From Ruminococcus bicirculans (ex Wegman et al. 2014) (GTDB taxonomy: Bacteria; Bacillota; Clostridia; Oscillospirales; Ruminococcaceae): a DNA stretch of 64,000 nt. Both the position numbers and the translations under genes were made by a program. The notes below the pieces were generated by a model. The model had not been told where the DNA came from. It worked only from the letters and a program-made list of their open reading frames with translations, and made no database searches. Of the stretch, positions 1-64,000 are shown in pieces (position 1 is the first letter of the stretch; the number at the start of each line of letters is the position of its first letter). Location: positions 1 to 64,000 of the forward strand of contig NZ_HF545616.1 of the NCBI RefSeq assembly GCF_000723465.1, read 5' to 3'.

Positions 1-1362
1 ATGGATTCCTTTAATGACGTATTTCAGGAGGTCCTGAAATATTGCCGAAACTGCAAAAGTATCAGCGAGCCGGGATATAACAAATGGATAAAGATACTTG
101 AACCGATGAAGCTTGAAAACAATGTGGCTTATTTGCTCACTGATTCTGATTTTTCAAGAGATATCACTATGAACGCCTATGAGAATCTTTTAAAAGAAGC
201 TTTTCTCAATACTTTGGGCTTTGAGGTAGATATAAAAATACTTGTTAAAGACAAAGAAGAAGTTAATGAAACTGAGGAAAAGGATATAGAAGTCAAGGTG
301 GCTGACTTTTCTGATGAAGAAAACAACAATCTTACCTTTGATAACTTTATCAAAGGTAAATCGAATGATCTTGCCTATGCTTTCAGCACGGCTGTCGCAC
401 ATAAGTATGACGAGGATCAGAAAACACCGTCTAACACAAATACTATATTCAACCCTCTCATCATATACGGTGATTCGGGACTTGGAAAAACTCACCTTAT
501 GAAAGCTATCGAGCATGAGGTAAAGAAAAATCACCCTGAGCTGAAAATTATTTACACCACAGGTGAATCCTTTATAAACCAGCTCGTTAAAGCTATCGAG
601 TCAAAGGAAACTAATAAATTTCATGATAAATACAGGAATGCCGACTATCTTATGGTAGACGATATACAGACCATTGCAGGCAAGGAGCGTATGCAGGAAG
701 AATTTTTCCATACCTTCAATGATCTTTACAATGCAGGCAAGCAGATAGTTCTCACATCGGATATTGCACCGTCAAAGATATCGAAGCTTCAAAACAGGAT
801 ACTTACCAGATTTTCACTGGGCGTACAGGTAGACGTTACACCGCCTGATTTTGAAACAAGAATGGCTATCGTAAAGAAAAAGGCTGATATGCTGGACTTA
901 CAGCTTTCTGACAATGTCGTAAGGATAATAGCAGAGAAGATAAAGACGAACATACGTCAGCTTGAGGGAACTGTAAACAAAATAAAGGCTCTTACCATTT
1001 ATACAAATGAAAGCCCGTCCATATCTATGGCTCAGAGGATAATCAAGGAAATAATCATTGAAAATCACCCTGCTGAGATAACGGTTGACAGGATACTTCA
1101 GGAGGTAGCAGCGGCATTTGACGTTACTGCTGACGACATAAAGTCAACAAACAGACGTGCAAACGTATCCCTTGCAAGAAAAATAGCGATCTATCTCTTC
1201 AAGGACGTAAAGGGCATGACCTTTATACAGATAGGAAATGAGCTTAACAAAAATCATTCAACTATGACCATACACTATCAGGACGTTGTTAAAAATCTTA
1301 AAGAGAATAAACAGCTAAAAGATACCGTTGACGACATAATCAAAAACCTCAAGGACAATTAA
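1..1362 (+). CDS. dnaA: Chromosomal replication initiator DnaA
   Basis: DnaA binds origin boxes as an ATP-dependent filament and opens the DNA. The 453 residues give the usual four domains: domain I to about residue 80, a short acidic linker, an AAA+ core with Walker A GDSGLGKT (157-164) and Walker B YLMVDDIQ (216-223), and a helix-turn-helix domain IV from about 365. The C-terminal DnaA signature is atypical: where most bacteria have GGRDHTTV, this protein reads NKNHSTMT (416-423). That fits the divergent boxes downstream. The ATG is base 1 of the window, so its ribosome binding site and promoter lie outside. Family identity is certain; altered DNA specificity is inference. Confidence 0.99.
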   Translation: MDSFNDVFQEVLKYCRNCKSISEPGYNKWIKILEPMKLENNVAYLLTDSDFSRDITMNAYENLLKEAFLNTLGFEVDIKILVKDKEEVNETEEKDIEVKVADFSDEENNNLTFDNFIKGKSNDLAYAFSTAVAHKYDEDQKTPSNTNTIFNPLIIYGDSGLGKTHLMKAIEHEVKKNHPELKIIYTTGESFINQLVKAIESKETNKFHDKYRNADYLMVDDIQTIAGKERMQEEFFHTFNDLYNAGKQIVLTSDIAPSKISKLQNRILTRFSLGVQVDVTPPDFETRMAIVKKKADMLDLQLSDNVVRIIAEKIKTNIRQLEGTVNKIKALTIYTNESPSISMAQRIIKEIIIENHPAEITVDRILQEVAAAFDVTADDIKSTNRRANVSLARKIAIYLFKDVKGMTFIQIGNELNKNHSTMTIHYQDVVKNLKENKQLKDTVDDIIKNLKDN

Positions 1363-1369
1363 ACGGACT

Positions 1370-1675
1370 ATTTCAACATTTTCAACATAGTTTTCAACAA
1401 TTTTGTTGAATATCCGGACTTGGATATATAAAGCTTTGCGGAATGTTTTTCAAAACTTTGCACAATGAAGTTTAAACAATGGTGTTATAAAATAAAACAC
1501 CGATTTTCAGGTTTCAACATTTTTTGCGATAATAATAAACATTCAACAAACATTTTTTCAACTTTTTAAACACAAAAAAAGTTTTTGAAAACACAGTTGA
1601 AGTGATGTTAAAATAAACTTGAAAAGCAAAACAAGTCTGCAAAAGGCTTTGAATAACTTTTCAACCATTTCAACA
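1370..1675. repeat. Array of divergent DnaA boxes (TTTTCAACA type)
   Basis: Nine sites match the core TTCAAC: 1370-1378 (ATTTCAACA), 1379-1387 and 1391-1399 (both TTTTCAACA), 1404-1412 (minus strand, TATTCAACA), 1511-1519 (GTTTCAACA), 1540-1548 (CATTCAACA), 1555-1563 (TTTTCAACT), 1658-1666 (TTTTCAACC) and 1667-1675 (ATTTCAACA). Two pairs sit head to tail with no gap (1370/1379 and 1658/1667). Against TTATCCACA the consensus differs at positions 3 and 6. Their role as DnaA boxes is inferred from position, density and the adjoining trios. Confidence 0.8.
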
Positions 1676-1679
1676 CACT

Positions 1680-1725
1680 CTACTACTAATACTAATTTAA
1701 TATTGATTTATTTATATATTATCAG
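1680..1725 (+). other. DnaA-trio run and AT-rich unwinding element
   Basis: CTACTACTAATACTAA at 1680-1695 reads on the complementary strand (3' to 5') as GAT GAT GAT TAT GAT T, the trinucleotide pattern of DnaA-trios. It starts four bases after the tandem box pair at 1658-1675 and runs into almost pure AT DNA up to about 1725. This is the most likely site of initial strand opening and helicase loading. Confidence 0.75.
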
Positions 1726-1808
1726 AGCAAAAAATATAAATTTGAGAAATTCATATGTTGAAAAAACAAGAGTCAGATAAATGTAATTTTTTTAGAAAGG
1801 AAATTGCT

Positions 1809-2915
1809 ATGAAAATTCTGTGTAATAATGCTTCACTTTGCGGAGCAGTAACAAATGTTTCAAAAGCAGTGTCAGAACGTGCTGCACTTAAATCTCTTGA
1901 GGGAATAAAATTCAAGCTTGAAAACTCAATGCTGGAGCTTACCGGCTATGACCTTGAGATAGGTATAAAAACTGTTATTCCGGTAAAGAGCGACGATTCG
2001 GGAGAATTTATACTTAATGCAAGACTTTTTGCTGAAATGATAAGGAAAATGCCTTCTGAAGAGATCCTGATAGAGGTTTCTGAAAATTTTCAGGTAACGA
2101 TCTCAGGAGGAGTTACCACATTCAATATCCCTGCAACATCAGCAGAGGAATATCCTGCACTTCCTAAGAAAGAGGAAGAAAACAAGATAACTATCTCTCA
2201 GCCTGTTCTTAAGGATATGATAAATCAGACAAAGTTTGCCGTGGCTGTTACAGATCTCAAGCCTGTTCTTAAGGGCGAGCTTTTTGAGATCGAAAACGGT
2301 ACTCTTACTCTTGTTGCCCTTGACGGATATAGACTTGCTGTGAGATATGAGCCTATAAAGTATGACGGAAGTCTTAAATTCGTCGTTCCTGCAAAAACTC
2401 TCTCTGAAATAGCTGCACTTCTGGGAGATAATGACGAAGAAACAGCCTCCGTTTATCTCTCAAAAAATCATGTTGTGTTTGAATTAAACGGCTATCTTGT
2501 TTATTCAAGACTTATCGAGGGCGAGTTCCACCCTTATAAGTCAGCTATACCAACTACTTGCACAACTGAGGTCATTGTTGACAGGAAAGAGCTTATTGCC
2601 GCTCTTGAAAGAAGTTTGATACTTATAAGTGACAGAACACCGTCACCTGCAAGATGCTATTTTGAAAATAATTCTATAAAAATAAACTGCTCAACAAGCG
2701 TTGGAAAGATAACAGACGAGATAAAGGCTGATATAGCAGGTCCTGTTATCGAGATAGGCTTCAAGTGCAAATATCTTCTTGACCCTCTGAAGGTCATAAA
2801 GGAAGATAAGGTCAAATTGCAGATGAGCGGAAGTCTGCTGCCTATGAAGATAGTTCCGTGTGAGGGCGACGCTTATACTTACCTCGTTCTCCCTGTAAGA
2901 CTAGCAAAGGAATAA
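1809..2915 (+). CDS. dnaN: DNA polymerase III beta sliding clamp
   Basis: The ring-shaped clamp tethers DNA polymerase III to template. The 368-residue product has the usual beta-clamp length and three repeated clamp folds of about 120 residues. An in-frame ATG exists at 1755, but the start at 1809 is preferred: it follows AGAAAGGA at the right spacing, and [10 protein letters not shown] is the normal clamp N-terminus. The upstream in-frame stretch overlaps the AT-rich origin. Next comes yaaA after only four bases, so dnaN, yaaA and recF are probably co-transcribed. Confidence 0.98.
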
Positions 2916-2919
2916 GAAT

Positions 2920-3144
2920 ATGAAATATCAACAGATAGATGTAAATATAAAATCAGAGTTTATAAAGCTCGATTCTCTGCTTAAATATGCAGGCGTTGTG
3001 GAAACAGGCGGCATTGGCAAGGAGATAATCCTCGAAGAGAGAATTAAAGTAAATGGTGAGGTCTGCACAATGAGGGGAAAGAAGATCCGCCCCGGGGATA
3101 AGGTGCAGATAGACGAGATAGCTACAGAGATAGTGGTAAAATAA
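2920..3144 (+). CDS. yaaA: S4-domain RNA-binding protein YaaA (RlbA family)
   Basis: This is a 74-residue, single-domain S4 RNA-binding protein of the small family usually found between dnaN and recF in Firmicutes. Family members bind structured RNA, possibly during ribosome assembly; the exact role is not settled. The S4 core is visible in [15 protein letters not shown] followed by the basic segment [20 protein letters not shown], ending in a short beta-strand. It begins four bases after dnaN and ends one base before recF, which indicates translational coupling in the replication operon. Confidence 0.93.
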
Positions 3145-3145
3145 A

Positions 3146-4276
3146 ATGGTGATAACCAAAATTTCCGCAGACGGATTTAAAAATCTCAAAAAAGTCGAGA
3201 TATATCCTCATGAGAAAATGAATATTTTCTGCGGAAAGAATGCTCAGGGCAAAACAAATCTTATAGAAGCTATATGGCTTTGCAGCGGAGTGAGGTCTTT
3301 TCGCAACACAAAAGACAGAGAAATGATAGATATAAACGGACAGTTCATGAATATCGACATTTCATTTAAAAACAGCTTCCGCAGTCAGGATATACATTTT
3401 GCAATGGCTAGACCTAATGTGAGAGAAAAAAACGTCACCTTGAACGGCGTAAAACTGAAAACTCCCTCAAAGCTTTTCGGAAGCCTTGATTGTGTTATCT
3501 TTACTCCTGAGGATCTGGAGCTTTCAAAAGGCTCTCCCGAAAACAGACGGCAGTTTCTTGACCTTTCAGTGTCACAGATAAAAAATTCCTACAGCTCTGT
3601 TATCTCAAAATATGATGATCTTATAGAGCAGAGAAATATATTGTTAAAAAATATATGTTACGGCAGATCAAAAAGAGAAGAGCTTGAAGTGTGGGATATC
3701 CAGCTTGCTCAGCTTGGGGCTTATATCTCGCTTTTAAGATATAATTATACCAAAAAGCTCGATATGTTCGCAAAAAAGCTTTATGAGGATATATCAGAGG
3801 GCAGAGAAATGTTGGAGCTTGAATATTATTCCACTGTGTATTCAAATCTGGAGGGCAGAAAAGATTATGCAGGAGAAATGGCTGAAGAGTATCTAAGCTG
3901 TCTGCAAAATAATCTTGATGACGATATAAGAGCAGGATTTACACAGAAAGGCGTTCACAGAGACGATCTTGCGGGAAAAATAAACGGACTGGCAGTTAGA
4001 CAGTTCGCTTCTCAGGGACAGCACCGCTCTCTTGCTCTTATTTTGAAGCTTTCGCAGGCTTATATACTTGCCGAGGAGATAGACGACAGCCCGTGTATAC
4101 TTCTCGATGATGTTTTGAGCGAGCTTGACCTATCAAGGCAGAAGTTCGTTATCTCGAAAATACACGATATGCAGGTCTTTATAACCTGCTGTGACAGGAA
4201 TATCCCCTTTGACGAGAAAAGCCATGGAAAGATATTCAATATAGAAAACGGAATGATAGTTCAGGAGAATAAGTGA
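3146..4276 (+). CDS. recF: DNA replication and repair protein RecF
   Basis: RecF is an SMC-like ATPase that, with RecO and RecR, loads RecA at single-strand gaps. The 376-residue protein carries Walker A GKNAQGKT (residues 30-37), a signature region SQGQHRSLALILKLS, and Walker B with D-loop ILLDDVLSELD near residues 315-325. The length is normal for the family. It begins one base after yaaA and its stop overlaps the remB start (TGATG), so it is in the middle of the coupled dnaN-yaaA-recF-remB set. Confidence 0.97.
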   Translation: MVITKISADGFKNLKKVEIYPHEKMNIFCGKNAQGKTNLIEAIWLCSGVRSFRNTKDREMIDINGQFMNIDISFKNSFRSQDIHFAMARPNVREKNVTLNGVKLKTPSKLFGSLDCVIFTPEDLELSKGSPENRRQFLDLSVSQIKNSYSSVISKYDDLIEQRNILLKNICYGRSKREELEVWDIQLAQLGAYISLLRYNYTKKLDMFAKKLYEDISEGREMLELEYYSTVYSNLEGRKDYAGEMAEEYLSCLQNNLDDDIRAGFTQKGVHRDDLAGKINGLAVRQFASQGQHRSLALILKLSQAYILAEEIDDSPCILLDDVLSELDLSRQKFVISKIHDMQVFITCCDRNIPFDEKSHGKIFNIENGMIVQENK

Positions 4277-4536
4277 TGTTTCTGCATTTAGGAAATAACT
4301 ATTTAGTCAATACTAAAGATATCATAGGGATCTTCGATATAGAGAACACCTCTGTTTCTGCCAACACAAAGGAATTTCTTAATTTTGCGGCAAAAAACAG
4401 ACGTGTTGTGAACTGCACATATGAGATGCCTAAAAGCTTTGTGGTGTGCCTTGATAAAGACTTTACGGAAACTGTGTATATAAGTCAGATGAGCTGTGCC
4501 ACACTTTTGAAAAGAAGCAAAAGAATGCCTGAATAA
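4276..4536 (+). CDS. remB: RemB-like regulator (DUF370)
   Basis: This small 86-residue DUF370 protein belongs to the RemA/RemB family. RemA of Bacillus activates biofilm matrix genes, and RemB sits at this same chromosomal position between recF and gyrB. The fold begins FLHLGNNYLVNTKDIIGIFD, typical for RemB. Two start codons overlap the recF stop: GTG at 4273 and ATG at 4276. The ATG is chosen because CAGGAG ends about eight bases upstream. A role as a DNA-binding regulator is by family only; its targets here are unknown. Confidence 0.88.
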   Translation: MFLHLGNNYLVNTKDIIGIFDIENTSVSANTKEFLNFAAKNRRVVNCTYEMPKSFVVCLDKDFTETVYISQMSCATLLKRSKRMPE

Positions 4537-4579
4537 TGAATAAAAGATATAAGATGATAAGATAAAAACCAAGTGATGA

Positions 4580-6568
<1,989 letters not shown>

Positions 6569-6583
6569 AGAAAGGATACTGCT

Positions 6584-7273
6584 TTGGATAACAACGAAAA
6601 TAAAAATCAGGAAACAGAGCTTGAAGAGGTAAAAACAGAGGAAGCTGTTGAAACGGCTGAGAAAGCTGTTGATAATGCTGATGAGGTGGAAGAAGCACAG
6701 ATAGAAAAAGAGCCTGTTTTGAGCTTTGAGTATGATGTGAAAAACGAGGAAGAGGAAAGAGCTTTTTTAGCCTTTCAGAGAAAATTCGTTTATGCGCATA
6801 ACTGGAAGATAACAGCGGCTTTCGGCGTTGTTGCGGTGCTTTTTATAGTGTCCATAGTGAGAAACCCTTCGGGATATCTTAACTGGGTGCTGGCGTTCAT
6901 ATGCCTTGCAATAATCGTTCTCACATGGTATAACACCAGAAGAATAAGAAAATATCTTATGCAGGCACTTAAACCTCTTGAGGACGACAAGTATGTTTTC
7001 ACCCTCTATGATGACAGCTTCAAAATAGAAACGCTGCCGACAGAGGAGGAAAAGCAGGAGGAGGACTTTACCCCTGTTCCACCGAGGATAGTTGGTTTTG
7101 AGGATATCTCACTGAACGTTTTGGAAAATGACGAAATGTTTATTATAATACTCAAAAAGGAAACTATTTATGTGCTTGCAAAAAGAGTTATGAACGAGCA
7201 GCAGCAGGAAACACTGAGAAAAACTTTTTCAGAGCTGCTTGATAGCGATTATGAAATGATAGATAATAAATAA
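6584..7273 (+). CDS. Membrane protein between gyrB and gyrA, YcxB-like
   Basis: This 229-residue protein of unknown function has a very acidic N-terminal 65 residues, two adjacent membrane helices (about 77-120, AAFGVVAVLFIVSIVRN and WVLAFICLAIIVLTWY), a basic turn RRIRKYL and a C-terminal soluble domain. The C-terminal part, ending IIILKKETIYVLAKRVM, resembles YcxB-like domains, but weakly. It starts with TTG at 6584 after GAAAGGA; no ATG is available. It lies 15 bases after gyrB and 55 before gyrA, so it is probably co-expressed with gyrase. No link to supercoiling can be claimed. Confidence 0.85.
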   Translation: MDNNENKNQETELEEVKTEEAVETAEKAVDNADEVEEAQIEKEPVLSFEYDVKNEEEERAFLAFQRKFVYAHNWKITAAFGVVAVLFIVSIVRNPSGYLNWVLAFICLAIIVLTWYNTRRIRKYLMQALKPLEDDKYVFTLYDDSFKIETLPTEEEKQEEDFTPVPPRIVGFEDISLNVLENDEMFIIILKKETIYVLAKRVMNEQQQETLRKTFSELLDSDYEMIDNK

Positions 7274-7328
7274 GAACAGGATATGTTCTTTTCAAAGTAA
7301 ACCGAAAGGTTAAAAAGGAGTGGATAAA

Positions 7329-9866
7329 GTGAGCGATTATAACGTTATTGACACTGATGTTGAAGCGATAATGAAAGAATCTTTCATTCAATATTCAATG
7401 GCGGTAATTGTATCCAGAGCCTTACCTGATGTAAGGGACGGACTTAAACCTGTTCACAGAAGAATTTTATATACCATGTATGAAAATGGTCTTACACCTG
7501 ATCAAGCTTACAGAAAATGTGCTGACACAGTAGGTTCTGTGCTTGGTAAATATCACCCACACGGTGACGCATCAGTTTATGACGCACTTGTAAGACTTGC
7601 TCAGAAGTTCTCAATGAGATATCCTCTTGTTGACGGTCACGGAAACTTTGGTTCCGTTGACGGCGACCCTCCGGCTGCCTACCGTTATACTGAGGCTAAA
7701 ATGGCTAAGATGTCAGTAAATATGCTGACAGATATAAACAAAACAACTGTTGATTTTCAGTCAAACTATGATGACAGACTGAAAGAGCCTGTTGTGCTGC
7801 CGTCAAGATTTCCAAATCTTCTTTGTAACGGCTCAGTAGGTATCGCTGTCGGCATGGCAACGAATATCCCTCCTCATAACCTTCATGAAGTTATCGAGGG
7901 CATGAAAACTGTCATGAAAAACCCTGATTGCACACTTGATGAGCTTATGCAGAGCATAAAGGGTCCTGACTTCCCTACAGGCGGTATCATCATGGGCAGG
8001 TCCGGTATCAGAGCGGCTTACGGTACTGGCCGAGGCAAGATAACACTGCGTTCAAAGACCTCTATCGAGGAGATAAAGGGCAGAAACTGCATTATCGTCA
8101 CTGAGATACCTTACATGGTAAACAAGGCAAGACTTGTTGAGTCTATCGCTGACCTTGTTAAGGAAAAGCGTATCGACGGAATACATTATATCAACGATGA
8201 ATCCGGCAAGGACGGAATGAGGATCGTTATCGAGCTTAAAAAGGACGCTAATCCGCAGGTAGTTCTCAACAAGCTGTTCAGCTATACACAGCTTCAGGAT
8301 ACTGTGGGCGTTATAATGCTTGCTCTTGTGAACGGTATCCCTAAGGTGCTGACCCTCAAGGAAATGCTTGAGCAGTATATAGACTTTCAGGTCGATGTTA
8401 TCACAAGAAGAACTAAGTTCGACCTTAACAAGGCTAAGGAAAGAGAGCATGTCTTAAAGGGTCTTGTTATCGCACTTGACAATATCGACGAAGTTATCGA
8501 GATAATGAAAACTTCTAAGAATATCCCTGAGGCTAAGCAAAGACTTAATCAGCGTTTTGGTCTTACAGATATTCAGGCTGACCATATCGCAAATATGACC
8601 CTCGGACGTCTGACCGGTATGGAAAGACAGAAGATAATAGACGAGTTGGCTGAGATCGAAGTTAAGATAGCTGACCTTGAAGATATCCTTGCAAATCATC
8701 AGAGAATACTTGATATAATCATTGAAGAGGTCGAGGCTATTCAGGATAAGTTCGGTGACGAGAGAAGAACTCAGATAGAAAATGTCAGCGGTGAAGTTGA
8801 TATTGAAGACCTTATCCCTGTTGAGGAAAGCGTTGTTACTTATACAAATGCAGGATATATAAAGAGAATGCCTGTTTCAGAGTATAAGGCTCAGAAGCGT
8901 GGCGGACGTGGTGTAACGGGTATGAAACAGCGTGAGGACGATTATATCGACGAGCTTCAGACCTGTTCTTCACATGACAATATACTCTTTATCTCCAATA
9001 AGGGCATAATGTATAAGCTCAAATGCTATGAGCTTCCGGAAGGCTCAAAGGCTTCAAGAGGCACAAATATAGTAAATCTTCTTGAACTTGGCGAGGGCGA
9101 GAAGATAGCCGCAATGATAAAAACTGCCGACTTTGACGAGGGCAAGTATATCGTCATGGTAACAAAGAACGGCAAGATAAAGAGAACTCCGCTGACTTCC
9201 TACAGAAATGTAAGAAAGAACGGTCTTATTGCAATCGGTCTTGATGAGGGCGATGAGATAGCAGGAGTAAGAATGACCTTTGGCGACAATGAGGTTATCG
9301 TTGCAACGCATAATGGTTATGCTATCAGGATAAGAGAAACTGACATAAGAGAGATGTCAAGAGTTGCACATGGCGTAAAGGCTATTAAACTCAGGGGCAG
9401 CGACTATGTTGTATCAATGGCAAGAGTAAGAGATGGTGCAAGCGTTCTCACTGTTGCTGAAAATGGTCTTGGCAGACGTGTTCCGCTGGAGTCTTATAAG
9501 GTACAGAACAGAGGCGGCTATGGTCTTATGAACTATAAGAGTGGCGGAGTATGCGGAATAAAGGTCGTTGATGATGAAGATGATATCATCATGATATCCA
9601 CAGACGGCATTGTTATCAGAATAAGAGCCTGCGATATCAGTATGATGAGCAGATACTCCCGTGGCGTAAGACTTATGAGAGTCGGCGAGGACGGCAGAGT
9701 GGTTTCATTCACAAGAACTGAGCATGACGATGATGTTGAAACGGCAGAGGTAGAAAAGGCTACTGCCGAGGAGATAGCAGAGGCTCAGGCTGAGGAAAAT
9801 GCTGAGGTCATTGAAGATAATACCGAAAGCGTTGAGAATGAGGATTCTGAGAACACGGAAGAATAA
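7329..9866 (+). CDS. gyrA: DNA gyrase subunit A
   Basis: This is the DNA-cleaving subunit of gyrase. The winged-helix domain carries the catalytic tyrosine in AAYRYTEA (Tyr120). The GyrA-box is KRGGRGVTG, and six beta-pinwheel blades follow; the tail is strongly acidic. The in-frame GTG at 7320 overlaps the AAGGAG ribosome site, so the real start is the GTG at 7329, eight bases downstream, giving 845 residues. The quinolone-determining segment reads [10 protein letters not shown], with alanine where Escherichia coli has Ser83. A strong terminator follows. Confidence 0.98.
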
Positions 9867-9895
9867 TATAAAAATCAAGTAAAGACAAAATAAAC

Positions 9896-9912
9896 GGGCG
9901 AACACTGTTCGC
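9896..9912. repeat. Short interspersed palindrome, AAC/GTT subtype
   Basis: GGGCGAAC-ACT-GTTCGC lies just past gyrA. It belongs to a family of intergenic palindromes with core GGCGAMC-N3-GKTCGCC, seen seven times in the window, usually beside terminators. Confidence 0.6.
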
Positions 9913-9933
9913 ACCTGCATTGACTAAAAAATT

Positions 9934-9962
9934 AACGGACGGCTAAAAACCGTCCGTTTTTT
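9934..9962 (+). terminator. Terminator of the gyrA unit
   Basis: A perfect nine-base-pair stem AACGGACGG / CCGTCCGTT with a seven-base loop is followed by a T run. It sits about 70 bases after the gyrA stop. Confidence 0.92.
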
Positions 9963-9990
9963 GTATCTATATGATTTTTCAGACAACAAA

Positions 9991-10024
9991 AAAAGGTGAG
10001 CGGCACATGACCGTTCACCTTTTT
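9991..10024 (-). terminator. Terminator of serS
   Basis: AAAAGGTGAGCGG and CCGTTCACCTTTT form a GC-cored stem with A/T-rich ends just past the serS stop. Read on the minus strand it ends in a T run. The flanking A and T runs mean it could also act in the plus direction. Confidence 0.85.
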
Positions 10025-10035
10025 GCATATCAAAA

Positions 10036-11319
10036 TTACTTTGTTATCTTGTCCTTGCCACCCATGTACATTCTCAGTGGCTCAGGGATATTAACTGTTC
10101 CGTCAGCATTGAGATTGTTCTCGAGGAATGCGATAAGCATTCTTGGAGGTGCAACAACTGTGTTGTTAAGAGTGTGAGCAAAATACTTCGTGCCGTCCTC
10201 TGCCTTTATTCTTATGCCAAGACGTCTTGCCTGTGCGTCGCCAAGATTTGAGCATGAACCAACTTCAAAATACTTCTTCTGTCTTGGGCTCCATGCCTCA
10301 ACGTCACAGCTCTTTACCTTAAGGTCTGCAAGGTCGCCTGAGCAGCACTCAAGTGTTCTTACAGGAATATCGAGTGAACGGAAGAAATCAACAGAATTCT
10401 GCCACAGCTTGTCATACCATGCCATGCTATCTTCAGGTTTGCAGACAACTATCATTTCCTGCTTTTCAAACTGGTGTATTCTGTAAACGCCTCTCTCTTC
10501 GATGCCGTGTGCGCCAACTTCTTTTCTGAAGCATGGTGAATAGCTTGTGAGAGTTTTTGGAAGCTCACCCTCTGGAATGATAGTGTCGATAAATCTACCT
10601 ATCATTGAATGCTCAGAAGTACCGATGAGATAAAGATCTTCTCCCTCTATCTTGTACATCATGCCTTCCATTTCAGAAAAGCTCATAACGCCTGTAACAA
10701 CGTCTGAACGTATCATGTAAGGAGGAATGAAATATGTGAAACCTCTGTCTATCATGAAATCTCTGGCATATGAAAGAATTGCAGAATGAAGTCTTGCAAT
10801 GTCGCCCATAAGATAATAGAAGCCGTTTCCTGATGTTCTTCTTGCACTGTCAAGATCGATGCCGTTAAAGCTTTCCATAATGTCAACGTGATATGGGATC
10901 TCATAATCAGGAACAACAGGCTCTCCGAACTTTTCAATCTCTACGTTCTCGCTGTCGTCCTTGCCTATTGGAACGCTTGGGTCGATTATGTTAGGGATAA
11001 CGAGCATTCTCTCACGTATCTTAGCTTCAAGGTCTTTTTCCTTTTCAGCCATAGCGTCAAGCTCAGCACCGATAGCGGAAACCTCAGCCTTTACTTTCTC
11101 AGCTTCGTCCTTCTGACCCTTAGCCATAAGACCGCCTATCTGCTTGCTCATTACCTTTCTTTTATTTCTCAGCTCGTCAGCTTTTGTCTTAGCTGCTCTG
11201 TATTCCTCGTCAAACTGAGCTACCTCGTCAACAAGAACGAGCTTTTCGTCCTGAAACTTCTTTTTGATGTTTTCCTTGACAAGCTCAGGATTTGTACGGA
11301 TAAGCTTAATATCTATCAT
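10036..11319 (-). CDS. serS: Seryl-tRNA synthetase
   Basis: This class II synthetase charges tRNA-Ser. The 427 residues comprise the N-terminal long coiled-coil arm (about 30-105, rich in Lys/Glu/Ala) and the catalytic core. Motif 2 is CFRKEVGAHGIEERGVYRIH and motif 3 lies around GSCSNLGDAQARRLGIR. A longer ORF begins at 11367, but the start at 11319 (MIDIKLIRTNPELV) is the normal SerS N-terminus and has AGGAG eight bases upstream. The leader is too short for a T-box; a sigma-A promoter lies at 11382-11410. Confidence 0.98.
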   Translation of the reverse strand: MIDIKLIRTNPELVKENIKKKFQDEKLVLVDEVAQFDEEYRAAKTKADELRNKRKVMSKQIGGLMAKGQKDEAEKVKAEVSAIGAELDAMAEKEKDLEAKIRERMLVIPNIIDPSVPIGKDDSENVEIEKFGEPVVPDYEIPYHVDIMESFNGIDLDSARRTSGNGFYYLMGDIARLHSAILSYARDFMIDRGFTYFIPPYMIRSDVVTGVMSFSEMEGMMYKIEGEDLYLIGTSEHSMIGRFIDTIIPEGELPKTLTSYSPCFRKEVGAHGIEERGVYRIHQFEKQEMIVVCKPEDSMAWYDKLWQNSVDFFRSLDIPVRTLECCSGDLADLKVKSCDVEAWSPRQKKYFEVGSCSNLGDAQARRLGIRIKAEDGTKYFAHTLNNTVVAPPRMLIAFLENNLNADGTVNIPEPLRMYMGGKDKITK

Positions 11320-11381
11320 TTTACATACTCCTTTTAGCTGACGCAAAAAAAATTCCTTACGTCGCAATATTTATCCTTTTA

Positions 11382-11410
11382 ATAATATCACTAAAAGGAG
11401 ATTTTGTCAA
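11382..11410 (-). promoter_or_regulatory. sigma-A promoter of serS
   Basis: On the minus strand, TTGACA (11405-11410) and TATTAT (11382-11387) are separated by exactly 17 bases, upstream of serS. Confidence 0.85.
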
Positions 11411-11517
11411 GACAAAGCCCCTTTAAAACAGGCTTTTGAAACAGGTTTTGAGAGAACTTATTTCATAGATAAAATACTATCATGATATAAGTAACAGTGC
11501 GAATTTCATAAAAACTA

Positions 11518-11546
11518 TTGACATTTTGTATCAAACGTTTTATAAT
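11518..11546 (+). promoter_or_regulatory. sigma-A promoter of secDF
   Basis: Perfect TTGACA (11518-11523), a 17-base spacer and perfect TATAAT (11541-11546), about 90 bases before the secD start. Confidence 0.92.
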
Positions 11547-11634
11547 TATAAGGTGAATGTGTTCGTTATGGGCGTATTGTGCCATGACGGCAGAAAAGCC
11601 TCTGGGCTTAATAAATTTATCAGGAGGATTAAAG

Positions 11635-13017
11635 GTGCGAAAAGTTAAAAAACCCGTGTTTTTTATCGTGCTTTTGTGTATAATTGCATTTGGATATCTC
11701 ACTTATGCAGGAATACATACTCAGTACGGAGATATAAAAACAAGCTATATCAAGGGCGTTGAAGATATCCGCTGGGGTATCGATATTCAGGGTGGCGTAA
11801 ATGCTACGTTTGAACCTGCCGATAATTACGACGCCACAAAGGAAGAAATGGACGCTGCAAAGGCTGTTATCGAGCAAAGACTTGTAAGCCTTAATATCAC
11901 AGACAGCGAGGTCTATGTAGACTATAAGAAAAATAAGGTAATGGTTTCATTCCCATGGCAGGCTAACGAAGAAAGCTTTGACCCTGAGGCTGCTGTTTCT
12001 GAGCTTGGCGAAACTGCAAAGCTTGTATTCAGAAAGGGTAAAGAAGAAAAAGGCGAGCAGGTGCTTACAGGAAATGACGTTAAAAAGGCTGAGGTAAGAC
12101 AAACTCAGGACGAAACTACAGGAAATATCAAGTATGTAGTAAGCCTGACACTCAATAACAGCGGTAAAAAAGCTTTTGCTGACGCTACAACTGAGCTTGC
12201 CGGAAAAGGCTCTATCTCTATCTGGATGGACGATAAGTGTATTTCTGCCCCAAGCGTAAATTCAGCTATCACTGACGGCGAGTGCGTTATCGAGGGCAAC
12301 TTCACATATGATTCCGCAAAAGCTCTTTCAGATAAGATAAATGCAGGTTCTATCCCATTTGATCTTAAAACAACAAGCACGAACATCATTTCACCTACAC
12401 TTGGCGAGGGTGCAAAGAACGCAATGGTGCTTGCAGGAATTATCGCATTTATCGTTATCGCTGCATATATCATCATTATCTATAAGCTGCCGGGCTTTGT
12501 TGCGTCTATCGCACTTATAGGTCAGGTAATAGGTTCTATCGCTTGTATCACAGGCTTCTTTGGAAATATCGACAGCTTTACGCTGACTATCCCTGGTATC
12601 GCAGGTATTATCCTTTCTATCGGTATGGGCGTTGACGCTAACGTTATCACAGCCGAGAGAATAAAGGAAGAGCTTAACAACGGCAAGACCCTTAACGGAG
12701 CTATCGAGCTTGGCTATAAGAGAGCATGGAGCGCAGTATTCGACGGAAACATCACAGTAGTATTCGTTGCAATAATCCTTATGGGTGCCTTCGGACCTAC
12801 AGACAGCGTTTTCGGAACACTTCTCAGCCCTGTATTCTCAGTATTCGGCGCAAGCACAGCAGGTACTATCTATTCACTTGGATATACTCTCCTTGTAGGT
12901 ATCCTCCTGAACTTTGTATTCGGTATCTTCTGTTCAAGACTTATGCTTTCGTCCCTCTCAAAGTTCAAGTGCTTTAAGAAACGCAAGCTTTACGGAGGTG
13001 CTGAAATAAATGAGTAA
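11635..13017 (+). CDS. secD: Protein translocase subunit SecD
   Basis: SecD works with SecF at the SecYEG channel and uses the proton gradient to help pull proteins out of the cell. The 460-residue protein has one N-terminal membrane helix (KKPVFFIVLLCIIAFGYL), a large outer domain beginning with the conserved DIRWGIDIQGGV, and five more helices with the DANVITAERIKEE motif. An ATG at 11557 precedes it, but GTG at 11635 follows AGGAGG and starts just before the first helix. It overlaps secF by eight bases. Confidence 0.96.
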   Translation: MRKVKKPVFFIVLLCIIAFGYLTYAGIHTQYGDIKTSYIKGVEDIRWGIDIQGGVNATFEPADNYDATKEEMDAAKAVIEQRLVSLNITDSEVYVDYKKNKVMVSFPWQANEESFDPEAAVSELGETAKLVFRKGKEEKGEQVLTGNDVKKAEVRQTQDETTGNIKYVVSLTLNNSGKKAFADATTELAGKGSISIWMDDKCISAPSVNSAITDGECVIEGNFTYDSAKALSDKINAGSIPFDLKTTSTNIISPTLGEGAKNAMVLAGIIAFIVIAAYIIIIYKLPGFVASIALIGQVIGSIACITGFFGNIDSFTLTIPGIAGIILSIGMGVDANVITAERIKEELNNGKTLNGAIELGYKRAWSAVFDGNITVVFVAIILMGAFGPTDSVFGTLLSPVFSVFGASTAGTIYSLGYTLLVGILLNFVFGIFCSRLMLSSLSKFKCFKKRKLYGGAEINE

Positions 13018-13990
13018 AGAAAAAAAGACCCTGAATGTTGTGGGTCACAGCAAATTATTCTATTCCATATCATGCGCACTTATCGCAATTTTTATCATTC
13101 TTACATTCGTTATAGGTCTTAACGTGGCTATCGAGTTCAAAGGCGGTACAGTTTTGACTTATACATATGAGGGCGATATAAAAACATCTGACGTTTCAAA
13201 TACCGTTTCTGACAGTATCGGAGATAAATGTACAGTAACTCTTGGCGAAAACACAGGAAACGCAGGAAAGACAGTAGAAATAAAATTCTCATCAACAAAG
13301 GGTATAAGCGATGATAAGCAGAACACCCTGAAAACAGCCCTTGAAAAGGACTTTCCTGATAATAACATAGAAGTTTACGAGTCAAACGACGTTGCAGCTT
13401 CAAGCGGTATGAACTTCTTCTTCAAGTGCCTTGCTGCTTGCGCACTGGCAATGGTCATCACTATCATTTATATCGGCTTCAGATTTAAGAAGATAGGCGG
13501 TATCTCAGCAGGTGTGTTCTCAGTAGTTGCCCTTGCACACGATATGTGCATGGTATACGGTTGCTTTGTAATATGCAGATTTGACATCAACGCAAACTTT
13601 ATGGCAGTTCTGCTGACTATCCTTGGATATTCTATCAACGCAACTATCATCATTTACGACAGAATAAGAGAGAATGAAAATCTTCTTGGCAACAAAATGG
13701 AGCTTGAGGATCTTGTAAACCTCTCTATTACACAGACAATGGGACGTTCTATCCATACAACTGTTACAACAGTTCTTGCTATGGCTACAGTTTGTATCGT
13801 CTGCATAATCTGCGGAGTAACATCTATCCTGAGCTTTGCCTTCCCACTTATCATCGGTATGATATCAGGTGTTTATTCTTCTAACTGTATCGCACCTACA
13901 CTGTGGGTACATTGGAAAAAACATCAGGCAAAGAAGTCACATTCAGGCTCAAAAACAGGCAGCACAAAGAAAAAGGCTTCAAGAAGATAA
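13010..13990 (+). CDS. secF: Protein translocase subunit SecF
   Basis: SecF is the partner of SecD in the SecDF export motor. The 326 residues begin with a membrane helix (about 15-37), then the conserved FKGGT segment and outer domain, and then five C-terminal helices with the family motif NATIIIYDRIREN. The C-terminus is strongly basic (KKHQAKKSH...). The ATG overlaps the end of secD and has GGAGGTG nine bases upstream, a classic coupled pair. A terminator follows directly. Confidence 0.96.
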   Translation: MSKEKKTLNVVGHSKLFYSISCALIAIFIILTFVIGLNVAIEFKGGTVLTYTYEGDIKTSDVSNTVSDSIGDKCTVTLGENTGNAGKTVEIKFSSTKGISDDKQNTLKTALEKDFPDNNIEVYESNDVAASSGMNFFFKCLAACALAMVITIIYIGFRFKKIGGISAGVFSVVALAHDMCMVYGCFVICRFDINANFMAVLLTILGYSINATIIIYDRIRENENLLGNKMELEDLVNLSITQTMGRSIHTTVTTVLAMATVCIVCIICGVTSILSFAFPLIIGMISGVYSSNCIAPTLWVHWKKHQAKKSHSGSKTGSTKKKASRR

Positions 13991-13996
13991 AATTTT

Positions 13997-14033
13997 ATGG
14001 ACGGTATGTTAAACATATCGTCCATTTTTTTTT
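13997..14033. terminator. Terminator between convergent secF and radC
   Basis: A 14-base-pair near-perfect stem beginning ATGGACGGTATG is followed by nine Ts. It lies between the secF and radC stops and mainly serves secF. Confidence 0.85.
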
Positions 14034-14047
14034 GTGATATTCTATTT

Positions 14048-14743
14048 TTAACACTCCATATCATGGATAAGTCCGCAGTTTCGCATGGAGATAGTTCCGT
14101 TATTGCCTGTTATATAATGGTCAAGAACTGTCACACCTAAACATCTCATATATCTCATGACCTCACGGGTGAGAGTAACGTCCTCCTGAGAGGGGGTGTT
14201 GGGTGAGTCAGGGTGATTGTGGGCAAGGATAACAATATCAGTGCCGCTGTTGAGAACGGCTTTTGTAAGCTCACGAAAATCAACAGGGGTAAATCTCGCA
14301 CCGCCTGCGGATATGTCTGTTACGCTCTTTATGTGAAAGCCAGAGTCGATACAAATTACCTTGAACTTCTCCTGCTTTTCGTTTCTAAAACAATTATTTA
14401 CAAAACTCAGTGCCGCAGATATGTTTCTAATGTCTATCCTGCTGTCTGTGACAGTGGAGCAGTAGTTTATAAGCTCTCTGAAAAATAAAAGTGAGTTCGC
14501 AGAGCTTTCGCCCATGTCCTTTACCGAAGAAAGCTCCTCCACAGAAGCGTTAAGAACGCTGTTTAAGCTTCCAAACTTTTTTATAAGCTCGTGCGCAATA
14601 TCATTGGTGTTCTTTCTCGGCACAATGTAAAATAAAAGCATTTCAAGTATCTCATGCTCGGAAAAGCCTTTGAAATTTCCCGATTCTTTGAAACGCTTCC
14701 TCATTCTCTCTCTGTGACCACCGTGGTCTGCTTGACTGCTCAT
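14048..14743 (-). CDS. radC: RadC family protein (JAMM domain)
   Basis: The family is named for DNA repair, but the biochemical role is unresolved. The 231-residue product has a helix-hairpin-helix-like N-terminal half (NDIAHELIKKFGSLNSVL) and a C-terminal JAMM metalloprotease-like domain with AHNHPDSPNTPSQEDV, containing the HxH...S..D metal ligands. The start at 14743 (MSSQADHGG) is chosen over 14779 because GAGGTG lies seven bases upstream. It is monocistronic with its own sigma-A promoter and converges on secF. Confidence 0.93.
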   Translation of the reverse strand: MSSQADHGGHRERMRKRFKESGNFKGFSEHEILEMLLFYIVPRKNTNDIAHELIKKFGSLNSVLNASVEELSSVKDMGESSANSLLFFRELINYCSTVTDSRIDIRNISAALSFVNNCFRNEKQEKFKVICIDSGFHIKSVTDISAGGARFTPVDFRELTKAVLNSGTDIVILAHNHPDSPNTPSQEDVTLTREVMRYMRCLGVTVLDHYITGNNGTISMRNCGLIHDMEC

Positions 14744-14761
14744 TTTATCACCTCTTATACA

Positions 14762-14790
14762 AGTATAAAATATCCGCACTTTTTTGTCAA
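14762..14790 (-). promoter_or_regulatory. sigma-A promoter of radC
   Basis: On the minus strand, TTGACA (14785-14790) and TATACT (14762-14767) with a 17-base spacer, just upstream of the radC ribosome site. Confidence 0.85.
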
Positions 14791-14939
14791 TAAAAAACCA
14801 TTGTGACTTTATTCTTTACAGATAATTTCAGCAAGAGGGTAAGCTAATAATATTTAGAAAATTTTATTAATCAATCGCAAATAGCGTAAAATGCTAAAAA
14901 AACCTTCAGAAATATCAAAAGTGTCTGTGCGAAATGACG

Positions 14940-14969
14940 TTGAAAAAGGTTGTTTTTTTATGATATAAT
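14940..14969 (+). promoter_or_regulatory. Promoter of the MATE transporter gene
   Basis: TTGAAA (14940-14945), an 18-base spacer and perfect TATAAT (14964-14969), 34 bases before the start codon. Confidence 0.75.
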
Positions 14970-15003
14970 GAAATGGTAACTATTATATTATGGAGATGTT
15001 TTT

Positions 15004-16338
15004 ATGACAGACCTGACGGTGGGAAAACCGTGGACAGTGCTGTGGAAATTTTCCCTGCCTATGTTCGTGAGCGTGATATTTCAGCAGATGTATTCCATTT
15101 TCGACAGTATCATAGCAGGAAAATTCGCAGGCGAGGACGCTCTTGCGGCAGTTGGTGCGTCTTATCCTATAACAATGATATTTATGGCGTTTGCAGTGGG
15201 AAGCAATGTTGGCTGTTGTGTGGTGATATCTCAATTCTTTGGTGGAAAAGAGTTCTCAAAGGTAAAAACTGCGTCAACTACTACTATAATTTCATGTACG
15301 ATACTTGCGACAGTTCTGACAGTTTTTGGACTTGCGTTCTCTACTCCTCTTATGAGAATGATAAACACGCCTGATAACATTTTCCGTGACGGTGAGCTTT
15401 ATCTGAAGATCTATATCGCAGGTCTTATCTTCCTGTTTCTTTATAACGTGGGTACAGGTATTTATAACGCAATGGGCGACTCGAAAACACCATTGTATCT
15501 CCTTATCGGCTCATCAGTTGGAAACGTTGTTCTCGACTATGTGTTCGTGAAGTTCTTTAAATGGGGTGTGGCAGGCGTTGCATGGGCTACTTTTATCGCT
15601 CAGGGAGTGGCTTGCGTGTTCTCACTGCTTATTTTGGTGAAGAAAACCGCAGAAATTAAAACAGAGGATAAACCACCGCTGTTTTCAGGAAAAATACTTA
15701 AAAAGATAACCCTTTATTCTATACCTAGTATTTTACAGCAGAGTTTTATCTCAGTGGGAAATATCTTTGTGCAGTATCTTGTAAACAGCTTCGGCTCGTC
15801 TTGTATCGCAGGATATTCTTCTGCAATAAAGCTAAATACCTTTGCTATAACAAGCTTTACAACGCTTTCTAACGGGCTTTCAAGCTTTGTTGCACAGAAT
15901 TACGGTGCAGGCAGGAACGATAGGATAAAAAGCGGATATAAAGCAGGACTTGTTATCTCGGCTATCGTGGCAGTGCCTTTTATACTCTGCTTTTTCTGTA
16001 TGCCAAAAACTATGATAAATTTGTTCCTTGACGACGGAGGAACAAAAGCCGTTGAGATAGGCACAACATTTTTGAGAATAATATCGCCTTTCTATGTGTT
16101 TGTGGGCATAAAAATAATGTCAGACGGGGCATTAAGAGGTAAGGGCGCAATGCAGTATTTTATGATATCAACTTTTACGGACTTGATACTCAGAGTAGTG
16201 CTTGCGTTCGTGTTGGCAAGACCATATGGGTCAACGGGAATATGGCTGTCATGGCCGATAGGTTGGCTTGTGTCAACAGTGCTGTCAGTGGTGTTTGCGA
16301 GAGTGAAAGTGATGAAAAAGACATTGAATGAGGAATGA
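15004..16338 (+). CDS. MATE family efflux transporter
   Basis: This is a 444-residue polytopic membrane protein of the multidrug and toxic compound extrusion family, which exports drugs or metabolites in exchange for sodium or protons. About 12 helices fall in two homologous halves; each half begins with the family pattern around PMFVSVIFQQMYSIFDSI and SIPSILQQSFISVGNIFVQ. The DinF/NorM-type subgroup common in Clostridia is the best fit; the substrate is unknown. ATG 15004 follows TGGAGATG. Its last codons lie inside a GAGGAATGA repeat that continues past the stop. Confidence 0.92.
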   Translation: MTDLTVGKPWTVLWKFSLPMFVSVIFQQMYSIFDSIIAGKFAGEDALAAVGASYPITMIFMAFAVGSNVGCCVVISQFFGGKEFSKVKTASTTTIISCTILATVLTVFGLAFSTPLMRMINTPDNIFRDGELYLKIYIAGLIFLFLYNVGTGIYNAMGDSKTPLYLLIGSSVGNVVLDYVFVKFFKWGVAGVAWATFIAQGVACVFSLLILVKKTAEIKTEDKPPLFSGKILKKITLYSIPSILQQSFISVGNIFVQYLVNSFGSSCIAGYSSAIKLNTFAITSFTTLSNGLSSFVAQNYGAGRNDRIKSGYKAGLVISAIVAVPFILCFFCMPKTMINLFLDDGGTKAVEIGTTFLRIISPFYVFVGIKIMSDGALRGKGAMQYFMISTFTDLILRVVLAFVLARPYGSTGIWLSWPIGWLVSTVLSVVFARVKVMKKTLNEE

Positions 16339-16358
16339 GGAGTGAGGAATGAGGAATG
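16326..16358. repeat. GAGGAATGA tandem-like repeat, copy 1
   Basis: The string is built from GAGGAATGA and GAGGAGTGA units, beginning inside the final codons of the MATE gene. A second copy occurs at 23231-23261. Confidence 0.65.
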
Positions 16359-16426
16359 GCAAAGCCAAACTGAGCTAAGCACCAATACAAAGTAAAAGCA
16401 CCCACCGAGCGAAGCGAGCAAAAGGT

Positions 16427-16666
16427 CCAGGGGCACGCCCCTGGTCAGGGTCAAGGGGTGAAACCCATTGTGGGTACAGGGCAAAGCCCTGTCGGAGTTT
16501 GAGGCAGAGCCTCAATAGGCGCAAGCCTACTAAGCGGTGCAGAGAGAAAAAGAAGAATTGCAGAGTTGCAATCTGATACAAAGCGAATATCGAAGCACAA
16601 AACTGCACCGCTTATACTATCTCCTTATACAAAGTAAAATCCGCAAAGAGCGCAGCGATTTTGCGG
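16427..16666. other. Gene-free tract packed with short hairpins
   Basis: Between the MATE gene and guaB (16339-16820) I see no credible gene. The tract holds consecutive small stem-loops: 16427-16444 (CCAGGGG/CCCCTGG), 16456-16466 (GGGT/ACCC), 16476-16492 (ACAGGGC/GCCCTGT), 16499-16515 (TTGAGGC/GCCTCAA) and 16516-16529 (TAGGC, GCAA loop, GCCTA). A perfect 12-base-pair stem TAAGCGGTGCAG (16531-16542) / CTGCACCGCTTA (16603-16614) encloses 60 bases, and CCGCAAA/TTTGCGG follows at 16641-16666. Loops are mostly three or four bases. It may be a structured RNA or a decayed mobile element. Confidence 0.6.
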
Positions 16667-16742
16667 CATAACAAACCTTGGCTAAAACAACGTAACTCCG
16701 ATTAGCAAAGACTAAATTAAAAAAAAGTTCTCAATAATGATG

Positions 16743-16771
16743 TTGACAAGTTTAATTAAATGTTGTATGAT
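16743..16771 (+). promoter_or_regulatory. sigma-A promoter of guaB
   Basis: Perfect TTGACA (16743-16748), a 17-base spacer and TATGAT (16766-16771), 49 bases before the guaB ATG. No riboswitch-like leader fits in so short a gap. Confidence 0.88.
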
Positions 16772-16817
16772 TATAAGAATAATAAATTAAGAATTCAAAA
16801 TGTTTGCGGGAGGTTAA

Positions 16818-18299
<1,482 letters not shown>

Positions 18300-18315
18300 C
18301 AGAATTTATATACAA

Positions 18316-18350
18316 AAAAAGAGCAGAGATCTCGTTTCTCTGCTCTTTTT
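18316..18350. terminator. Bidirectional terminator, guaB and the minus-strand gene
   Basis: AAAAAGAGCAGAGA and TCTCTGCTCTTTTT form a 14-base-pair perfect stem with A and T runs at both ends. It lies between the convergent stops and can serve both genes. Confidence 0.93.
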
Positions 18351-18370
18351 TGCGTTGTTTTGCAAAAATA

Positions 18371-18820
18371 TTACTCCATAAATTCTCCCAAAAGACCACT
18401 TGCAATTGCTACAGTTTCAGGACATGGACGCTTCTGATAGTATTCTTTTGTGCGCTTTGCAGGGTCAGGGTCACTAGGTCCGCTCAGACCGAGAAGCTCA
18501 CGGCAGATGATAGTGTCAGAGCCAAGCTCTTCCTTGAAACGCTTTGCAAAAAGCTGAACACGCTCATAATCCTTGCCCTTTGCCGCCCTGTCATTGCCTA
18601 TGGTGTTGCCAAATTTCAATCCAAGCACCATGACTGCACCTGTAAATGCTCCGCAGACCTCTCTCATTCTGCCTATTCCGCCGCCAAAGCCCGAAGCTAT
18701 CTTGTATGCAGTTTCGCTGTCAAGGCCGATATCCTCAGCCCATGCGCCTACTACCGCCTGTGAACAGTTGTAGCCCTCCATAAAAAGAGCCTTTGCTGCC
18801 GCTGCTTTTTCCTTATTCAT
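18371..18820 (-). CDS. C_GCAxxG_C_C family protein
   Basis: This 149-residue protein belongs to a small family defined by a cysteine pattern, thought to be redox related but not characterised. The signature is visible as YNCSQAV, then VCGAFTGAV (CGAxxG), then IICREL and finally RPCPE. A glycine-rich segment (ASGFGGGIGRM) precedes the second cysteine, as is usual. ATG 18820 follows AAAGGAG on the minus strand. It is divergent from the rubrerythrin gene and shares a 294-base intergenic region with it, which fits a redox or oxidative-stress theme without proving one. Confidence 0.88.
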   Translation of the reverse strand: MNKEKAAAAKALFMEGYNCSQAVVGAWAEDIGLDSETAYKIASGFGGGIGRMREVCGAFTGAVMVLGLKFGNTIGNDRAAKGKDYERVQLFAKRFKEELGSDTIICRELLGLSGPSDPDPAKRTKEYYQKRPCPETVAIASGLLGEFME

Positions 18821-18857
18821 TTAAAAAAAACTCCTTTTTTGTCATATATTGATTTTC

Positions 18858-18886
18858 ATTATAGCATAGCTTTAAGTTTTTTTCAA
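18858..18886 (-). promoter_or_regulatory. Promoter of the C_GCAxxG_C_C gene
   Basis: On the minus strand, TTGAAA (18881-18886) and perfect TATAAT (18858-18863) with a 17-base spacer. Confidence 0.8.
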
Positions 18887-18962
18887 GACGTATTATTGGT
18901 TAGTATAGTCTACGTCAAATTGCATAAAAAATTGCCATAAAATTTTGCAATATTTTTATATT

Positions 18963-19010
18963 GTTAGACAAAACTAACCTATTGACAAATGTACACTAAT
19001 GTGGTATACT
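18963..19010 (+). promoter_or_regulatory. Rubrerythrin promoter with upstream inverted repeat
   Basis: TTGACA (18982-18987), 17 bases, TATACT (19005-19010). Directly upstream, GTTAG-N6-CTAAC (18963-18978) forms an inverted repeat, a possible repressor site; GGTTAG recurs at about 18898. Peroxide-responsive control is common for this family in clostridia, but no clear PerR box was recognised. Confidence 0.75.
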
Positions 19011-19114
19011 TTAATTACAGCAAGGGAAAAGCTGCAAAGAATAACGCAGATAAAGCGAAAACGCTGGTCTGTGGAAAAGTAAAAAATGATATTAAAATAA
19101 GGAGGACAAAAATT

Positions 19115-19666
19115 ATGTCAAAGTTTGTATGTTCAGTATGCGGTTACGTTTATGAGGGCGAGGCTGCTCCAAAGGAGTGTCCTATCTGTCACGCACCAGC
19201 AGAAAAGTTCAATAAAGTAGAAGAAACAGCTATCACATGGGCTGACGAGCATAAGGTAGGCGTTGCAGAGGGTCTTGATGAGGAAGTTGTTGCAGGTCTT
19301 AGAGAGAACTTCAACGGCGAGTGCTCTGAGGTAGGTATGTATCTTGCAATGGCAAGAGTTGCTTACAGAGAAGGCTATCCTGAGGTAGGTATGTACTATG
19401 AGAAGGCTGCTTATGAAGAGGCTGAGCACGCTGCTAAGTTCGCAGAGCTTCTTGGCGAGGTAGTAACACCTTCTACAAAGAAAAATCTTGAGATGAGATA
19501 TATGGCTGAGAATGGTGCTTGTGAGGGCAAGATGAAGCTTGCTAAGAGAGCAAAGGAGCTTGGCTATGACGCTATCCATGACACTGTTCATGAAATGGCT
19601 AAGGACGAAGCAAGACATGGATGCGGCTTCAAGGGTCTGCTTGACAGATATTTCGCTAACAAGTAA
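19115..19666 (+). CDS. Reverse-type rubrerythrin
   Basis: This is a diiron peroxidase that removes hydrogen peroxide in anaerobes. The domain order is reversed: an N-terminal rubredoxin-like FeS4 site (Cys6, Cys9, Cys22, Cys25 in CSVCG and CPICH) precedes the four-helix diiron domain with its E/ExxH motifs ([10 protein letters not shown] and KDEARHG). This is the revRbr layout known from Clostridium. The 183-residue start at 19115 follows GGAGG; the longer ORF from 18989 overlaps the promoter. The leader is about 100 bases. Soluble, cytoplasmic. Confidence 0.95.
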
Positions 19667-19716
19667 TTTATCTTAAAATAGTATAAATTAAAGATTACGA
19701 CGAATTTTTCCCGAAA

Positions 19717-19755
19717 AAGGCGGAGGTATTTGAAAAAATACTTCTGTCTTTTTGT
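19717..19755 (+). terminator. Terminator of the rubrerythrin gene
   Basis: A 15-base-pair stem, AAGGCGGAGGTATTT with AAATACTTCTGTCTT, including three G-U pairs, is followed by a T run. Confidence 0.75.
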
Positions 19756-19786
19756 TTTATAAAGCCGTTATAAAGGCTCAAATCTA

Positions 19787-19815
19787 TTGCAAATGACGTA
19801 AAACTGTGGTATAAT
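19787..19815 (+). promoter_or_regulatory. Promoter of the 19.8-23.2 kb unit
   Basis: TTGCAA (19787-19792), a 17-base spacer and perfect TATAAT (19810-19815), 39 bases before the first start codon. Confidence 0.75.
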
Positions 19816-19854
19816 ATTTTAGTATGATAAAATAATGCTTTAGGAGATGATAGT

Positions 19855-20196
19855 GTGATAGAAACACTGGCGGCGGAAACTGCGACCTTGCAGAACGTTT
19901 ATGCCCCCTTGCCTTTCAAGGTGCATATGATATTCTGCGTTATTGCTACGCTTTTATATATAACTCAGTTCATAAGGAAAGGCTCTTATCATTATCTTAC
20001 ATTAATGATAGCTATCGACCTTACTATAGTTACTCAGTTTACCACAAAAAGCTTTGTTATCGGTATGCTTTTCGGTGCAGAGGTAGCGCTTCTTGCGGCA
20101 ACAGCTTTTATTTCCCATAGGTTTGCTAAAAAGCAGAAAGCTTTGGAGAATGCCGAGGAAAAGTCGGAAACTGCTCAAAAGGAAGATGAAGAATGA
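19855..20196 (+). CDS. Small membrane protein, unknown function
   Basis: This 113-residue protein is not assigned to a known family. It shows about three hydrophobic segments (FKVHMIFCVIATLLYITQF, YHYLTLMIAIDLTIVTQF and FVIGMLFGAEVALLAATAF) and a charged cytoplasmic-type tail rich in Lys and Glu. It starts with GTG at 19855 after AGGAGATG. Its stop overlaps the next gene by four bases (ATGA), so it is translationally coupled to the 2-hydroxyacid dehydrogenase; no functional link can be read from the sequence. Confidence 0.8.
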   Translation: MIETLAAETATLQNVYAPLPFKVHMIFCVIATLLYITQFIRKGSYHYLTLMIAIDLTIVTQFTTKSFVIGMLFGAEVALLAATAFISHRFAKKQKALENAEEKSETAQKEDEE

Positions 20197-21149
20197 AAAT
20201 AGTTATACTTGACTCTGAAACAGTTTCAAGAAACGATGTGTCGCTGGAGGGTATAACAGTCCTTGGTGAAAGCATTGTTTATGGTTTTACACCAAATGAA
20301 CAGGTCGCAGAAAAGATAGGCGACGCTGACGCTGTTATATGCAATAAGTGCCTTATAACAGAGGAGGTATTCTCAAAGTGCAAAAACCTGAAATACGTCG
20401 GTCTTTTTGCAACGGGATATAATAATGTTGACCTCTCCGCCGCAGACAGGCATGACGCAGTGGTCTGCAATGTGCCTTTCTATTCAACAAACGCAGTTGC
20501 TCAGCATACTTTTGCACTTATCCTCAACTATTTCAGCAAGATAAGAGAATATGCCGAGAAAGTTGACGAGGGCGGCTGGGTGAATTATAAGCTGTTTTCA
20601 TATTTTGGTATTCCTACCTATGAGCTTGCAGGAAAAACCATTGGTATAGTAGGCTATGGCGACATAGGAAAGAAAGTTGCTGAGATAGCAAGAGCATTCG
20701 GCATGAAGGTCATCACCTTTACACGCTCTCCCCAGAAAATAACTGATGGCACGCCTGCGGTAAGCCTTGAAGAGCTTTTGAAAAGCTCAGACGTTGTAAC
20801 GCTCCATTGTCCTCTTACAAAGGATAATGAGAAAATGATAAATGCCGAAAGCCTTGGCATAATGAAAAAGTCAGCATTTTTCGTCAACACTGCAAGGGGC
20901 GGACTTGTGGACGAAAAGGCACTTGCACAGGCTCTTGAAAATGAAGTCATTGCAGGTGCAGGAATTGATGTTCTCACGAATGAACCGATGCGTGAGGATT
21001 GTCCACTGAGAAACGCAAAGAACTGCACTGTTACCCCACATATAGCGTGGGCACCAAAGCAGACGAGAGAAAGGCTTCTTGAAACTGTTGCGCAGAACTT
21101 GAAAATGTGGATAGAGGGTACGCCGCAGAACGTTGTCAACGGAAAATAA
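20193..21149 (+). CDS. D-2-hydroxyacid dehydrogenase (glycerate dehydrogenase-like)
   Basis: This NAD-dependent enzyme interconverts D-2-hydroxyacids and 2-oxoacids; the sequence is closest in style to glycerate/hydroxypyruvate reductases. The Rossmann motif GYGDIG is at 154-159. The catalytic triad is visible as Arg235 (NTARGG), Glu264 (TNEPM) and His283 (TPHIAWA). The 318-residue length is typical. It overlaps the upstream small membrane gene by four bases and lies 19 bases before proB. The substrate is not decided by sequence alone. Confidence 0.93.
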   Translation: MKIVILDSETVSRNDVSLEGITVLGESIVYGFTPNEQVAEKIGDADAVICNKCLITEEVFSKCKNLKYVGLFATGYNNVDLSAADRHDAVVCNVPFYSTNAVAQHTFALILNYFSKIREYAEKVDEGGWVNYKLFSYFGIPTYELAGKTIGIVGYGDIGKKVAEIARAFGMKVITFTRSPQKITDGTPAVSLEELLKSSDVVTLHCPLTKDNEKMINAESLGIMKKSAFFVNTARGGLVDEKALAQALENEVIAGAGIDVLTNEPMREDCPLRNAKNCTVTPHIAWAPKQTRERLLETVAQNLKMWIEGTPQNVVNGK

Positions 21150-21168
21150 CAATAAGGACATGATGAAA

Positions 21169-21966
21169 ATGATAGATATGACAAAAAAGAAAAGAGTTGT
21201 GGTAAAGGTAGGAACTTCTACTCTTACTCACAGCACGGGGCTTCTTAATATACGCCGTGTGGAACAGCTCGTTAAAACTCTTGCCGATCTGCAAAATGCA
21301 GGACATGAGATAATCCTTGTATCAAGCGGTGCGGTGGGTCTTGGCAGAGCAAAACTGGGCATAAAGGAAAGACCAAAGGACACTCCCACAAGACAGGCTT
21401 GTGCGGCGGTGGGTCAGTGTGAGCTTATGTATCTTTACGATAATCTTTTCTCTGAATACAGCCTTAATGTGGCTCAGCTTCTGCTTACAAAGTATATTCT
21501 TCTGGAAGACAGAAAGATAAACGTGCAGAACGCCCTTAACCGCATTATAGAGCTTGGTTCTATCCCTATTGTGAACGAGAACGATACGGTGTCTATTGAT
21601 GAGCTGGAGCTTGAAATGGGCGAGAACGATTCTCTTGCGGCAAATGTTGCGGTGCTTGCTAATGCAGATCTGCTTATAATAATGTCTGATATCGAGGGAC
21701 TTTTTGACAAAGACCCTCATAAGTATGATGACGCTGAGCTTATCCCTGTTGTGCCTGAGATAACGGAGGAGATAAAGGCTATTGCAGGGGGTGCAGGTTC
21801 TTCACTTGGCACAGGCGGAATGGCGACAAAGATAAAAGCCGCTGAGATATGCAAAAATGGCGGAATAGATCTTATAATAATGAATGGCAGAGATCCAAGA
21901 CATTTGTATAAGGTATTTGAAAATAAACCTATAGGAACACTTTTTACAGCTAACGGGGAGGTATAG
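21169..21966 (+). CDS. proB: Glutamate 5-kinase
   Basis: It phosphorylates glutamate, the first step of proline synthesis. The 265-residue amino-acid kinase domain has the N-terminal VVVKVGTSTLT, the SSGAVGLG loop and IVNENDTVS. It lacks the C-terminal PUA domain of the longer enzymes, which is common in Firmicutes. Several ATGs follow AAGGA (21154-21158); 21169 gives ten-base spacing and 21163 only four, so 21169 is preferred. proA follows after five bases. Confidence 0.95.
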   Translation: MIDMTKKKRVVVKVGTSTLTHSTGLLNIRRVEQLVKTLADLQNAGHEIILVSSGAVGLGRAKLGIKERPKDTPTRQACAAVGQCELMYLYDNLFSEYSLNVAQLLLTKYILLEDRKINVQNALNRIIELGSIPIVNENDTVSIDELELEMGENDSLAANVAVLANADLLIIMSDIEGLFDKDPHKYDDAELIPVVPEITEEIKAIAGGAGSSLGTGGMATKIKAAEICKNGGIDLIIMNGRDPRHLYKVFENKPIGTLFTANGEV

Positions 21967-21971
21967 TAAAA

Positions 21972-23225
21972 ATGAGTTACATCGATATTTTGGGACAGAA
22001 AGCAAAAGCTTGCAAAAAGGATATCGCCTTCGCTTCAACAACACAGAAAAATGACGCACTTCTTGAGATCGCACATATCCTGAGAGTTTGCAAGGACGAT
22101 ATTATCGAAGCAAACAAGGTGGACCTTGAAAACGGCAGAATGAGGAAAATGTCTGAGGCAATGCTTGACAGACTTGCACTCAATGACAGCCGTATAGAGG
22201 GCATGGCAAAGGCTTGCGAGGAGCTTTCACAGCTTGACGACCCTGTGGGCGAGGTAGTTTCAGGCTCAACAAGACCTAACGGCATGAAGATCGAGAAAGT
22301 AAGAGTGCCAATGGGTGTTATAGGCATTATTTTTGAAGCCAGACCTAACGTTACTGTAGACGGCGCTATACTTTGCCTTAAAAGTGGAAACGCTGTTATA
22401 CTCAGGGGCGGAAAGGAAGCAATAAACTCAAACAAAATGCTTGCTGACCTTATGAGAAAGGCTGTCGAAAGGGCAGGCTTCAGCCCTGATATCATTCAGC
22501 TTGTGGAGGATACTGACAGAGGCATCGCTCTTGATATGATGAAAGCTAATGATTATATTGATGTCCTTATCCCAAGGGGAGGCGCACAGCTTATAAAGGC
22601 TGTTGTACAGTCTGCCACTGTGCCTGTTATCGAGACCGGCACAGGAAACTGTCACGTTTATGTTGACGCAAGTGCGGATATAAAAATGGCTGTGAACATT
22701 GTTGATAACGGCAAGACCTCTCGTCCGTCTGTATGCAACGCAGTTGAAAGCTGTCTTGTTCACAGGGATATTGCAGAGGATTTTCTCCCGAAGCTTAAAG
22801 AAAGACTTGACAAGCACCACGTTGAGATAAGAGGCTGTGAGCTTACAAGGCAGATACTTGGCTCTGAAAACGTTACTCCTGCTGATGATGACGATTATGC
22901 AACAGAGTTTCTTGACTATATAATCTCTATCAAGGTCGTTGATGACATGGCGGAAGCCCTTGAACATATCGACAGATTTTCTACAGGACATTCTGAGTGT
23001 ATCGTTACGGAAAGCCTTTTTGCCGCACAGGAATTTCAAAAGCGTGTTGATTCAGCGGCAGTATATGTAAACTGCTCAACAAGATTTACAGACGGCGGAA
23101 TGTTCGGTCTTGGTGCTGAGATAGGAATTTCCACTCAGAAGCTTCATGCAAGAGGTCCTATGGGTCTTAGAGAAATGACCACCACAAAGTATCTTATCTC
23201 TGGAAAAGGACAGATAAGAGAATAG
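21972..23225 (+). CDS. proA: Gamma-glutamyl phosphate reductase
   Basis: It reduces glutamyl-5-phosphate to glutamate semialdehyde with NADPH, the second proline step. The 417-residue aldehyde-dehydrogenase fold carries the catalytic cysteine in RPSVCNAVES and the C-terminal family segment FTDGGMFGLGAEIGIST. ATG 21972 follows GGGGAGGT. The pair proB-proA is contiguous and presumably co-transcribed from the promoter at 19787. A block of repeats, not a clear terminator, follows. Confidence 0.97.
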   Translation: MSYIDILGQKAKACKKDIAFASTTQKNDALLEIAHILRVCKDDIIEANKVDLENGRMRKMSEAMLDRLALNDSRIEGMAKACEELSQLDDPVGEVVSGSTRPNGMKIEKVRVPMGVIGIIFEARPNVTVDGAILCLKSGNAVILRGGKEAINSNKMLADLMRKAVERAGFSPDIIQLVEDTDRGIALDMMKANDYIDVLIPRGGAQLIKAVVQSATVPVIETGTGNCHVYVDASADIKMAVNIVDNGKTSRPSVCNAVESCLVHRDIAEDFLPKLKERLDKHHVEIRGCELTRQILGSENVTPADDDDYATEFLDYIISIKVVDDMAEALEHIDRFSTGHSECIVTESLFAAQEFQKRVDSAAVYVNCSTRFTDGGMFGLGAEIGISTQKLHARGPMGLREMTTTKYLISGKGQIRE

Positions 23226-23230
23226 ATATT

Positions 23231-23261
23231 AGTGAGGAGTTAGGAGTGAGGAATGAGGAAT
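23231..23261. repeat. GAGGAATGA tandem-like repeat, copy 2
   Basis: GTGAGGAGTTAGGAGTGAGG and following units match the string after the MATE gene at 16326. It sits right after proA. Confidence 0.6.
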
Positions 23262-23290
23262 TAAGGTATCGCCTGCGGCGATGATTTCTC

Positions 23291-23313
23291 TGTAGGGGCG
23301 ACCTTTGGTCGCC
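23291..23313. repeat. Short interspersed palindrome, ACC/GGT subtype
   Basis: TGTAGGGGCGACC-TTT-GGTCGCC, a clean copy of the intergenic palindrome family, between proA and the radical SAM gene. Confidence 0.7.
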
Positions 23314-23359
23314 TGTCTGCTCTGATACTTTGATATATTACAAAAAAGAGGTAATTATA

Positions 23360-23974
23360 ATGATAAAAGCTATGAATATTTCTTATGAGATAGGCGATAA
23401 GCTTTATCTCAACATCACAAACAAGTGTCCATGCAACTGCACATTCTGTATTCGTCACAACGGCGACGGTGCTTATGGCTCTGACCCACTGTGGCTTGAA
23501 CATCAGCCTACTGCCGAAGAGGTAATAGACAACATCAAAAAGCGTGACCTTGACAGCTACAAGGAAATTATTTTCTGCGGCTATGGCGAGCCTACCTGTG
23601 AGCTTGAAATACTCAAAGAAACTGCAAAGTATATAAAATCTGTTACAAAGACACCTGTAAGACTCAACACAAATGGTCTTAGCGACCTTATCAACAAGCG
23701 TGAAACTCCTGCTGAGTTCAAGGGACTTGTTGATATAATCTCAATAAGCCTTAACGCTTCTGACGCAAAGGCTTATGACGAGGTAACAAGACCCTCATTC
23801 AAGGGCGTGAACTGCTTTGAAGAAATGCTCTCTTTTGCAAAAAGAGTGAAAGAGTTCGTGCCGGAGGTAATGCTCACTGTGGTTGATATAATCGGCGAAG
23901 AGGAGATAAAAAAATCTCAGGCGGTTGCTGACAGCGTGGGTATACATCTCAGAGTCAGAGAATATGTTGATTAA
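23360..23974 (+). CDS. TatD-associated radical SAM protein
   Basis: This 204-residue compact radical SAM protein has the iron-sulfur motif CxxxCxxC at Cys23, Cys27 and Cys30 (NKCPCNCTFC), then a GGE-like segment FCGYGEPT and the SISLNA strand. It matches the small family usually linked or fused to TatD nuclease genes. No TatD gene is beside it here, so it is an orphan member; the reaction is unknown. The start at 23360 follows GAGGT; the ORF from 23330 has no ribosome site. An extra Cys25 inside the cluster motif is unusual. Confidence 0.88.
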   Translation: MIKAMNISYEIGDKLYLNITNKCPCNCTFCIRHNGDGAYGSDPLWLEHQPTAEEVIDNIKKRDLDSYKEIIFCGYGEPTCELEILKETAKYIKSVTKTPVRLNTNGLSDLINKRETPAEFKGLVDIISISLNASDAKAYDEVTRPSFKGVNCFEEMLSFAKRVKEFVPEVMLTVVDIIGEEEIKKSQAVADSVGIHLRVREYVD

Positions 23975-24004
23975 TATTTTGTAAACAATATATTAAGTTT
24001 TATA

Positions 24005-24083
24005 TTTGCTCAATATTCCGTTTTCAGCAAACATCTAAGTGATGTCGGAACAATAACCGAGTGCTGAAAACGGATATTTTTTT
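24005..24083 (+). promoter_or_regulatory. Conserved leader element of sigma factor gene 1
   Basis: TTTGCTCAA (24005-24013), 18 variable bases, then CATCTAAGTGATGTCGGAAC (24032-24051). The second sigma gene has the same blocks at the same spacing. A perfect 12-base-pair stem CCGTTTTCAGCA (24018-24029) / TGCTGAAAACGG (24062-24073) encloses the second block, and seven Ts follow shortly after. It may be an ECF-type self-activated promoter (CATCTAA as the -10), a structured leader, or partly a terminator for the radical SAM gene. Confidence 0.6.
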
Positions 24084-24116
24084 GTTCGATAATAAAAAGA
24101 AAGCTTGGTAGAAAAA

Positions 24117-25880
24117 ATGGAAAAGGAAAAGATAAGACGTCTTGTTTTGCAGGCAGGACAGGGTGACAGGGCAGCTTTCGGTGAGCTTTACGAAGAAATG
24201 GGCAGGTCGGTATATTTTAATTGCCTGAAGCTTCTTGGAAATGCTCAGAAGGCAGAGGATATAACTCAGGACACTTTCATGAAAGCTCTTGAAAAGCTTG
24301 ACAGCCTTAAAGAGCCTGAGAATTTCTCAGCATGGGTAAACCGCATTGCCATAAACAACTGCAAAATGTATTTCAGGAAAAATCCCCGCACTGCTGAGGA
24401 GGAGTCGGAAAAGATAATCGACGATACACCCGACAGCGAGCTTATCCCTGACGATTATGCCGACAGCGAAGAAAAACGCAGGATAATAATGAACATTATC
24501 GACATCGCTCTCACTGACGAACAGCGTCAGACAATAATACTTTACTATTTTGATATGATGAGCGTGGCTGAGATATCAGAGATAATGGAATGTTCTGTTG
24601 GCACTGTCACTTCCCGTCTTAGCGCTGCAAGAAAGAAGATAAGGGAGGCGGTGCTTATTTACGAAAAGAAAAACAATGACAGGCTTCATGCTGTTATGCC
24701 TATACCTGTTCTGTCAAAGATATTTATGCAGGAATGTCAGCATTTGAAGCTGCCTGAATTATCCGTTTTCAGCAAGGCGTCAGCCACGGAAGTTGTTCCC
24801 GATAAAAATACTACAATAAGTAAATCGGGAGGAAAAGGTATGTTTTCAACAGTAAAAGCAAAAGTAATAGCAGGTGTGGTCGCAGTGGCAGTAGTTGGCG
24901 GAGGTATCACAGCGGTGGTGCTTGCAAACAGAGATAAGACAGCAGATGCTGATAAGCCAAACACAGCCGTTCAGACAGACGCACAGGGGGAAGTGAACGA
25001 GCAGGAGATAGAGGACAACCTAAACGAACTTGATGAAAATGCTGATAATGAAGATAATGTTACTGACGATGATGCAAGCGGTACAAATTCAAACAGCGAG
25101 CTTGAAATGGCTGTTTACACTGTGTCTGACGAGATAAAAAATGCTGATCTTTCGTCAGGTCTTGTTCAGCTCAACGGTGACATCATGCAGGTGGGCGGAT
25201 ATATAAAGACGTCTGATTTCTATGCAAAATATGCTGACGAGTATAGCTTTGTATACTGCGATGGAGGTCACTATGAGGATAAAAAGGGCGAAATGCTCAA
25301 TTATCGTGTAGGTGCTGACAACTATTTCGGCGGAGAATGGTGGGATAGCTATTACATGACCCTTATCCCAAAGGTCGAGCCACAGGGAGATGAGATAACG
25401 GTCTATGTTGCAAACCTCACAAACCCTGACGGACAGGTATCTCTTGCAGACAGCTATGTGGTATGGGCAGAGGAAACGCCTATGTCAAACGATATTTACA
25501 CCCCTGCTTGGATACCGACCGGTATGCCAACAAGGCTTTGCTATGATGTCACAAGCACAAAGAAGCTTGATGAGATATATGACAACATAGACGATTATTC
25601 AGCACAATCAGTGCAGGATATGCTTGCTTCTCAGGGCATCTCAAAGGGCGAGAACAGCATTTCAGGCAACTATCTTTCCTATGTTTATTCACAGGGCGAT
25701 ATGTCAATGAGCGGAACATACTGTGTGAACAGCGACACTGACCCTGATGTTTTCGTTGCATATGTTACAGGTGAGAAAAATGCCGCAGGGCTTACACCTC
25801 TCTACAGATATCATTTTGCCTTCGATACAAATTCAAAAAAGCTTTATGAAAGCAGAATGTATCTTGCAGGTATGTTCTAA
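24117..25880 (+). CDS. ECF sigma factor fused to a membrane helix and outer domain (1)
   Basis: The protein has 587 residues. The N-terminal part is an ECF sigma factor: region 2 about 10-90 (LYEEMGRSVYFNCLKLLGNA, AEDITQDTF) and region 4 about 125-180 with the helix-turn-helix SVAEISEIMECSVGTVTSRL. A linker follows, then one membrane helix (about 250-270, AGVVAVAVVGGGITAVVL), an acidic Asn/Asp/Glu linker and an outer domain of about 240 residues with no recognised family. Sigma would sit inside, the rest outside: a tethered sensor-regulator. Inside the frame, GGGAGG seven bases before ATG 24840 could start a 346-residue sensor-only form. ATG 24117 is preferred over TTG 24105. Confidence 0.85.
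   Translation: MEKEKIRRLVLQAGQGDRAAFGELYEEMGRSVYFNCLKLLGNAQKAEDITQDTFMKALEKLDSLKEPENFSAWVNRIAINNCKMYFRKNPRTAEEESEKIIDDTPDSELIPDDYADSEEKRRIIMNIIDIALTDEQRQTIILYYFDMMSVAEISEIMECSVGTVTSRLSAARKKIREAVLIYEKKNNDRLHAVMPIPVLSKIFMQECQHLKLPELSVFSKASATEVVPDKNTTISKSGGKGMFSTVKAKVIAGVVAVAVVGGGITAVVLANRDKTADADKPNTAVQTDAQGEVNEQEIEDNLNELDENADNEDNVTDDDASGTNSNSELEMAVYTVSDEIKNADLSSGLVQLNGDIMQVGGYIKTSDFYAKYADEYSFVYCDGGHYEDKKGEMLNYRVGADNYFGGEWWDSYYMTLIPKVEPQGDEITVYVANLTNPDGQVSLADSYVVWAEETPMSNDIYTPAWIPTGMPTRLCYDVTSTKKLDEIYDNIDDYSAQSVQDMLASQGISKGENSISGNYLSYVYSQGDMSMSGTYCVNSDTDPDVFVAYVTGEKNAAGLTPLYRYHFAFDTNSKKLYESRMYLAGMF
24827..24842 (+). promoter_or_regulatory. Internal ribosome binding site and ATG in sigma gene 1
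   Basis: GGGAGG (24827-24832) lies seven bases before an in-frame ATG (24840-24842, codon 242) just before the membrane helix. The paralogue has the same arrangement at the same place. Confidence 0.5.
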
Positions 25881-25886
25881 AAAACC

Positions 25887-25916
25887 TATCCCTCACATTT
25901 GTGGGGGATATTTTTT
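25887..25916 (+). terminator. Terminator of sigma factor gene 1
   Basis: TATCCCTCAC, an ATTT loop, GTGGGGGATA and a T6 run, directly after the stop codon. Confidence 0.88.
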
Positions 25917-26013
25917 GCTCGTTGACAGGCATTTTGTTATGTGATATAATTATTTCGGCAATATTATAATAATAAATATTAATTATATGTAAACTATATA
26001 TGAAAATTTTGAA

Positions 26014-26078
26014 TTTGCTCAACAAATCGTCTGCGTTTTGCATCTAACTAATGTCGGGACTGATAAAACAGCGGACGA
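26014..26078 (+). promoter_or_regulatory. Conserved leader element of sigma factor gene 2
   Basis: TTTGCTCAA (26014-26022), 18 variable bases, CATCTAACTAATGTCGGGAC (26041-26060). A stem TCGTCTGCGTTTT (26027-26039) / AAAACAGCGGACGA (26065-26078) with one G-U pair and one bulge encloses the second block. Stem bases differ from copy 1 but pairing is kept, and no T run follows, so a simple terminator does not explain it. Confidence 0.6.
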
Positions 26079-26116
26079 GAAAACGGCAATTCGGAAAGAA
26101 AGAGCAGGTCAAAAAC

Positions 26117-28246
26117 ATGGAAAAAGATGATATCAAAAAACTTGTATTGCAGGCGGCACAGGGAAACAAGGCGGCGTTCGGTGCGCTTTATGAAGAAACG
26201 GGCAGAACAGTGTATTTTAGCTGCCTGAAGCTTCTTGGCGACCCACAGCTTGCAGAGGATATCACTCAGGAAACTTATCTTACAGCTCTTCAAAAGCTTG
26301 GCACTCTTGCACAGCCTGAGAATTTTCCAGCATGGGTAAACAGGATAGGGATAAATCTCTGCAAAATGCACTTTAGAAACAATTCCGCCCCTGAGGACAA
26401 CTCAGAGGAGATAATAGAGGAGATCCCTGACGAGGGGCTTATCCCGGAGGAATATGTGAGCAATGACGCTAAAAGAAAGATAATAATGGATATTATCGAC
26501 ACTGTTCTCACAGAGGAGCAAAGACAGTCGGTGATACTGTATTATTTCGATATGCTCACAGTGCCTGAGATAGCAGAGGTAATGAACTGCACCACAGGTA
26601 CAGTAACTTCCCGTCTTAGTGCCGCAAGAAAAAAGATAAAGGAGGCGGTGCTTATATACGAGGAAAACAACAACGACAGACTTCATGCTGTCGTGCCTGT
26701 ATTTATTCTTTCAAAGCTTCTTAATAAAGAGGCTTCAAACACCGTTCTTCCGAAACTTACCGTTTTCACAGGCTCAGCCTCAGCCGCTAATGCAGTTCCT
26801 GATAGCGTAACATCAACAAAAACTATATCGGGAGGAAAAGTAATGTTTTCAACAGTAAAAGCAAAGGTTATAGCAGGCGTTTGTGCCGTGGCAGTTGTGG
26901 GCGGAGGTATCACAGCGGCGGTAATGCTTAGTTCAAATAATAGTGATGACGATGATAATAATGATATTGTTGTTGCTTCTTCACAAAATGACAGCACAGC
27001 TTCAAAGGGCGATGAAGACGTGTCTGATACCGCTAACGATAACAAAGACAGCGACTTATATTGGATAGACAGCTTTCAGGGCGGTACGCCGTCAGATACT
27101 TTGCCGCAGGATATTTTCGGCAGCAAAATATCAGTGCCTGTTGACCTTAGTGCCATAGACGGCGGCAATGCCAATATGAAAATGTACGGCGACGATATCG
27201 GCAGATCTAGTGATATTATGAGCGTTGATAAAATGATAGGTGAAAACAGTGACGTTGAGATAACCTTCGTTTCATCAGATGAGAGCCAAACAAACTACGA
27301 TCTTACCGGTGCAAACCCATTTGACCGTGACGCAAGTGTGGCTGACATTCTCAAGGAAAACAGCTGGAGCATTACCATACCTTTAGAAGAGGCTGTGGAT
27401 ACCTCCGGCTGGGAGTATGAAAGCTACGGCTGCTACAGCAATAAAGAAGATCTTGATAAAATAATCGACAAAATGGGCTGCCCTACAAGCATTTATATGA
27501 ACAGCGAATATGACGGCATGGACAATTACAAATGCTATACAATGTATTGGGAGAACGTTGACTATACAATTTCACTCGGTGTGGTGGAAACATATGAAAA
27601 TTACGAAGAGTATGACGTAGTGCTTGATTACTTCTCGGTTTCCGATTTCACATACTACAGCAAAAACTATCCGCAGGAAGAAATACACGAAAAAGACGGA
27701 GAGGCTGTTTTCACATCTGAGTATACAGGCATAACAACACCGGGCGAGAGCACTGTAAACACTGATGAGAACAGAGTAAAGGTATATGATGACCTCAAGA
27801 CCCTTGACCTTACTTCAGACGCTGCTCTGCCTAAGGATATAAGCGTAAGCTATAAGGGCATAGACCACGTTTTCACAGGCACTGAGCTTATTGATGATGT
27901 AAGAGAAGAAATGGTGGATACCCCTGACGATGAATACGAGTCTGCTCTTTGCTACGGAAAAACAAGCTCGACTGTGGATAATATCATCATCTTCGATTTC
28001 TGGCTCAACAGCGATCATACCCTCCATAAGATAAGAATGAGTTTCACCACCGAAAGCGACTGCTCAATATTCGGTATAACAAAAAATTCAACTCCTGAGG
28101 AGATGGCTGCGATTCTCGGCACACCTGAGGTCAGCGACAGAAACGGCAAAGATCAGTTTCTTGATTGGAAGAGCGATTCCATGAGCGTGAACGCATATTA
28201 CTATGACGGCGTTTTGCAGTCTATACAGGCTTACTTTGAAAGCTAG
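26117..28246 (+). CDS. ECF sigma factor fused to a membrane helix and outer domain (2)
   Basis: This is a 709-residue paralogue of the upstream gene with the same order: sigma region 2 (LYEETGRTVYFSCLKLLGDP), region 4 (TVPEIAEVMNCTTGTVTSRL), linker, membrane helix (CAVAVVGGGITAAVML, about 253-270), acidic low-complexity linker and outer part. The sigma half and helix are strongly conserved with copy 1. The outer domain is longer and unrelated at sight, so the pair probably sense different cues. ATG 26117 is preferred over ATG 26051, which lies inside the conserved leader element. An internal GGGAGG with ATG at 26843 would give a 467-residue sensor-only product. Confidence 0.85.
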   Translation: MEKDDIKKLVLQAAQGNKAAFGALYEETGRTVYFSCLKLLGDPQLAEDITQETYLTALQKLGTLAQPENFPAWVNRIGINLCKMHFRNNSAPEDNSEEIIEEIPDEGLIPEEYVSNDAKRKIIMDIIDTVLTEEQRQSVILYYFDMLTVPEIAEVMNCTTGTVTSRLSAARKKIKEAVLIYEENNNDRLHAVVPVFILSKLLNKEASNTVLPKLTVFTGSASAANAVPDSVTSTKTISGGKVMFSTVKAKVIAGVCAVAVVGGGITAAVMLSSNNSDDDDNNDIVVASSQNDSTASKGDEDVSDTANDNKDSDLYWIDSFQGGTPSDTLPQDIFGSKISVPVDLSAIDGGNANMKMYGDDIGRSSDIMSVDKMIGENSDVEITFVSSDESQTNYDLTGANPFDRDASVADILKENSWSITIPLEEAVDTSGWEYESYGCYSNKEDLDKIIDKMGCPTSIYMNSEYDGMDNYKCYTMYWENVDYTISLGVVETYENYEEYDVVLDYFSVSDFTYYSKNYPQEEIHEKDGEAVFTSEYTGITTPGESTVNTDENRVKVYDDLKTLDLTSDAALPKDISVSYKGIDHVFTGTELIDDVREEMVDTPDDEYESALCYGKTSSTVDNIIIFDFWLNSDHTLHKIRMSFTTESDCSIFGITKNSTPEEMAAILGTPEVSDRNGKDQFLDWKSDSMSVNAYYYDGVLQSIQAYFES
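26830..26845 (+). promoter_or_regulatory. Internal ribosome binding site and ATG in sigma gene 2
   Basis: GGGAGG (26830-26835) lies seven bases before in-frame ATG 26843-26845 (codon 243), exactly as in the paralogue. Confidence 0.5.
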
Positions 28247-28257
28247 GCGGCTTTTAT

Positions 28258-28286
28258 TTGACAACATAAGCGGTATGTGCTATAAT
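28258..28286 (+). promoter_or_regulatory. sigma-A promoter of hisC
   Basis: Perfect TTGACA (28258-28263), a 17-base spacer and perfect TATAAT (28281-28286). It begins 12 bases after the sigma gene 2 stop. Confidence 0.9.
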
Positions 28287-28337
28287 ATTTTATATTAATG
28301 CTTTACTATGATAAAATATAGAAAGGGATAATGTAAA

Positions 28338-29399
28338 ATGAGCGAGAAGCTTTGGAGAAAAAACCTTATAAATATAGAGCCATACGTTGCAGGGGAACAG
28401 CCTAAAAACGATAAGATAATAAAGCTCAATGCTAATGAGAACCCTTATCCGCCGTCACCAAAGGTAAAGGCGATATTGGAGGGGAAAACTATTGCGGAGC
28501 TTAGAAAATACCCTAGTGCTGACGCGTCTGTTCTTAGGGCAGCGCTTGCGGAGCGTGTGGGACTGAAAAGCGAAAATGTTTTCTGCGGAAACGGCTCAGA
28601 CGATGTGCTTGCCACAGCTTTCAGAGCGTTTTTCAACTCTGATAAGCCTATACTTTATCCTGATATAACTTACTCTTTCTATCCCGTTTGGTGTGAGCTT
28701 TTGAAAATACCATACAAGACTAAGAGCGTTGACGATGATTTTGTAATAAATATCGAGGACTTCAAAGAGCCTAACGGCGGCGTTGTTATCCCTAACCCTA
28801 ATGCACCGACAAGCCTTGGTGTGGGTGAGAAATTTATAAGAGAACTTCTTGAAAACAATCAGGACAGCATTGTTATAATCGACGAGGCATATGTGGATTT
28901 CGGCAGGTATTCCTGCGTTGAGCTTGTGAAAGAATATGACAATTTGGTCGTAACGCAGACTTTCTCAAAGTCACGTTCCCTTGCAGGCATGAGAGTGGGC
29001 ATGGCGTTCGCAAGTGCCGAGCTTATCAGCTATATGCAGGCTGTGAAAGACTCATACAATTCCTATCCTCTCGACCAGATAGCCATAGAAACTGCCGTTG
29101 CAAGCCTTTCTGACGAGGATTATTTCAAGGCGACAGTTGAAAAGGTCAAGGCAACAAGGGATAGAACAGCGAAAAAAATGCGTGAAATGGGCTTCAACGT
29201 CCTTGACAGCGAAACGAATTTTCTCTTTGCACAGCATGAAAAGCTCTCTGCAAAGGAGATCTTCACATACCTCCGTGAAAATGGTATCTTCGTGAGATAC
29301 TTCAACAAGCCGAGAATAGATAACTTTCTGAGAATTACTATCGGCACAGACGAGGAAATGGAGCTTATGCTTGAAAAGCTTTCGGAGATATGCAAATAA
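28338..29399 (+). CDS. hisC: Histidinol-phosphate aminotransferase
   Basis: This PLP enzyme transfers an amino group to imidazole acetol phosphate in histidine synthesis. The 353-residue protein has the family's N-terminal KLNANENPYPPSP, the IDEAYVDF strand and the PLP lysine Lys211 in FSKSRSLAGMR. It stands alone, not in a his operon. The next gene is cbiB of cobalamin synthesis, and the related threonine-phosphate decarboxylase (CobD/CobC type) shares this fold; the N-terminus fits HisC better. ATG 28338 has AAAGGGA upstream. Confidence 0.88.
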   Translation: MSEKLWRKNLINIEPYVAGEQPKNDKIIKLNANENPYPPSPKVKAILEGKTIAELRKYPSADASVLRAALAERVGLKSENVFCGNGSDDVLATAFRAFFNSDKPILYPDITYSFYPVWCELLKIPYKTKSVDDDFVINIEDFKEPNGGVVIPNPNAPTSLGVGEKFIRELLENNQDSIVIIDEAYVDFGRYSCVELVKEYDNLVVTQTFSKSRSLAGMRVGMAFASAELISYMQAVKDSYNSYPLDQIAIETAVASLSDEDYFKATVEKVKATRDRTAKKMREMGFNVLDSETNFLFAQHEKLSAKEIFTYLRENGIFVRYFNKPRIDNFLRITIGTDEEMELMLEKLSEICK

Positions 29400-29437
29400 T
29401 ATAGTTATCACAAAAGCTTATGGATATATCTATTCAG

Positions 29438-29460
29438 TGTAGGGGCAAACAGTGTTCGCA
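29438..29460. repeat. Short interspersed palindrome, AAC/GTT subtype
   Basis: TGTAGGGGCAAACAGTGTTC and following bases, an imperfect copy between hisC and its terminator. Confidence 0.6.
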
Positions 29461-29495
29461 CCTTAGTTTCTGATTTTTTTGAAAGACTTTTGTTC

Positions 29496-29519
29496 GGGCG
29501 GCTCTGACCGCCCTTTTTT
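29496..29519 (+). terminator. Terminator of hisC
   Basis: GGGCGG, a six-base loop, CCGCCC and a T6 run. Confidence 0.88.
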
Positions 29520-29553
29520 GTGCCTTATCCCTTAAAATCAAAGCATAAAGGTA

Positions 29554-29582
29554 TTGAAAATCAGAAAATGTTGTGATATAAT
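29554..29582 (+). promoter_or_regulatory. Promoter of cbiB
   Basis: TTGAAA (29554-29559), 17 bases, perfect TATAAT (29577-29582). No cobalamin riboswitch is recognisable in the short leader. Confidence 0.82.
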
Positions 29583-29622
29583 TATCATAAGTAATTATTG
29601 CCTGAAGAAAGGATATGTATAT

Positions 29623-30594
29623 ATGTTGATAAATTCACTGGCGGCGCTTGCGCTTGGCTTTGCGCTGGATATGCTCCTTGGCGACCCTGAAGTAGTGGTC
29701 TATCCTCAGTATTTTATAAAAAAGCTTGTGGCAAAGCTTGATAAGTCTTTCAGAAACAGCTATAAAAACACCCCCGAAGCACAGCGCATGGCAGGTCTTA
29801 TGATGACTGTGATAGTGCTTCTTATAGTTGCCGCTGTGGCATTGCTTCTTCTATTCGTGGGCTATAAGCTAAATGCCGCACTTGGCATCTTCCTCGAGGG
29901 CATAATGTGCTGGTCAGCACTTTCTGTAAAGTCCCTTAAAACTGCGGCAGGGGGAGTGATGCGTGCTGCAAGGGCAGGCAATCTTTCTTCTGCACAGCGC
30001 AAGGTAAAAAAAGTGACCTTCCGTGACACCGACGATATGAACATTGACGCTGTTATAAAAAGCACGGTGGAGTCGGTTGCAGAGAACACCACAGATTGGG
30101 CGGTCGCACCTATTTTCTGGTCTGCGATATTCGGCGGTCTGGGCGGAATACTCTACAGAACAGTGAATATTATCGACAATACAGTGGGCTATAAAACAGA
30201 CACATACATAAACTTCGGCAAATTTCCTGCAAAGCTCGACGACGTTCTCAGCTTTATACCTGCAAGAATAGCCGCCCTGCTTATGAAAATGAACGTTTCT
30301 TATCTTCACCTTGACAGCAAGAACGCTTCTCAGGTATACAAAAAAGACAGAAGAAAATCCCCTAGTCCTAATTCAGCGCAAACTCAGTCGGTGTGTGCAG
30401 GTGCATTGGGTATCCAGCTTGGCAGTGATGAGTATTACGGCGGACAGCTTGTAAGAAAGCCTGTTATAGGCAGAAATCTAAAGCCATGCGAGCCTAACGA
30501 TATATTCTGGGCAAATCAGCTTTTGCTTGGCACATCGTTCTATGCTATGCTTTTTACAGCCGTTATAAGAACGGCACTGTTCTTTGTGATATGA
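29623..30594 (+). CDS. cbiB: Adenosylcobinamide-phosphate synthase CbiB/CobD
   Basis: This membrane enzyme attaches aminopropanol (phosphate) to adenosylcobyric acid late in cobalamin synthesis. The 323-residue protein shows the family start ALALGFALDMLLGDP, about four to five membrane segments, and the motif STVESVAENTTDWAVAPIFW. The start at 29623 follows GAAAGGA; the ORF extension to 29554 overlaps the promoter. It is the only cobalamin gene in the window, so it may serve salvage or a pathway encoded elsewhere. Confidence 0.93.
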   Translation: MLINSLAALALGFALDMLLGDPEVVVYPQYFIKKLVAKLDKSFRNSYKNTPEAQRMAGLMMTVIVLLIVAAVALLLLFVGYKLNAALGIFLEGIMCWSALSVKSLKTAAGGVMRAARAGNLSSAQRKVKKVTFRDTDDMNIDAVIKSTVESVAENTTDWAVAPIFWSAIFGGLGGILYRTVNIIDNTVGYKTDTYINFGKFPAKLDDVLSFIPARIAALLMKMNVSYLHLDSKNASQVYKKDRRKSPSPNSAQTQSVCAGALGIQLGSDEYYGGQLVRKPVIGRNLKPCEPNDIFWANQLLLGTSFYAMLFTAVIRTALFFVI

Positions 30595-30608
30595 TATAAA
30601 ATAACAAT

Positions 30609-30642
30609 AGCCGAGAGGTAAATGCCCCTCGGCTTTGTTTTT
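30609..30642 (+). terminator. Terminator of cbiB
   Basis: AGCCGAGAGG and CCCCTCGGCT form a stem with one mismatch, followed by a T-rich tract. Confidence 0.82.
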
Positions 30643-30646
30643 ATAG

Positions 30647-30670
30647 TGTAGAGGCGACCTTGGGTCGCCC
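30647..30670. repeat. Short interspersed palindrome, ACC/GGT subtype
   Basis: TGTAGAGGCGACC, TT, GGTCGCCCG region between the cbiB terminator and the GH5 terminator. Confidence 0.65.
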
Positions 30671-30690
30671 GCTTATCGTTAGTTTCTGTG

Positions 30691-30723
30691 CAAAAAAAAG
30701 ACCTCCCACCAAGAGAGGTCTTT
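30691..30723 (-). terminator. Terminator of the GH5 gene
   Basis: AAAAGACCTC / GAGGTCTTTT, ten perfect base pairs. On the minus strand it ends in eight Ts, immediately after the GH5 stop. Confidence 0.9.
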
Positions 30724-30730
30724 TGTGTTA

Positions 30731-32365
30731 TCAGTGGTTTCTGTACCAATCACGAATGAACTTGCCGCTTGCTGTGAGCTGTGAAGTGCCGCTCTTTATA
30801 GCTTTGAGGTTCGTACCGCTATTGAATGCGGAAGCCGTTTCGCTCTTTCCACAGGCTGACCAGTTTATGTAGCCTACTTTTAGTGAGTCGAGAAGCTTGA
30901 GCCATTTTGTGCTTTCTGTTGAGTTATATCCGCCGTTTCCGCTTGCGTCGCAAGTTCCGAACTCAGATACAAGAACAGGAAGTCCCTTTTTGTAGCAGTT
31001 CTGAAGTCTGTTTCTCAGCCAATCAGTGTGAGTGTTTGCATAGAAGTGAAGAGCATAAACGCAGTTTTTGTCTGAAAGCTTGTTGCCAAGCACCTGATCT
31101 ATGTCCTGACTCCATGTGCCTGTACCGCAAATTATGATAGCGTCACTGTCGTATTTTCTGATAGTGCTTACAACGCTCTGGCAGTAACTTTTTATGCCGC
31201 CTGTCCATGTTACACCGCCGTTAGGCTCGTTGCAGATCTCGTAAATAACGTTATTGTAGTCCTTGTAGGTCTTAGCCATTTCTGTGAAGAACTTGATAGC
31301 GTCATTTTTGTGGTTGTTAGGGTTTTGGTCACTGAGAACGTGCCAGTCGATTATAGCATACATTCCAAGAGACTTTGCGTTCTCAACGCCTGTCTTGACT
31401 TTCTGCTTTGCCTGTGCCTGATACTTGCCGTTCTCGGTGCAGTAGCCACCCCATTCTTCTGTGTACATTGCAATTCTTATAGTGTTGACCTTCCAGTCAT
31501 CTCTCAGCACTTTAAGAGAGTCCTTTGTAAGGATATCGGAGAAATCTTCCCACATGATGCCGTGAGTTGACATACCCTTTATCTTGAATACCTTGCCGTT
31601 CTTGTCAACAATATTTGCACCCTTTACAGAAAGCTGACCATGCTGTGAAACTGGGGTCACAACAGCAGGAGCTTTAGATGTGGTAGCCGATACCTCTGCA
31701 GAATATTTTCCGTAGTGGTTGGCTTTCTTGTCGTCTGTCTTGCAGGCTCTTATCTTGAACTTGTATGTGGTCTTTTGGCTGAGATTTTTTACAGTGTAGC
31801 TTGTGCCTGTGGTCTTCGCGATCTCTTTCCACTGACCATTTTTAAGCTGAAATACTCTGTAATTTGTGCATCCTATTTTTGTCCATGAAAGCTTTACGCT
31901 GTCATAGGAAACGCTTGATACTTTAAGACCCTTTGCAGGCTGTGGGTTCGTGGCGGTGTTCCAGTTGTCGGAATATGCACCGTATACCTTTTTTCCTTTC
32001 ACGGTCTTGTAGGCTCTTACCTTGAAGTTTTCACGGGTAGCATTTGGCAGATTTTTCACAGTGTATGTGAGGGTCGAGCCACTTTTTACGTCTGCGATCT
32101 GCGGATATTTACCGTTTTTTCTCATACAAACTGAGTATCCCGAAGCTCCGCTGACCTTTTTCCAGCTAAGCTTTATCTCGCTGTTGCTAAGTGTTTTTGA
32201 AGTAAGCCCTGTGACTTTTCCGACGCTTGCCGCCTCAACAGTTATCGCCGTCTGCGAAAGAAGCGGCGTTTCGTCCACAGCAGGCAGTGCCGCCGCAGCC
32301 GACATGAGTGTTACCGAAGTCAGCAGCACAGCGGCGGCTTTCTTCAGGCTGATTAATTTTACCAT
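30731..32365 (-). CDS. Secreted GH5 endoglucanase with two FN3 domains
   Basis: This glycoside hydrolase family 5 enzyme probably cuts beta-1,4-glucan (cellulose-type). The 544 residues are a signal peptide (about 1-29), two fibronectin type III repeats (about 50-140 and 144-232) and a GH5 barrel from about 245. The acid/base is Glu380 in YEICNEPNGG and the nucleophile Glu468 in VLVSEFGTC; IDWHVL is also typical. There is no dockerin, carbohydrate-binding module or sorting signal, so it is probably a free enzyme. ATG 32365 follows GGAGG on the minus strand. Confidence 0.93.
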   Translation of the reverse strand: MVKLISLKKAAAVLLTSVTLMSAAAALPAVDETPLLSQTAITVEAASVGKVTGLTSKTLSNSEIKLSWKKVSGASGYSVCMRKNGKYPQIADVKSGSTLTYTVKNLPNATRENFKVRAYKTVKGKKVYGAYSDNWNTATNPQPAKGLKVSSVSYDSVKLSWTKIGCTNYRVFQLKNGQWKEIAKTTGTSYTVKNLSQKTTYKFKIRACKTDDKKANHYGKYSAEVSATTSKAPAVVTPVSQHGQLSVKGANIVDKNGKVFKIKGMSTHGIMWEDFSDILTKDSLKVLRDDWKVNTIRIAMYTEEWGGYCTENGKYQAQAKQKVKTGVENAKSLGMYAIIDWHVLSDQNPNNHKNDAIKFFTEMAKTYKDYNNVIYEICNEPNGGVTWTGGIKSYCQSVVSTIRKYDSDAIIICGTGTWSQDIDQVLGNKLSDKNCVYALHFYANTHTDWLRNRLQNCYKKGLPVLVSEFGTCDASGNGGYNSTESTKWLKLLDSLKVGYINWSACGKSETASAFNSGTNLKAIKSGTSQLTASGKFIRDWYRNH

Positions 32366-32597
32366 AATTTTTCCTCCAATAATGAATATTGTAACTTTTC
32401 ATTCATATTTATTATAAGTTTAACATATTTTCATTCGTTTGTAAACAGCAAAAGCCTATTTTAAAACTTAAATACTTCACAAATTTTAAATTCGTTCATT
32501 GGTGAAAATGTAATAAATCCTCCCTATTTACTATAGAAGTACGAAAAATGAATAAATTACAAATGATTAAAAAACGGTAACAAGAGCTTTTTTGGAC

Positions 32598-32800
32598 AGT
32601 TGAAAACTACAGTTGAAAACTTTTGAAAATGTTGAAAACTATGTTGAAAATGTTTAAAACTCATGCTATAACAGCAATTTGGTGTTGAAAATAATAAAGT
32701 TTTCAACAATCGTCCGTTTTTTTACCCTTGTCTGTAACCAAAATGTAATCAAATCATTACATTGTGATATCCAAAAAAACGTACTTGAAAGAGTTGAAAA
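32598..32800. repeat. Second cluster of origin-type boxes (TTTTCAACA)
   Basis: Perfect TTTTCAACA sites lie at 32630-32638, 32642-32650 and 32683-32691 (minus) and at 32700-32708 (plus). TTTTCAACT sites on the minus strand lie at 32598-32606, 32611-32619 and 32792-32800. Weaker forms lie at 32621-32629 and 32651-32659. Nine sites in 203 bases is denser than the origin itself. Proposed as a DnaA-binding cluster away from oriC. Confidence 0.65.
32743..32762. promoter_or_regulatory. Palindromic operator candidate
   Basis: ATGTAAT-N6-ATTACAT, seven-base perfect arms, between the box cluster and the promoters of the ABC exporter. The regulator is unknown. Confidence 0.45.
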
Positions 32801-32926
32801 TGTACAGAATATTATTTGATTTGTAATCATTGTGTAACGTGGTTTACTTTATCTCACAAAGTAAGTGAATTTTACATTCTAACGCATAAATAATAAAAAT
32901 CATGCCTGTTTTGGTGAAAACCGCTA

Positions 32927-33027
32927 TTGACATCGTGCCGTAGACAGTGTATACTGTTAGTAAACCATATTTACATAACAGTGCATGACAAATGTCAATT
33001 GACAGTTGGAACGTGGTGTGCTATACT
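32927..33027 (+). promoter_or_regulatory. Tandem sigma-A promoters of the NatAB-type exporter
   Basis: P1: TTGACA 32927-32932, 17 bases, TATACT 32950-32955. P2: TTGACA 32999-33004, 17 bases, TATACT 33022-33027. ACAGT-N4-ACTGT overlaps the P1 -10, and TGACA-AA-TGTCA lies just before P2; both are possible repressor sites. Confidence 0.82.
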
Positions 33028-33081
33028 TGATTTATTCACAAAAAATACAATGATACAGACAAAGAAAGGAATGGGAAAACG

Positions 33082-33822
33082 ATGGAAACCGTTTTACAGG
33101 TCAAAGGGCTTTCAAAGCAGTACAAAAAAGGCATTTACGCCTCCCATAACGTCACTTTTGACGTTGGAAAGGGCGAGATATTTGCGCTGATAGGTCCAAA
33201 CGGTGCAGGAAAGACCACGACCATAAGAATGATATCAACACTTTTGCAGGCAACAGAGGGCGACGCTATCGTGGCAGGTCATAGTATTCTCACTGAACCT
33301 GATATGGTAAGAAAAAGCATTACATACCTCCCTGACGAGGCTGGTGCGTATAAGACCATGACAGGCAGAGAATATCTGGAGTTCATGGCTTCTATCTATG
33401 CCGACAACGGAGAACAGGCTTACGAGTTTGTTAAGCGTGGCTGTGAGATATGCGAGCTTGGTGACAGGCTTAACGATAAAATATCAAATTATTCCCGTGG
33501 TATGGCAAGAAAGCTTCTCCTTGCAAGGGCGATAATGCCGCTCCCTGCACTGGCTATCCTTGACGAGCCGACTTCGGGACTTGATATCATAAACGCCCTT
33601 GAAATAAGAAGAATGATAAGAAAGCTTGCTTCTGAGGGCATGAGCTTTCTGCTTTCTTCCCACAATATGCTTGAAATAGAGTATGTTTCAGACAGAGTGG
33701 GTATTATTGCAAAGGGTGAGTTGCTGGAAGTCGGCAAGCCTGCGGAGCTTATTGAAAAATATGGCGCTCAGAACCTTGAAGAAGTCTTTGAAAGGGTGGT
33801 GCTTGACCGTGAAGTTTTATAG
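33082..33822 (+). CDS. ABC transporter ATP-binding protein, NatA-like
   Basis: This 246-residue ATPase powers the membrane partner encoded next. Walker A is GPNGAGKT (38-45). The signature is the variant YSRGM rather than LSGGQ, as in NatA-type exporters, and Walker B is LAILDEPTSGLD. It resembles the Na+ exporter NatA and other ABC-2 exporters; the substrate is not decided. ATG 33082 follows GAAAGGAATGGG. It overlaps the permease gene by 14 bases. Confidence 0.92.
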   Translation: METVLQVKGLSKQYKKGIYASHNVTFDVGKGEIFALIGPNGAGKTTTIRMISTLLQATEGDAIVAGHSILTEPDMVRKSITYLPDEAGAYKTMTGREYLEFMASIYADNGEQAYEFVKRGCEICELGDRLNDKISNYSRGMARKLLLARAIMPLPALAILDEPTSGLDIINALEIRRMIRKLASEGMSFLLSSHNMLEIEYVSDRVGIIAKGELLEVGKPAELIEKYGAQNLEEVFERVVLDREVL

Positions 33823-35131
33823 TCTTTTCCGCAAGGAATTAAAGGAAATGCTCAGCCTGCAAACTATTATAACAATGATAGTCACAGTAGTGGTGCTTGT
33901 TATGGCAGGTCAGGCAATGTCAGGGGCAATAAGCGACAGTGCCGAAAAGGCTTCCGACCTTACTATCTGCGACCTTGACAAAACAGAGTTCACAGAAAAC
34001 GTTTTAAACTCTCTGAAAGCTACCGCAAAGGCTGGTGACGGCAAGATAACAGTTGTAGATATAAAGTCTGACGACTATGCCGCAGAGCTTAAAAGGCTCG
34101 ATCAGGACAGCGTTGTGATAATACCAAAAGGCTTTACAGAGCAGGTAAAACAGCATAAAAAGGCAGACGTTGGATATGTTCAGAGAATGACCTCTCTTGC
34201 GACCATGTCAAATATAAATACAGGCTCAGACACTGCCCTTGCAGTTATACAGCAGGCAGTAAAATCAACTATCTATCAGGATAAGCTTTCAAGCGGCGCA
34301 ATGACAGAGGACGAAATGAATCAGCTTGAAGACCCTGTACTGCTTTCTGAAACAACGGTTGTTGGCGACAAGGCAGATAAAGTGAGCAGTTCTGTAGTGA
34401 TGTCCCTTTGCTCGGCACAAAGCATGGTAGTGCCTATAATAATGTTCGTTCTTATAATGTTCTCGGCTCAGATGATACTTAGCGCGATCTCTACCGAGAA
34501 AATAGACAAGACCCTTGAAACGCTTCTTTCCGCACCTGTTTCAAGACTTTCAGTCCTTGCGTCAAAAATGCTTGCCGCAGGTGTTGTTGCGGCTTTGCAG
34601 GCTGTGGTCTATATGTTCGGCATGAGCAAAATGACAGGCGGTCTTACTGAGGGCATGGGAGATACCTCAGCATATGAATCTGCAATGGAAAACCTTGGTC
34701 TTACTATGAGCGTCGGACAGTATGTTCTTGTGGGAATACAGATGTTTGTGTCTATCCTTATCTCATTGTCACTCTCAATGGTATTAGGAGCACTTGCAAA
34801 AGACGCAAAATCTGCCCAGACAATGCTTTTGCCTATAACCTTCTCCGCAATGATACCATATCTTCTTGCAATGGTAGTTGATATCAGAACGCTTTCACCT
34901 GTTATAAAGTATATCGTCTATGCTATACCGTTCACCCATACCTTTATGGCAAGCGAGAACGTAATGTTTGGCAACTACAGCTTTTATGCAGGGGGACTTA
35001 TCTATCAGATAGTGCTTCTTGTAGTGTGCATGACTGTCGCACTGAAAATCTTCATGAGCGACAAGATATTCACAATGTCAATAGGCGGAAAGCAGAGAAC
35101 AAGAAAGTCATTTGCTTTTAAGAAGAGATAA
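33809..35131 (+). CDS. ABC-2 type permease, NatB-like
   Basis: This is a 440-residue membrane partner of the preceding ATPase. After a first helix (about residues 20-40) it has a large outer domain to about residue 205, then five helices including the ABC-2 core (SAQMILSAISTEKIDKTLETLLSAPVS is typical). This layout is that of NatB and related sodium or drug exporters. The start is GTG 33809 (MKFYSLFRKELKEML), with AGGGTGG upstream inside the ATPase gene; the longer ORF from 33683 is out of place. A strong terminator follows. Confidence 0.9.
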   Translation: MKFYSLFRKELKEMLSLQTIITMIVTVVVLVMAGQAMSGAISDSAEKASDLTICDLDKTEFTENVLNSLKATAKAGDGKITVVDIKSDDYAAELKRLDQDSVVIIPKGFTEQVKQHKKADVGYVQRMTSLATMSNINTGSDTALAVIQQAVKSTIYQDKLSSGAMTEDEMNQLEDPVLLSETTVVGDKADKVSSSVVMSLCSAQSMVVPIIMFVLIMFSAQMILSAISTEKIDKTLETLLSAPVSRLSVLASKMLAAGVVAALQAVVYMFGMSKMTGGLTEGMGDTSAYESAMENLGLTMSVGQYVLVGIQMFVSILISLSLSMVLGALAKDAKSAQTMLLPITFSAMIPYLLAMVVDIRTLSPVIKYIVYAIPFTHTFMASENVMFGNYSFYAGGLIYQIVLLVVCMTVALKIFMSDKIFTMSIGGKQRTRKSFAFKKR

Positions 35132-35165
35132 TATCACATAAAAGCGTATAATTACGCCACTTATA

Positions 35166-35179
35166 TGTAGAGGAGCGAC
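35166..35179. repeat. Decayed interspersed repeat
   Basis: TGTAGAGGAGCGAC resembles the left half of the intergenic palindrome family; the right half is lost or replaced by a TTTCTGTTTAACAGAAAT hairpin. Confidence 0.4.
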
Positions 35180-35237
35180 TCAATTTCTGTTTAACAGAAA
35201 TACGACGTCCCACCATATAGGTTTTATCGCAAAACAA

Positions 35238-35273
35238 AAAACCGCTGCGGATTTTTCTCCGTGGCGGTTTTGC
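35238..35273. terminator. Bidirectional terminator, exporter and minus-strand gene
   Basis: AAAACCGCTGCGGA pairs over 14 positions (two G-U) with TCCGTGGCGGTTTT. A and T runs on both sides suit both convergent genes. Confidence 0.85.
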
Positions 35274-35283
35274 TTTGTGCTAT

Positions 35284-35889
35284 TTAATTTTCTGAAGTTT
35301 TAAGCCCCGTGTCCTCGTCAACAATGCCGTTATCCTGCGTGATATTGAAAATGCACCATTTTCCGCTGCATTTTCCAACGTAGATGTAAAGCTTTGCGTC
35401 CTCACTGCCCTTTGAGCCTTTGAAAGTCACGTTCGTTACTATCTCATAAGCCTCTGAAACATTCGGTGCAGAGCCGTAAAAGCTTTTGTATTCGCTCAGG
35501 TCATATTCAGATTTTTTAAGCTTTGTTTCTCTGCCGAAAGATACGTCGATAGTGTAATCAGAACCATAGCTTTCAATGAAATCACCGTAAAGGACTTCTT
35601 TCATGACCTGCTCTTTGCCATATCCGCCTTCGGTTCGCTGCTGTTCGTATTCGTTCTTCATCTCTTTCGGAAAGCACTCCACGAATGAGTCGAAATCGCT
35701 TGTCTGTATGGACTTGAAGTATTTTTCTATTACCTCTGTCTTTGTGGAGCTGAAAATAACTCCGCTTTTGTATAGCACAGCCACGATAACGCCTATAACA
35801 ACTACCGCCACAATGGCAAGGGTCTTTTTGCCTGCGTTGGGATCATAGTGACGCTTTATCTCAGTGTCCTCTTTTTTTCCTTTTCCCAC
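35284..35889 (-). CDS. Membrane-anchored protein with NTF2-like outer domain
   Basis: This is a 201-residue frame of unknown function: a basic leader, one membrane helix (KTLAIVAVVVIGVIVAVLY, about 22-40), then an outer domain whose pattern (VIEKYFKSIQTSDFDSFVECF) resembles small NTF2-like or DUF4878-type domains. The first possible start, GTG 35889, has no ribosome site and lies 34 bases inside the upstream zinc-ribbon gene. Joining the two at a slippery A AAA AAG gives a 256-residue zinc-ribbon/helix/outer-domain protein like the one at 59062. It may therefore be the second half of one gene. Confidence 0.7.
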   Translation of the reverse strand: MGKGKKEDTEIKRHYDPNAGKKTLAIVAVVVIGVIVAVLYKSGVIFSSTKTEVIEKYFKSIQTSDFDSFVECFPKEMKNEYEQQRTEGGYGKEQVMKEVLYGDFIESYGSDYTIDVSFGRETKLKKSEYDLSEYKSFYGSAPNVSEAYEIVTNVTFKGSKGSEDAKLYIYVGKCSGKWCIFNITQDNGIVDEDTGLKTSEN

Positions 35890-36053
35890 TCGGCGTAAAG
35901 CTCTTTTTCCTCCTCCGTCCTGAAACGTTCAGGCTTTGTGGGCTTTTTGTATTTGTCGGCGGCGTGGGTCTTTAAGTTTGGGTCGCCATAGCCGCACTTG
36001 TCGCAGTGATCTCCCTCATAATAGTTTCCACATGATTTGCAAAGTTTTGACAT
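35856..36053 (-). CDS. Zinc-ribbon protein, possible first half of a frameshifted gene
   Basis: This 65-residue protein has a zinc ribbon, CKSCG and CDKCG (residues 5-21), then a Lys/Glu-rich tail. The start at 36053 is a normal ATG. The frame stops at 35856 inside the next frame. Proteins of this sort usually continue into a membrane helix and outer domain, as in the 59062 gene, so this ORF looks like the N-terminal part of that architecture. Confidence 0.75.
   Translation of the reverse strand: MSKLCKSCGNYYEGDHCDKCGYGDPNLKTHAADKYKKPTKPERFRTEEEKELYAEWEKEKKRTLR
35871..35877 (-). promoter_or_regulatory. A AAA AAG slippery heptamer at the ORF overlap
   Basis: On the minus strand the zinc-ribbon frame reads GAA AAA AAG AGG. 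A -1 slip on A AAA AAG continues as GAG GAC ACT, exactly the downstream frame. This is the heptamer used in Escherichia coli dnaX. No clear stimulatory hairpin was found. A natural or sequencing frameshift in the A7 run is the alternative. Confidence 0.5.
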
Positions 36054-36108
36054 TTTTGTACCTCGTGTCTGTGTTTGTAGATGTATGGTATGAGCATAAA
36101 AGCATATT

Positions 36109-36131
36109 GGGCGAACACTGTCCGCTCTACA
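36109..36131. repeat. Short interspersed palindrome, inverted orientation
   Basis: Minus strand TGTAGAGCGGACAGTGTTCG and following bases, AAC/GTT subtype, four bases past the aminotransferase stop. Confidence 0.55.
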
Positions 36132-36134
36132 GTT

Positions 36135-37352
36135 TTACTTCTGCTTGTAGTCTTTGAGGAAATCTCTCATTTCATTCATGGAGTATTCAAGATCCTCAAG
36201 CTTAGGAAGATAAACTATCCTGAAATGGTCAGGCTGTTCCCAGTGGAAGCCGCCGCCATGAACAAGAAGTATCTTCTTCTCACGGAGAAAATCAAGCACG
36301 AACTGCTCGTCATTTGTGATGTTGAAACGCTTTGCGTCTATCTTAGGGAAGATATAGAATGCCGCCTTAGGCTTTACAGCCGACAGACCGTCAATGCTGT
36401 TAAGTGCGTTGTAGATATACTCTCTCTGATCGTAGATACGTCCCCCCGGCAGGAGCAGATCGTCAGTTTTTGTGTAATCACCAAGAGCATATTTGATTAT
36501 ATACTGGCTCGGTACATTTGAACAAAGCCTCATGCTTGAAAGCATATTAAGACCCTCTATGTAGCCTTTTACTCTGCTCTTATCACCGCTAAGGGTCATC
36601 CAGCCTACACGGAAGCCTGCGATACGATGTGACTTTGAAAGTCCGTTAAGAGTGATGCAGAAAACGTCAGGGCAAAGTGAAGCGATAGAAGTATGCTCAA
36701 CGCCGTCCATAAGAAGTCTGTCATATATCTCGTCTGAGAATATGATAAGCTCATGACGTCTTGCCATGTCTGCTATCTTTTCAAGTATCTCTTTTGGATA
36801 TACCGCACCTGTCGGGTTGTTAGGGTTGATGATAACGATAGCCTTTGTCTTGTTTGTTATCTTCTTTTCCATGTCCTCAAGGTCAGGATACCATTCGGAG
36901 CTTTCATCACAAATATAGTGAACGGCAGTACCACCTGCAAGAGTAACGGAAGCTGTCCAAAGCGGATAGTCAGGGGCAGGAACAAGCACCTCGTCGCCGT
37001 TGTTGAGAAGACCCTGCATTACCATTGTGATAAGCTCGGAAACACCGTTTCCGGTGTAGATATCGTTAAGACTTTCAACAGGTATGCCCTTGAAGTGTGC
37101 ATAATCATAAATAGCCTGTCTTGCTTCTGTTATGCCCTTTGAGTCGGAATAGCCCTGAGCGTTTCTCAGATTGTCTGTCATTGCCTGTATTATCTCGTCA
37201 GGGGCATTGAATGCAAACGGAGCAGGGTTTCCGATATTGAGCTTGAATATCTTCTCTCCCTTTGCTATCATTTCATTTGCTTCGTCCATAACAGGACCTC
37301 TTATATCATAACACACGTTATCAAGCTTGCTTGATTTTGAAAAAGTTCTCAT
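36135..37352 (-). CDS. alaA: Aminotransferase, AlaA-like
   Basis: This 405-residue fold-type I PLP aminotransferase has the length and style of the glutamate-pyruvate transaminase AlaA. Recognised parts are IGNPAPFAFNAPDE near the start, the YTGNGVSEL loop, IINPNNPTGAVY, SDEIYDRL and the PLP lysine in LNGLSKSHRIAGFRVGW. The start at 37352 (MRTFSKSSKLDNV) is standard; the longer ORF extends back into yjbR. It lies one base after the yjbR stop, so the two are coupled. Alanine as product is a family inference. Confidence 0.88.
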   Translation of the reverse strand: MRTFSKSSKLDNVCYDIRGPVMDEANEMIAKGEKIFKLNIGNPAPFAFNAPDEIIQAMTDNLRNAQGYSDSKGITEARQAIYDYAHFKGIPVESLNDIYTGNGVSELITMVMQGLLNNGDEVLVPAPDYPLWTASVTLAGGTAVHYICDESSEWYPDLEDMEKKITNKTKAIVIINPNNPTGAVYPKEILEKIADMARRHELIIFSDEIYDRLLMDGVEHTSIASLCPDVFCITLNGLSKSHRIAGFRVGWMTLSGDKSRVKGYIEGLNMLSSMRLCSNVPSQYIIKYALGDYTKTDDLLLPGGRIYDQREYIYNALNSIDGLSAVKPKAAFYIFPKIDAKRFNITNDEQFVLDFLREKKILLVHGGGFHWEQPDHFRIVYLPKLEDLEYSMNEMRDFLKDYKQK

Positions 37353-37353
37353 T

Positions 37354-37722
37354 TTATAAAGCTTCCTTTCGCTTTTTGGTTTTCTTTTTATCTTTACTCT
37401 TTGTAAGCTCAAAGCTTCTGAGGGTAAGATCTTCTATCTCCTCTGTTGGCACGTCGCTGTCGAGATACAATGTTATCCAGTGGACCTTGTTCATGTGATA
37501 AGCTTCCGTCACGCCCTCGTAGATATCCCTGTAAAACAGCACTTCTTCGGGTTTTAGCTTTAAGTTTACTATCCACCTGTCATTGTGGAACATCAAAAGC
37601 CCGAACCACTTTTTCGTGTCCCAGTGGCGCAGTGCAGTGGACTGAAAGTCCTCGTTGAAAGGCTGGTCATATGTCGCACCTGCAATAGAGCCGCAAAAGT
37701 CAAGATATTCTTCTTTTGTCAT
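37354..37722 (-). CDS. MmcQ/YjbR family protein
   Basis: This 122-residue protein of the YjbR fold (CyaY-like, DNA-binding by annotation only) is recognised by YDQPF, KKWFGLLMFHNDRWIVNLKL and a late HMNKVHWITLYL segment. The tail is a run of Lys and Thr. It starts at 37722 and is coupled to the aminotransferase; the aminotransferase ribosome site lies inside its last codons. The function of the family is unclear. Confidence 0.88.
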   Translation of the reverse strand: MTKEEYLDFCGSIAGATYDQPFNEDFQSTALRHWDTKKWFGLLMFHNDRWIVNLKLKPEEVLFYRDIYEGVTEAYHMNKVHWITLYLDSDVPTEEIEDLTLRSFELTKSKDKKKTKKRKEAL

Positions 37723-37809
37723 AAAATCACCGACCTTTGCAAAATAAAGAAGTGTACTCGTTTAAGGCAATACCGTCAGGCGGGCTTTGCCTTAATAGTA
37801 TACCTTATT

Positions 37810-37838
37810 ATAATAACACTGCTTTGACCCTCTGTCAA
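37810..37838 (-). promoter_or_regulatory. sigma-A promoter of the yjbR-aminotransferase unit
   Basis: On the minus strand, perfect TTGACA (37833-37838), 17 bases, TATTAT (37810-37815). The leader holds an inverted repeat TAAGGCAA/TTTGCCTTA at about 37763-37796. Confidence 0.85.
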
Positions 37839-37854
37839 GAAGAAAGTCAAGAAA

Positions 37855-37886
37855 AAAGCTGTCCCGATCTCTCGGAACAGCTCTTT
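37855..37886 (-). terminator. Terminator of htrA
   Basis: On the minus strand, AGAGCTGTTCCG and CGGGACAGCTTT form a stem ending in a T6 run, past the protease stop. Confidence 0.85.
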
Positions 37887-37931
37887 CCCTGAAGTAAAAG
37901 AATATGAAAAATATGAAGAAAGCTTTGTTAT

Positions 37932-39398
37932 TTAGAAACCATAGCCGTAATTATAGCCGCCAAGACCATTGCCATAGTTTCCATAGTAATCGTTGTAGTC
38001 GTCGTTGTTATTATTATTGTTATTGTTGTTCTGGTCGTTGTCATTTGACTCAGAAGTGTCCTCTGTGGATTCGCCGAGAACAACGTCAACATTTATCATT
38101 TTCTTGTTTCTGTATATAGTAAGCTGAACAGTGTCACCGACTTTGCACTTGTTCTTTATTTCATTCAGCTCGCTGATGTTTGATATAACAGTTCCGTTTA
38201 TGCCTATAACGATATCATTTTCCTGAATACCAGCCTTTTCAGAACCGCTTCCCTTAGTAACGCTCTTTACAAGGAAGCCCTGTGGGATACCATAGTATGA
38301 TGAATATGCGCTTGTGATGTCTGTGCCTGAAATTCCAAGGCTAGGTCTGCCTGTAACGTAACCGTTCTTCATAAGGTCCTCAACAATAGGGAGCGCCTCG
38401 TCGATAGGGATAGCAAACCCAAGTCCCTCGCCCACAGATGATGATACCTTTGCAGAGGTGATGCCTATTACCTGACCATATGCGTTGATGAGTGGTCCGC
38501 CTGAGTTACCGCTGTTGATAGAAGCGTCTGTCTGGATAAGATTCATTGTCCTGTCCTCAACAGTGAGCGTTCTGTCTGTTGCGGAGATTATACCTGCTGT
38601 TACAGAGTTTGCAAGTGAGAAGCCAAGTGGGTTGCCTATTACGATAGAAGCTTCACCTACCTGAAGATCTGCAGATGTGCCGAACTCAGCGGCTGTAAGT
38701 CCCTTTGCGTCTATCTTCAAAACTGCGATATCAGTCTGAGTGTCTTTGCCTACAAGGGTAGCTGTGTATGTGAGGTTGTCCTCATCGTCATCAGAGCTGC
38801 TGTCAGAGCTTGATTTGCTGTCATCTGATTTGCTTGAAGTATCGTTGTAGCTGTCAGGAAGCACAACTGAAATAGACTGTGCACCATCAACAACGTGTGC
38901 GTTGGTTACGATGTAGCCGTCCTCGCTCATTACGATACCTGAACCTGTTGCAGTGCCGTTTGAAAGGATACAGGAGATGCCTACAACAGAAGGTGAGACC
39001 TTCTTTACTATCTCAGGGATAGTCAGTGCGTCGGACGGAGTTGAGAGCTGCTGGATAGTTGGCAGATTTGAACGGTCAACAGTGCTTTTTGCACTGTTTG
39101 ATGAGCTGTCGTCCTTTGAAACAACGGTGCCGTTGTTTGAAGAGCCTACAGCGTTCTTTCCTGTAACAAGATTGTAGCCTACAATGGAAGTAGTTCCGAT
39201 AGCTGCAACGCAAAGCACTGCAATAATGCCTGAAAGCACCTTCTTGCCCTTTGACTTTTTCTTATTAGGATTGTATGTGAACTCATTCATGCTGCCTGCC
39301 TGAGCCTGATATTGATTATATCCGTTTTGCTGTGTATAGCTATTCTCAAAATTGTTATTATTGTTATCATTGAAGTTGTTGTTTCTGTATTCATTCAT
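37932..39398 (-). CDS. htrA: HtrA/DegP-type membrane serine protease
   Basis: This surface quality-control protease has 488 residues. An Asn/Gln-rich cytoplasmic head of about 45 residues is followed by a membrane helix (about 53-75), the trypsin-like domain with triad His168 (TNAHVV), Asp223 (TDIAVLKI) and Ser299 (GNSGGP), and a PDZ domain (about 360-455). A Ser/Asp-rich loop (about 185-208) is inserted between His and Asp. The C-terminus is an Asn run then Gly/Tyr repeats, an odd tail that may bind the wall. ATG follows AGGAGG. Monocistronic. Confidence 0.95.
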   Translation of the reverse strand: MNEYRNNNFNDNNNNNFENSYTQQNGYNQYQAQAGSMNEFTYNPNKKKSKGKKVLSGIIAVLCVAAIGTTSIVGYNLVTGKNAVGSSNNGTVVSKDDSSSNSAKSTVDRSNLPTIQQLSTPSDALTIPEIVKKVSPSVVGISCILSNGTATGSGIVMSEDGYIVTNAHVVDGAQSISVVLPDSYNDTSSKSDDSKSSSDSSSDDDEDNLTYTATLVGKDTQTDIAVLKIDAKGLTAAEFGTSADLQVGEASIVIGNPLGFSLANSVTAGIISATDRTLTVEDRTMNLIQTDASINSGNSGGPLINAYGQVIGITSAKVSSSVGEGLGFAIPIDEALPIVEDLMKNGYVTGRPSLGISGTDITSAYSSYYGIPQGFLVKSVTKGSGSEKAGIQENDIVIGINGTVISNISELNEIKNKCKVGDTVQLTIYRNKKMINVDVVLGESTEDTSESNDNDQNNNNNNNNNDDYNDYYGNYGNGLGGYNYGYGF

Positions 39399-39922
39399 GA
39401 TGAAAACCTCCTGGTATGTCAGCGGCGTGAGCCGTGGTAGTCAATTTTAACCGCCCCTTGTGGGGCTTTCTTGTTTCGTTATCTAATATTATACTTGTTT
39501 ATGTGAAAACTGTATGATAAATAGGACAATGTTTAATGTTTTTTACGGGAATATTACGTCATATTGCAGGCTTATTTCTTTCACATTTGGCTTTTTTTAT
39601 AGGTTCAAATTGCACAAATGCCTTTTTTGTATAGTTTTTTTTGCCTCCTTTTACATAATGTTAAGAACAGTTTTGCTTTTGCATATTTTAAATAAATATA
39701 TCAAATGTTTTTTGTGCATATCGGTAGAAATTTTTCGGATTTTATTCTTCAAAATGTAAAATTATTATTAATTGAAAGCTAAAATCTTGACGGCTACAGA
39801 GTTTTCAACCTTTTTTGACAAGATTTATTGCGAAATGCACAAAAAATGATTTTATAGTTTGTTTAAGGTGACTAAATCCTCCGCAAGCCTCGTTTTTATG
39901 TTATCTTAAACGTTTAACATCC

Positions 39923-39951
39923 TTGACAAAATACAGAGAAATTGATATAAT
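39923..39951 (+). promoter_or_regulatory. sigma-A promoter of the transporter supercluster
   Basis: Perfect TTGACA (39923-39928), a 17-base spacer and perfect TATAAT (39946-39951), about 260 bases before the first ATPase gene. Confidence 0.9.
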
Positions 39952-40031
39952 TAAGATTAGCTGAATGAACCCATTTTGGCATTTTACATAAAATTATGGG
40001 CTGATTTGCATAATTTATTGCCCGAAATTTG

Positions 40032-40060
40032 AACATATTGTACAAGAAATACAATATGTT
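40032..40060 (+). promoter_or_regulatory. Inverted repeat in the supercluster leader
   Basis: AACATATTGTA (40032-40042), a seven-base loop, TACAATATGTT (40050-40060): 11 perfect pairs in the transcribed leader. It is a hairpin or a roadblock operator; no T run, so not a terminator. Confidence 0.65.
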
Positions 40061-40209
40061 GTGGTCGTTGTGTGCTTCTGACACGATATGTGAATAATGC
40101 ACAAATATTTTAACCTTTGTTTGAGTATATTACATAGGTCAAAATGACCAATGCAGTGGATGAGATGAGGGCGAAGACCCTGTTTGATGTGATAAAGGAG
40201 CCATGCGGT

Positions 40210-40887
40210 ATGGACACTATACTTTCAACTGAAAATCTGTGCCGTGACTTTAAGATCGGCGACGGAAGCGTTGTGAATGCGCTGAAAAATATCAACATCG
40301 AAATAGAAAAGGGCAAGCTGACGATCCTTAGAGGACGTTCAGGAAGCGGTAAGACTACTCTTATCAATATTCTTGGAGCGCTTGACAAGCCAACAAAGGG
40401 CAAGGTCATGTTTGGCGGACGGGATATTACAAGGCTTTCTGAAAGAGCCAGAGATGATATACGACGGTATAAAATGGCGTTCGTGTTCCAATCTGTGGCA
40501 CTCATGTCGGGAATGACCGCTTATGAAAACGTTGACTTTGGTCTAAGACTTGCGAAATATCCATATGAAGAAAGGGATAAGCGCACAAGGGAATGTCTGC
40601 GAAGCGTGGGACTTGAAAAGCGAATGTTCCACCGGCCGGGGGAAATGTCCGGTGGTGAACAGCAGCGAGTTGCTATAGCAAGAGCTATCGCACATAAGCC
40701 TGACATAATTTTTGCGGACGAGCCTACTGCCGAGCTTGATACGGCAACTGCGCTCCATGTTGTAAAGCTTTTCAAAGAGCTGGTGGCGAGAGATGAGATG
40801 ACTATCATAATGACCACTCACGACCCCAGCATGATAGATATAGCTGATAAGGTTTATACATTAGAGGACGGTGAGATAGTTGAGTGA
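40210..40887 (+). CDS. ABC ATPase, LolD/MacB type
   Basis: This 225-residue ATPase belongs to the class that pairs with FtsX-like permeases. Walker A is GRSGSGKT (42-49), the signature MSGGEQQRVAIARAI, Walker B IIFADEPTAELD. The start at 40210 is chosen because AAGGAG ends nine bases upstream; the ORF could open at 40144 but without a ribosome site. It overlaps the next ATPase gene by eight bases. No permease of its class is adjacent; the FtsX permease at 55063 is the nearest candidate partner. Confidence 0.9.
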   Translation: MDTILSTENLCRDFKIGDGSVVNALKNINIEIEKGKLTILRGRSGSGKTTLINILGALDKPTKGKVMFGGRDITRLSERARDDIRRYKMAFVFQSVALMSGMTAYENVDFGLRLAKYPYEERDKRTRECLRSVGLEKRMFHRPGEMSGGEQQRVAIARAIAHKPDIIFADEPTAELDTATALHVVKLFKELVARDEMTIIMTTHDPSMIDIADKVYTLEDGEIVE

Positions 40888-41827
40888 TGAACTTGATACT
40901 ATTGTAGCTGCCGACAATGATAAATATATGATACGGTGTGAAAATCTGGTGAAGATCTACAAAACTTCTGATGTTGAGGTGGTGGCGCTCCAAGGACTTG
41001 ACCTGGATGTCGAGCGTGGAGAACTCATGGCGATCGTCGGAAACTCAGGAAGTGGTAAATCGACGCTGCTCAATATGCTTGGAGGACTTGATAAGCCTTC
41101 GGCGGGAAACCTTTATGTGGACGGTAAGGACCTTCTGAAGTTTACTGATAAGGATTATATGGAGTATAAAAGGAACACCGTAGGCTTTGTGTGGCAGAAT
41201 AATGCAAGAAATCTTGTGCCGTATCTTACGGCTGTGCAGAATGTTGAGCTCCCTATGCTGCTCAACGGCGAGCATAAAAGACGGCAGAAAGCACTGGAGC
41301 TGCTTGACAGAGTGGGACTGCTGAAAAGAAAAAACAGCAGGCTTGACCAGATGTCGGGAGGCGAACAGCAAAGAGTTGCAATAGCTATTGCATTGGCAAA
41401 TGATCCGAGATTACTGTTGGCTGATGAACCTACAGGCTCGGTGGATACAAAGACTTCCAATATGATACTTGATATATTCAAGGAGCTTAATAAAGATGAG
41501 AAGATCACTATAGTGATCGTTACCCATGACCTTAAGCTTGCCGATCATATCGACAGAGTGGTGGCTATCAGAGATGGAAGAACAAGCTCTGAGATCGTAA
41601 GAAAGCGTTCTTATGTGGAGGAGCTTAATGAAATGGGAGATATCGTGCTGGTTGAGAACAGCGAGGAAACGGCTCATGAAGAGCTTATCGTCCTCGACAG
41701 ATCCGGACGGCTGCAGCTCCCGAAGGACTTTATGGACGCTCTTGAGATAAAAGGCGGCGATAAGGTCAAGGTCGAACTTGATGAGAACGGCGAAAAGCTT
41801 GTGCTGTTCAGATCGGGGGGGACGTAA
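40880..41827 (+). CDS. ABC ATPase with C-terminal AbrB-like domain
   Basis: A second LolD/MacB-type ATPase, 315 residues: Walker A GNSGSGKS (54-61), signature MSGGEQQRVAIAIAL, Walker B LLLADEPTGSVD. Beyond the ATPase, residues about 267-311 (VLDRSGRLQLPKDFMDALEI and following) read like a SpoVT/AbrB swapped-hairpin domain, normally a DNA-binding or dimerisation unit. That fusion is unusual. The start is TTG 40880, overlapping the preceding gene. With the first ATPase it could form a heterodimer. Confidence 0.88.
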   Translation: MSDELDTIVAADNDKYMIRCENLVKIYKTSDVEVVALQGLDLDVERGELMAIVGNSGSGKSTLLNMLGGLDKPSAGNLYVDGKDLLKFTDKDYMEYKRNTVGFVWQNNARNLVPYLTAVQNVELPMLLNGEHKRRQKALELLDRVGLLKRKNSRLDQMSGGEQQRVAIAIALANDPRLLLADEPTGSVDTKTSNMILDIFKELNKDEKITIVIVTHDLKLADHIDRVVAIRDGRTSSEIVRKRSYVEELNEMGDIVLVENSEETAHEELIVLDRSGRLQLPKDFMDALEIKGGDKVKVELDENGEKLVLFRSGGT

Positions 41828-41958
41828 GCTTTATTTTCTTTATTTCCCGTGGGGGATCACATAATGAAGAGGTTCTATACTATTTATATTAGAATGTAAT
41901 TAAGTAGGCTTGATTCTCGCAAAACCAAAAGCAATTTATTTAGAAAGGTGGATTCATA

Positions 41959-44925
41959 GTGAAAGACACAATGTTTAGGCGTGTTATTGCTTCCGCATTG
42001 GCACTTGCTCTGTGTGCAAGCGCATCAGTTCCAGCATTTGCAGACAGTGAAGCGGCGGACGACAGCACTCTAGGCACGCAGGCAACTGCTGATGATTCTG
42101 CAACAGGCGACGGAAGCTCCGCTGCCACGACGGGTACCGATTCGATCCGTCAGACTTCTTATACTAACTATGTAAAGAAGTATACCGACGCTGCAAGACC
42201 TGATCAGACAGTCGAGGTCTTGGGAAAGGATTACGATCCTGCTTCAGTAACAGACGCTCAGATCACTGTAACTACAGTAGATGGAGAGAATGATGTTATG
42301 CAGTGGGCAAATCAGGAGGGTTCAGTTTCTTGGACGGTGAACATTCCTGAAACAGGCGTCTACAATATCAAGATGATATATGAGGCACTTGAAAGCAACA
42401 CAAACGACGTTGAGTTTTCGTTGCTTATCGACGGCGAAAGCCCATATGCAACAGCGTCAAGAATCACGCTGAGCAAGAGATGGATCAACGAATCTGAGAT
42501 CAAACAGGATTCAAGACAGAACGATATCCGTCCTGGACAGATATCGACTCCATGCTGGCAGGAAACTCCTCTGGAAGACATCGACGGACTGTTTAACGAG
42601 CCGCTGGAGTTCTATATGGAGGCTGGCGAACATACGATAACATTTGAATCTGAAAAGGCTGAGTTTGCTGTCAAGAGCTTTACTTTCTATCAGTATGAAG
42701 CACCTGCTGCTTACACAGCACCATCAGACAGCGATCTGACACAGGCTCAGGGACAGAAGATCACTCTTGAGGGTGAAACTGCTGCCTACAAGTCATCAAG
42801 AACTCTTTATCCTACAGCAGATAAGAGCTCTTATCTCACATCGAGCGCAAACGGCTCAAGCCCTACTAAAACAAGATATAATACTATCGGTTCAGGAAGC
42901 TGGACGCAGTCAACTCAGACAGTAACATGGGAGTTCAATGTTGACAAGGCTGGCTACTATAAGATAGGTATAAGAGGCAGACAGGATCAGATGAGAGGTA
43001 TGTACTCCAACAGACGTCTTTATGTCAATGGCGAAGTACCTTGCCTTGAAGCTAATCAGATAAAGTTCTACTACGATACAGACTGGAGCATCACAACGCC
43101 AAAGTCTGAAAACGGCGACGATCTTTATTTCTACCTCCAGGCAGGCACAAACACTATTTCTCTGGAAGCAGTTCCTGGTGAGATCGGTGAGATCATGGGC
43201 GATCTGGACGAGCTTGTTTATAACATAAACAGCTACTATAGACAGATCAGACAGATCACAGGTCCTGATCCTGATGAATACAACAACTACATGATCGACA
43301 CAGCCATCCCTTCTATCGTTCCTGATTTCAAGGAATATGCTAAGACATTGAGAGATAAGAAGGCTGAGATCGAGAAGCTTTCAGGTTCAGGCGGAACTGA
43401 GGCTGAAACTCTTGAGAAAATGGCTATCGTTCTTGATAAGTGTATAAAGAAGCCTGACCTTATCCCTGAGATGATGTCACAGATCAAGGATAACATCACA
43501 TCGGTTTCTTCTTTCGTAAACCAGTATCGTGAGCAGCCTCTTGAAGTCGATATGATCGAGGTAGCTACTTCCGATCAGGATTTCACTTCATGTGACAAGT
43601 CATTCTTTGGCTCACTTGGCTTCGGCTTCAAGGGCTTTATCGGTTCATTCTTTGAGGACTACAACGCACTGTCCGATGAGGACGAAAGCGCTATGGAGTG
43701 CTGGGTAATGCTCGGTCGTGATAACGCTGAGGCTCTCCAGCAGCTCATTTCAAGTGAATACAATCCAACAGCTAAAACAAAGATCAATCTTAAGCTCGTT
43801 CAGGGTGGTATCGTTGAGGCTACATTTGCAGGCAAGGGTCCTGACCTCGCTCTCTTCATGGGCGGCGACTTCCCTATCCAGCTTGCAGCCCGTGGCGTTC
43901 TTACAGATCTCACCACATTCAGCGACTTTGACGAGGTAAAGACACGTTTTGCAGACGACGCTACTGTTCTTTATCAGTACAACGGCGGTACATACGGTCT
44001 TCCATGTGACCAGACCTTCCCAATGCTGTTCTATCGTTCTGATATCCTCAGCGAGTACGGTATCGACCCAGCAACAGATCTTAACACTTGGGACGGACTT
44101 CTTAACTGTCTGCCAACACTTCAGAGAAACTACCTTGAAGTTGGTCTTATCCTCCCTGTAATGACAAGTACAGGCGGAACAACTCAGGTATCTGCTATCA
44201 CAGAGCCTGGTAACACATTCGCTATGCTTCTTCTCCAGCAGGGTCTTAACTACTACAACGAAGAGCAGACAAAGACAACATTCGATACTCAGGAGGCTGT
44301 AAACGCTTTCGATACTTGGACAAAGTTCTATACAACATACAGCTTCCAGCAGACATATGACGCATTCACACGTTTCAGAACAGGTGATATGCCGGTAGTT
44401 ATCCAGAACTACACATTCTATAACCAGCTTTCTGTAGCCGCTCCTGAGATCAAGGGCTGCTGGGGATTCCAGCCAGTTCCTGGTACTGTTCAGGAAGACG
44501 GAACTATCAACCACGCAGCAAACTCCAATGGTTCAGGTGCTATTATCTTCACAAAGGCAGCAGATCAGGAGGGCGCTTGGGACTTCATCAAGTGGTTCAC
44601 CTCAACTGACGCTCAGGTCAAGTACGGTAACAACATCGAGTCTATCCTTGGTACAATGGGTAGATATGCAACAGCTAACGAAGAAGCTCTTCAGCAGTTG
44701 TCTTGGACAACTTCAGAAGTAAATCTTCTTCTTGACCAGCTTAATTCACAGGTAGAGATCCCGATCATTCCTGCATCTTACGGTGTAACAAGAAACGTTA
44801 TGAACGCATTCAGAGCTGTAGTTAATGACTACGACAACGCTCGTGATACACTGTTCTGGTACAATAAGGATATCAATGACGAGATCACTCGTAAGCTTGA
44901 AGATCTTGGTCTGTACGACAATTAA
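41959..44925 (+). CDS. Giant secreted solute-binding protein with sugar-binding-like modules
   Basis: 988 residues. A signal peptide ends AxA-type (ASVPAFA), with no lipobox cysteine. Two beta-sandwich modules follow (about 60-235 and 260-410) with CBM6/35-like features (WTVNIPETGVYNIKMIYEA and VTWEFNVDKAGYYKIGIRG), then a helical spacer (about 410-520) and a bacterial extracellular solute-binding domain of the sugar class (about 540-980; YNGGTYGLPCDQTFPMLFYR). Usual sugar-binding proteins are about 430 residues, so this is more than double. GTG 41959 follows AAAGGTGG. It is the binding partner for the permeases downstream; how it is anchored is unclear. Confidence 0.88.
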   Translation: MKDTMFRRVIASALALALCASASVPAFADSEAADDSTLGTQATADDSATGDGSSAATTGTDSIRQTSYTNYVKKYTDAARPDQTVEVLGKDYDPASVTDAQITVTTVDGENDVMQWANQEGSVSWTVNIPETGVYNIKMIYEALESNTNDVEFSLLIDGESPYATASRITLSKRWINESEIKQDSRQNDIRPGQISTPCWQETPLEDIDGLFNEPLEFYMEAGEHTITFESEKAEFAVKSFTFYQYEAPAAYTAPSDSDLTQAQGQKITLEGETAAYKSSRTLYPTADKSSYLTSSANGSSPTKTRYNTIGSGSWTQSTQTVTWEFNVDKAGYYKIGIRGRQDQMRGMYSNRRLYVNGEVPCLEANQIKFYYDTDWSITTPKSENGDDLYFYLQAGTNTISLEAVPGEIGEIMGDLDELVYNINSYYRQIRQITGPDPDEYNNYMIDTAIPSIVPDFKEYAKTLRDKKAEIEKLSGSGGTEAETLEKMAIVLDKCIKKPDLIPEMMSQIKDNITSVSSFVNQYREQPLEVDMIEVATSDQDFTSCDKSFFGSLGFGFKGFIGSFFEDYNALSDEDESAMECWVMLGRDNAEALQQLISSEYNPTAKTKINLKLVQGGIVEATFAGKGPDLALFMGGDFPIQLAARGVLTDLTTFSDFDEVKTRFADDATVLYQYNGGTYGLPCDQTFPMLFYRSDILSEYGIDPATDLNTWDGLLNCLPTLQRNYLEVGLILPVMTSTGGTTQVSAITEPGNTFAMLLLQQGLNYYNEEQTKTTFDTQEAVNAFDTWTKFYTTYSFQQTYDAFTRFRTGDMPVVIQNYTFYNQLSVAAPEIKGCWGFQPVPGTVQEDGTINHAANSNGSGAIIFTKAADQEGAWDFIKWFTSTDAQVKYGNNIESILGTMGRYATANEEALQQLSWTTSEVNLLLDQLNSQVEIPIIPASYGVTRNVMNAFRAVVNDYDNARDTLFWYNKDINDEITRKLEDLGLYDN

Positions 44926-44942
44926 TGAAAGGGGAGTAACTA

Positions 44943-45881
44943 ATGGCCAAAACCAATCCTGAAGCGCCTATGATAAAACAGGGCAAGTGGAAGTACACAT
45001 GGCACATGATGAAAACCAACAAGGCTTGCTATGCAATGCTCCTGCCTTTCATGTCTTTGTTCATTATCTTCACGGTAGTGCCTGTCGTAATGTCGCTGCC
45101 AATGGGCTTTACAAACTTTAACATGATCGAAACTCCTAAGTTCGTAGGACTTTCAAACTTCTATACGCTGTTCCTTAACGACGACGTATTCCTTATCGCA
45201 GTAAGAAACACTCTTATCTTTGCGATATTCACAGGACCGTTCTCTTATATCCTCAGCTTTATCATTGCTTGGCTGATAAACGAGATGAACGCATTCCTCA
45301 AAACCTTCTTCACATTCGTGTTCTATGCACCTTCTATGACAACTTCCGTATATGTTACCTGGCAGCTTATCCTGTCAGGTGACTCCTACGGTTACCTGAA
45401 CGCTGTGCTTATCGATCTGGGTATCCTGAACGAACCTGCACAGTGGCTCACAGATACAAACTATATCCTTACAGTTGTTATCATCGTTCAGCTTTGGATG
45501 TCAATGGGTGCAGGCTTCCTTGCTATCCGTGCAGGCTTCCAGAACATTGATAAGTCAATGTACGAAGCAGGTGCTATCGAGGGTATCAAGAACAGATGGC
45601 AGGAGCTTTTCTACATCACTATCCCTTCAATGGGACCACAGCTTCTGTTCGCTGCCGTTATCCAGATCTCAGCATCATTCACAGTCGGTGTTGTTGGTCA
45701 GAACCTCGTAGGTCTGCCTTCAACAGACTATGCAGCTCACACGATCATGAACCACGCAACAGACTATGGTAACATTCGTTACGAAATGGGTTATGCGTCA
45801 GCAATATGTTTCGTATTGTTCGCTGCAATGCTCCTTGCCAATAAGGGTATCAACTGGCTCTTAGGCAAGTATCTTGACTAA
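44943..45881 (+). CDS. Sugar ABC permease, MalF type (pair 1)
   Basis: This 312-residue inner-membrane subunit has about six helices and the ATPase-docking EAA loop YEAGAIEGIKNRWQELFYIT. It is of the binding-protein-dependent sugar uptake class. It follows the solute-binding gene after 17 bases and precedes its MalG-type partner, so the three form an importer. ATG 44943 has AAAGGGGAG upstream. No dedicated sugar-type ATPase (MsmX/MalK class) is encoded in the window, so a shared one elsewhere is likely. Confidence 0.92.
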   Translation: MAKTNPEAPMIKQGKWKYTWHMMKTNKACYAMLLPFMSLFIIFTVVPVVMSLPMGFTNFNMIETPKFVGLSNFYTLFLNDDVFLIAVRNTLIFAIFTGPFSYILSFIIAWLINEMNAFLKTFFTFVFYAPSMTTSVYVTWQLILSGDSYGYLNAVLIDLGILNEPAQWLTDTNYILTVVIIVQLWMSMGAGFLAIRAGFQNIDKSMYEAGAIEGIKNRWQELFYITIPSMGPQLLFAAVIQISASFTVGVVGQNLVGLPSTDYAAHTIMNHATDYGNIRYEMGYASAICFVLFAAMLLANKGINWLLGKYLD

Positions 45882-45899
45882 AGGAGGGGAGTATATAAA

Positions 45900-46802
45900 A
45901 TGGCTAGAAAAAGAAAAAAGCAGCAGTCTATTGAAAAGCTGAAGGTCAAAGAGAAAAAGGCGAGAGTCAATGGTTCTCTTGGCGGAGATATAGTTATTTT
46001 CGTATTCCTCTGTCTCCTTGGTGCATTCATGGTGTTCCCGCTGTATTACTCAGTTATCCAGTCTATGAAGCCTGTTGAGGAGCTGTTCGTGTTCCCTCCA
46101 AAGCTTTATGTACTGAATCCGACTACCAACAACTTCTCAGATATGTTCAAGGTAGCCGCAAGCTCATGGCAGGTACCGCTGTCAAGATATATCTTCAACA
46201 GCTTCTTTATTACAATAGTAATTTGTATCTGCAACCTTTTCGTTTGCTGCTGCGCAGCATTCGTTCTTGCAAAGTGTAAATTCCCAGGAAACAAGGTCAT
46301 TAACCAGATCATCGTTATTGCCCTCCTGTTCTCCTCAAATGCAACATGGATCATGCAGTTCCTCGTAATGGCTAAGCTCCATATGATCGATACATACTGG
46401 GCATTGATCCTCCCAAGCATTTCAACATCAATGGGTCTTTACCTCATGCGTCAGAGCATGACAACCATCCACGACTCCATGGTGGAAGCGGCTAAGGTGG
46501 ACGGCGCAGGTCTGTTCAGGATCTGTTGGCAGATCGTCGTTCCAAACTCAAAGCCAGCTTTGATGACACTTATCATCTTCGCTTTCCAGGGAGCATGGAA
46601 CATTCAGGGCGGAGCACTTATCTACTCCGAGCAGCTCAAAACACTACCTACAGTTGTACAGCAGATCACAGCAGCAGGTCTTGCTCGTCAGGGCGTTACA
46701 TTTGCCGCAGCAGTTGTACTTCTGATACCACCACTGATCGTATTCCTTGTAGCTCAGGGCAACGTCATGGAAACAATGGCTAACTCAGGTATGAAGGATT
46801 AA
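45900..46802 (+). CDS. Sugar ABC permease, MalG type (pair 1)
   Basis: This 300-residue partner permease has a very basic N-terminal 30 residues, six helices and the EAA loop EAAKVDGAGLFRICWQIVVP. ATG 45900 follows AGGAGGGGAG. With the preceding gene it would form the channel. The C-terminal GNVMETMANSGMKD is typical of this subfamily. Confidence 0.92.
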   Translation: MARKRKKQQSIEKLKVKEKKARVNGSLGGDIVIFVFLCLLGAFMVFPLYYSVIQSMKPVEELFVFPPKLYVLNPTTNNFSDMFKVAASSWQVPLSRYIFNSFFITIVICICNLFVCCCAAFVLAKCKFPGNKVINQIIVIALLFSSNATWIMQFLVMAKLHMIDTYWALILPSISTSMGLYLMRQSMTTIHDSMVEAAKVDGAGLFRICWQIVVPNSKPALMTLIIFAFQGAWNIQGGALIYSEQLKTLPTVVQQITAAGLARQGVTFAAAVVLLIPPLIVFLVAQGNVMETMANSGMKD

Positions 46803-46843
46803 TTTGAACTTAGATTATAGAAAAGGAAAAAAGGTGATAAGTA

Positions 46844-48454
46844 GTGTCGAGAAATAAAATCTCTCTAAAACGAATGATCTCTGCGGCACTTGCAGCAGGT
46901 CTGGCGCTGACCATGACCGTGACTGCTTTCGCAGATGAGCCTTATACAGCCTATAACTACGACTATTGGGACGATGCGATCCCATCGCAGAGTGCCTACC
47001 GTGTAGAAAAGACTGTAACAGGTGCAGATATGGGTCTTGACAGGCTTTCAGATCCGAGCGACCCGCTTTATATAAGCGATGACGCTCCTGCAAAGCTCTC
47101 AGATGCAAAAGACCTCTTTTACGATCAGGACAACGATACTTTCTGGGTGTGCGATTCAGGCAACAACAGAATACTCCGTCTTGATACTGATCTTAAGGTA
47201 ACAGGCTGTTATACCGGATTCACAGGCTCTACAGAAATATCTGTAGGCGAGGACGGAAAATCGACCTTCCTTAATCCTAACGGCATATATGTCAAAAAGA
47301 GCATCTTTGATGATAAGCTTTATGTTTACATCGCAGATACAGACAATTCAAGGGCTGTTAAGTGTACTGTTGAGTCAGGCACAGAAATGACTCTGGTGCA
47401 GGAATACACAAAGCCTGACACAAAGCTTTATGATTCCGAAACATTCAACCCTTCAAAGATACTTGCAGATAAGGCAGAGAATATCTACGTTGTTTGTAAG
47501 TCAGTAAACACAGGTTCTGTTCAGTTCAATAAGGACGGTGAGTTCCAGGGCTTCTACGGTGCTAACCGTGTTGAGGTAACAGCTGCCGTTATCGCTCAGA
47601 AGCTGTGGAGAAAGATCGCTTCAAACGAGCAGATCTCAGCAATGACAAGAAACGTTCCGGTCGAGTATGCAAACTTCGATATCGACGCAGACGGATTTAT
47701 CTACACTGTTACTGAGGCTGCAAATACTACGACCGACGCTGTTAAGAAGCTTAACCCAGCTGGTTATAACATCTGGGATAACGCAGTCGGTGATGAGTAT
47801 TCATTTGGTGACGTTGCTTCAGAGTATGATTCAACAACAAATAAAACTTATAAGTGCAGACTTACAGATATCTGCGTTTCTGACAACGGAACAATAAATG
47901 TTCTTGACTATGAAAACGGCAGAGTGTTCCAGTATGATAAGCTCTGTAATCTTCTTTGCATCTTTGGTACAAAGAACTCCACTTCTGATCAGGCAGGAAG
48001 CTTCCTTGGACCAAACGCTATCGAGGCAAGAGGCAACGAGGTCTATATCCTTGACGGAACAAAGAACGATATCACAGTTTATACTGAAACAACTTTCGGT
48101 AATGTCGTTCACAGAGCAGTTCTCCTCTATGACGAGGGCAGATACTCAGACGCAAGAGCTGATTGGGAAGAAGTTATAAAGAGAGACGGCGGCTATGCAA
48201 TGGCTTATGTCGGACTTGGTAAGGCTTGCCTTAACGACGGCGAGTATATGAAGGCTCTTGATTACTTCAAAACAGCTTACGATCAGGACGATTACGATAA
48301 GGCATTCAAATATGCAAGAGAAGAATGGCTCAGAGATAACTTCACAGTGATAATGATAGTTATTATCGTTTTGATCGCTCTGCTCATCGTAAAGGCAGTT
48401 CTCAAGAAAAAGGGCATAAAGCTCATCAAGCGCAAAAAGAAGGAGGGAAACTGA
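46844..48454 (+). CDS. Membrane protein with NHL propeller and TPR
   Basis: This 536-residue outer-facing protein has a signal peptide (ISAALAAGLALTMTVTAFA), a beta-propeller of NHL-type repeats (about 85-420; for example DQDNDTFWVCDSGNNRILRL and GTINVLDYENGRVFQYD), two to three TPR helices (about 425-490), one membrane helix (about 498-520) and a basic cytoplasmic tail. The start GTG 46844 follows AAGGTGATAAG. It sits between the permease pairs and stops one base before the Yip1-like gene. It is probably an accessory scaffold; the ligand is unknown. Confidence 0.87.
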   Translation: MSRNKISLKRMISAALAAGLALTMTVTAFADEPYTAYNYDYWDDAIPSQSAYRVEKTVTGADMGLDRLSDPSDPLYISDDAPAKLSDAKDLFYDQDNDTFWVCDSGNNRILRLDTDLKVTGCYTGFTGSTEISVGEDGKSTFLNPNGIYVKKSIFDDKLYVYIADTDNSRAVKCTVESGTEMTLVQEYTKPDTKLYDSETFNPSKILADKAENIYVVCKSVNTGSVQFNKDGEFQGFYGANRVEVTAAVIAQKLWRKIASNEQISAMTRNVPVEYANFDIDADGFIYTVTEAANTTTDAVKKLNPAGYNIWDNAVGDEYSFGDVASEYDSTTNKTYKCRLTDICVSDNGTINVLDYENGRVFQYDKLCNLLCIFGTKNSTSDQAGSFLGPNAIEARGNEVYILDGTKNDITVYTETTFGNVVHRAVLLYDEGRYSDARADWEEVIKRDGGYAMAYVGLGKACLNDGEYMKALDYFKTAYDQDDYDKAFKYAREEWLRDNFTVIMIVIIVLIALLIVKAVLKKKGIKLIKRKKKEGN

Positions 48455-48455
48455 T

Positions 48456-49085
48456 ATGTATGAATTTACTCCGGTAGGTTGGCTCAAGCATTGTGTTTTC
48501 CACCCTGTTGAGGGCTTTGAGGACCTGAGATGGAAGAAACAAGGCTCAATGAAAATATCGATGCTCATAGTTCTCTTCCTCTTTATTGCAATGGTCGTTG
48601 ACAGACAGCTCACAGGCTTCCAGTTCAATGACAGCTACGTTAAAGTATTCAACGTTGTTCCGCTTATCGTTCAGTCTGTAGTTTACTTCTTCACTTGGGT
48701 ACTCGGCAACTGGGCAATATGCACACTTCTCGACGGTGAAGGTACACTTAAAAAGATCTGCATCTATTCTGCATATTCTCTTGTTCCTTACATCGTTTGC
48801 ACATTTATCGCAGTGATCTTCTCAAACGTTCTGGTACAGGACGAGTCGATCTGGATCACAGCTATCCAGTATCTTGGCATCGGCTGGTCTGTTATCCTTA
48901 TGGTGCAGGCAATGAGAGCCGTTCACCAGTATTCATTCGGAAAAACACTTGCTTCAATTATTGGTACGATCATCGCAATGCTTCTTATATTGTTCCTTGC
49001 GATACTTCTCCTTTCATTGTTCCAGCAGGTATATGTATTCGGTTACTCAGTTTATACTGAGATCATGTACAGGATCAGAGGCTAA
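48456..49085 (+). CDS. Yip1 family membrane protein
   Basis: This 209-residue protein has about five membrane helices and the Yip1-like pattern, beginning with an amphipathic P-E-x-F-E/D segment (HPVEGFEDLRWKKQGS) before the first helix. Bacterial Yip1-domain proteins have no settled role. It is placed one base after the NHL/TPR gene, with GGAGG inside that gene's last codons, so the two are tightly coupled and probably form a complex. Confidence 0.85.
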   Translation: MYEFTPVGWLKHCVFHPVEGFEDLRWKKQGSMKISMLIVLFLFIAMVVDRQLTGFQFNDSYVKVFNVVPLIVQSVVYFFTWVLGNWAICTLLDGEGTLKKICIYSAYSLVPYIVCTFIAVIFSNVLVQDESIWITAIQYLGIGWSVILMVQAMRAVHQYSFGKTLASIIGTIIAMLLILFLAILLLSLFQQVYVFGYSVYTEIMYRIRG

Positions 49086-49111
49086 AACAGAAACGGTGGT
49101 GTAAATAATAA

Positions 49112-51589
49112 ATGCATAACAAAAGTTACAAGAAAGCAGTTGTCTTTGCTATCTGCCTTACAATGCTGATGCCTCTGGGGTCAATGGTGGTTTCTTCCAC
49201 TGACGAGAGTTCAAGCCAGGCTGATTCAAGCGCCGCAGTAAAGGATACTGACAGCAGTGTCGATTCAGCGGCTGATGATACAAGCTCAGCTGACGCTTCC
49301 GACGCAGCAGCTACTGCCGATGAAAGCAGCGATAAAGCTGCTGAAGACTCAGCAGCCGATGAGAAAACAACTACTACAGCAAGCAAGGACGACGAGGTTC
49401 AGCCTATAACTGACGAAGAAGCTCTTGCAATGTGCGAAAAGATAACAGAGAACGACAAGATAGCTCTTTATCTTGACGAAGAAAACGAAAGACTTTGTCT
49501 TTATGTAAAGGCTTCAGGTAAGTATTGGTGGACTTCGCCTATAAATGTTCAGGCTGACCAGACAATTATCGACACAGTTAAGGGCACAGCAATGAAAAAT
49601 GCCCAGAGAAAGCAGATCGCTGCAAGTGCCGCTATCAGAGTCGGTGACCTTAGACAGGAAAAGAGAACAGAGTCCCCTGCTCCGGTTTATTCCAACAAGG
49701 CAAAGGTAAAATGGCAGAAAAATTCAGACGGCGTTGTTGCTACATATAACTACGTTTCTGATGGTGTGAAGCTCAAGATACATTACGTTCTTGAGGACGA
49801 TAACCTTTATGTTTACTGCGATTCAGATGAGATCGAGGAGAAAAACACTTCTCAGGTAGACGGAAAGGTGCTTACAAAGATCGAGTTCTGCCCTAACTTC
49901 GGCGCTGCTGATTCAACTGCGACAGGCTATATGATAGTTCCTGACGGAAGCGGTGCTGTAATAAACTACAACAACGGCAAGACCGAGTATGCTGACTATA
50001 ATCAGCAGGTATTCGGCAGAGATTATACAGCCGTTCCAATAACAGCTCCAAGAACCACTCAGCAGGCTTATATGCCAGTCCTTGCAACAGTAAGCGGTTC
50101 ATCTGGACTTGTTTGCGTTGCTTCTGACGGTGAGTCAAACGTTTATGCTCACGCTCAGGTATGCGGACAGGAAAAGCAGGCTTACAACACTTGTTACTTC
50201 GAGTTTGAAACAAGAAGCTCAGACTCATTCTTCATGAGCGGTGATAACTCAAACAAGATCACAGTGTTCGAGAAGAACGGAATAAAGACCGAGAGATTTG
50301 GAGTTCGTTATTATCCTGTTGATTCAGACAACGGCGAGGATCTTAACTACGCCGACTGCGCTGAGGTCTACAGAAACTACCTTATCAATAATAGGGGTCT
50401 TACAGCTAAGGCTCAGGCAAATAAGAGCGATCTTTACGTTGACCTTTATGGCGGCGTTATGAAGGATACTTCTATTCTCGGTATCCCATTCAATCTTAAA
50501 ACAGAGATCACTGGCTTCGATCAGGCTTCCGACATACTTGATATCCTCAAGGACGGCGGAGTTGACAACATAACTGTCAACTATAACGACTGGACAAATG
50601 ACTCTATCAAGAACAAGATATCCACAGAGGTATCTCCGTCCGGCAAGCTTGGCGGTTCAAGCGCATTCGATAAGCTTATCTCAAAGGACGATAATATGAA
50701 GATCGTTCCTTCAATGAACAACTTCCAGATGGACAGCGGTTCATGGGGATATATGACTCTTACAAGCACAGCTATCAGAGTTTCAAATGCTTATTCAAGA
50801 CAGTCATCATACAGCCCGGCATTCGGTGTTGCAGAAAAGGGAGTTTCACCTGCCCTGCTCACACCAAACAAGTACTCGAATGTGTTCACAGAAATGCTCG
50901 AGAGCTATACTGATGAAAAGCTCACTTCTATCGGCTTCGGTGATTATTCAACAAAGCTTGTTTCTGACTATTCAAAGAAGGATCCTTCAAGCAGAAGCAA
51001 GACCATGAATACTGTCGTTGACGGCTATAAGAGTGCGAGCGAGAAGATCAGTACAGTATTCGCAGACGGTGCGAACTCTTACGTTCTCCCATATGTAACA
51101 AACGTTTCAAACGTTCCTGTTTACTCCAGTGGATTCAACGTAACAGATTTCGATATTCCATTCTATCAGATGGTCATTCACGGATATGTTGACTACGCTT
51201 CAACACCTATCAATAAGAGCTCAAATTCAGATGAAACATTCCTGCTTTCACTGGCTTCAGGCTCACAGATACACTATGATATGACATACGCTGACGCTGA
51301 TACGCTTCAGGATACAGAATATGACGACCTGTATTATTCAAACTATGCAGGCTGGACAGATCTTGCGGCTAATCAGTACAAAAAGGTAAGCAGCATACTT
51401 TCAGGCGTTTCAGATTATACGATCACAAAGTATGAGCTGAGCGATGACAAGAACGTTCTTACCACAACTTATTCAAAGGACGGAGCTTCAGACGTTGTTA
51501 TCAGTGTTGATAAGAAGAACGCAACAGCTACCGTAGGCACAGAGGTCTATGACCTTGCAGATTGTATAGAAGGAGGTTTGACAGAATAA
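49112..51589 (+). CDS. Large secreted protein, DUF5696-like
   Basis: 825 residues: a signal peptide (about 1-27), a Ser/Ala/Asp-rich linker (30-90) and a large outer domain. The middle part shows a barrel-like order (ILDILKDGGVDNITVNYNDW, then KIVPSMNNFQM), as in DUF5696 proteins, which look like remote glycosidase-type barrels. No catalytic residues can be assigned by eye. There is no lipobox or C-terminal anchor. ATG 49112 has only a weak GGTGG upstream. The stop overlaps the next start (TAATG). The DUF assignment is by recollection of the family and genomic context. Confidence 0.75.
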   Translation: MHNKSYKKAVVFAICLTMLMPLGSMVVSSTDESSSQADSSAAVKDTDSSVDSAADDTSSADASDAAATADESSDKAAEDSAADEKTTTTASKDDEVQPITDEEALAMCEKITENDKIALYLDEENERLCLYVKASGKYWWTSPINVQADQTIIDTVKGTAMKNAQRKQIAASAAIRVGDLRQEKRTESPAPVYSNKAKVKWQKNSDGVVATYNYVSDGVKLKIHYVLEDDNLYVYCDSDEIEEKNTSQVDGKVLTKIEFCPNFGAADSTATGYMIVPDGSGAVINYNNGKTEYADYNQQVFGRDYTAVPITAPRTTQQAYMPVLATVSGSSGLVCVASDGESNVYAHAQVCGQEKQAYNTCYFEFETRSSDSFFMSGDNSNKITVFEKNGIKTERFGVRYYPVDSDNGEDLNYADCAEVYRNYLINNRGLTAKAQANKSDLYVDLYGGVMKDTSILGIPFNLKTEITGFDQASDILDILKDGGVDNITVNYNDWTNDSIKNKISTEVSPSGKLGGSSAFDKLISKDDNMKIVPSMNNFQMDSGSWGYMTLTSTAIRVSNAYSRQSSYSPAFGVAEKGVSPALLTPNKYSNVFTEMLESYTDEKLTSIGFGDYSTKLVSDYSKKDPSSRSKTMNTVVDGYKSASEKISTVFADGANSYVLPYVTNVSNVPVYSSGFNVTDFDIPFYQMVIHGYVDYASTPINKSSNSDETFLLSLASGSQIHYDMTYADADTLQDTEYDDLYYSNYAGWTDLAANQYKKVSSILSGVSDYTITKYELSDDKNVLTTTYSKDGASDVVISVDKKNATATVGTEVYDLADCIEGGLTE

Positions 51590-52671
51590 TGAGCGAAGAG
51601 ATCAAAAACACTCCTGAAGAGATCGAGGCTGTTAAGGCTGAGGATCTTGAAGATACAGTCGAAAAGGAAAATGACGCTGAGGCTGTTATAGAAGAAATTT
51701 CAACAGAGGAGATAATCGCAGAAGAGCCTGCCGCTGAGGCAGTCGCTCCTGCACCTGTGATGAAGGAAAAGAAGCACAGACTTTCTTATGAAAAAAGAAA
51801 AGGACTTTACGGCTACGGATTTATAGCGATCTGGGCGCTGGGTACTATCTACTTCTTTATCCTGCCTCTTATAGAATCTCTCATTTACTCATTCAACAAA
51901 ACTGAGGTAACTCAGGGCGGAATGAAAATGTCCTTTATCGGTTGGAAAAACTATGTAAACGCTTTCCGTAAGGATCAGGATTATTCCAAGGCTCTGGTAG
52001 CAATGATCGAGAATACGGTTTTGAGAACTCCTCTTATCCTCATATTCTCTATCTTTATCGCAGTTATCCTTAATCAGAAATTCAAGGGAAGAACATTCGC
52101 AAGATCAGTATTCTTCCTCCCTGTTATCATCGCTACAGGTCCTGTTATCGACATCATCAACGGTAACATGAGCACAGGCGGATACGCAGGCGGATCTGAG
52201 CAGTTCAGCTCAATGTTCGAGGCTGACCTCGTTGACCAGCTGCTGAACTTCCTCGGTATCTACAACATCAGTGATAAGCTCACTATGATAATAAACTCGC
52301 TGACCACCGACATCCTGAACCTTGTATGGAACTCAGGTATCCAGATACTTCTAGTGCTTTCAGCACTTCAGGGTATCCCGCTCTCAGCTAAGGAAGCAGC
52401 CCAGATCGAGGGTGCAACTTCATGGGAGTTCTTCTGGAAAGTCACAATTCCTTATATCAGCCCAATGATACTTTCAAGCGTGGTTTATACAATCGTTGAC
52501 TCATTCGTCGATCCACAGAACGAAGTTATGACGATCGTTCTTAACAAGGCAAGCAACTGGGAGCATGGCTACTCAGCGGCAATGGCTTGGGCATACTTCC
52601 TTATTGTAGCAGTATTCCTTGCACTTGTCGTAGCACTTGTTAATAAGTTCGTTTACTATGAAGTAGAATAA
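51589..52671 (+). CDS. Sugar ABC permease, MalF type (pair 2), acidic head
   Basis: This 360-residue permease has the EAA loop KEAAQIEGATSWEFFWKVTIP and six helices. It carries an extra N-terminal head of about 65 residues, almost all Glu, Ala, Val, Ile and Pro, which is not normal for the family and may dock a partner. The start ATG 51589 overlaps the previous stop by one base; AGGAGG lies 12 bases upstream. It is the second permease pair, without its own binding protein. Confidence 0.9.
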   Translation: MSEEIKNTPEEIEAVKAEDLEDTVEKENDAEAVIEEISTEEIIAEEPAAEAVAPAPVMKEKKHRLSYEKRKGLYGYGFIAIWALGTIYFFILPLIESLIYSFNKTEVTQGGMKMSFIGWKNYVNAFRKDQDYSKALVAMIENTVLRTPLILIFSIFIAVILNQKFKGRTFARSVFFLPVIIATGPVIDIINGNMSTGGYAGGSEQFSSMFEADLVDQLLNFLGIYNISDKLTMIINSLTTDILNLVWNSGIQILLVLSALQGIPLSAKEAAQIEGATSWEFFWKVTIPYISPMILSSVVYTIVDSFVDPQNEVMTIVLNKASNWEHGYSAAMAWAYFLIVAVFLALVVALVNKFVYYEVE

Positions 52672-52683
52672 GGGGGGATTTAA

Positions 52684-53733
52684 GTGGCAACTAAAAAAGA
52701 AGAAAAAGAGTTCGAAAAAGAACGAAAGGCTGCTATTAAAGCCCGTTATAAGAAGATGAAAGAGGAGGGTCTTGAGAAATATCTCACCCCTGAGCAGATC
52801 AGCTATAACAGAAGAAGAAGAGCGATCGGAATGGTTTGGCCGTTCTTCAGATTCCTCATCCTGTTTGGTCTGTGCTTCGTAATCCTCTATCCACTGATAT
52901 TCATGCTTTCAACTGCGTTCAGACCAAATGAGCAGATGAACGACCCGTCAGTAGTTTGGATCCCTAAGAGCTTCACACTTGATAACATCAAGGACGTTTG
53001 GGGAGTAATGAAGTTTGAAGATACTGTTGTAAACACAGTTATCCTTAACCTCGTGGCCTCTGTCCTTCAGGTTATCACCTGCTCTATCACAGGCTACGGC
53101 TTTGCTAGATTTAAGTTCAAAGGTAAGGGAATCCTGTTTGGTATCGTTGTTCTTATGATCATCGTACCTCCACAGATCACAACTATCCCACTTTACCTCC
53201 AGTATGCTTACTTCAAGCCAGCGTGGCTCGCTAAGGTATTCACACTTGGCAAATCAACATCGCTTATCAACAGCGGTTGGACAATGTATCTTCCTGCATT
53301 GTTTGCAAACGGACTCCGTGCAGGTCTGTTTATCTTCATCTTCCGTCAGTTCTTCAGAGGACTTCCTAAGGAGCTTGAAGATGCTGCATACCTCGACGGC
53401 TGCAGCCCACTGAAAACATTCCTTGTTATCATGTGTCCTAACGCAAAGTCATCGTTCCTGACAGTATTCCTGTTCTCTATCGTTTGGTATTGGAACGACT
53501 ACTATGTATCATCATCATTCTTCACACAGAACGACACTGTCGCTCTTATGCTGAAGAACCTGAATACAAACCTGACTCAGCAGCTCTTCGACGGTCAGGC
53601 GGTATCTGTAAGACAGATAATCGTATGGCTTGAAGCAGGTTGTCTGCTTTCTATCACACCTATCCTTATTATGTATGTATTTCTCCAGAGATACTTTATT
53701 GAGGGTGTTGAAAGATCAGGTCTTGCAAACTAA
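52684..53733 (+). CDS. Sugar ABC permease, MalG type (pair 2)
   Basis: A 349-residue permease. The first 60 residues are charged (KKEEKEFEKERKAAIKARYK), then six helices with the EAA loop EDAAYLDGCSPLKTFLVIMCP. GTG 52684 follows AGGGGGG. It completes the second permease pair and is the last gene before a strong terminator, so it probably ends the transcript that began at 39.9 kb. Confidence 0.92.
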   Translation: MATKKEEKEFEKERKAAIKARYKKMKEEGLEKYLTPEQISYNRRRRAIGMVWPFFRFLILFGLCFVILYPLIFMLSTAFRPNEQMNDPSVVWIPKSFTLDNIKDVWGVMKFEDTVVNTVILNLVASVLQVITCSITGYGFARFKFKGKGILFGIVVLMIIVPPQITTIPLYLQYAYFKPAWLAKVFTLGKSTSLINSGWTMYLPALFANGLRAGLFIFIFRQFFRGLPKELEDAAYLDGCSPLKTFLVIMCPNAKSSFLTVFLFSIVWYWNDYYVSSSFFTQNDTVALMLKNLNTNLTQQLFDGQAVSVRQIIVWLEAGCLLSITPILIMYVFLQRYFIEGVERSGLAN

Positions 53734-53752
53734 TTTGCAAATAAGCTTATCA

Positions 53753-53787
53753 AAAGTCCTGCACTTCGGTGTGGGACTTTTTTTTGC
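53753..53787 (+). terminator. UUCG-capped terminator closing the supercluster
   Basis: AAAGTCCTGCAC, TTCG, GTGTGGGACTTT: a near-perfect stem with a stable tetraloop and a long T run, 20 bases after the last permease. Confidence 0.93.
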
Positions 53788-53920
53788 GTGAAGCCCTTTT
53801 TATGTTCATATATTTAAGACTTATTAAATTTGTACATATATAAAGCAACGCACTTGTGCATATTGCATTGAAATGTCAGGTTAATTTAGTACAATCGTGT
53901 ATAGAAAAAAAAACTTTTTT

Positions 53921-53929
53921 TGATATAAT
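53921..53929 (+). promoter_or_regulatory. Extended -10 promoter of the adaptor-permease unit
   Basis: TGATATAAT is an extended -10 element with perfect TATAAT and no clear -35 upstream. The start codon is 63 bases downstream. Confidence 0.65.
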
Positions 53930-53991
53930 TACTTTGGGTATTATTGCCCATGGTAAGTTGTTTATAAAAATATTCAGTTAGGAGTCTGAAC

Positions 53992-55044
53992 ATGAATATA
54001 AAAGTTGATTTAAAAAAGCTTTTTGCTGCCGCAGTATCAGCGATAATGTGCCTCTCCGCAGGGGGTTGCTATCTGCTTCCTGACGAGGAGGAAGTCCTCG
54101 ATGCGCCGACCGTGAAGGCAAGCGATGTTACATATTCCACAGTGACGGCAAAGAAAAAAGACCTTGAAAAGAAGATAGTCGCAACGGGCACTGTCACAGC
54201 GGAAAATCAGTATACTCTTTCTTATGAAAAGCAGAGTGGCACAGTGTCAAAATTTTATGTAAAAGCAGGCGATAAGGTCAAAAAGGGTGATGTTATCTGT
54301 GACCTTGATACATATGACCTTGACTATCAGATAGAAGAAAAACAGCTTTATCTCGAAAAAGCAAAGCTTAATGTTGATATAATTTATGAAGGCGGCGGCT
54401 CCCAGGCAGAGATAGACTCTGCTTATGTTGACGTTCAGCTTCTTGAAAAAGAGCTTGAAAAGCTTCAGGCTCAGAAGGAGGATTCAAGCCTGAAATCGCC
54501 TATAGACGGCGTTGTTTCGTCACTCTCTGACGTAAGAGCAGGCGACAACGTAAATCCGGGTCAGACTATCGCAACTGTTATAGATACTTCGGCTCTTTAT
54601 ATCGCAATACAGCCTGACGACCTCACCCAGTATGATATCGACACAGAAGTGCAGATAAGGATAGGCGAGGATTATTATGACGGTGTTGTTTTTATGACTC
54701 CTAAAAAGCTTGCTGATTATCAGGAAGAGCAGAAAGAGGATCACAATAATGTTGACGATACAGGTATAGATTATCAGGCGGACACTATCTATGTGAGATT
54801 TAAGGATACCGCCCCTGCGGAAACAGTGGGTCAGCTTGCAGATACGATACTTGTCCTTGACAGCGTAAAGGACGCTATCGTTATCTCAAATAATCTGATA
54901 AAAAAGGTTGACGGCACAAAGGTAGTTTATGTGCTGAAAAACGGTGAAAAAACTGCCGTTGAAGTGGAAACAGGACTTTCTACAGGCTCTCAGACCGAGA
55001 TAAAATCGGGCCTTAAAGAGGGCGACGAAATTGTTATCAGATAG
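53992..55044 (+). CDS. HlyD/MacA-like adaptor lipoprotein
   Basis: This 350-residue lipoprotein has signal AAAVSAIMCLSAGGC, with the acylated cysteine probably Cys26. A biotinyl-lipoyl-like half (VSKFYVKAGDKVKKGDVICD), a helical hairpin (about 115-165) and the second half (LKSPIDGVVSSLSDVRAGDN) follow, then a beta-barrel and C-terminal domain. This is the MacA/HlyD adaptor order. It lies 18 bases before the FtsX permease. In a Gram-positive cell such adaptors assist MacB-like exporters. Confidence 0.9.
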   Translation: MNIKVDLKKLFAAAVSAIMCLSAGGCYLLPDEEEVLDAPTVKASDVTYSTVTAKKKDLEKKIVATGTVTAENQYTLSYEKQSGTVSKFYVKAGDKVKKGDVICDLDTYDLDYQIEEKQLYLEKAKLNVDIIYEGGGSQAEIDSAYVDVQLLEKELEKLQAQKEDSSLKSPIDGVVSSLSDVRAGDNVNPGQTIATVIDTSALYIAIQPDDLTQYDIDTEVQIRIGEDYYDGVVFMTPKKLADYQEEQKEDHNNVDDTGIDYQADTIYVRFKDTAPAETVGQLADTILVLDSVKDAIVISNNLIKKVDGTKVVYVLKNGEKTAVEVETGLSTGSQTEIKSGLKEGDEIVIR

Positions 55045-55062
55045 GTTTGAAAGGATAAGCTT

Positions 55063-58038
55063 ATGTTCACCTTATTGTTCCGTAAAATGCGAAACACCAA
55101 ATGGATGGTGCTTTGCCTGCTGATAGGCTTTGTTATGGCGTCTGCCATGATGAGCACTATCCCTATTTATATGAACGCTTCTCTGCAAAGAATGCTTGTA
55201 AAGGATCTTGAGTCGTTCCAGACAGAATATGATATCTACCCCGGTGCGTATAATACCAGCTATGGATTGAAAATGGATATCTCAGGCAGTGAGCAGCAGA
55301 AAGCTGTTGAGAATTATAATAACAAAGTGGAGGCTAAGTTCAAGGAGCTTGGTCTGCCTGAAAAGCTTGATAAGAAGTATATAAGTGACGAGTATCTCTA
55401 TGTGCGTTCACTTGCCGTTTCAGATGGCAATTCGCAGGCAAGGTTCACTCTCGGCGGTATGACGGATATCTCCGACCATATCAGCATAAAGCAGGGCAGA
55501 ATGTTCACTGCAGGCAAGCGTTCAGACGGCGTTTACGAGTGCGTTGCCACAGAAAAAGCCATGAAAAGCACAGAGCTTGCTATAAACACAGTATATGAGA
55601 TAGCCGACGTGTTTGATGATAACAATTCAATAAAAATAGAAATCGTGGGCGTTTTTGACGTTAAGGACGAAAATGACGCATATTGGGCAGAGGGTCTTGA
55701 TTCTCAGTATACAGCCGTTGTCTTTACAGATTATGACACAATGCTCGGGGATTGCGTTGATACTGGCGTTGTGAATATCACAAAGGCTGTCCATAACTAT
55801 GCGGTGGATTATGCTTCCATGAATATGACTGACCTTGCAAGCACAAACGAAATGATAGCAAAGCAAAAGACCTATTTTGGTGAAAATTCCATAGGCTTTT
55901 CGATGCCTGCCTCAGATATCCTCAAGGACTATGAGAGCCGTTCATCACAGCTCCAGCTTGTTTTGTGGCTTTTGCAGATACCTGTCATACTTATGATAAT
56001 ATTCTATCTCTTTATGGTGTCGCAGCTCAACGTTGAGCAGGAGCGTAATGAGATAGCGGTGTTCAAAAGCCGTGGAGCAAGCCGCTTGCAGATAATGGGC
56101 ATTTATGCTCTGGAATCTCTCGTACTGGGCGTTCTGACCGTTATAATAGGACCATTCGCAGGTCTTGGACTTTGCAAGGTACTTGGTGCGTCAAACGGAT
56201 TCTTGGAGTTTGTCAACAGGCGTTCGCTCCCTGTTCATATGACAATAGAAGCTGTCGTCTATGCGGCAATAGCCGTGGCAGTGTTCTTTGTCACAACTAT
56301 GATACCGATCGTTCCTGCCACAAAAACAACTATTGTTGAGCATAAGCAGTCAAAAGCCAAAAAGAAAAAGCACGCTCTGTGGGAAAAGGTCTGCCTTGAT
56401 TTTATCCTTGTGGGCGGTTCAGTTGGCTGGCTTTATTATTACAACAAAACTCAGGAAAAGCTTGTTGCAGAGGGTGTAACAGACACCACCGCAACAGTAA
56501 ACCCTATAATGTTCGTGGCTTCCACTGCCTTTATACTTGGCCTTGGTCTGTTTCTTATAAGGATATATCCTTATATAATAAGGCTTCTCGCAAGAATAGG
56601 CAGAAGAGTGTGGTCGCCTGCACAGTATGTTTCACTGACCAATATCGGTCGCTCCTCAACGGGCAGGGAAAGATTTTTGATGCTGTTCCTTGTTCTTACT
56701 GTATCATTGGGCGTGTTCTTTGCAAATACCGCAAGAGCCTTGAACAGAAATGCCGAGGAAAGCGTTGCCTATGGGGTTGGCTGCGACGCTGTTCTTACAG
56801 AGCAGTGGTATAGCAGTAAAATAGAATCTGCACAGCAGACCACTCCTCAAAGCGCATCTCAGACAGCTCAATCAGGCACAAAGCAGACTTCCGAAGAAAG
56901 CGACGAAGAAGATACAGAAACTACCATACAGTATGTAGAGCCTGTTTTTGAGCGATTTGAAAAGCTCGCAGGAGTGGAAAATGTCACAAAGGTTTTCAGA
57001 AAAGACGACGTGACCATATCTTCAAACAAAATGAACGTTCCAAGACAGCAGACAAAGTCTGACGATGAGGAAAAGACCCGTGACGATTTCCTTGACCAAA
57101 GCGTTGACACAAGCTCAGGCAAAAGCTCAACAAGCAATGTCCAGCTTATGACCATAGTGCCAAGCGATTTCTCAAAGGTCTGCAAATTTGAGGACAGACT
57201 TCTGCCAGTTCAGTTAAATAACTACCTGAACGCCCTCGCAGAGTACACCCCGGGAGTTATCCTCTCTTCAAGTTTCAAGAGCTACGGTCTGGAGCTTGGT
57301 GATACTGTAGAGTGTAAGTGGGGCGGAAACGAGCCCTTTGAAGTGACCGTCCTTGCATTTGTTGACTACTGGCCGGGACTAAGCCCTTATAAAGAGGCGA
57401 AAAACGGAGGTTATATGGACTTTGCCGTTATGAACTACGATTATGTGAACGTTCAGACAAGCATGGAGCCTTATGAGGTATGGTTCAAGCTCAAAGACGG
57501 AGCTTCTGTTCAGGAGTTTTATGACTCAATAGACAAAGCAGGCATTAAACCCCTCACCCTTGAATCTGCAAGCCAGCAGACCATAGAAAAGAAAAACGAC
57601 CCTATGCTCCAGGGCATGAACGGCGCTCTCACTCTCGGCTTTATCATCATCATGGTGATGTGCATAATAGGTTTCCTTATCTATTGGATACTCTCCATAA
57701 AGAGCAGGACTTTGCAGTTTGGTATCCTAAGAGCAATGGGAATGAAGTTCAGAGAGATAATAATGATGATAGTCTATGAACAGCTTTTGGTGTCAGGCGT
57801 TGCAATATTCGCCGCTATCTTTATCGGCGGCGTAACAAGCGACCTTTTCGTACCGCTGTTCCAGAGCATCTTCGATGCAAGCCAGTCAGTGCCGCCGTTT
57901 GCAGTGATACCTGAACGCAGCGACTATCTGAAGCTTTATGCAGTTATAGGAGTAATGCTGCTCACAGCATTTGTGGTGCTTGGCAGACTTATAAAGAAGA
58001 TAAAGATAAGTCAGGCGTTGAAGCTTGGTGAGGATTGA
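55063..58038 (+). CDS. Large FtsX-type ABC permease
   Basis: 991 residues with two FtsX domains. Order: helix 1 (about 15-35), an outer domain (40-300), three to four helices (about 305-430), a further pair (about 445-510), helix (545-565), a second outer domain with a Ser/Gln/Glu-rich linker (about 585-620), and three C-terminal helices (about 850-985). This is the MacB-family permease style without its own ATPase domain. The two LolD-type ATPases at 40.2-41.8 kb are the nearest candidates. It ends 14 bases before the nucleoside phosphorylase gene. Confidence 0.9.
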   Translation: MFTLLFRKMRNTKWMVLCLLIGFVMASAMMSTIPIYMNASLQRMLVKDLESFQTEYDIYPGAYNTSYGLKMDISGSEQQKAVENYNNKVEAKFKELGLPEKLDKKYISDEYLYVRSLAVSDGNSQARFTLGGMTDISDHISIKQGRMFTAGKRSDGVYECVATEKAMKSTELAINTVYEIADVFDDNNSIKIEIVGVFDVKDENDAYWAEGLDSQYTAVVFTDYDTMLGDCVDTGVVNITKAVHNYAVDYASMNMTDLASTNEMIAKQKTYFGENSIGFSMPASDILKDYESRSSQLQLVLWLLQIPVILMIIFYLFMVSQLNVEQERNEIAVFKSRGASRLQIMGIYALESLVLGVLTVIIGPFAGLGLCKVLGASNGFLEFVNRRSLPVHMTIEAVVYAAIAVAVFFVTTMIPIVPATKTTIVEHKQSKAKKKKHALWEKVCLDFILVGGSVGWLYYYNKTQEKLVAEGVTDTTATVNPIMFVASTAFILGLGLFLIRIYPYIIRLLARIGRRVWSPAQYVSLTNIGRSSTGRERFLMLFLVLTVSLGVFFANTARALNRNAEESVAYGVGCDAVLTEQWYSSKIESAQQTTPQSASQTAQSGTKQTSEESDEEDTETTIQYVEPVFERFEKLAGVENVTKVFRKDDVTISSNKMNVPRQQTKSDDEEKTRDDFLDQSVDTSSGKSSTSNVQLMTIVPSDFSKVCKFEDRLLPVQLNNYLNALAEYTPGVILSSSFKSYGLELGDTVECKWGGNEPFEVTVLAFVDYWPGLSPYKEAKNGGYMDFAVMNYDYVNVQTSMEPYEVWFKLKDGASVQEFYDSIDKAGIKPLTLESASQQTIEKKNDPMLQGMNGALTLGFIIIMVMCIIGFLIYWILSIKSRTLQFGILRAMGMKFREIIMMIVYEQLLVSGVAIFAAIFIGGVTSDLFVPLFQSIFDASQSVPPFAVIPERSDYLKLYAVIGVMLLTAFVVLGRLIKKIKISQALKLGED

Positions 58039-58052
58039 TAGGAGGAAATTTT

Positions 58053-58883
58053 ATGACAGCTTATGAAAAGCTTATAAAATGTTATGAGTGCGTAAAAAGC
58101 AAAATAGACTTTGAGCCAAAGGTAGCCCTTGTGCTTGGCTCAGGTCTTGGCGATTATGCAAATTCCATAGACGTGAAATACACCCTCAGCTATAATGATA
58201 TAGAGGGCTTCCCTACATCAACGGTAGAGGGTCATAAGGGTCAGTTCGTTTTCGGATATGTGGGCGAAGTGCCTGTTGTTATAATGCAGGGCAGAGTGCA
58301 CTATTATGAGGGCTATGCAATGGAGGACGTTGTGCTTCCTGCAAGACTTATGAGAATGTTGGGCGCAAAGGTGCTCTTCCTCACAAACGCATCGGGCGGA
58401 GTGAACGCAGGCTTCAAGGCAGGCGACTTCATGCTTATAACCGACCATATCTCAAGCTTTGTTCCTAATCCTCTTATCGGCAAGAACATCGACGAGCTTG
58501 GAACAAGATTTCCTGATATGAGCGAGATATATAACAAAAAGCTCAGGGATATCATCTCAGGTGCGGCAGAAGATCTTGACATAACCCTCCGCCATGGCGT
58601 TTATCTCCAGCTCACCGGACCGTCTTTCGAGTCCCCTGCGGAAATAAGAATGGCAAGAACTATCGGTGCTGACGCAGTGGGAATGTCAACAGCCTGCGAG
58701 GCTATCGCCGCAAATCATGCAGGCATGAAAGTCTGCGGAATATCCTGCGTTGCAAACCTTGCAGCAGGCATGACGGATAATCCTCTCACTCATGCTGAAG
58801 TTCAGGAATGTGCAGACAAGGCTGCTCCCCTTTTCAAAAAGCTTATCACTGAAAGCATTATAAGGATAGGTAAACAGCTTTAA
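58053..58883 (+). CDS. Purine nucleoside phosphorylase
   Basis: It cleaves inosine or guanosine with phosphate for purine salvage. The 276-residue trimeric-type PNP shows VALVLGSGLGDYAN, the conserved GRVHYYEGY, FLTNASGGVN and GADAVGMSTACE. Start ATG 58053 has a perfect AGGAGG seven bases upstream; the ORF opening at 58035 overlaps it. It is probably transcribed with the FtsX unit; the functional link is not evident. Confidence 0.95.
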   Translation: MTAYEKLIKCYECVKSKIDFEPKVALVLGSGLGDYANSIDVKYTLSYNDIEGFPTSTVEGHKGQFVFGYVGEVPVVIMQGRVHYYEGYAMEDVVLPARLMRMLGAKVLFLTNASGGVNAGFKAGDFMLITDHISSFVPNPLIGKNIDELGTRFPDMSEIYNKKLRDIISGAAEDLDITLRHGVYLQLTGPSFESPAEIRMARTIGADAVGMSTACEAIAANHAGMKVCGISCVANLAAGMTDNPLTHAEVQECADKAAPLFKKLITESIIRIGKQL

Positions 58884-58975
58884 GGTTTTGTAACAGCTTT
58901 TTCAAAATAATATGTAACAAATGTGCGAAAAGGGCTGATGATGTGTACTTTTTTGCTAAACTTTGTGAAAAACTA

Positions 58976-59004
58976 TTGACAAATCAAACACTTTAGTTTA
59001 ATAT
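58976..59004 (+). promoter_or_regulatory. Promoter of the zinc-ribbon membrane gene
   Basis: TTGACA (58976-58981), 17 bases, TAATAT (58999-59004). Confidence 0.75.
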
Positions 59005-59061
59005 ATTATTATGAAGTAAGTATCTTCAAAAAATATATCAAGAATATGGAGAGATAATCAT

Positions 59062-59823
59062 ATGGCAAAATTTTGTGGACAGTGCGGAGCTCAGCTTAAT
59101 GACAATGCGACTTTCTGCACTCAGTGCGGTGCAACAATAGCACCTCAGCAGCCTGCACAGCAGACCGCTTCACCAATGGCAAATCTTCAGCAGGCAGCCA
59201 AGAATATCGACATGAATGCTATAAAGGACGCTGTTTCTGTTGAAAACATCAAAAATCTGAAAAACAAGCCTAATAAGCTCACTATCGCAGTTCTGGCAGT
59301 TCTGCTCGTGCTTGTTATTCTGGTAGTTGTTATCCTTTGCATGATATTCGGCGGCGGAAGCTGGAAAACTCCTATCAATAACGTTATGGACGTTCTCAAT
59401 GACGGTGACGGTAAGGCTTATGAAGAGCTTATGCCTCCTTATTATAAGGATATGGCAGACGCACTGGACGGTATCATTGATATAAGCGACGAGGATTTTG
59501 ATGAAGAGGCTGAAAAGCAGAGAGATAGACTTACAAAGAAATACGGCGATGACGCTGAGATAAGCTATGAGGTAGTTAAAAAGACTGAGGTAGACTCAGA
59601 CGATATCGACAGCTATAACGAAGTTTCAGACGTTGCGTCAATACTCAGCAGCAAAAAGGCTAAGAAGTATAAGCTTACAAAGGCTTATAAGGTAAAGATC
59701 AAGTATACTATCGAAGGCGAAGACGCTGACAAGACCGACAAGACAACTGTTATTGTTGGCAAGATGGACGGCACATGGGTACTTCTCGACGAGGGCGACC
59801 TTCCAATAAGCACAGGTTTCTAA
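59062..59823 (+). CDS. Zinc-ribbon membrane protein with NTF2-like outer domain
   Basis: 253 residues: an N-terminal zinc ribbon (CGQCG, CTQCG, residues 5-22), a Gln/Ala linker, one membrane helix (about 75-95, LTIAVLAVLLVLVILVVVILC), then an outer domain (TPINNVMDVLNDGDGKAYEEL) with an NTF2/DUF4878-like look. The role is unknown. It is the intact version of the architecture split into two frames at 35.3-36.05 kb. It has its own promoter and terminator. Confidence 0.85.
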   Translation: MAKFCGQCGAQLNDNATFCTQCGATIAPQQPAQQTASPMANLQQAAKNIDMNAIKDAVSVENIKNLKNKPNKLTIAVLAVLLVLVILVVVILCMIFGGGSWKTPINNVMDVLNDGDGKAYEELMPPYYKDMADALDGIIDISDEDFDEEAEKQRDRLTKKYGDDAEISYEVVKKTEVDSDDIDSYNEVSDVASILSSKKAKKYKLTKAYKVKIKYTIEGEDADKTDKTTVIVGKMDGTWVLLDEGDLPISTGF

Positions 59824-59841
59824 GATATATAAACGATCAGT

Positions 59842-59870
59842 AACGGGCGGAGAATTTTCCGCCCGTTTTT
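59842..59870 (+). terminator. Terminator of the zinc-ribbon membrane gene
   Basis: AACGGGCGGA, a short loop, TCCGCCCGTT and a T run: ten perfect pairs. Confidence 0.92.
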
Positions 59871-59890
59871 GAAAATGCGGTGTTTGCACA

Positions 59891-60394
59891 ATGAAAAAAT
59901 TATCAGTGCTGTGTATGCTTTTGTGTGTGGCAATGCTCTTTTGCTCCTGCGGAGAGGAAGAAAGAGCTGTCCTGGGATATGAACAGCCCGTGGCGACACT
60001 TATCACAGCGGCGCAGTATAGCGATACGCAGTCATATCTTTCCTGCTTTACCCCAGAAGCGGAGGCGGAGTATAAAAACAGCGACAGCTATAACGAAGCC
60101 CTTGCGGAAACGCTTCTCACAAGGGGCGAGGAAAAAACGGAGCTTTCTTATAAGCTCAGCGATAAAAAAGAGCTTGACAGCGACGGCTTGAAAGACCTTG
60201 AAAAAAGCTATAAGGAAAGCTATCACAAAAATGTGACTATCAAAAAAGCTGTTACAATGACAGCAAAGCTCACAGAGACTACTGACAGCGGCGAGCTGTC
60301 TGCCAGCCGTGAGATAACAGTGGTCAAAATAGAAAACAACTGGTATATTTTCGGAAAAGTTATCGAAAAATTTGATCTCAGCCAAAAGGGCTGA
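59891..60394 (+). CDS. Small lipoprotein with NTF2-like domain
   Basis: 167 residues: signal VLCMLLCVAMLFCSC with Cys20 the likely lipidated residue, then a domain (VATLITAAQYSDTQSYLSCF, later VVKIENNWYIFGKVIEKF) similar in layout to the outer domains of the 59062 and 35284 proteins. It starts 20 bases after the terminator with only a weak GCGGTG ribosome site, so expression is uncertain. Surface-anchored; function unknown. Confidence 0.82.
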   Translation: MKKLSVLCMLLCVAMLFCSCGEEERAVLGYEQPVATLITAAQYSDTQSYLSCFTPEAEAEYKNSDSYNEALAETLLTRGEEKTELSYKLSDKKELDSDGLKDLEKSYKESYHKNVTIKKAVTMTAKLTETTDSGELSASREITVVKIENNWYIFGKVIEKFDLSQKG

Positions 60395-60429
60395 GGGGAT
60401 CAATAATAATATGAAAAGAGGGTATTAAT

Positions 60430-61224
60430 ATGGAAAATTGTCCAAAATGCGGTCTGCCTGTTGCCGACGGTGCCAAGTTCTGCGCTGCCTGCGGAACAAG
60501 AATGCCGCAGAAGCTTATAAAGAGCAAGGTCTGCTCAGTGTGTGGAAATACACTTAATGCGGGGGCTAAGTTCTGCAACGTCTGCGGAACAGCTGTGCCG
60601 CAGGACGAAACGCCTGCCGACGAGCCTGTAGTGGACGAGAGAAATCCTGAAATGGAGTCTATCGAAGTGCCTGAGCTGCATTTTGACGATACTCCCGTGC
60701 AAAATCAAACTATTCCGCCAACGACTCCTGATATGCCGACTATGGACAGCGTTTATCTGCCAGGACAAGAGCCTGCAAAGCCTGTTCAGCCTGCACAGCC
60801 GACAGCCGAGGAAGTTGCAATGGCTTCAAGAACTGTGGAAATACCTCAGACGCCTACAGTTGCGGAAACACCGAACGTTGCCCCACAGCCTCAGCAGCCT
60901 GAAAGAGTTCTTACACCAGAGGGCTATCAGCAGCCTGCTCAGCCTGTGAACAATGCAATGCCGCAGATGAATCAGGGTGGACAGCCTATCCAGCCAAATC
61001 AGATGAATCAAATGAACGGTGTTACACCTGGAAAGGGTGCAGGCGCACTTGTGCCGATAATACTTATCATTCTTATACTTGCTGTTATCTGCGTTGACGT
61101 TTTCTGGCTTTTCAGAGATCAGATATTCGGCAAAAAGGACGAAAGCTCAAATGGCTGTGCAGTGATAACTCTCACGGACGAAACTGACTATCCTGCAAAC
61201 GAAGCATTTTTCTTTGAAGAATAG
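60430..61224 (+). CDS. Double zinc-ribbon protein with Pro/Gln linker and membrane helix
   Basis: 264 residues: two zinc ribbons (CPKCG/CAACG at 4-21 and CSVCG/CNVCG at 35-53), a long Pro/Gln/Thr-rich linker (about 60-205), one membrane helix (about 211-232) and a short acidic tail ending EAFFFEE. The ribbons sit on the cytoplasmic side by charge. It lies 35 bases after the lipoprotein, with AAGAGGG upstream of ATG 60430. Function unknown. Confidence 0.82.
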   Translation: MENCPKCGLPVADGAKFCAACGTRMPQKLIKSKVCSVCGNTLNAGAKFCNVCGTAVPQDETPADEPVVDERNPEMESIEVPELHFDDTPVQNQTIPPTTPDMPTMDSVYLPGQEPAKPVQPAQPTAEEVAMASRTVEIPQTPTVAETPNVAPQPQQPERVLTPEGYQQPAQPVNNAMPQMNQGGQPIQPNQMNQMNGVTPGKGAGALVPIILIILILAVICVDVFWLFRDQIFGKKDESSNGCAVITLTDETDYPANEAFFFEE

Positions 61225-61234
61225 AATATAATGT

Positions 61235-61264
61235 AAAAAGGGACGTTTCAAAGCGTCCCTTTTT
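61235..61264. terminator. Bidirectional terminator, zinc-ribbon gene and deaminase unit
   Basis: AAAAAGGGACG and CGTCCCTTTTT, 11 perfect pairs with A and T runs, between convergent genes. Confidence 0.9.
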
Positions 61265-61297
61265 TGTGTATCAATACTGTACTGCGTAAAAGATAAA

Positions 61298-61315
61298 GGC
61301 GACCCAAGGCCGCCC
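61298..61315. repeat. Short interspersed palindrome, ACC/GGT-like
   Basis: GGCGACC-CAA-GGCCGCCC, a slightly decayed copy, eight bases past the deaminase stop. Confidence 0.55.
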
Positions 61316-61322
61316 ATATACT

Positions 61323-62600
61323 TTAGTATTTCATGCTCTCGATTATCTCGTTAGCTTTCTTGTAAATGACCGCAGGTTCTTCGCCTATCCTGAACTCGCC
61401 GTCCTCATAAAGCACCTTTCCTGCACACATCGTGAGCTTTACGTTCTGCTTTGAGCCGCTGTAAACAAGGTTTTTGCCTATGTTGTTAAGAGGCTGCATA
61501 TTAGGCTGAAAAAGGTCGATAACGATAAGGTCAGCCTGCTTGCCCTCTGCGATAATGTCGCAGTCAGAAAGCCCCATTGCCCTTGCAGAGCCTACAGTTG
61601 CCGCTTTCAGCACCGAGTCAGCAGGGCAGGCAGAAGCATCATCGCAAGCTATCTTCTGCAAGCCTGTCATAAGGAACATTTCTCTGAACATATCAAGACA
61701 GTTGTTGCTTGCAGGACCGTCAGTACCTATAGCAATGTTTATGCCCATATCCTGCATTTTTACGATAGGCGCAATGCCGCTTGCAAGCTTTACGTTAGAG
61801 CCTGCACAGTGAACAGCCCATACGCCCTTGTTTTTGAATATCTCAAGATCCTTGTCGCTCATGTGAACGCAGTGGAAGCCTGCACCGCCAAAGTCGAAAA
61901 TTCCGAAGCTGTCAAAAAGCTCAGTTGGCGTCATGCCGTATTTCTCTATGCACTCTCTGACTTCTTTTGCAGTTTCCGAGTTGTGCATTGCAACAGGCGC
62001 TTTGTATTTTGCCGCAAGCTTGCCAACGCCCTCCATAAGCTCCTTTTCGCAGGTGTATTCTGCATGGAAGCCAAGCATAAAGCTTATAAGAGGGTCTTTG
62101 CCGTTGTATTTCAGATAGTTGTTTTCAAGCCTTTCAAGATTAGACTTGTCACCGCTCACCGCACCGCAAAGCACAGAGCGGAAGCCGCTTTCTATGCAGG
62201 CTTTTACATAATCGTCAAGCTCAAAGTACATATCAAATGCCGCCGTACAGCCTGTTGTGAGATATTCAAGTATAGCAAGCTTCGTGAGCCAGTAAACTTT
62301 CTCTCCGTCAAGCTTTGCTTCCATTGGAAAGATCTGCTTGAAAAGCCAGTCCTGCAAAGGCATATCGTCAGCATATGATCGCAGAAAAGTCATTGCCGAG
62401 TGAGTGTGCGCATTTTTGAATGACGGCATAAGGAGATTTCCCTTGAGGTCATATTCACGTTCAAAAACCTTTCCGTCAAGCTCCTCAGCCTTAGGCTTGC
62501 CAACGAAAACTATCTTTGAGCCTTCCGTCCAGACCTCTATATCCTGCGTTTCTATGCCGTTGGCAAGGGTCATTACCCTGCCGCCGAAAAATCTTATCAT
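61323..62600 (-). CDS. mtaD: Amidohydrolase, MTA/SAH deaminase-like
   Basis: This 425-residue metal-dependent hydrolase is of the adenosine/5-methylthioadenosine/S-adenosylhomocysteine deaminase family. Metal ligands are HTH (65-67, NAHTHSAM), a later HAEYTC histidine, HCVHMSD and the aspartate in IGTDGPASNN. It fits recycling of SAM by-products, but guanine or chlorohydrolase relatives share the fold. It starts 16 bases after alr, with GGGAGG 11 bases upstream. Confidence 0.88.
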   Translation of the reverse strand: MIRFFGGRVMTLANGIETQDIEVWTEGSKIVFVGKPKAEELDGKVFEREYDLKGNLLMPSFKNAHTHSAMTFLRSYADDMPLQDWLFKQIFPMEAKLDGEKVYWLTKLAILEYLTTGCTAAFDMYFELDDYVKACIESGFRSVLCGAVSGDKSNLERLENNYLKYNGKDPLISFMLGFHAEYTCEKELMEGVGKLAAKYKAPVAMHNSETAKEVRECIEKYGMTPTELFDSFGIFDFGGAGFHCVHMSDKDLEIFKNKGVWAVHCAGSNVKLASGIAPIVKMQDMGINIAIGTDGPASNNCLDMFREMFLMTGLQKIACDDASACPADSVLKAATVGSARAMGLSDCDIIAEGKQADLIVIDLFQPNMQPLNNIGKNLVYSGSKQNVKLTMCAGKVLYEDGEFRIGEEPAVIYKKANEIIESMKY

Positions 62601-62616
62601 GGCTCTTTATCCTCCC

Positions 62617-63780
62617 TTACTCTATTTCAAGAACAGCCGTCTGCTCTCCATGGCGTGAGATAATTCTCGGCACTCTTGCAGATATTCCGCAAACTATCTC
62701 GTAGCCTATAGTTCCTGTCATTTTGCCGATATCGTCGGCGGTTATCCTCTCATCACCCTGTGAGCCTATGAGGACAGCCTCGTCCCCTGCCTTTACGTCC
62801 TCTACCTCAGTTACATCACACATGAACTGATCCATACATATCCTGCCTGTGATAGGGCATTTCTTTCCGTTGATAAGCACATATCCCTTGTTTGAAAGCG
62901 CCCTTGGATATCCGTCTGCATAGCCTGCCGTAACAGTTGCGAGCTTTACTTTGCCATTTGCAGTGTAAGTCCTGCCGTAGCTTACGTCAGTGCCATTGTC
63001 TATGTATTTTACCTGCGCAACAGCCGCCTTAAATTCCATAGCAGGCTTTGGCTCAAAAGGCAGAGCCTTTGCAGGGTCAGGATAAAGTCCGTAAAGTATT
63101 ATTCCAAGCCTTGCAAGAGAGCTTCTCTCATTATAATAGTATACTCCGCCGGCTGAGTTGAGAAAATGCACTTTTTCAAGGTGAAGCCCCTCTGCTTCGC
63201 ACTTGTCAGCAACGGCAAGTATCTTCTCCGTCTGCGCCTTTGTGTATTCCTCGTCCTGATCTCTCAGGCTGTCAGCCACCGCATAGTGGGTGAAAATGCC
63301 CTCCAGCGCAATGTTTTCAAGTTTTGATATCTCTTTAAGCTCACCGTATATCTTGTCGGTTTCCCCGTGAAGACCTATCCTCGTCATGCCCGTGTCGATA
63401 GCGGCATGTATGCGTACCTTGCCGTCAGCATTTTCTGAAAGTGCTTTAGCATATGAAAGCTCTGTGCAAGCCTGAATGATGTCAAGCTTTGTGAGCCACT
63501 TCGCATTCTCAGGAGGTGTGTAGCCCAAAATGAGTATCTCGCCCTTTATGCCCATATCCCTGAGCCTGTGGGCTTCGTGTATGTTCGATACCGCAAACCA
63601 GCGAATGTCCATTTCGTTTTCAAGAAACGGAACTACCCCGTTGTCAAAATGTCCGTAGCAGCTCGCCTTTACAACGCACATTATCTCTGTTTTTTCCCCT
63701 ATGAGCCTGCGGTATTCTTTCAGATTGTATTCAATGCTGTCAAGATCTACCTCAGCCCATGCTCTCTTCAAAAAATCCAT
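62617..63780 (-). CDS. alr: Alanine racemase
   Basis: This PLP enzyme makes D-alanine for the cell wall. 387 residues. The PLP lysine is Lys38 in CVVKASCYGH, a variant of the usual VVKANAYGHG. The second catalytic residue is the tyrosine in VSYGRTYTA. The GYADGYPRALSN and GRICMDQ motifs are normal. The start at 63780 (MDFLKRAWAEVDL) has AAAGGGAAG upstream; the longer ORF from 63837 is not needed. It forms an operon with the deaminase gene. Confidence 0.95.
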   Translation of the reverse strand: MDFLKRAWAEVDLDSIEYNLKEYRRLIGEKTEIMCVVKASCYGHFDNGVVPFLENEMDIRWFAVSNIHEAHRLRDMGIKGEILILGYTPPENAKWLTKLDIIQACTELSYAKALSENADGKVRIHAAIDTGMTRIGLHGETDKIYGELKEISKLENIALEGIFTHYAVADSLRDQDEEYTKAQTEKILAVADKCEAEGLHLEKVHFLNSAGGVYYYNERSSLARLGIILYGLYPDPAKALPFEPKPAMEFKAAVAQVKYIDNGTDVSYGRTYTANGKVKLATVTAGYADGYPRALSNKGYVLINGKKCPITGRICMDQFMCDVTEVEDVKAGDEAVLIGSQGDERITADDIGKMTGTIGYEIVCGISARVPRIISRHGEQTAVLEIE

Positions 63781-63843
63781 TTTATTTTTCTTCCCTTTCG
63801 GTTTTATAATTGTGCCTTTGCGCAAAATATTTGTCATTTTCTA

Positions 63844-63872
63844 TTGAAAAAGATAAATCAATGTGTTATAAT
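63844..63872 (+). promoter_or_regulatory. Promoter of the SLOG-family gene
   Basis: TTGAAA (63844-63849), 17 bases, perfect TATAAT (63867-63872). Confidence 0.8.
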
Positions 63873-63920
63873 GTTCTTATCATGGGCATTGTGTCGCCAA
63901 ATCTTTCAGGAGGCTTTGAT

Positions 63921-64000
63921 GTGAGTAATATCGTCCCCGCAGAAGAATTTTTCTGCAACCGAGATACCTCTTGCTGCTTTACAGGTCATAGGGACAGGGA
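63921..64000 (+). CDS. SLOG family protein (DUF1273/YpsA-like), start only
   Basis: The first 26 codons are inside the window and the gene runs off the edge. GTG 63921 follows AGGAGG by seven bases. The start ends in CCFTGHRDR, the hallmark N-terminal strand of DUF1273/YpsA proteins of the SLOG nucleotide-binding superfamily. Family function is unsettled. Confidence 0.75.
   Translation, partial: MSNIVPAEEFFCNRDTSCCFTGHRDR

Follow-up and report, generated by a model that had tools for sequence, protein, structure and literature searches.

The known systems closest to the locus described here are those of DnaA. The classic DnaA box, written TTATCCACA or TTWTNCACA, occurs in E. coli and many other bacteria; the latter form, with one mismatch allowed, has been applied to C. 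difficile, and the DnaA residues R399, P423, D433, H434, T435 and H439 are described as base-specific and are termed conserved among all Firmicutes (PMC7561715). A variant is also in print for the Mollicutes, with the consensus TT(A/T)TC(C/A)ACA, which the word TTTTCAACA fits, and the same source discusses this word for phytoplasmas (PMC3322544). Origin opening has a described counterpart in the basal unwinding system of Bacillus subtilis, for which the rule given in PMC8287927 is a box with at most two mismatches lying within 16 bp of at least three DnaA-trios. Outside oriC, DnaA-box arrays are known as datA and DARS in E. coli, which also require a second protein (IHF, Fis), and as DnaA-box clusters (DBC) in B. 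subtilis (PMC5295017).

The DNA analysed here, called the window, is a stretch of 64,000 nucleotides at the start of contig 1 of Ruminococcus bicirculans, and it contains dnaA, dnaN and the gap between them. We read this gap as the Ruminococcus origin, TTTTCAACA as its DnaA box, and two conserved arrays outside oriC, built from this word, as sites with DnaA-linked regulatory roles, and we give this reading a probability of about 0.87. The open-access literature searched yielded no paper joining Ruminococcus with DnaA boxes and, for the TTTTCAACA word, yielded PMC3322544 on phytoplasmas.

Boxes and trios between dnaA and dnaN

The features of the origin region are the following.

1-1362, forward strand: dnaA (NCBIfam DnaA equivalog TIGR00362, above cut-off)
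1153-1272, forward strand: DNA-contact stretch of DnaA domain IV, located by alignment to B. subtilis DnaA
1370-1399, forward strand: oriC triad ATTTCAACA TTTTCAACA TAG TTTTCAACA, with spacings of 0 and 3 bp
1404-1412, reverse strand: box TATTCAACA
1511-1519, forward strand: box GTTTCAACA
1540-1563, forward strand: box-like nonamers CATTCAACA (1540-1548) and TTTTCAACT (1555-1563)
1595-1603, reverse strand: weak box-like nonamer ACTTCAACT
1658-1675, forward strand: tandem pair of boxes, TTTTCAACC ATTTCAACA, bordering the putative unwinding site
1680-1694, forward strand: five DnaA-trios (CTA CTA CTA ATA CTA), 4 bp past the last box
1680-1760, forward strand: AT-rich putative DNA unwinding element, 82.7% A+T
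1756-1764, reverse strand: exact TTTTCAACA upstream of dnaN
1809-2915, forward strand: dnaN (NCBIfam equivalog TIGR00663, above cut-off)

The TTTTCAACA word resembles the classic box in being a 9-mer repeated in the intergenic region beside dnaA, in occurring in several copies that include a tandem pair, and in the letters TT.TC.ACA, but its positions 3 and 6 are T and A, respectively. It stands two mismatches away from TTATCCACA, which places it outside a one-mismatch definition of the box, and one mismatch, at position 6, from TTWTNCACA (consensus from PMC7561715). At up to one mismatch the word has 102 matches in the window versus 32 expected. The preliminary description had counted nine nonamers with a TTCAAC core filling the gap; they do fill it, but there are ten between 1370 and 1675, eight on the forward strand (1370, 1379, 1391, 1511, 1540, 1555, 1658 and 1667) and two on the reverse strand (1404-1412 and 1595-1603), and the reverse-strand copy at 1756-1764 is an eleventh beyond 1675. 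The classic box is absent from the gap, as had been claimed: TTATCCACA does not occur there even at one mismatch, and of the five sites that appear at two mismatches three are the exact TTTTCAACA sites. The related claim that standard origin finders would miss this origin holds for a search with TTATCCACA at one mismatch, which returns nothing in the gap, and origin or DnaA-target searches of that kind pass over these sites; it would not hold for TTWTNCACA at one mismatch, nor for Ori-Finder, whose score draws on indicator genes and GC disparity as well and in which the box can be set by the user (PMC10225481).

At the 3' end of the gap, a spacer of four bases (1676-1679) separates the tandem pair (1658-1675) from CTACTACTAATACTAA, which starts at 1680 with the five trios, and from AT-rich DNA (57.3% A+T for the whole window), in the order that the earlier account had given. 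The box at 1667-1675, the 4-bp spacer and the five trios fall within the rule of PMC8287927 when TTTTCAACA is taken as the standard box, at one mismatch per box of the pair, and outside it when TTATCCACA is, at three mismatches per box, the limit being two. As in B. subtilis, tandem boxes, a short spacer, trios and AT-rich DNA lie upstream of dnaN; the Ruminococcus boxes differ in being divergent, with those three mismatches each, and the two systems, the known one being marked by DnaA- and ATP-dependent strand separation, are likened by sequence. The region is supported as a putative basal unwinding system by its recurrence in the genus, where an in-frame run of at least five trios was found in 24 of 25 gaps, the sole miss (L027) being truncated by a contig end, and where a box core ends at most 10 bp upstream of the trios in 17 of 25 gaps and exactly 4 bp upstream in 16. 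Among 1000 shuffled controls, a run of at least four trios arose in 37, none of which had a box core in the 10 bp before it. DnaA domain IV, with its altered base-contact residues (see below), would bind the oriC triad and the tandem pair, and, if the B. subtilis system is a guide, a DnaA-ATP oligomer would run from the tandem pair onto the five trios and open the AT-rich DNA before dnaN.

The box word and DnaA among relatives

A total of 181 dnaA loci were compared, namely 25 from the genus, 9 from near genera, 89 from the rest of the family and 58 from other families of the class. The genus loci represent 25 of the 26 genomes with a match (the match in G006 was too weak for dnaA), the family loci outside the genus 98 of 113 matched genomes, and the class loci outside the family 58 of 141; gap sequences were limited to 1000 bp at loci without a dnaN hit, and also for the exact-word counts. 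The search of related gaps that had been proposed as a check bore out the divergent nonamer, since TTTTCAACA is present in all 25 Ruminococcus gaps and TTATCCACA in none. Counted on both strands, the genus gaps hold 72 exact copies of TTTTCAACA versus 1.2 expected from dinucleotide shuffles, together with 11 copies of TTCTCAACA, 8 of TTATCAACA and 2 of TTTTCCACA. The nine gaps of near genera hold 10 copies of TTTTCAACA, 1 of TTTTCCACA and 0 of TTATCCACA; the 89 gaps of the rest of the family hold 138, 81 and 6, respectively; and the 58 gaps of other families hold 68 copies of TTATCCACA, 22 of TTATCAACA, 13 of TTTTCCACA and 10 of TTTTCAACA. From these counts by group, T at box position 3 is a mark of the family, and almost exclusive A at position 6 is a mark of the genus and its near relatives. 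The TTTTCAACA box thus appears as a late step in a visible series of changes and not as an isolated oddity, and the family offers a test case for DnaA and its box changing inside one bacterial family with the intermediates still present. The dnaA-dnaN gaps of three family members (L096, L101 and L117), each between 683 and 1346 bp long, hold 12, 14 and 16 exact copies of TTTTCAACA.

Novelty at the level of the box is modest, since the word fits the Mollicutes consensus and is one mismatch from TTWTNCACA, and what is seen here is a lineage fixation within the range published for Mollicutes; it differs from the Mollicutes box as given in PMC3322544 in that position 6 is nearly only A in the 25 genus gaps (72 TTTTCAACA against 2 TTTTCCACA).

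The DnaA protein is changed in residues expected to read the box. In R. bicirculans, R399 and H434 are kept while P423 is replaced by I, D433 by N, T435 by S and H439 by I (E. coli numbering), which sets it apart from classic-box systems at four of the six base-contact residues listed in PMC7561715. The same four positions are changed, and the same two kept, in all 25 genus proteins, with T, V, I or S at 423, N433 and S435 in 25 each, and I (24) or L (1) at 439. Outside the genus, D433N is found in 6 of 9 near relatives, 1 of 89 other family members and 3 of 58 other proteins; T435S and the loss of P423 are common throughout the family, and for Epsilonproteobacteria the view given in PMC5043019 is that variation at 423 leaves box choice unchanged. 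Of the 35 loci with N433, 28 have scorable boxes, and position 6 is only A in 25 of these, mixed in 3 and only C in 0, while loci without N433 divide into 38 with A, 41 with C and 43 mixed. At box position 3, A406 pairs with T (100 versus 8) and other residues pair with A (36 versus 6). In a tree built from DnaA outside domain IV for the 181 loci, parsimony places 6 changes for N433 and 7 for A406, and with so few independent changes descent explains much of the pairing between residue and box. The pairing of D433N with position 6 was therefore not counted as strong proof. Near relatives that retain D433 (L037, L040 and L041) show A alone at position 6 already, so that D433N cannot be its sole cause. 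The data are consistent with, but do not prove, a joint change of DnaA and its box.

A recurring word could belong to any DNA-binding protein, and the phased GTTAC repeats of the type A array (see below) suggest at least one further sequence-specific factor at that site, so TTTTCAACA might instead be bound by another lineage-specific origin protein, with DnaA acting on weak or classic boxes. We consider this very unlikely, given a gap without a classic box within one mismatch, a word that departs from the classic box at two positions with the intermediate TTTTCCACA present in the family, and a trio spacing, constant in those 16 of the 25 genus gaps, that is the one predicted from DnaA binding. 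The identification of the divergent nonamer as the DnaA box of this lineage, as first put forward, is supported by the conservation in all 25 gaps, the graded change at positions 3 and 6, the altered contact residues and the trio spacing, as well as by the skew and gene strands treated in the last section.

Two conserved arrays outside oriC

Beyond the earlier account, the same word forms two conserved arrays outside oriC, here called types A and B. The R. bicirculans genome holds 126 exact copies of TTTTCAACA versus 38 of the reversed word, and TTTTCAAC forms same-strand pairs, no more than 30 bp apart, at four places, namely oriC, 32.6 kb in the window, contig 1 near 1,555,7xx and, as a lone pair, 2,008,188; the reversed-word control gave 0. 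In each of the 29 genus genomes the pattern TTTTCAACA-3-TTTTCAACA at one mismatch has between 1 and 4 matches, again with 0 for the reversed control; the pair word is found in unrelated taxa as well, e.g. Vibrio and Bacteroidales (named genomes; 80 of 119 stretches listed). Sorting by eye divided the matches outside oriC into type A, type B and a few single ones, of which L226, L228, L231, L242, L244 and L255 were set aside on reading their sequence, and four further matches (G007:C23, G011:C9:272684, G012:C15 and G014:C73) were left out of the sorting. In L255 (contig 1 near 2,114,890) the coding-like TTTTCAACAACCTTTTCAATA recurs in G000, G011, G012 and G014, and with one variant letter in G007. 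An nhmmer search with types A and B against 275 loci gave, among the matches listed, many low-scoring ones to box cores, and the search was kept out of the counts.

32598-32708, reverse strand: type A box array (homologues sorted by eye and aligned)
32598, 32611, 32621 (TTTTCAAAA), 32630, 32642, 32651 (TTTTAAACA) and 32683, reverse strand, and 32700, forward strand: starts of the type A boxes
32577-32738: full extent of the composite type A element, with GTAAC pentamers at 32577 and 32734 bracketing the boxes
32792-32800, reverse strand: outlying box-like TTTTCAACT

Four of the type A boxes of R. bicirculans are exact TTTTCAACA, and the triad at 32630-32659 stands in the register of the oriC triad. 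At oriC this register (box, 0 bp, box, 3 bp, box) is found in 23 of 25 genus gaps, being absent in L011 and L012, and the abutting third box, which lies outside the search pattern, is present in 27 of 27 type A arrays and in 20 of 20 type B arrays found by the pair pattern. The shared word and register at oriC, type A and type B provide what is, at the level of sequence, the strongest argument that one protein may read all three, and the protein that reads the oriC register should be DnaA. Both arrays are clusters of the nonamer in DNA judged non-coding from ORF lists, and they are most likely DnaA-binding regulatory sites of the datA or DBC kind. They are new examples of the known DnaA-box clusters outside oriC, with a composite layout that was not met in the literature consulted, and for a major gut bacterial group they amount to two mapped, genus-wide arrays of a single word beyond oriC.

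Type A is present in 27 of 29 genus genomes and was not found in G006 and G025, which are 80% and 86% complete. In the alignment of the 27 loci 42 columns are invariant, and 26 of these, including a CTGTCC behind an outer box, do not belong to the searched boxes. GTTAC/GTAAC pentamers flank the array at about +68, +79 and +89 and at -88, -99, -110 and -121, in steps of 10-11 bp, and the +60..79 bin of the type A loci contains 32 of them versus a background of 0.58; R. bicirculans itself keeps just two close to the array. GGAC/GTCC words also bracket type A (window 32598-32708 plus 26 homologous loci). Under strict filters, at least 115 of 118 family genomes match the type A model R1, and the majority of these matches cover box cores alone; those of at least 50 bits were read as type A and, among the matches listed, belong to R. 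bicirculans, G010, G136, G078, G112 and G054, the last four lying outside the genus.

The neighbours of type A differ between clades: an ABC ATPase (Pfam) in R. bicirculans and, as named by eye in relatives, an alpha-galactosidase-like gene, the MurC or gyrA side, or a lipoprotein. In the eight genomes with dnaA and type A on one contig, the array is always on the dnaN side and 9 to 149 kb away. Drafts favour short distances in this comparison, and just two genomes escape the bias of short contigs, namely R. bicirculans (31 kb) and G001 (149 kb, contig of 3.69 Mb). Its role as a promoter element of one gene was considered and rejected, as the neighbours vary and the array points the other way with respect to dnaA in 2 of these 8 genomes.

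In R. bicirculans, type B is flanked on one side by a DUF6062 gene and on the other by an 86-codon small ORF (L003 1655-1915, contig 1 near 1,555,895), which is followed by RlmB. The R. bicirculans copy of the small ORF has no Pfam or NCBIfam match; the protein starts MxKGINKQIIEIKC and has, by eye, a hydrophobic C-terminal stretch. It was found in 28 of 29 genus genomes, with the type B array upstream in all 28 loci and 4 to 7 copies of TTTTCAAC in each, and in G023 the array is present by the pair pattern and the small ORF was not found, so that type B totals 29 of 29 genus genomes. The layout around the small ORF recurs, by eye, in the pair-found loci of relatives, the third gene differing in some. 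Trio-like runs in the type B flanks reach 4 in 3 of 20 loci and 5 in 2 of 20.

Type A is most likely a cis site that binds DnaA and would thereby limit or reset DnaA activity: copied soon after oriC fires, it would double the DnaA-binding capacity, and with a GTTAC-binding partner it may alter the nucleotide state of DnaA. Type B most likely makes the small ORF responsive to DnaA and adds DnaA-binding capacity, and DnaA may in this way time the small ORF. An alternative is that the distal arrays are passive, binding DnaA as leftover or titrating sites with no specific role. It draws on B. subtilis, where the early-initiation phenotype is strong only when six clusters outside oriC are removed jointly (PMC5295017), but the 42 columns of type A that stay invariant in 27 genomes while its neighbouring genes change, more than half of them outside the searched boxes, as well as a fixed spacing and flanking repeats that exceed what titration needs, make it rather unlikely. 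The regulatory reading, in a more specific form, is offered tentatively and at less than even odds: type A may be a DnaA-control element of the datA/DARS kind in a Gram-positive lineage, linked to oriC and with no fixed neighbours, at which DnaA would sit in the register of the oriC triad and fork passage would reset it with the help of a protein reading the helically phased GTTAC repeats; type B may link that signal to a small membrane-protein-like gene. The datA site is characterised by an IHF site in the array and by IHF-dependent stimulation of DnaA-ATP hydrolysis, and DARS by ADP-to-ATP exchange on DnaA. Like datA and DARS, type A is a chromosomal DnaA-box array, but it has GTTAC repeats in place of a known partner site, the likeness drawn here being one of layout. 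Compared with the DBC of B. subtilis as described in the review PMC5295017, which also lie outside oriC, the Ruminococcus arrays have a fixed triad spacing, genus-wide conservation and, in type A, phased GTTAC flanks. If the proposal is true, a conserved Gram-positive site working like datA or DARS would matter (context in PMC5295017).

Direction of replication and replicons

In the window GC skew is positive in 8 of 8 bins of 8 kb, and the forward strand carries 86% of the long-ORF length up to 32 kb. These observations fit replication leaving dnaA and running through the window, and argue against a replication start at the 32.6-kb array, which replication seems to reach from the dnaA side. 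The possibility that type A acts as the origin, or as an additional one, was also considered, the array being box-rich, AT-rich (73.6% A+T for 32525-32770) and linked to oriC; this is extremely unlikely and was rejected, since no trio run above 3 occurs in any of the 27 type A loci and the skew is already positive between dnaA and the array.

The two contigs of R. bicirculans comprise 2,240,877 and 727,623 bases, and its two chromosomes are thought to derive from recombination between rRNA operons (PMC5359413). Along contig 1, 17 samples of 20 kb each give a noisy skew profile. Of the 11 samples that reach to 1.47 Mb, 9 are positive, with negative values at 0.47 and 0.75 Mb, and of the 6 between 1.59 and 2.24 Mb, 5 are negative, with a positive value at 1.87 Mb. 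A skew change near 1.5 Mb of 2.24 Mb implies that the arms would be unequal. In the last 20 kb of the contig the values per 5 kb are -0.04, -0.03, +0.13 and -0.11. On contig 2 (727,623 bases), same-strand TTTTCAAC pairs within 30 bp were not found, and its start (L275-L277) carries genes that look housekeeping-like by eye (thiamine genes, pyruvate kinase and a pyruvate formate-lyase-like gene). Among the first 100 of the 126 exact TTTTCAACA sites, those on contig 1 are mostly on the reverse strand below about 1.8 Mb and on the forward strand above 2.0 Mb, and this strand preference may mirror the replichores.
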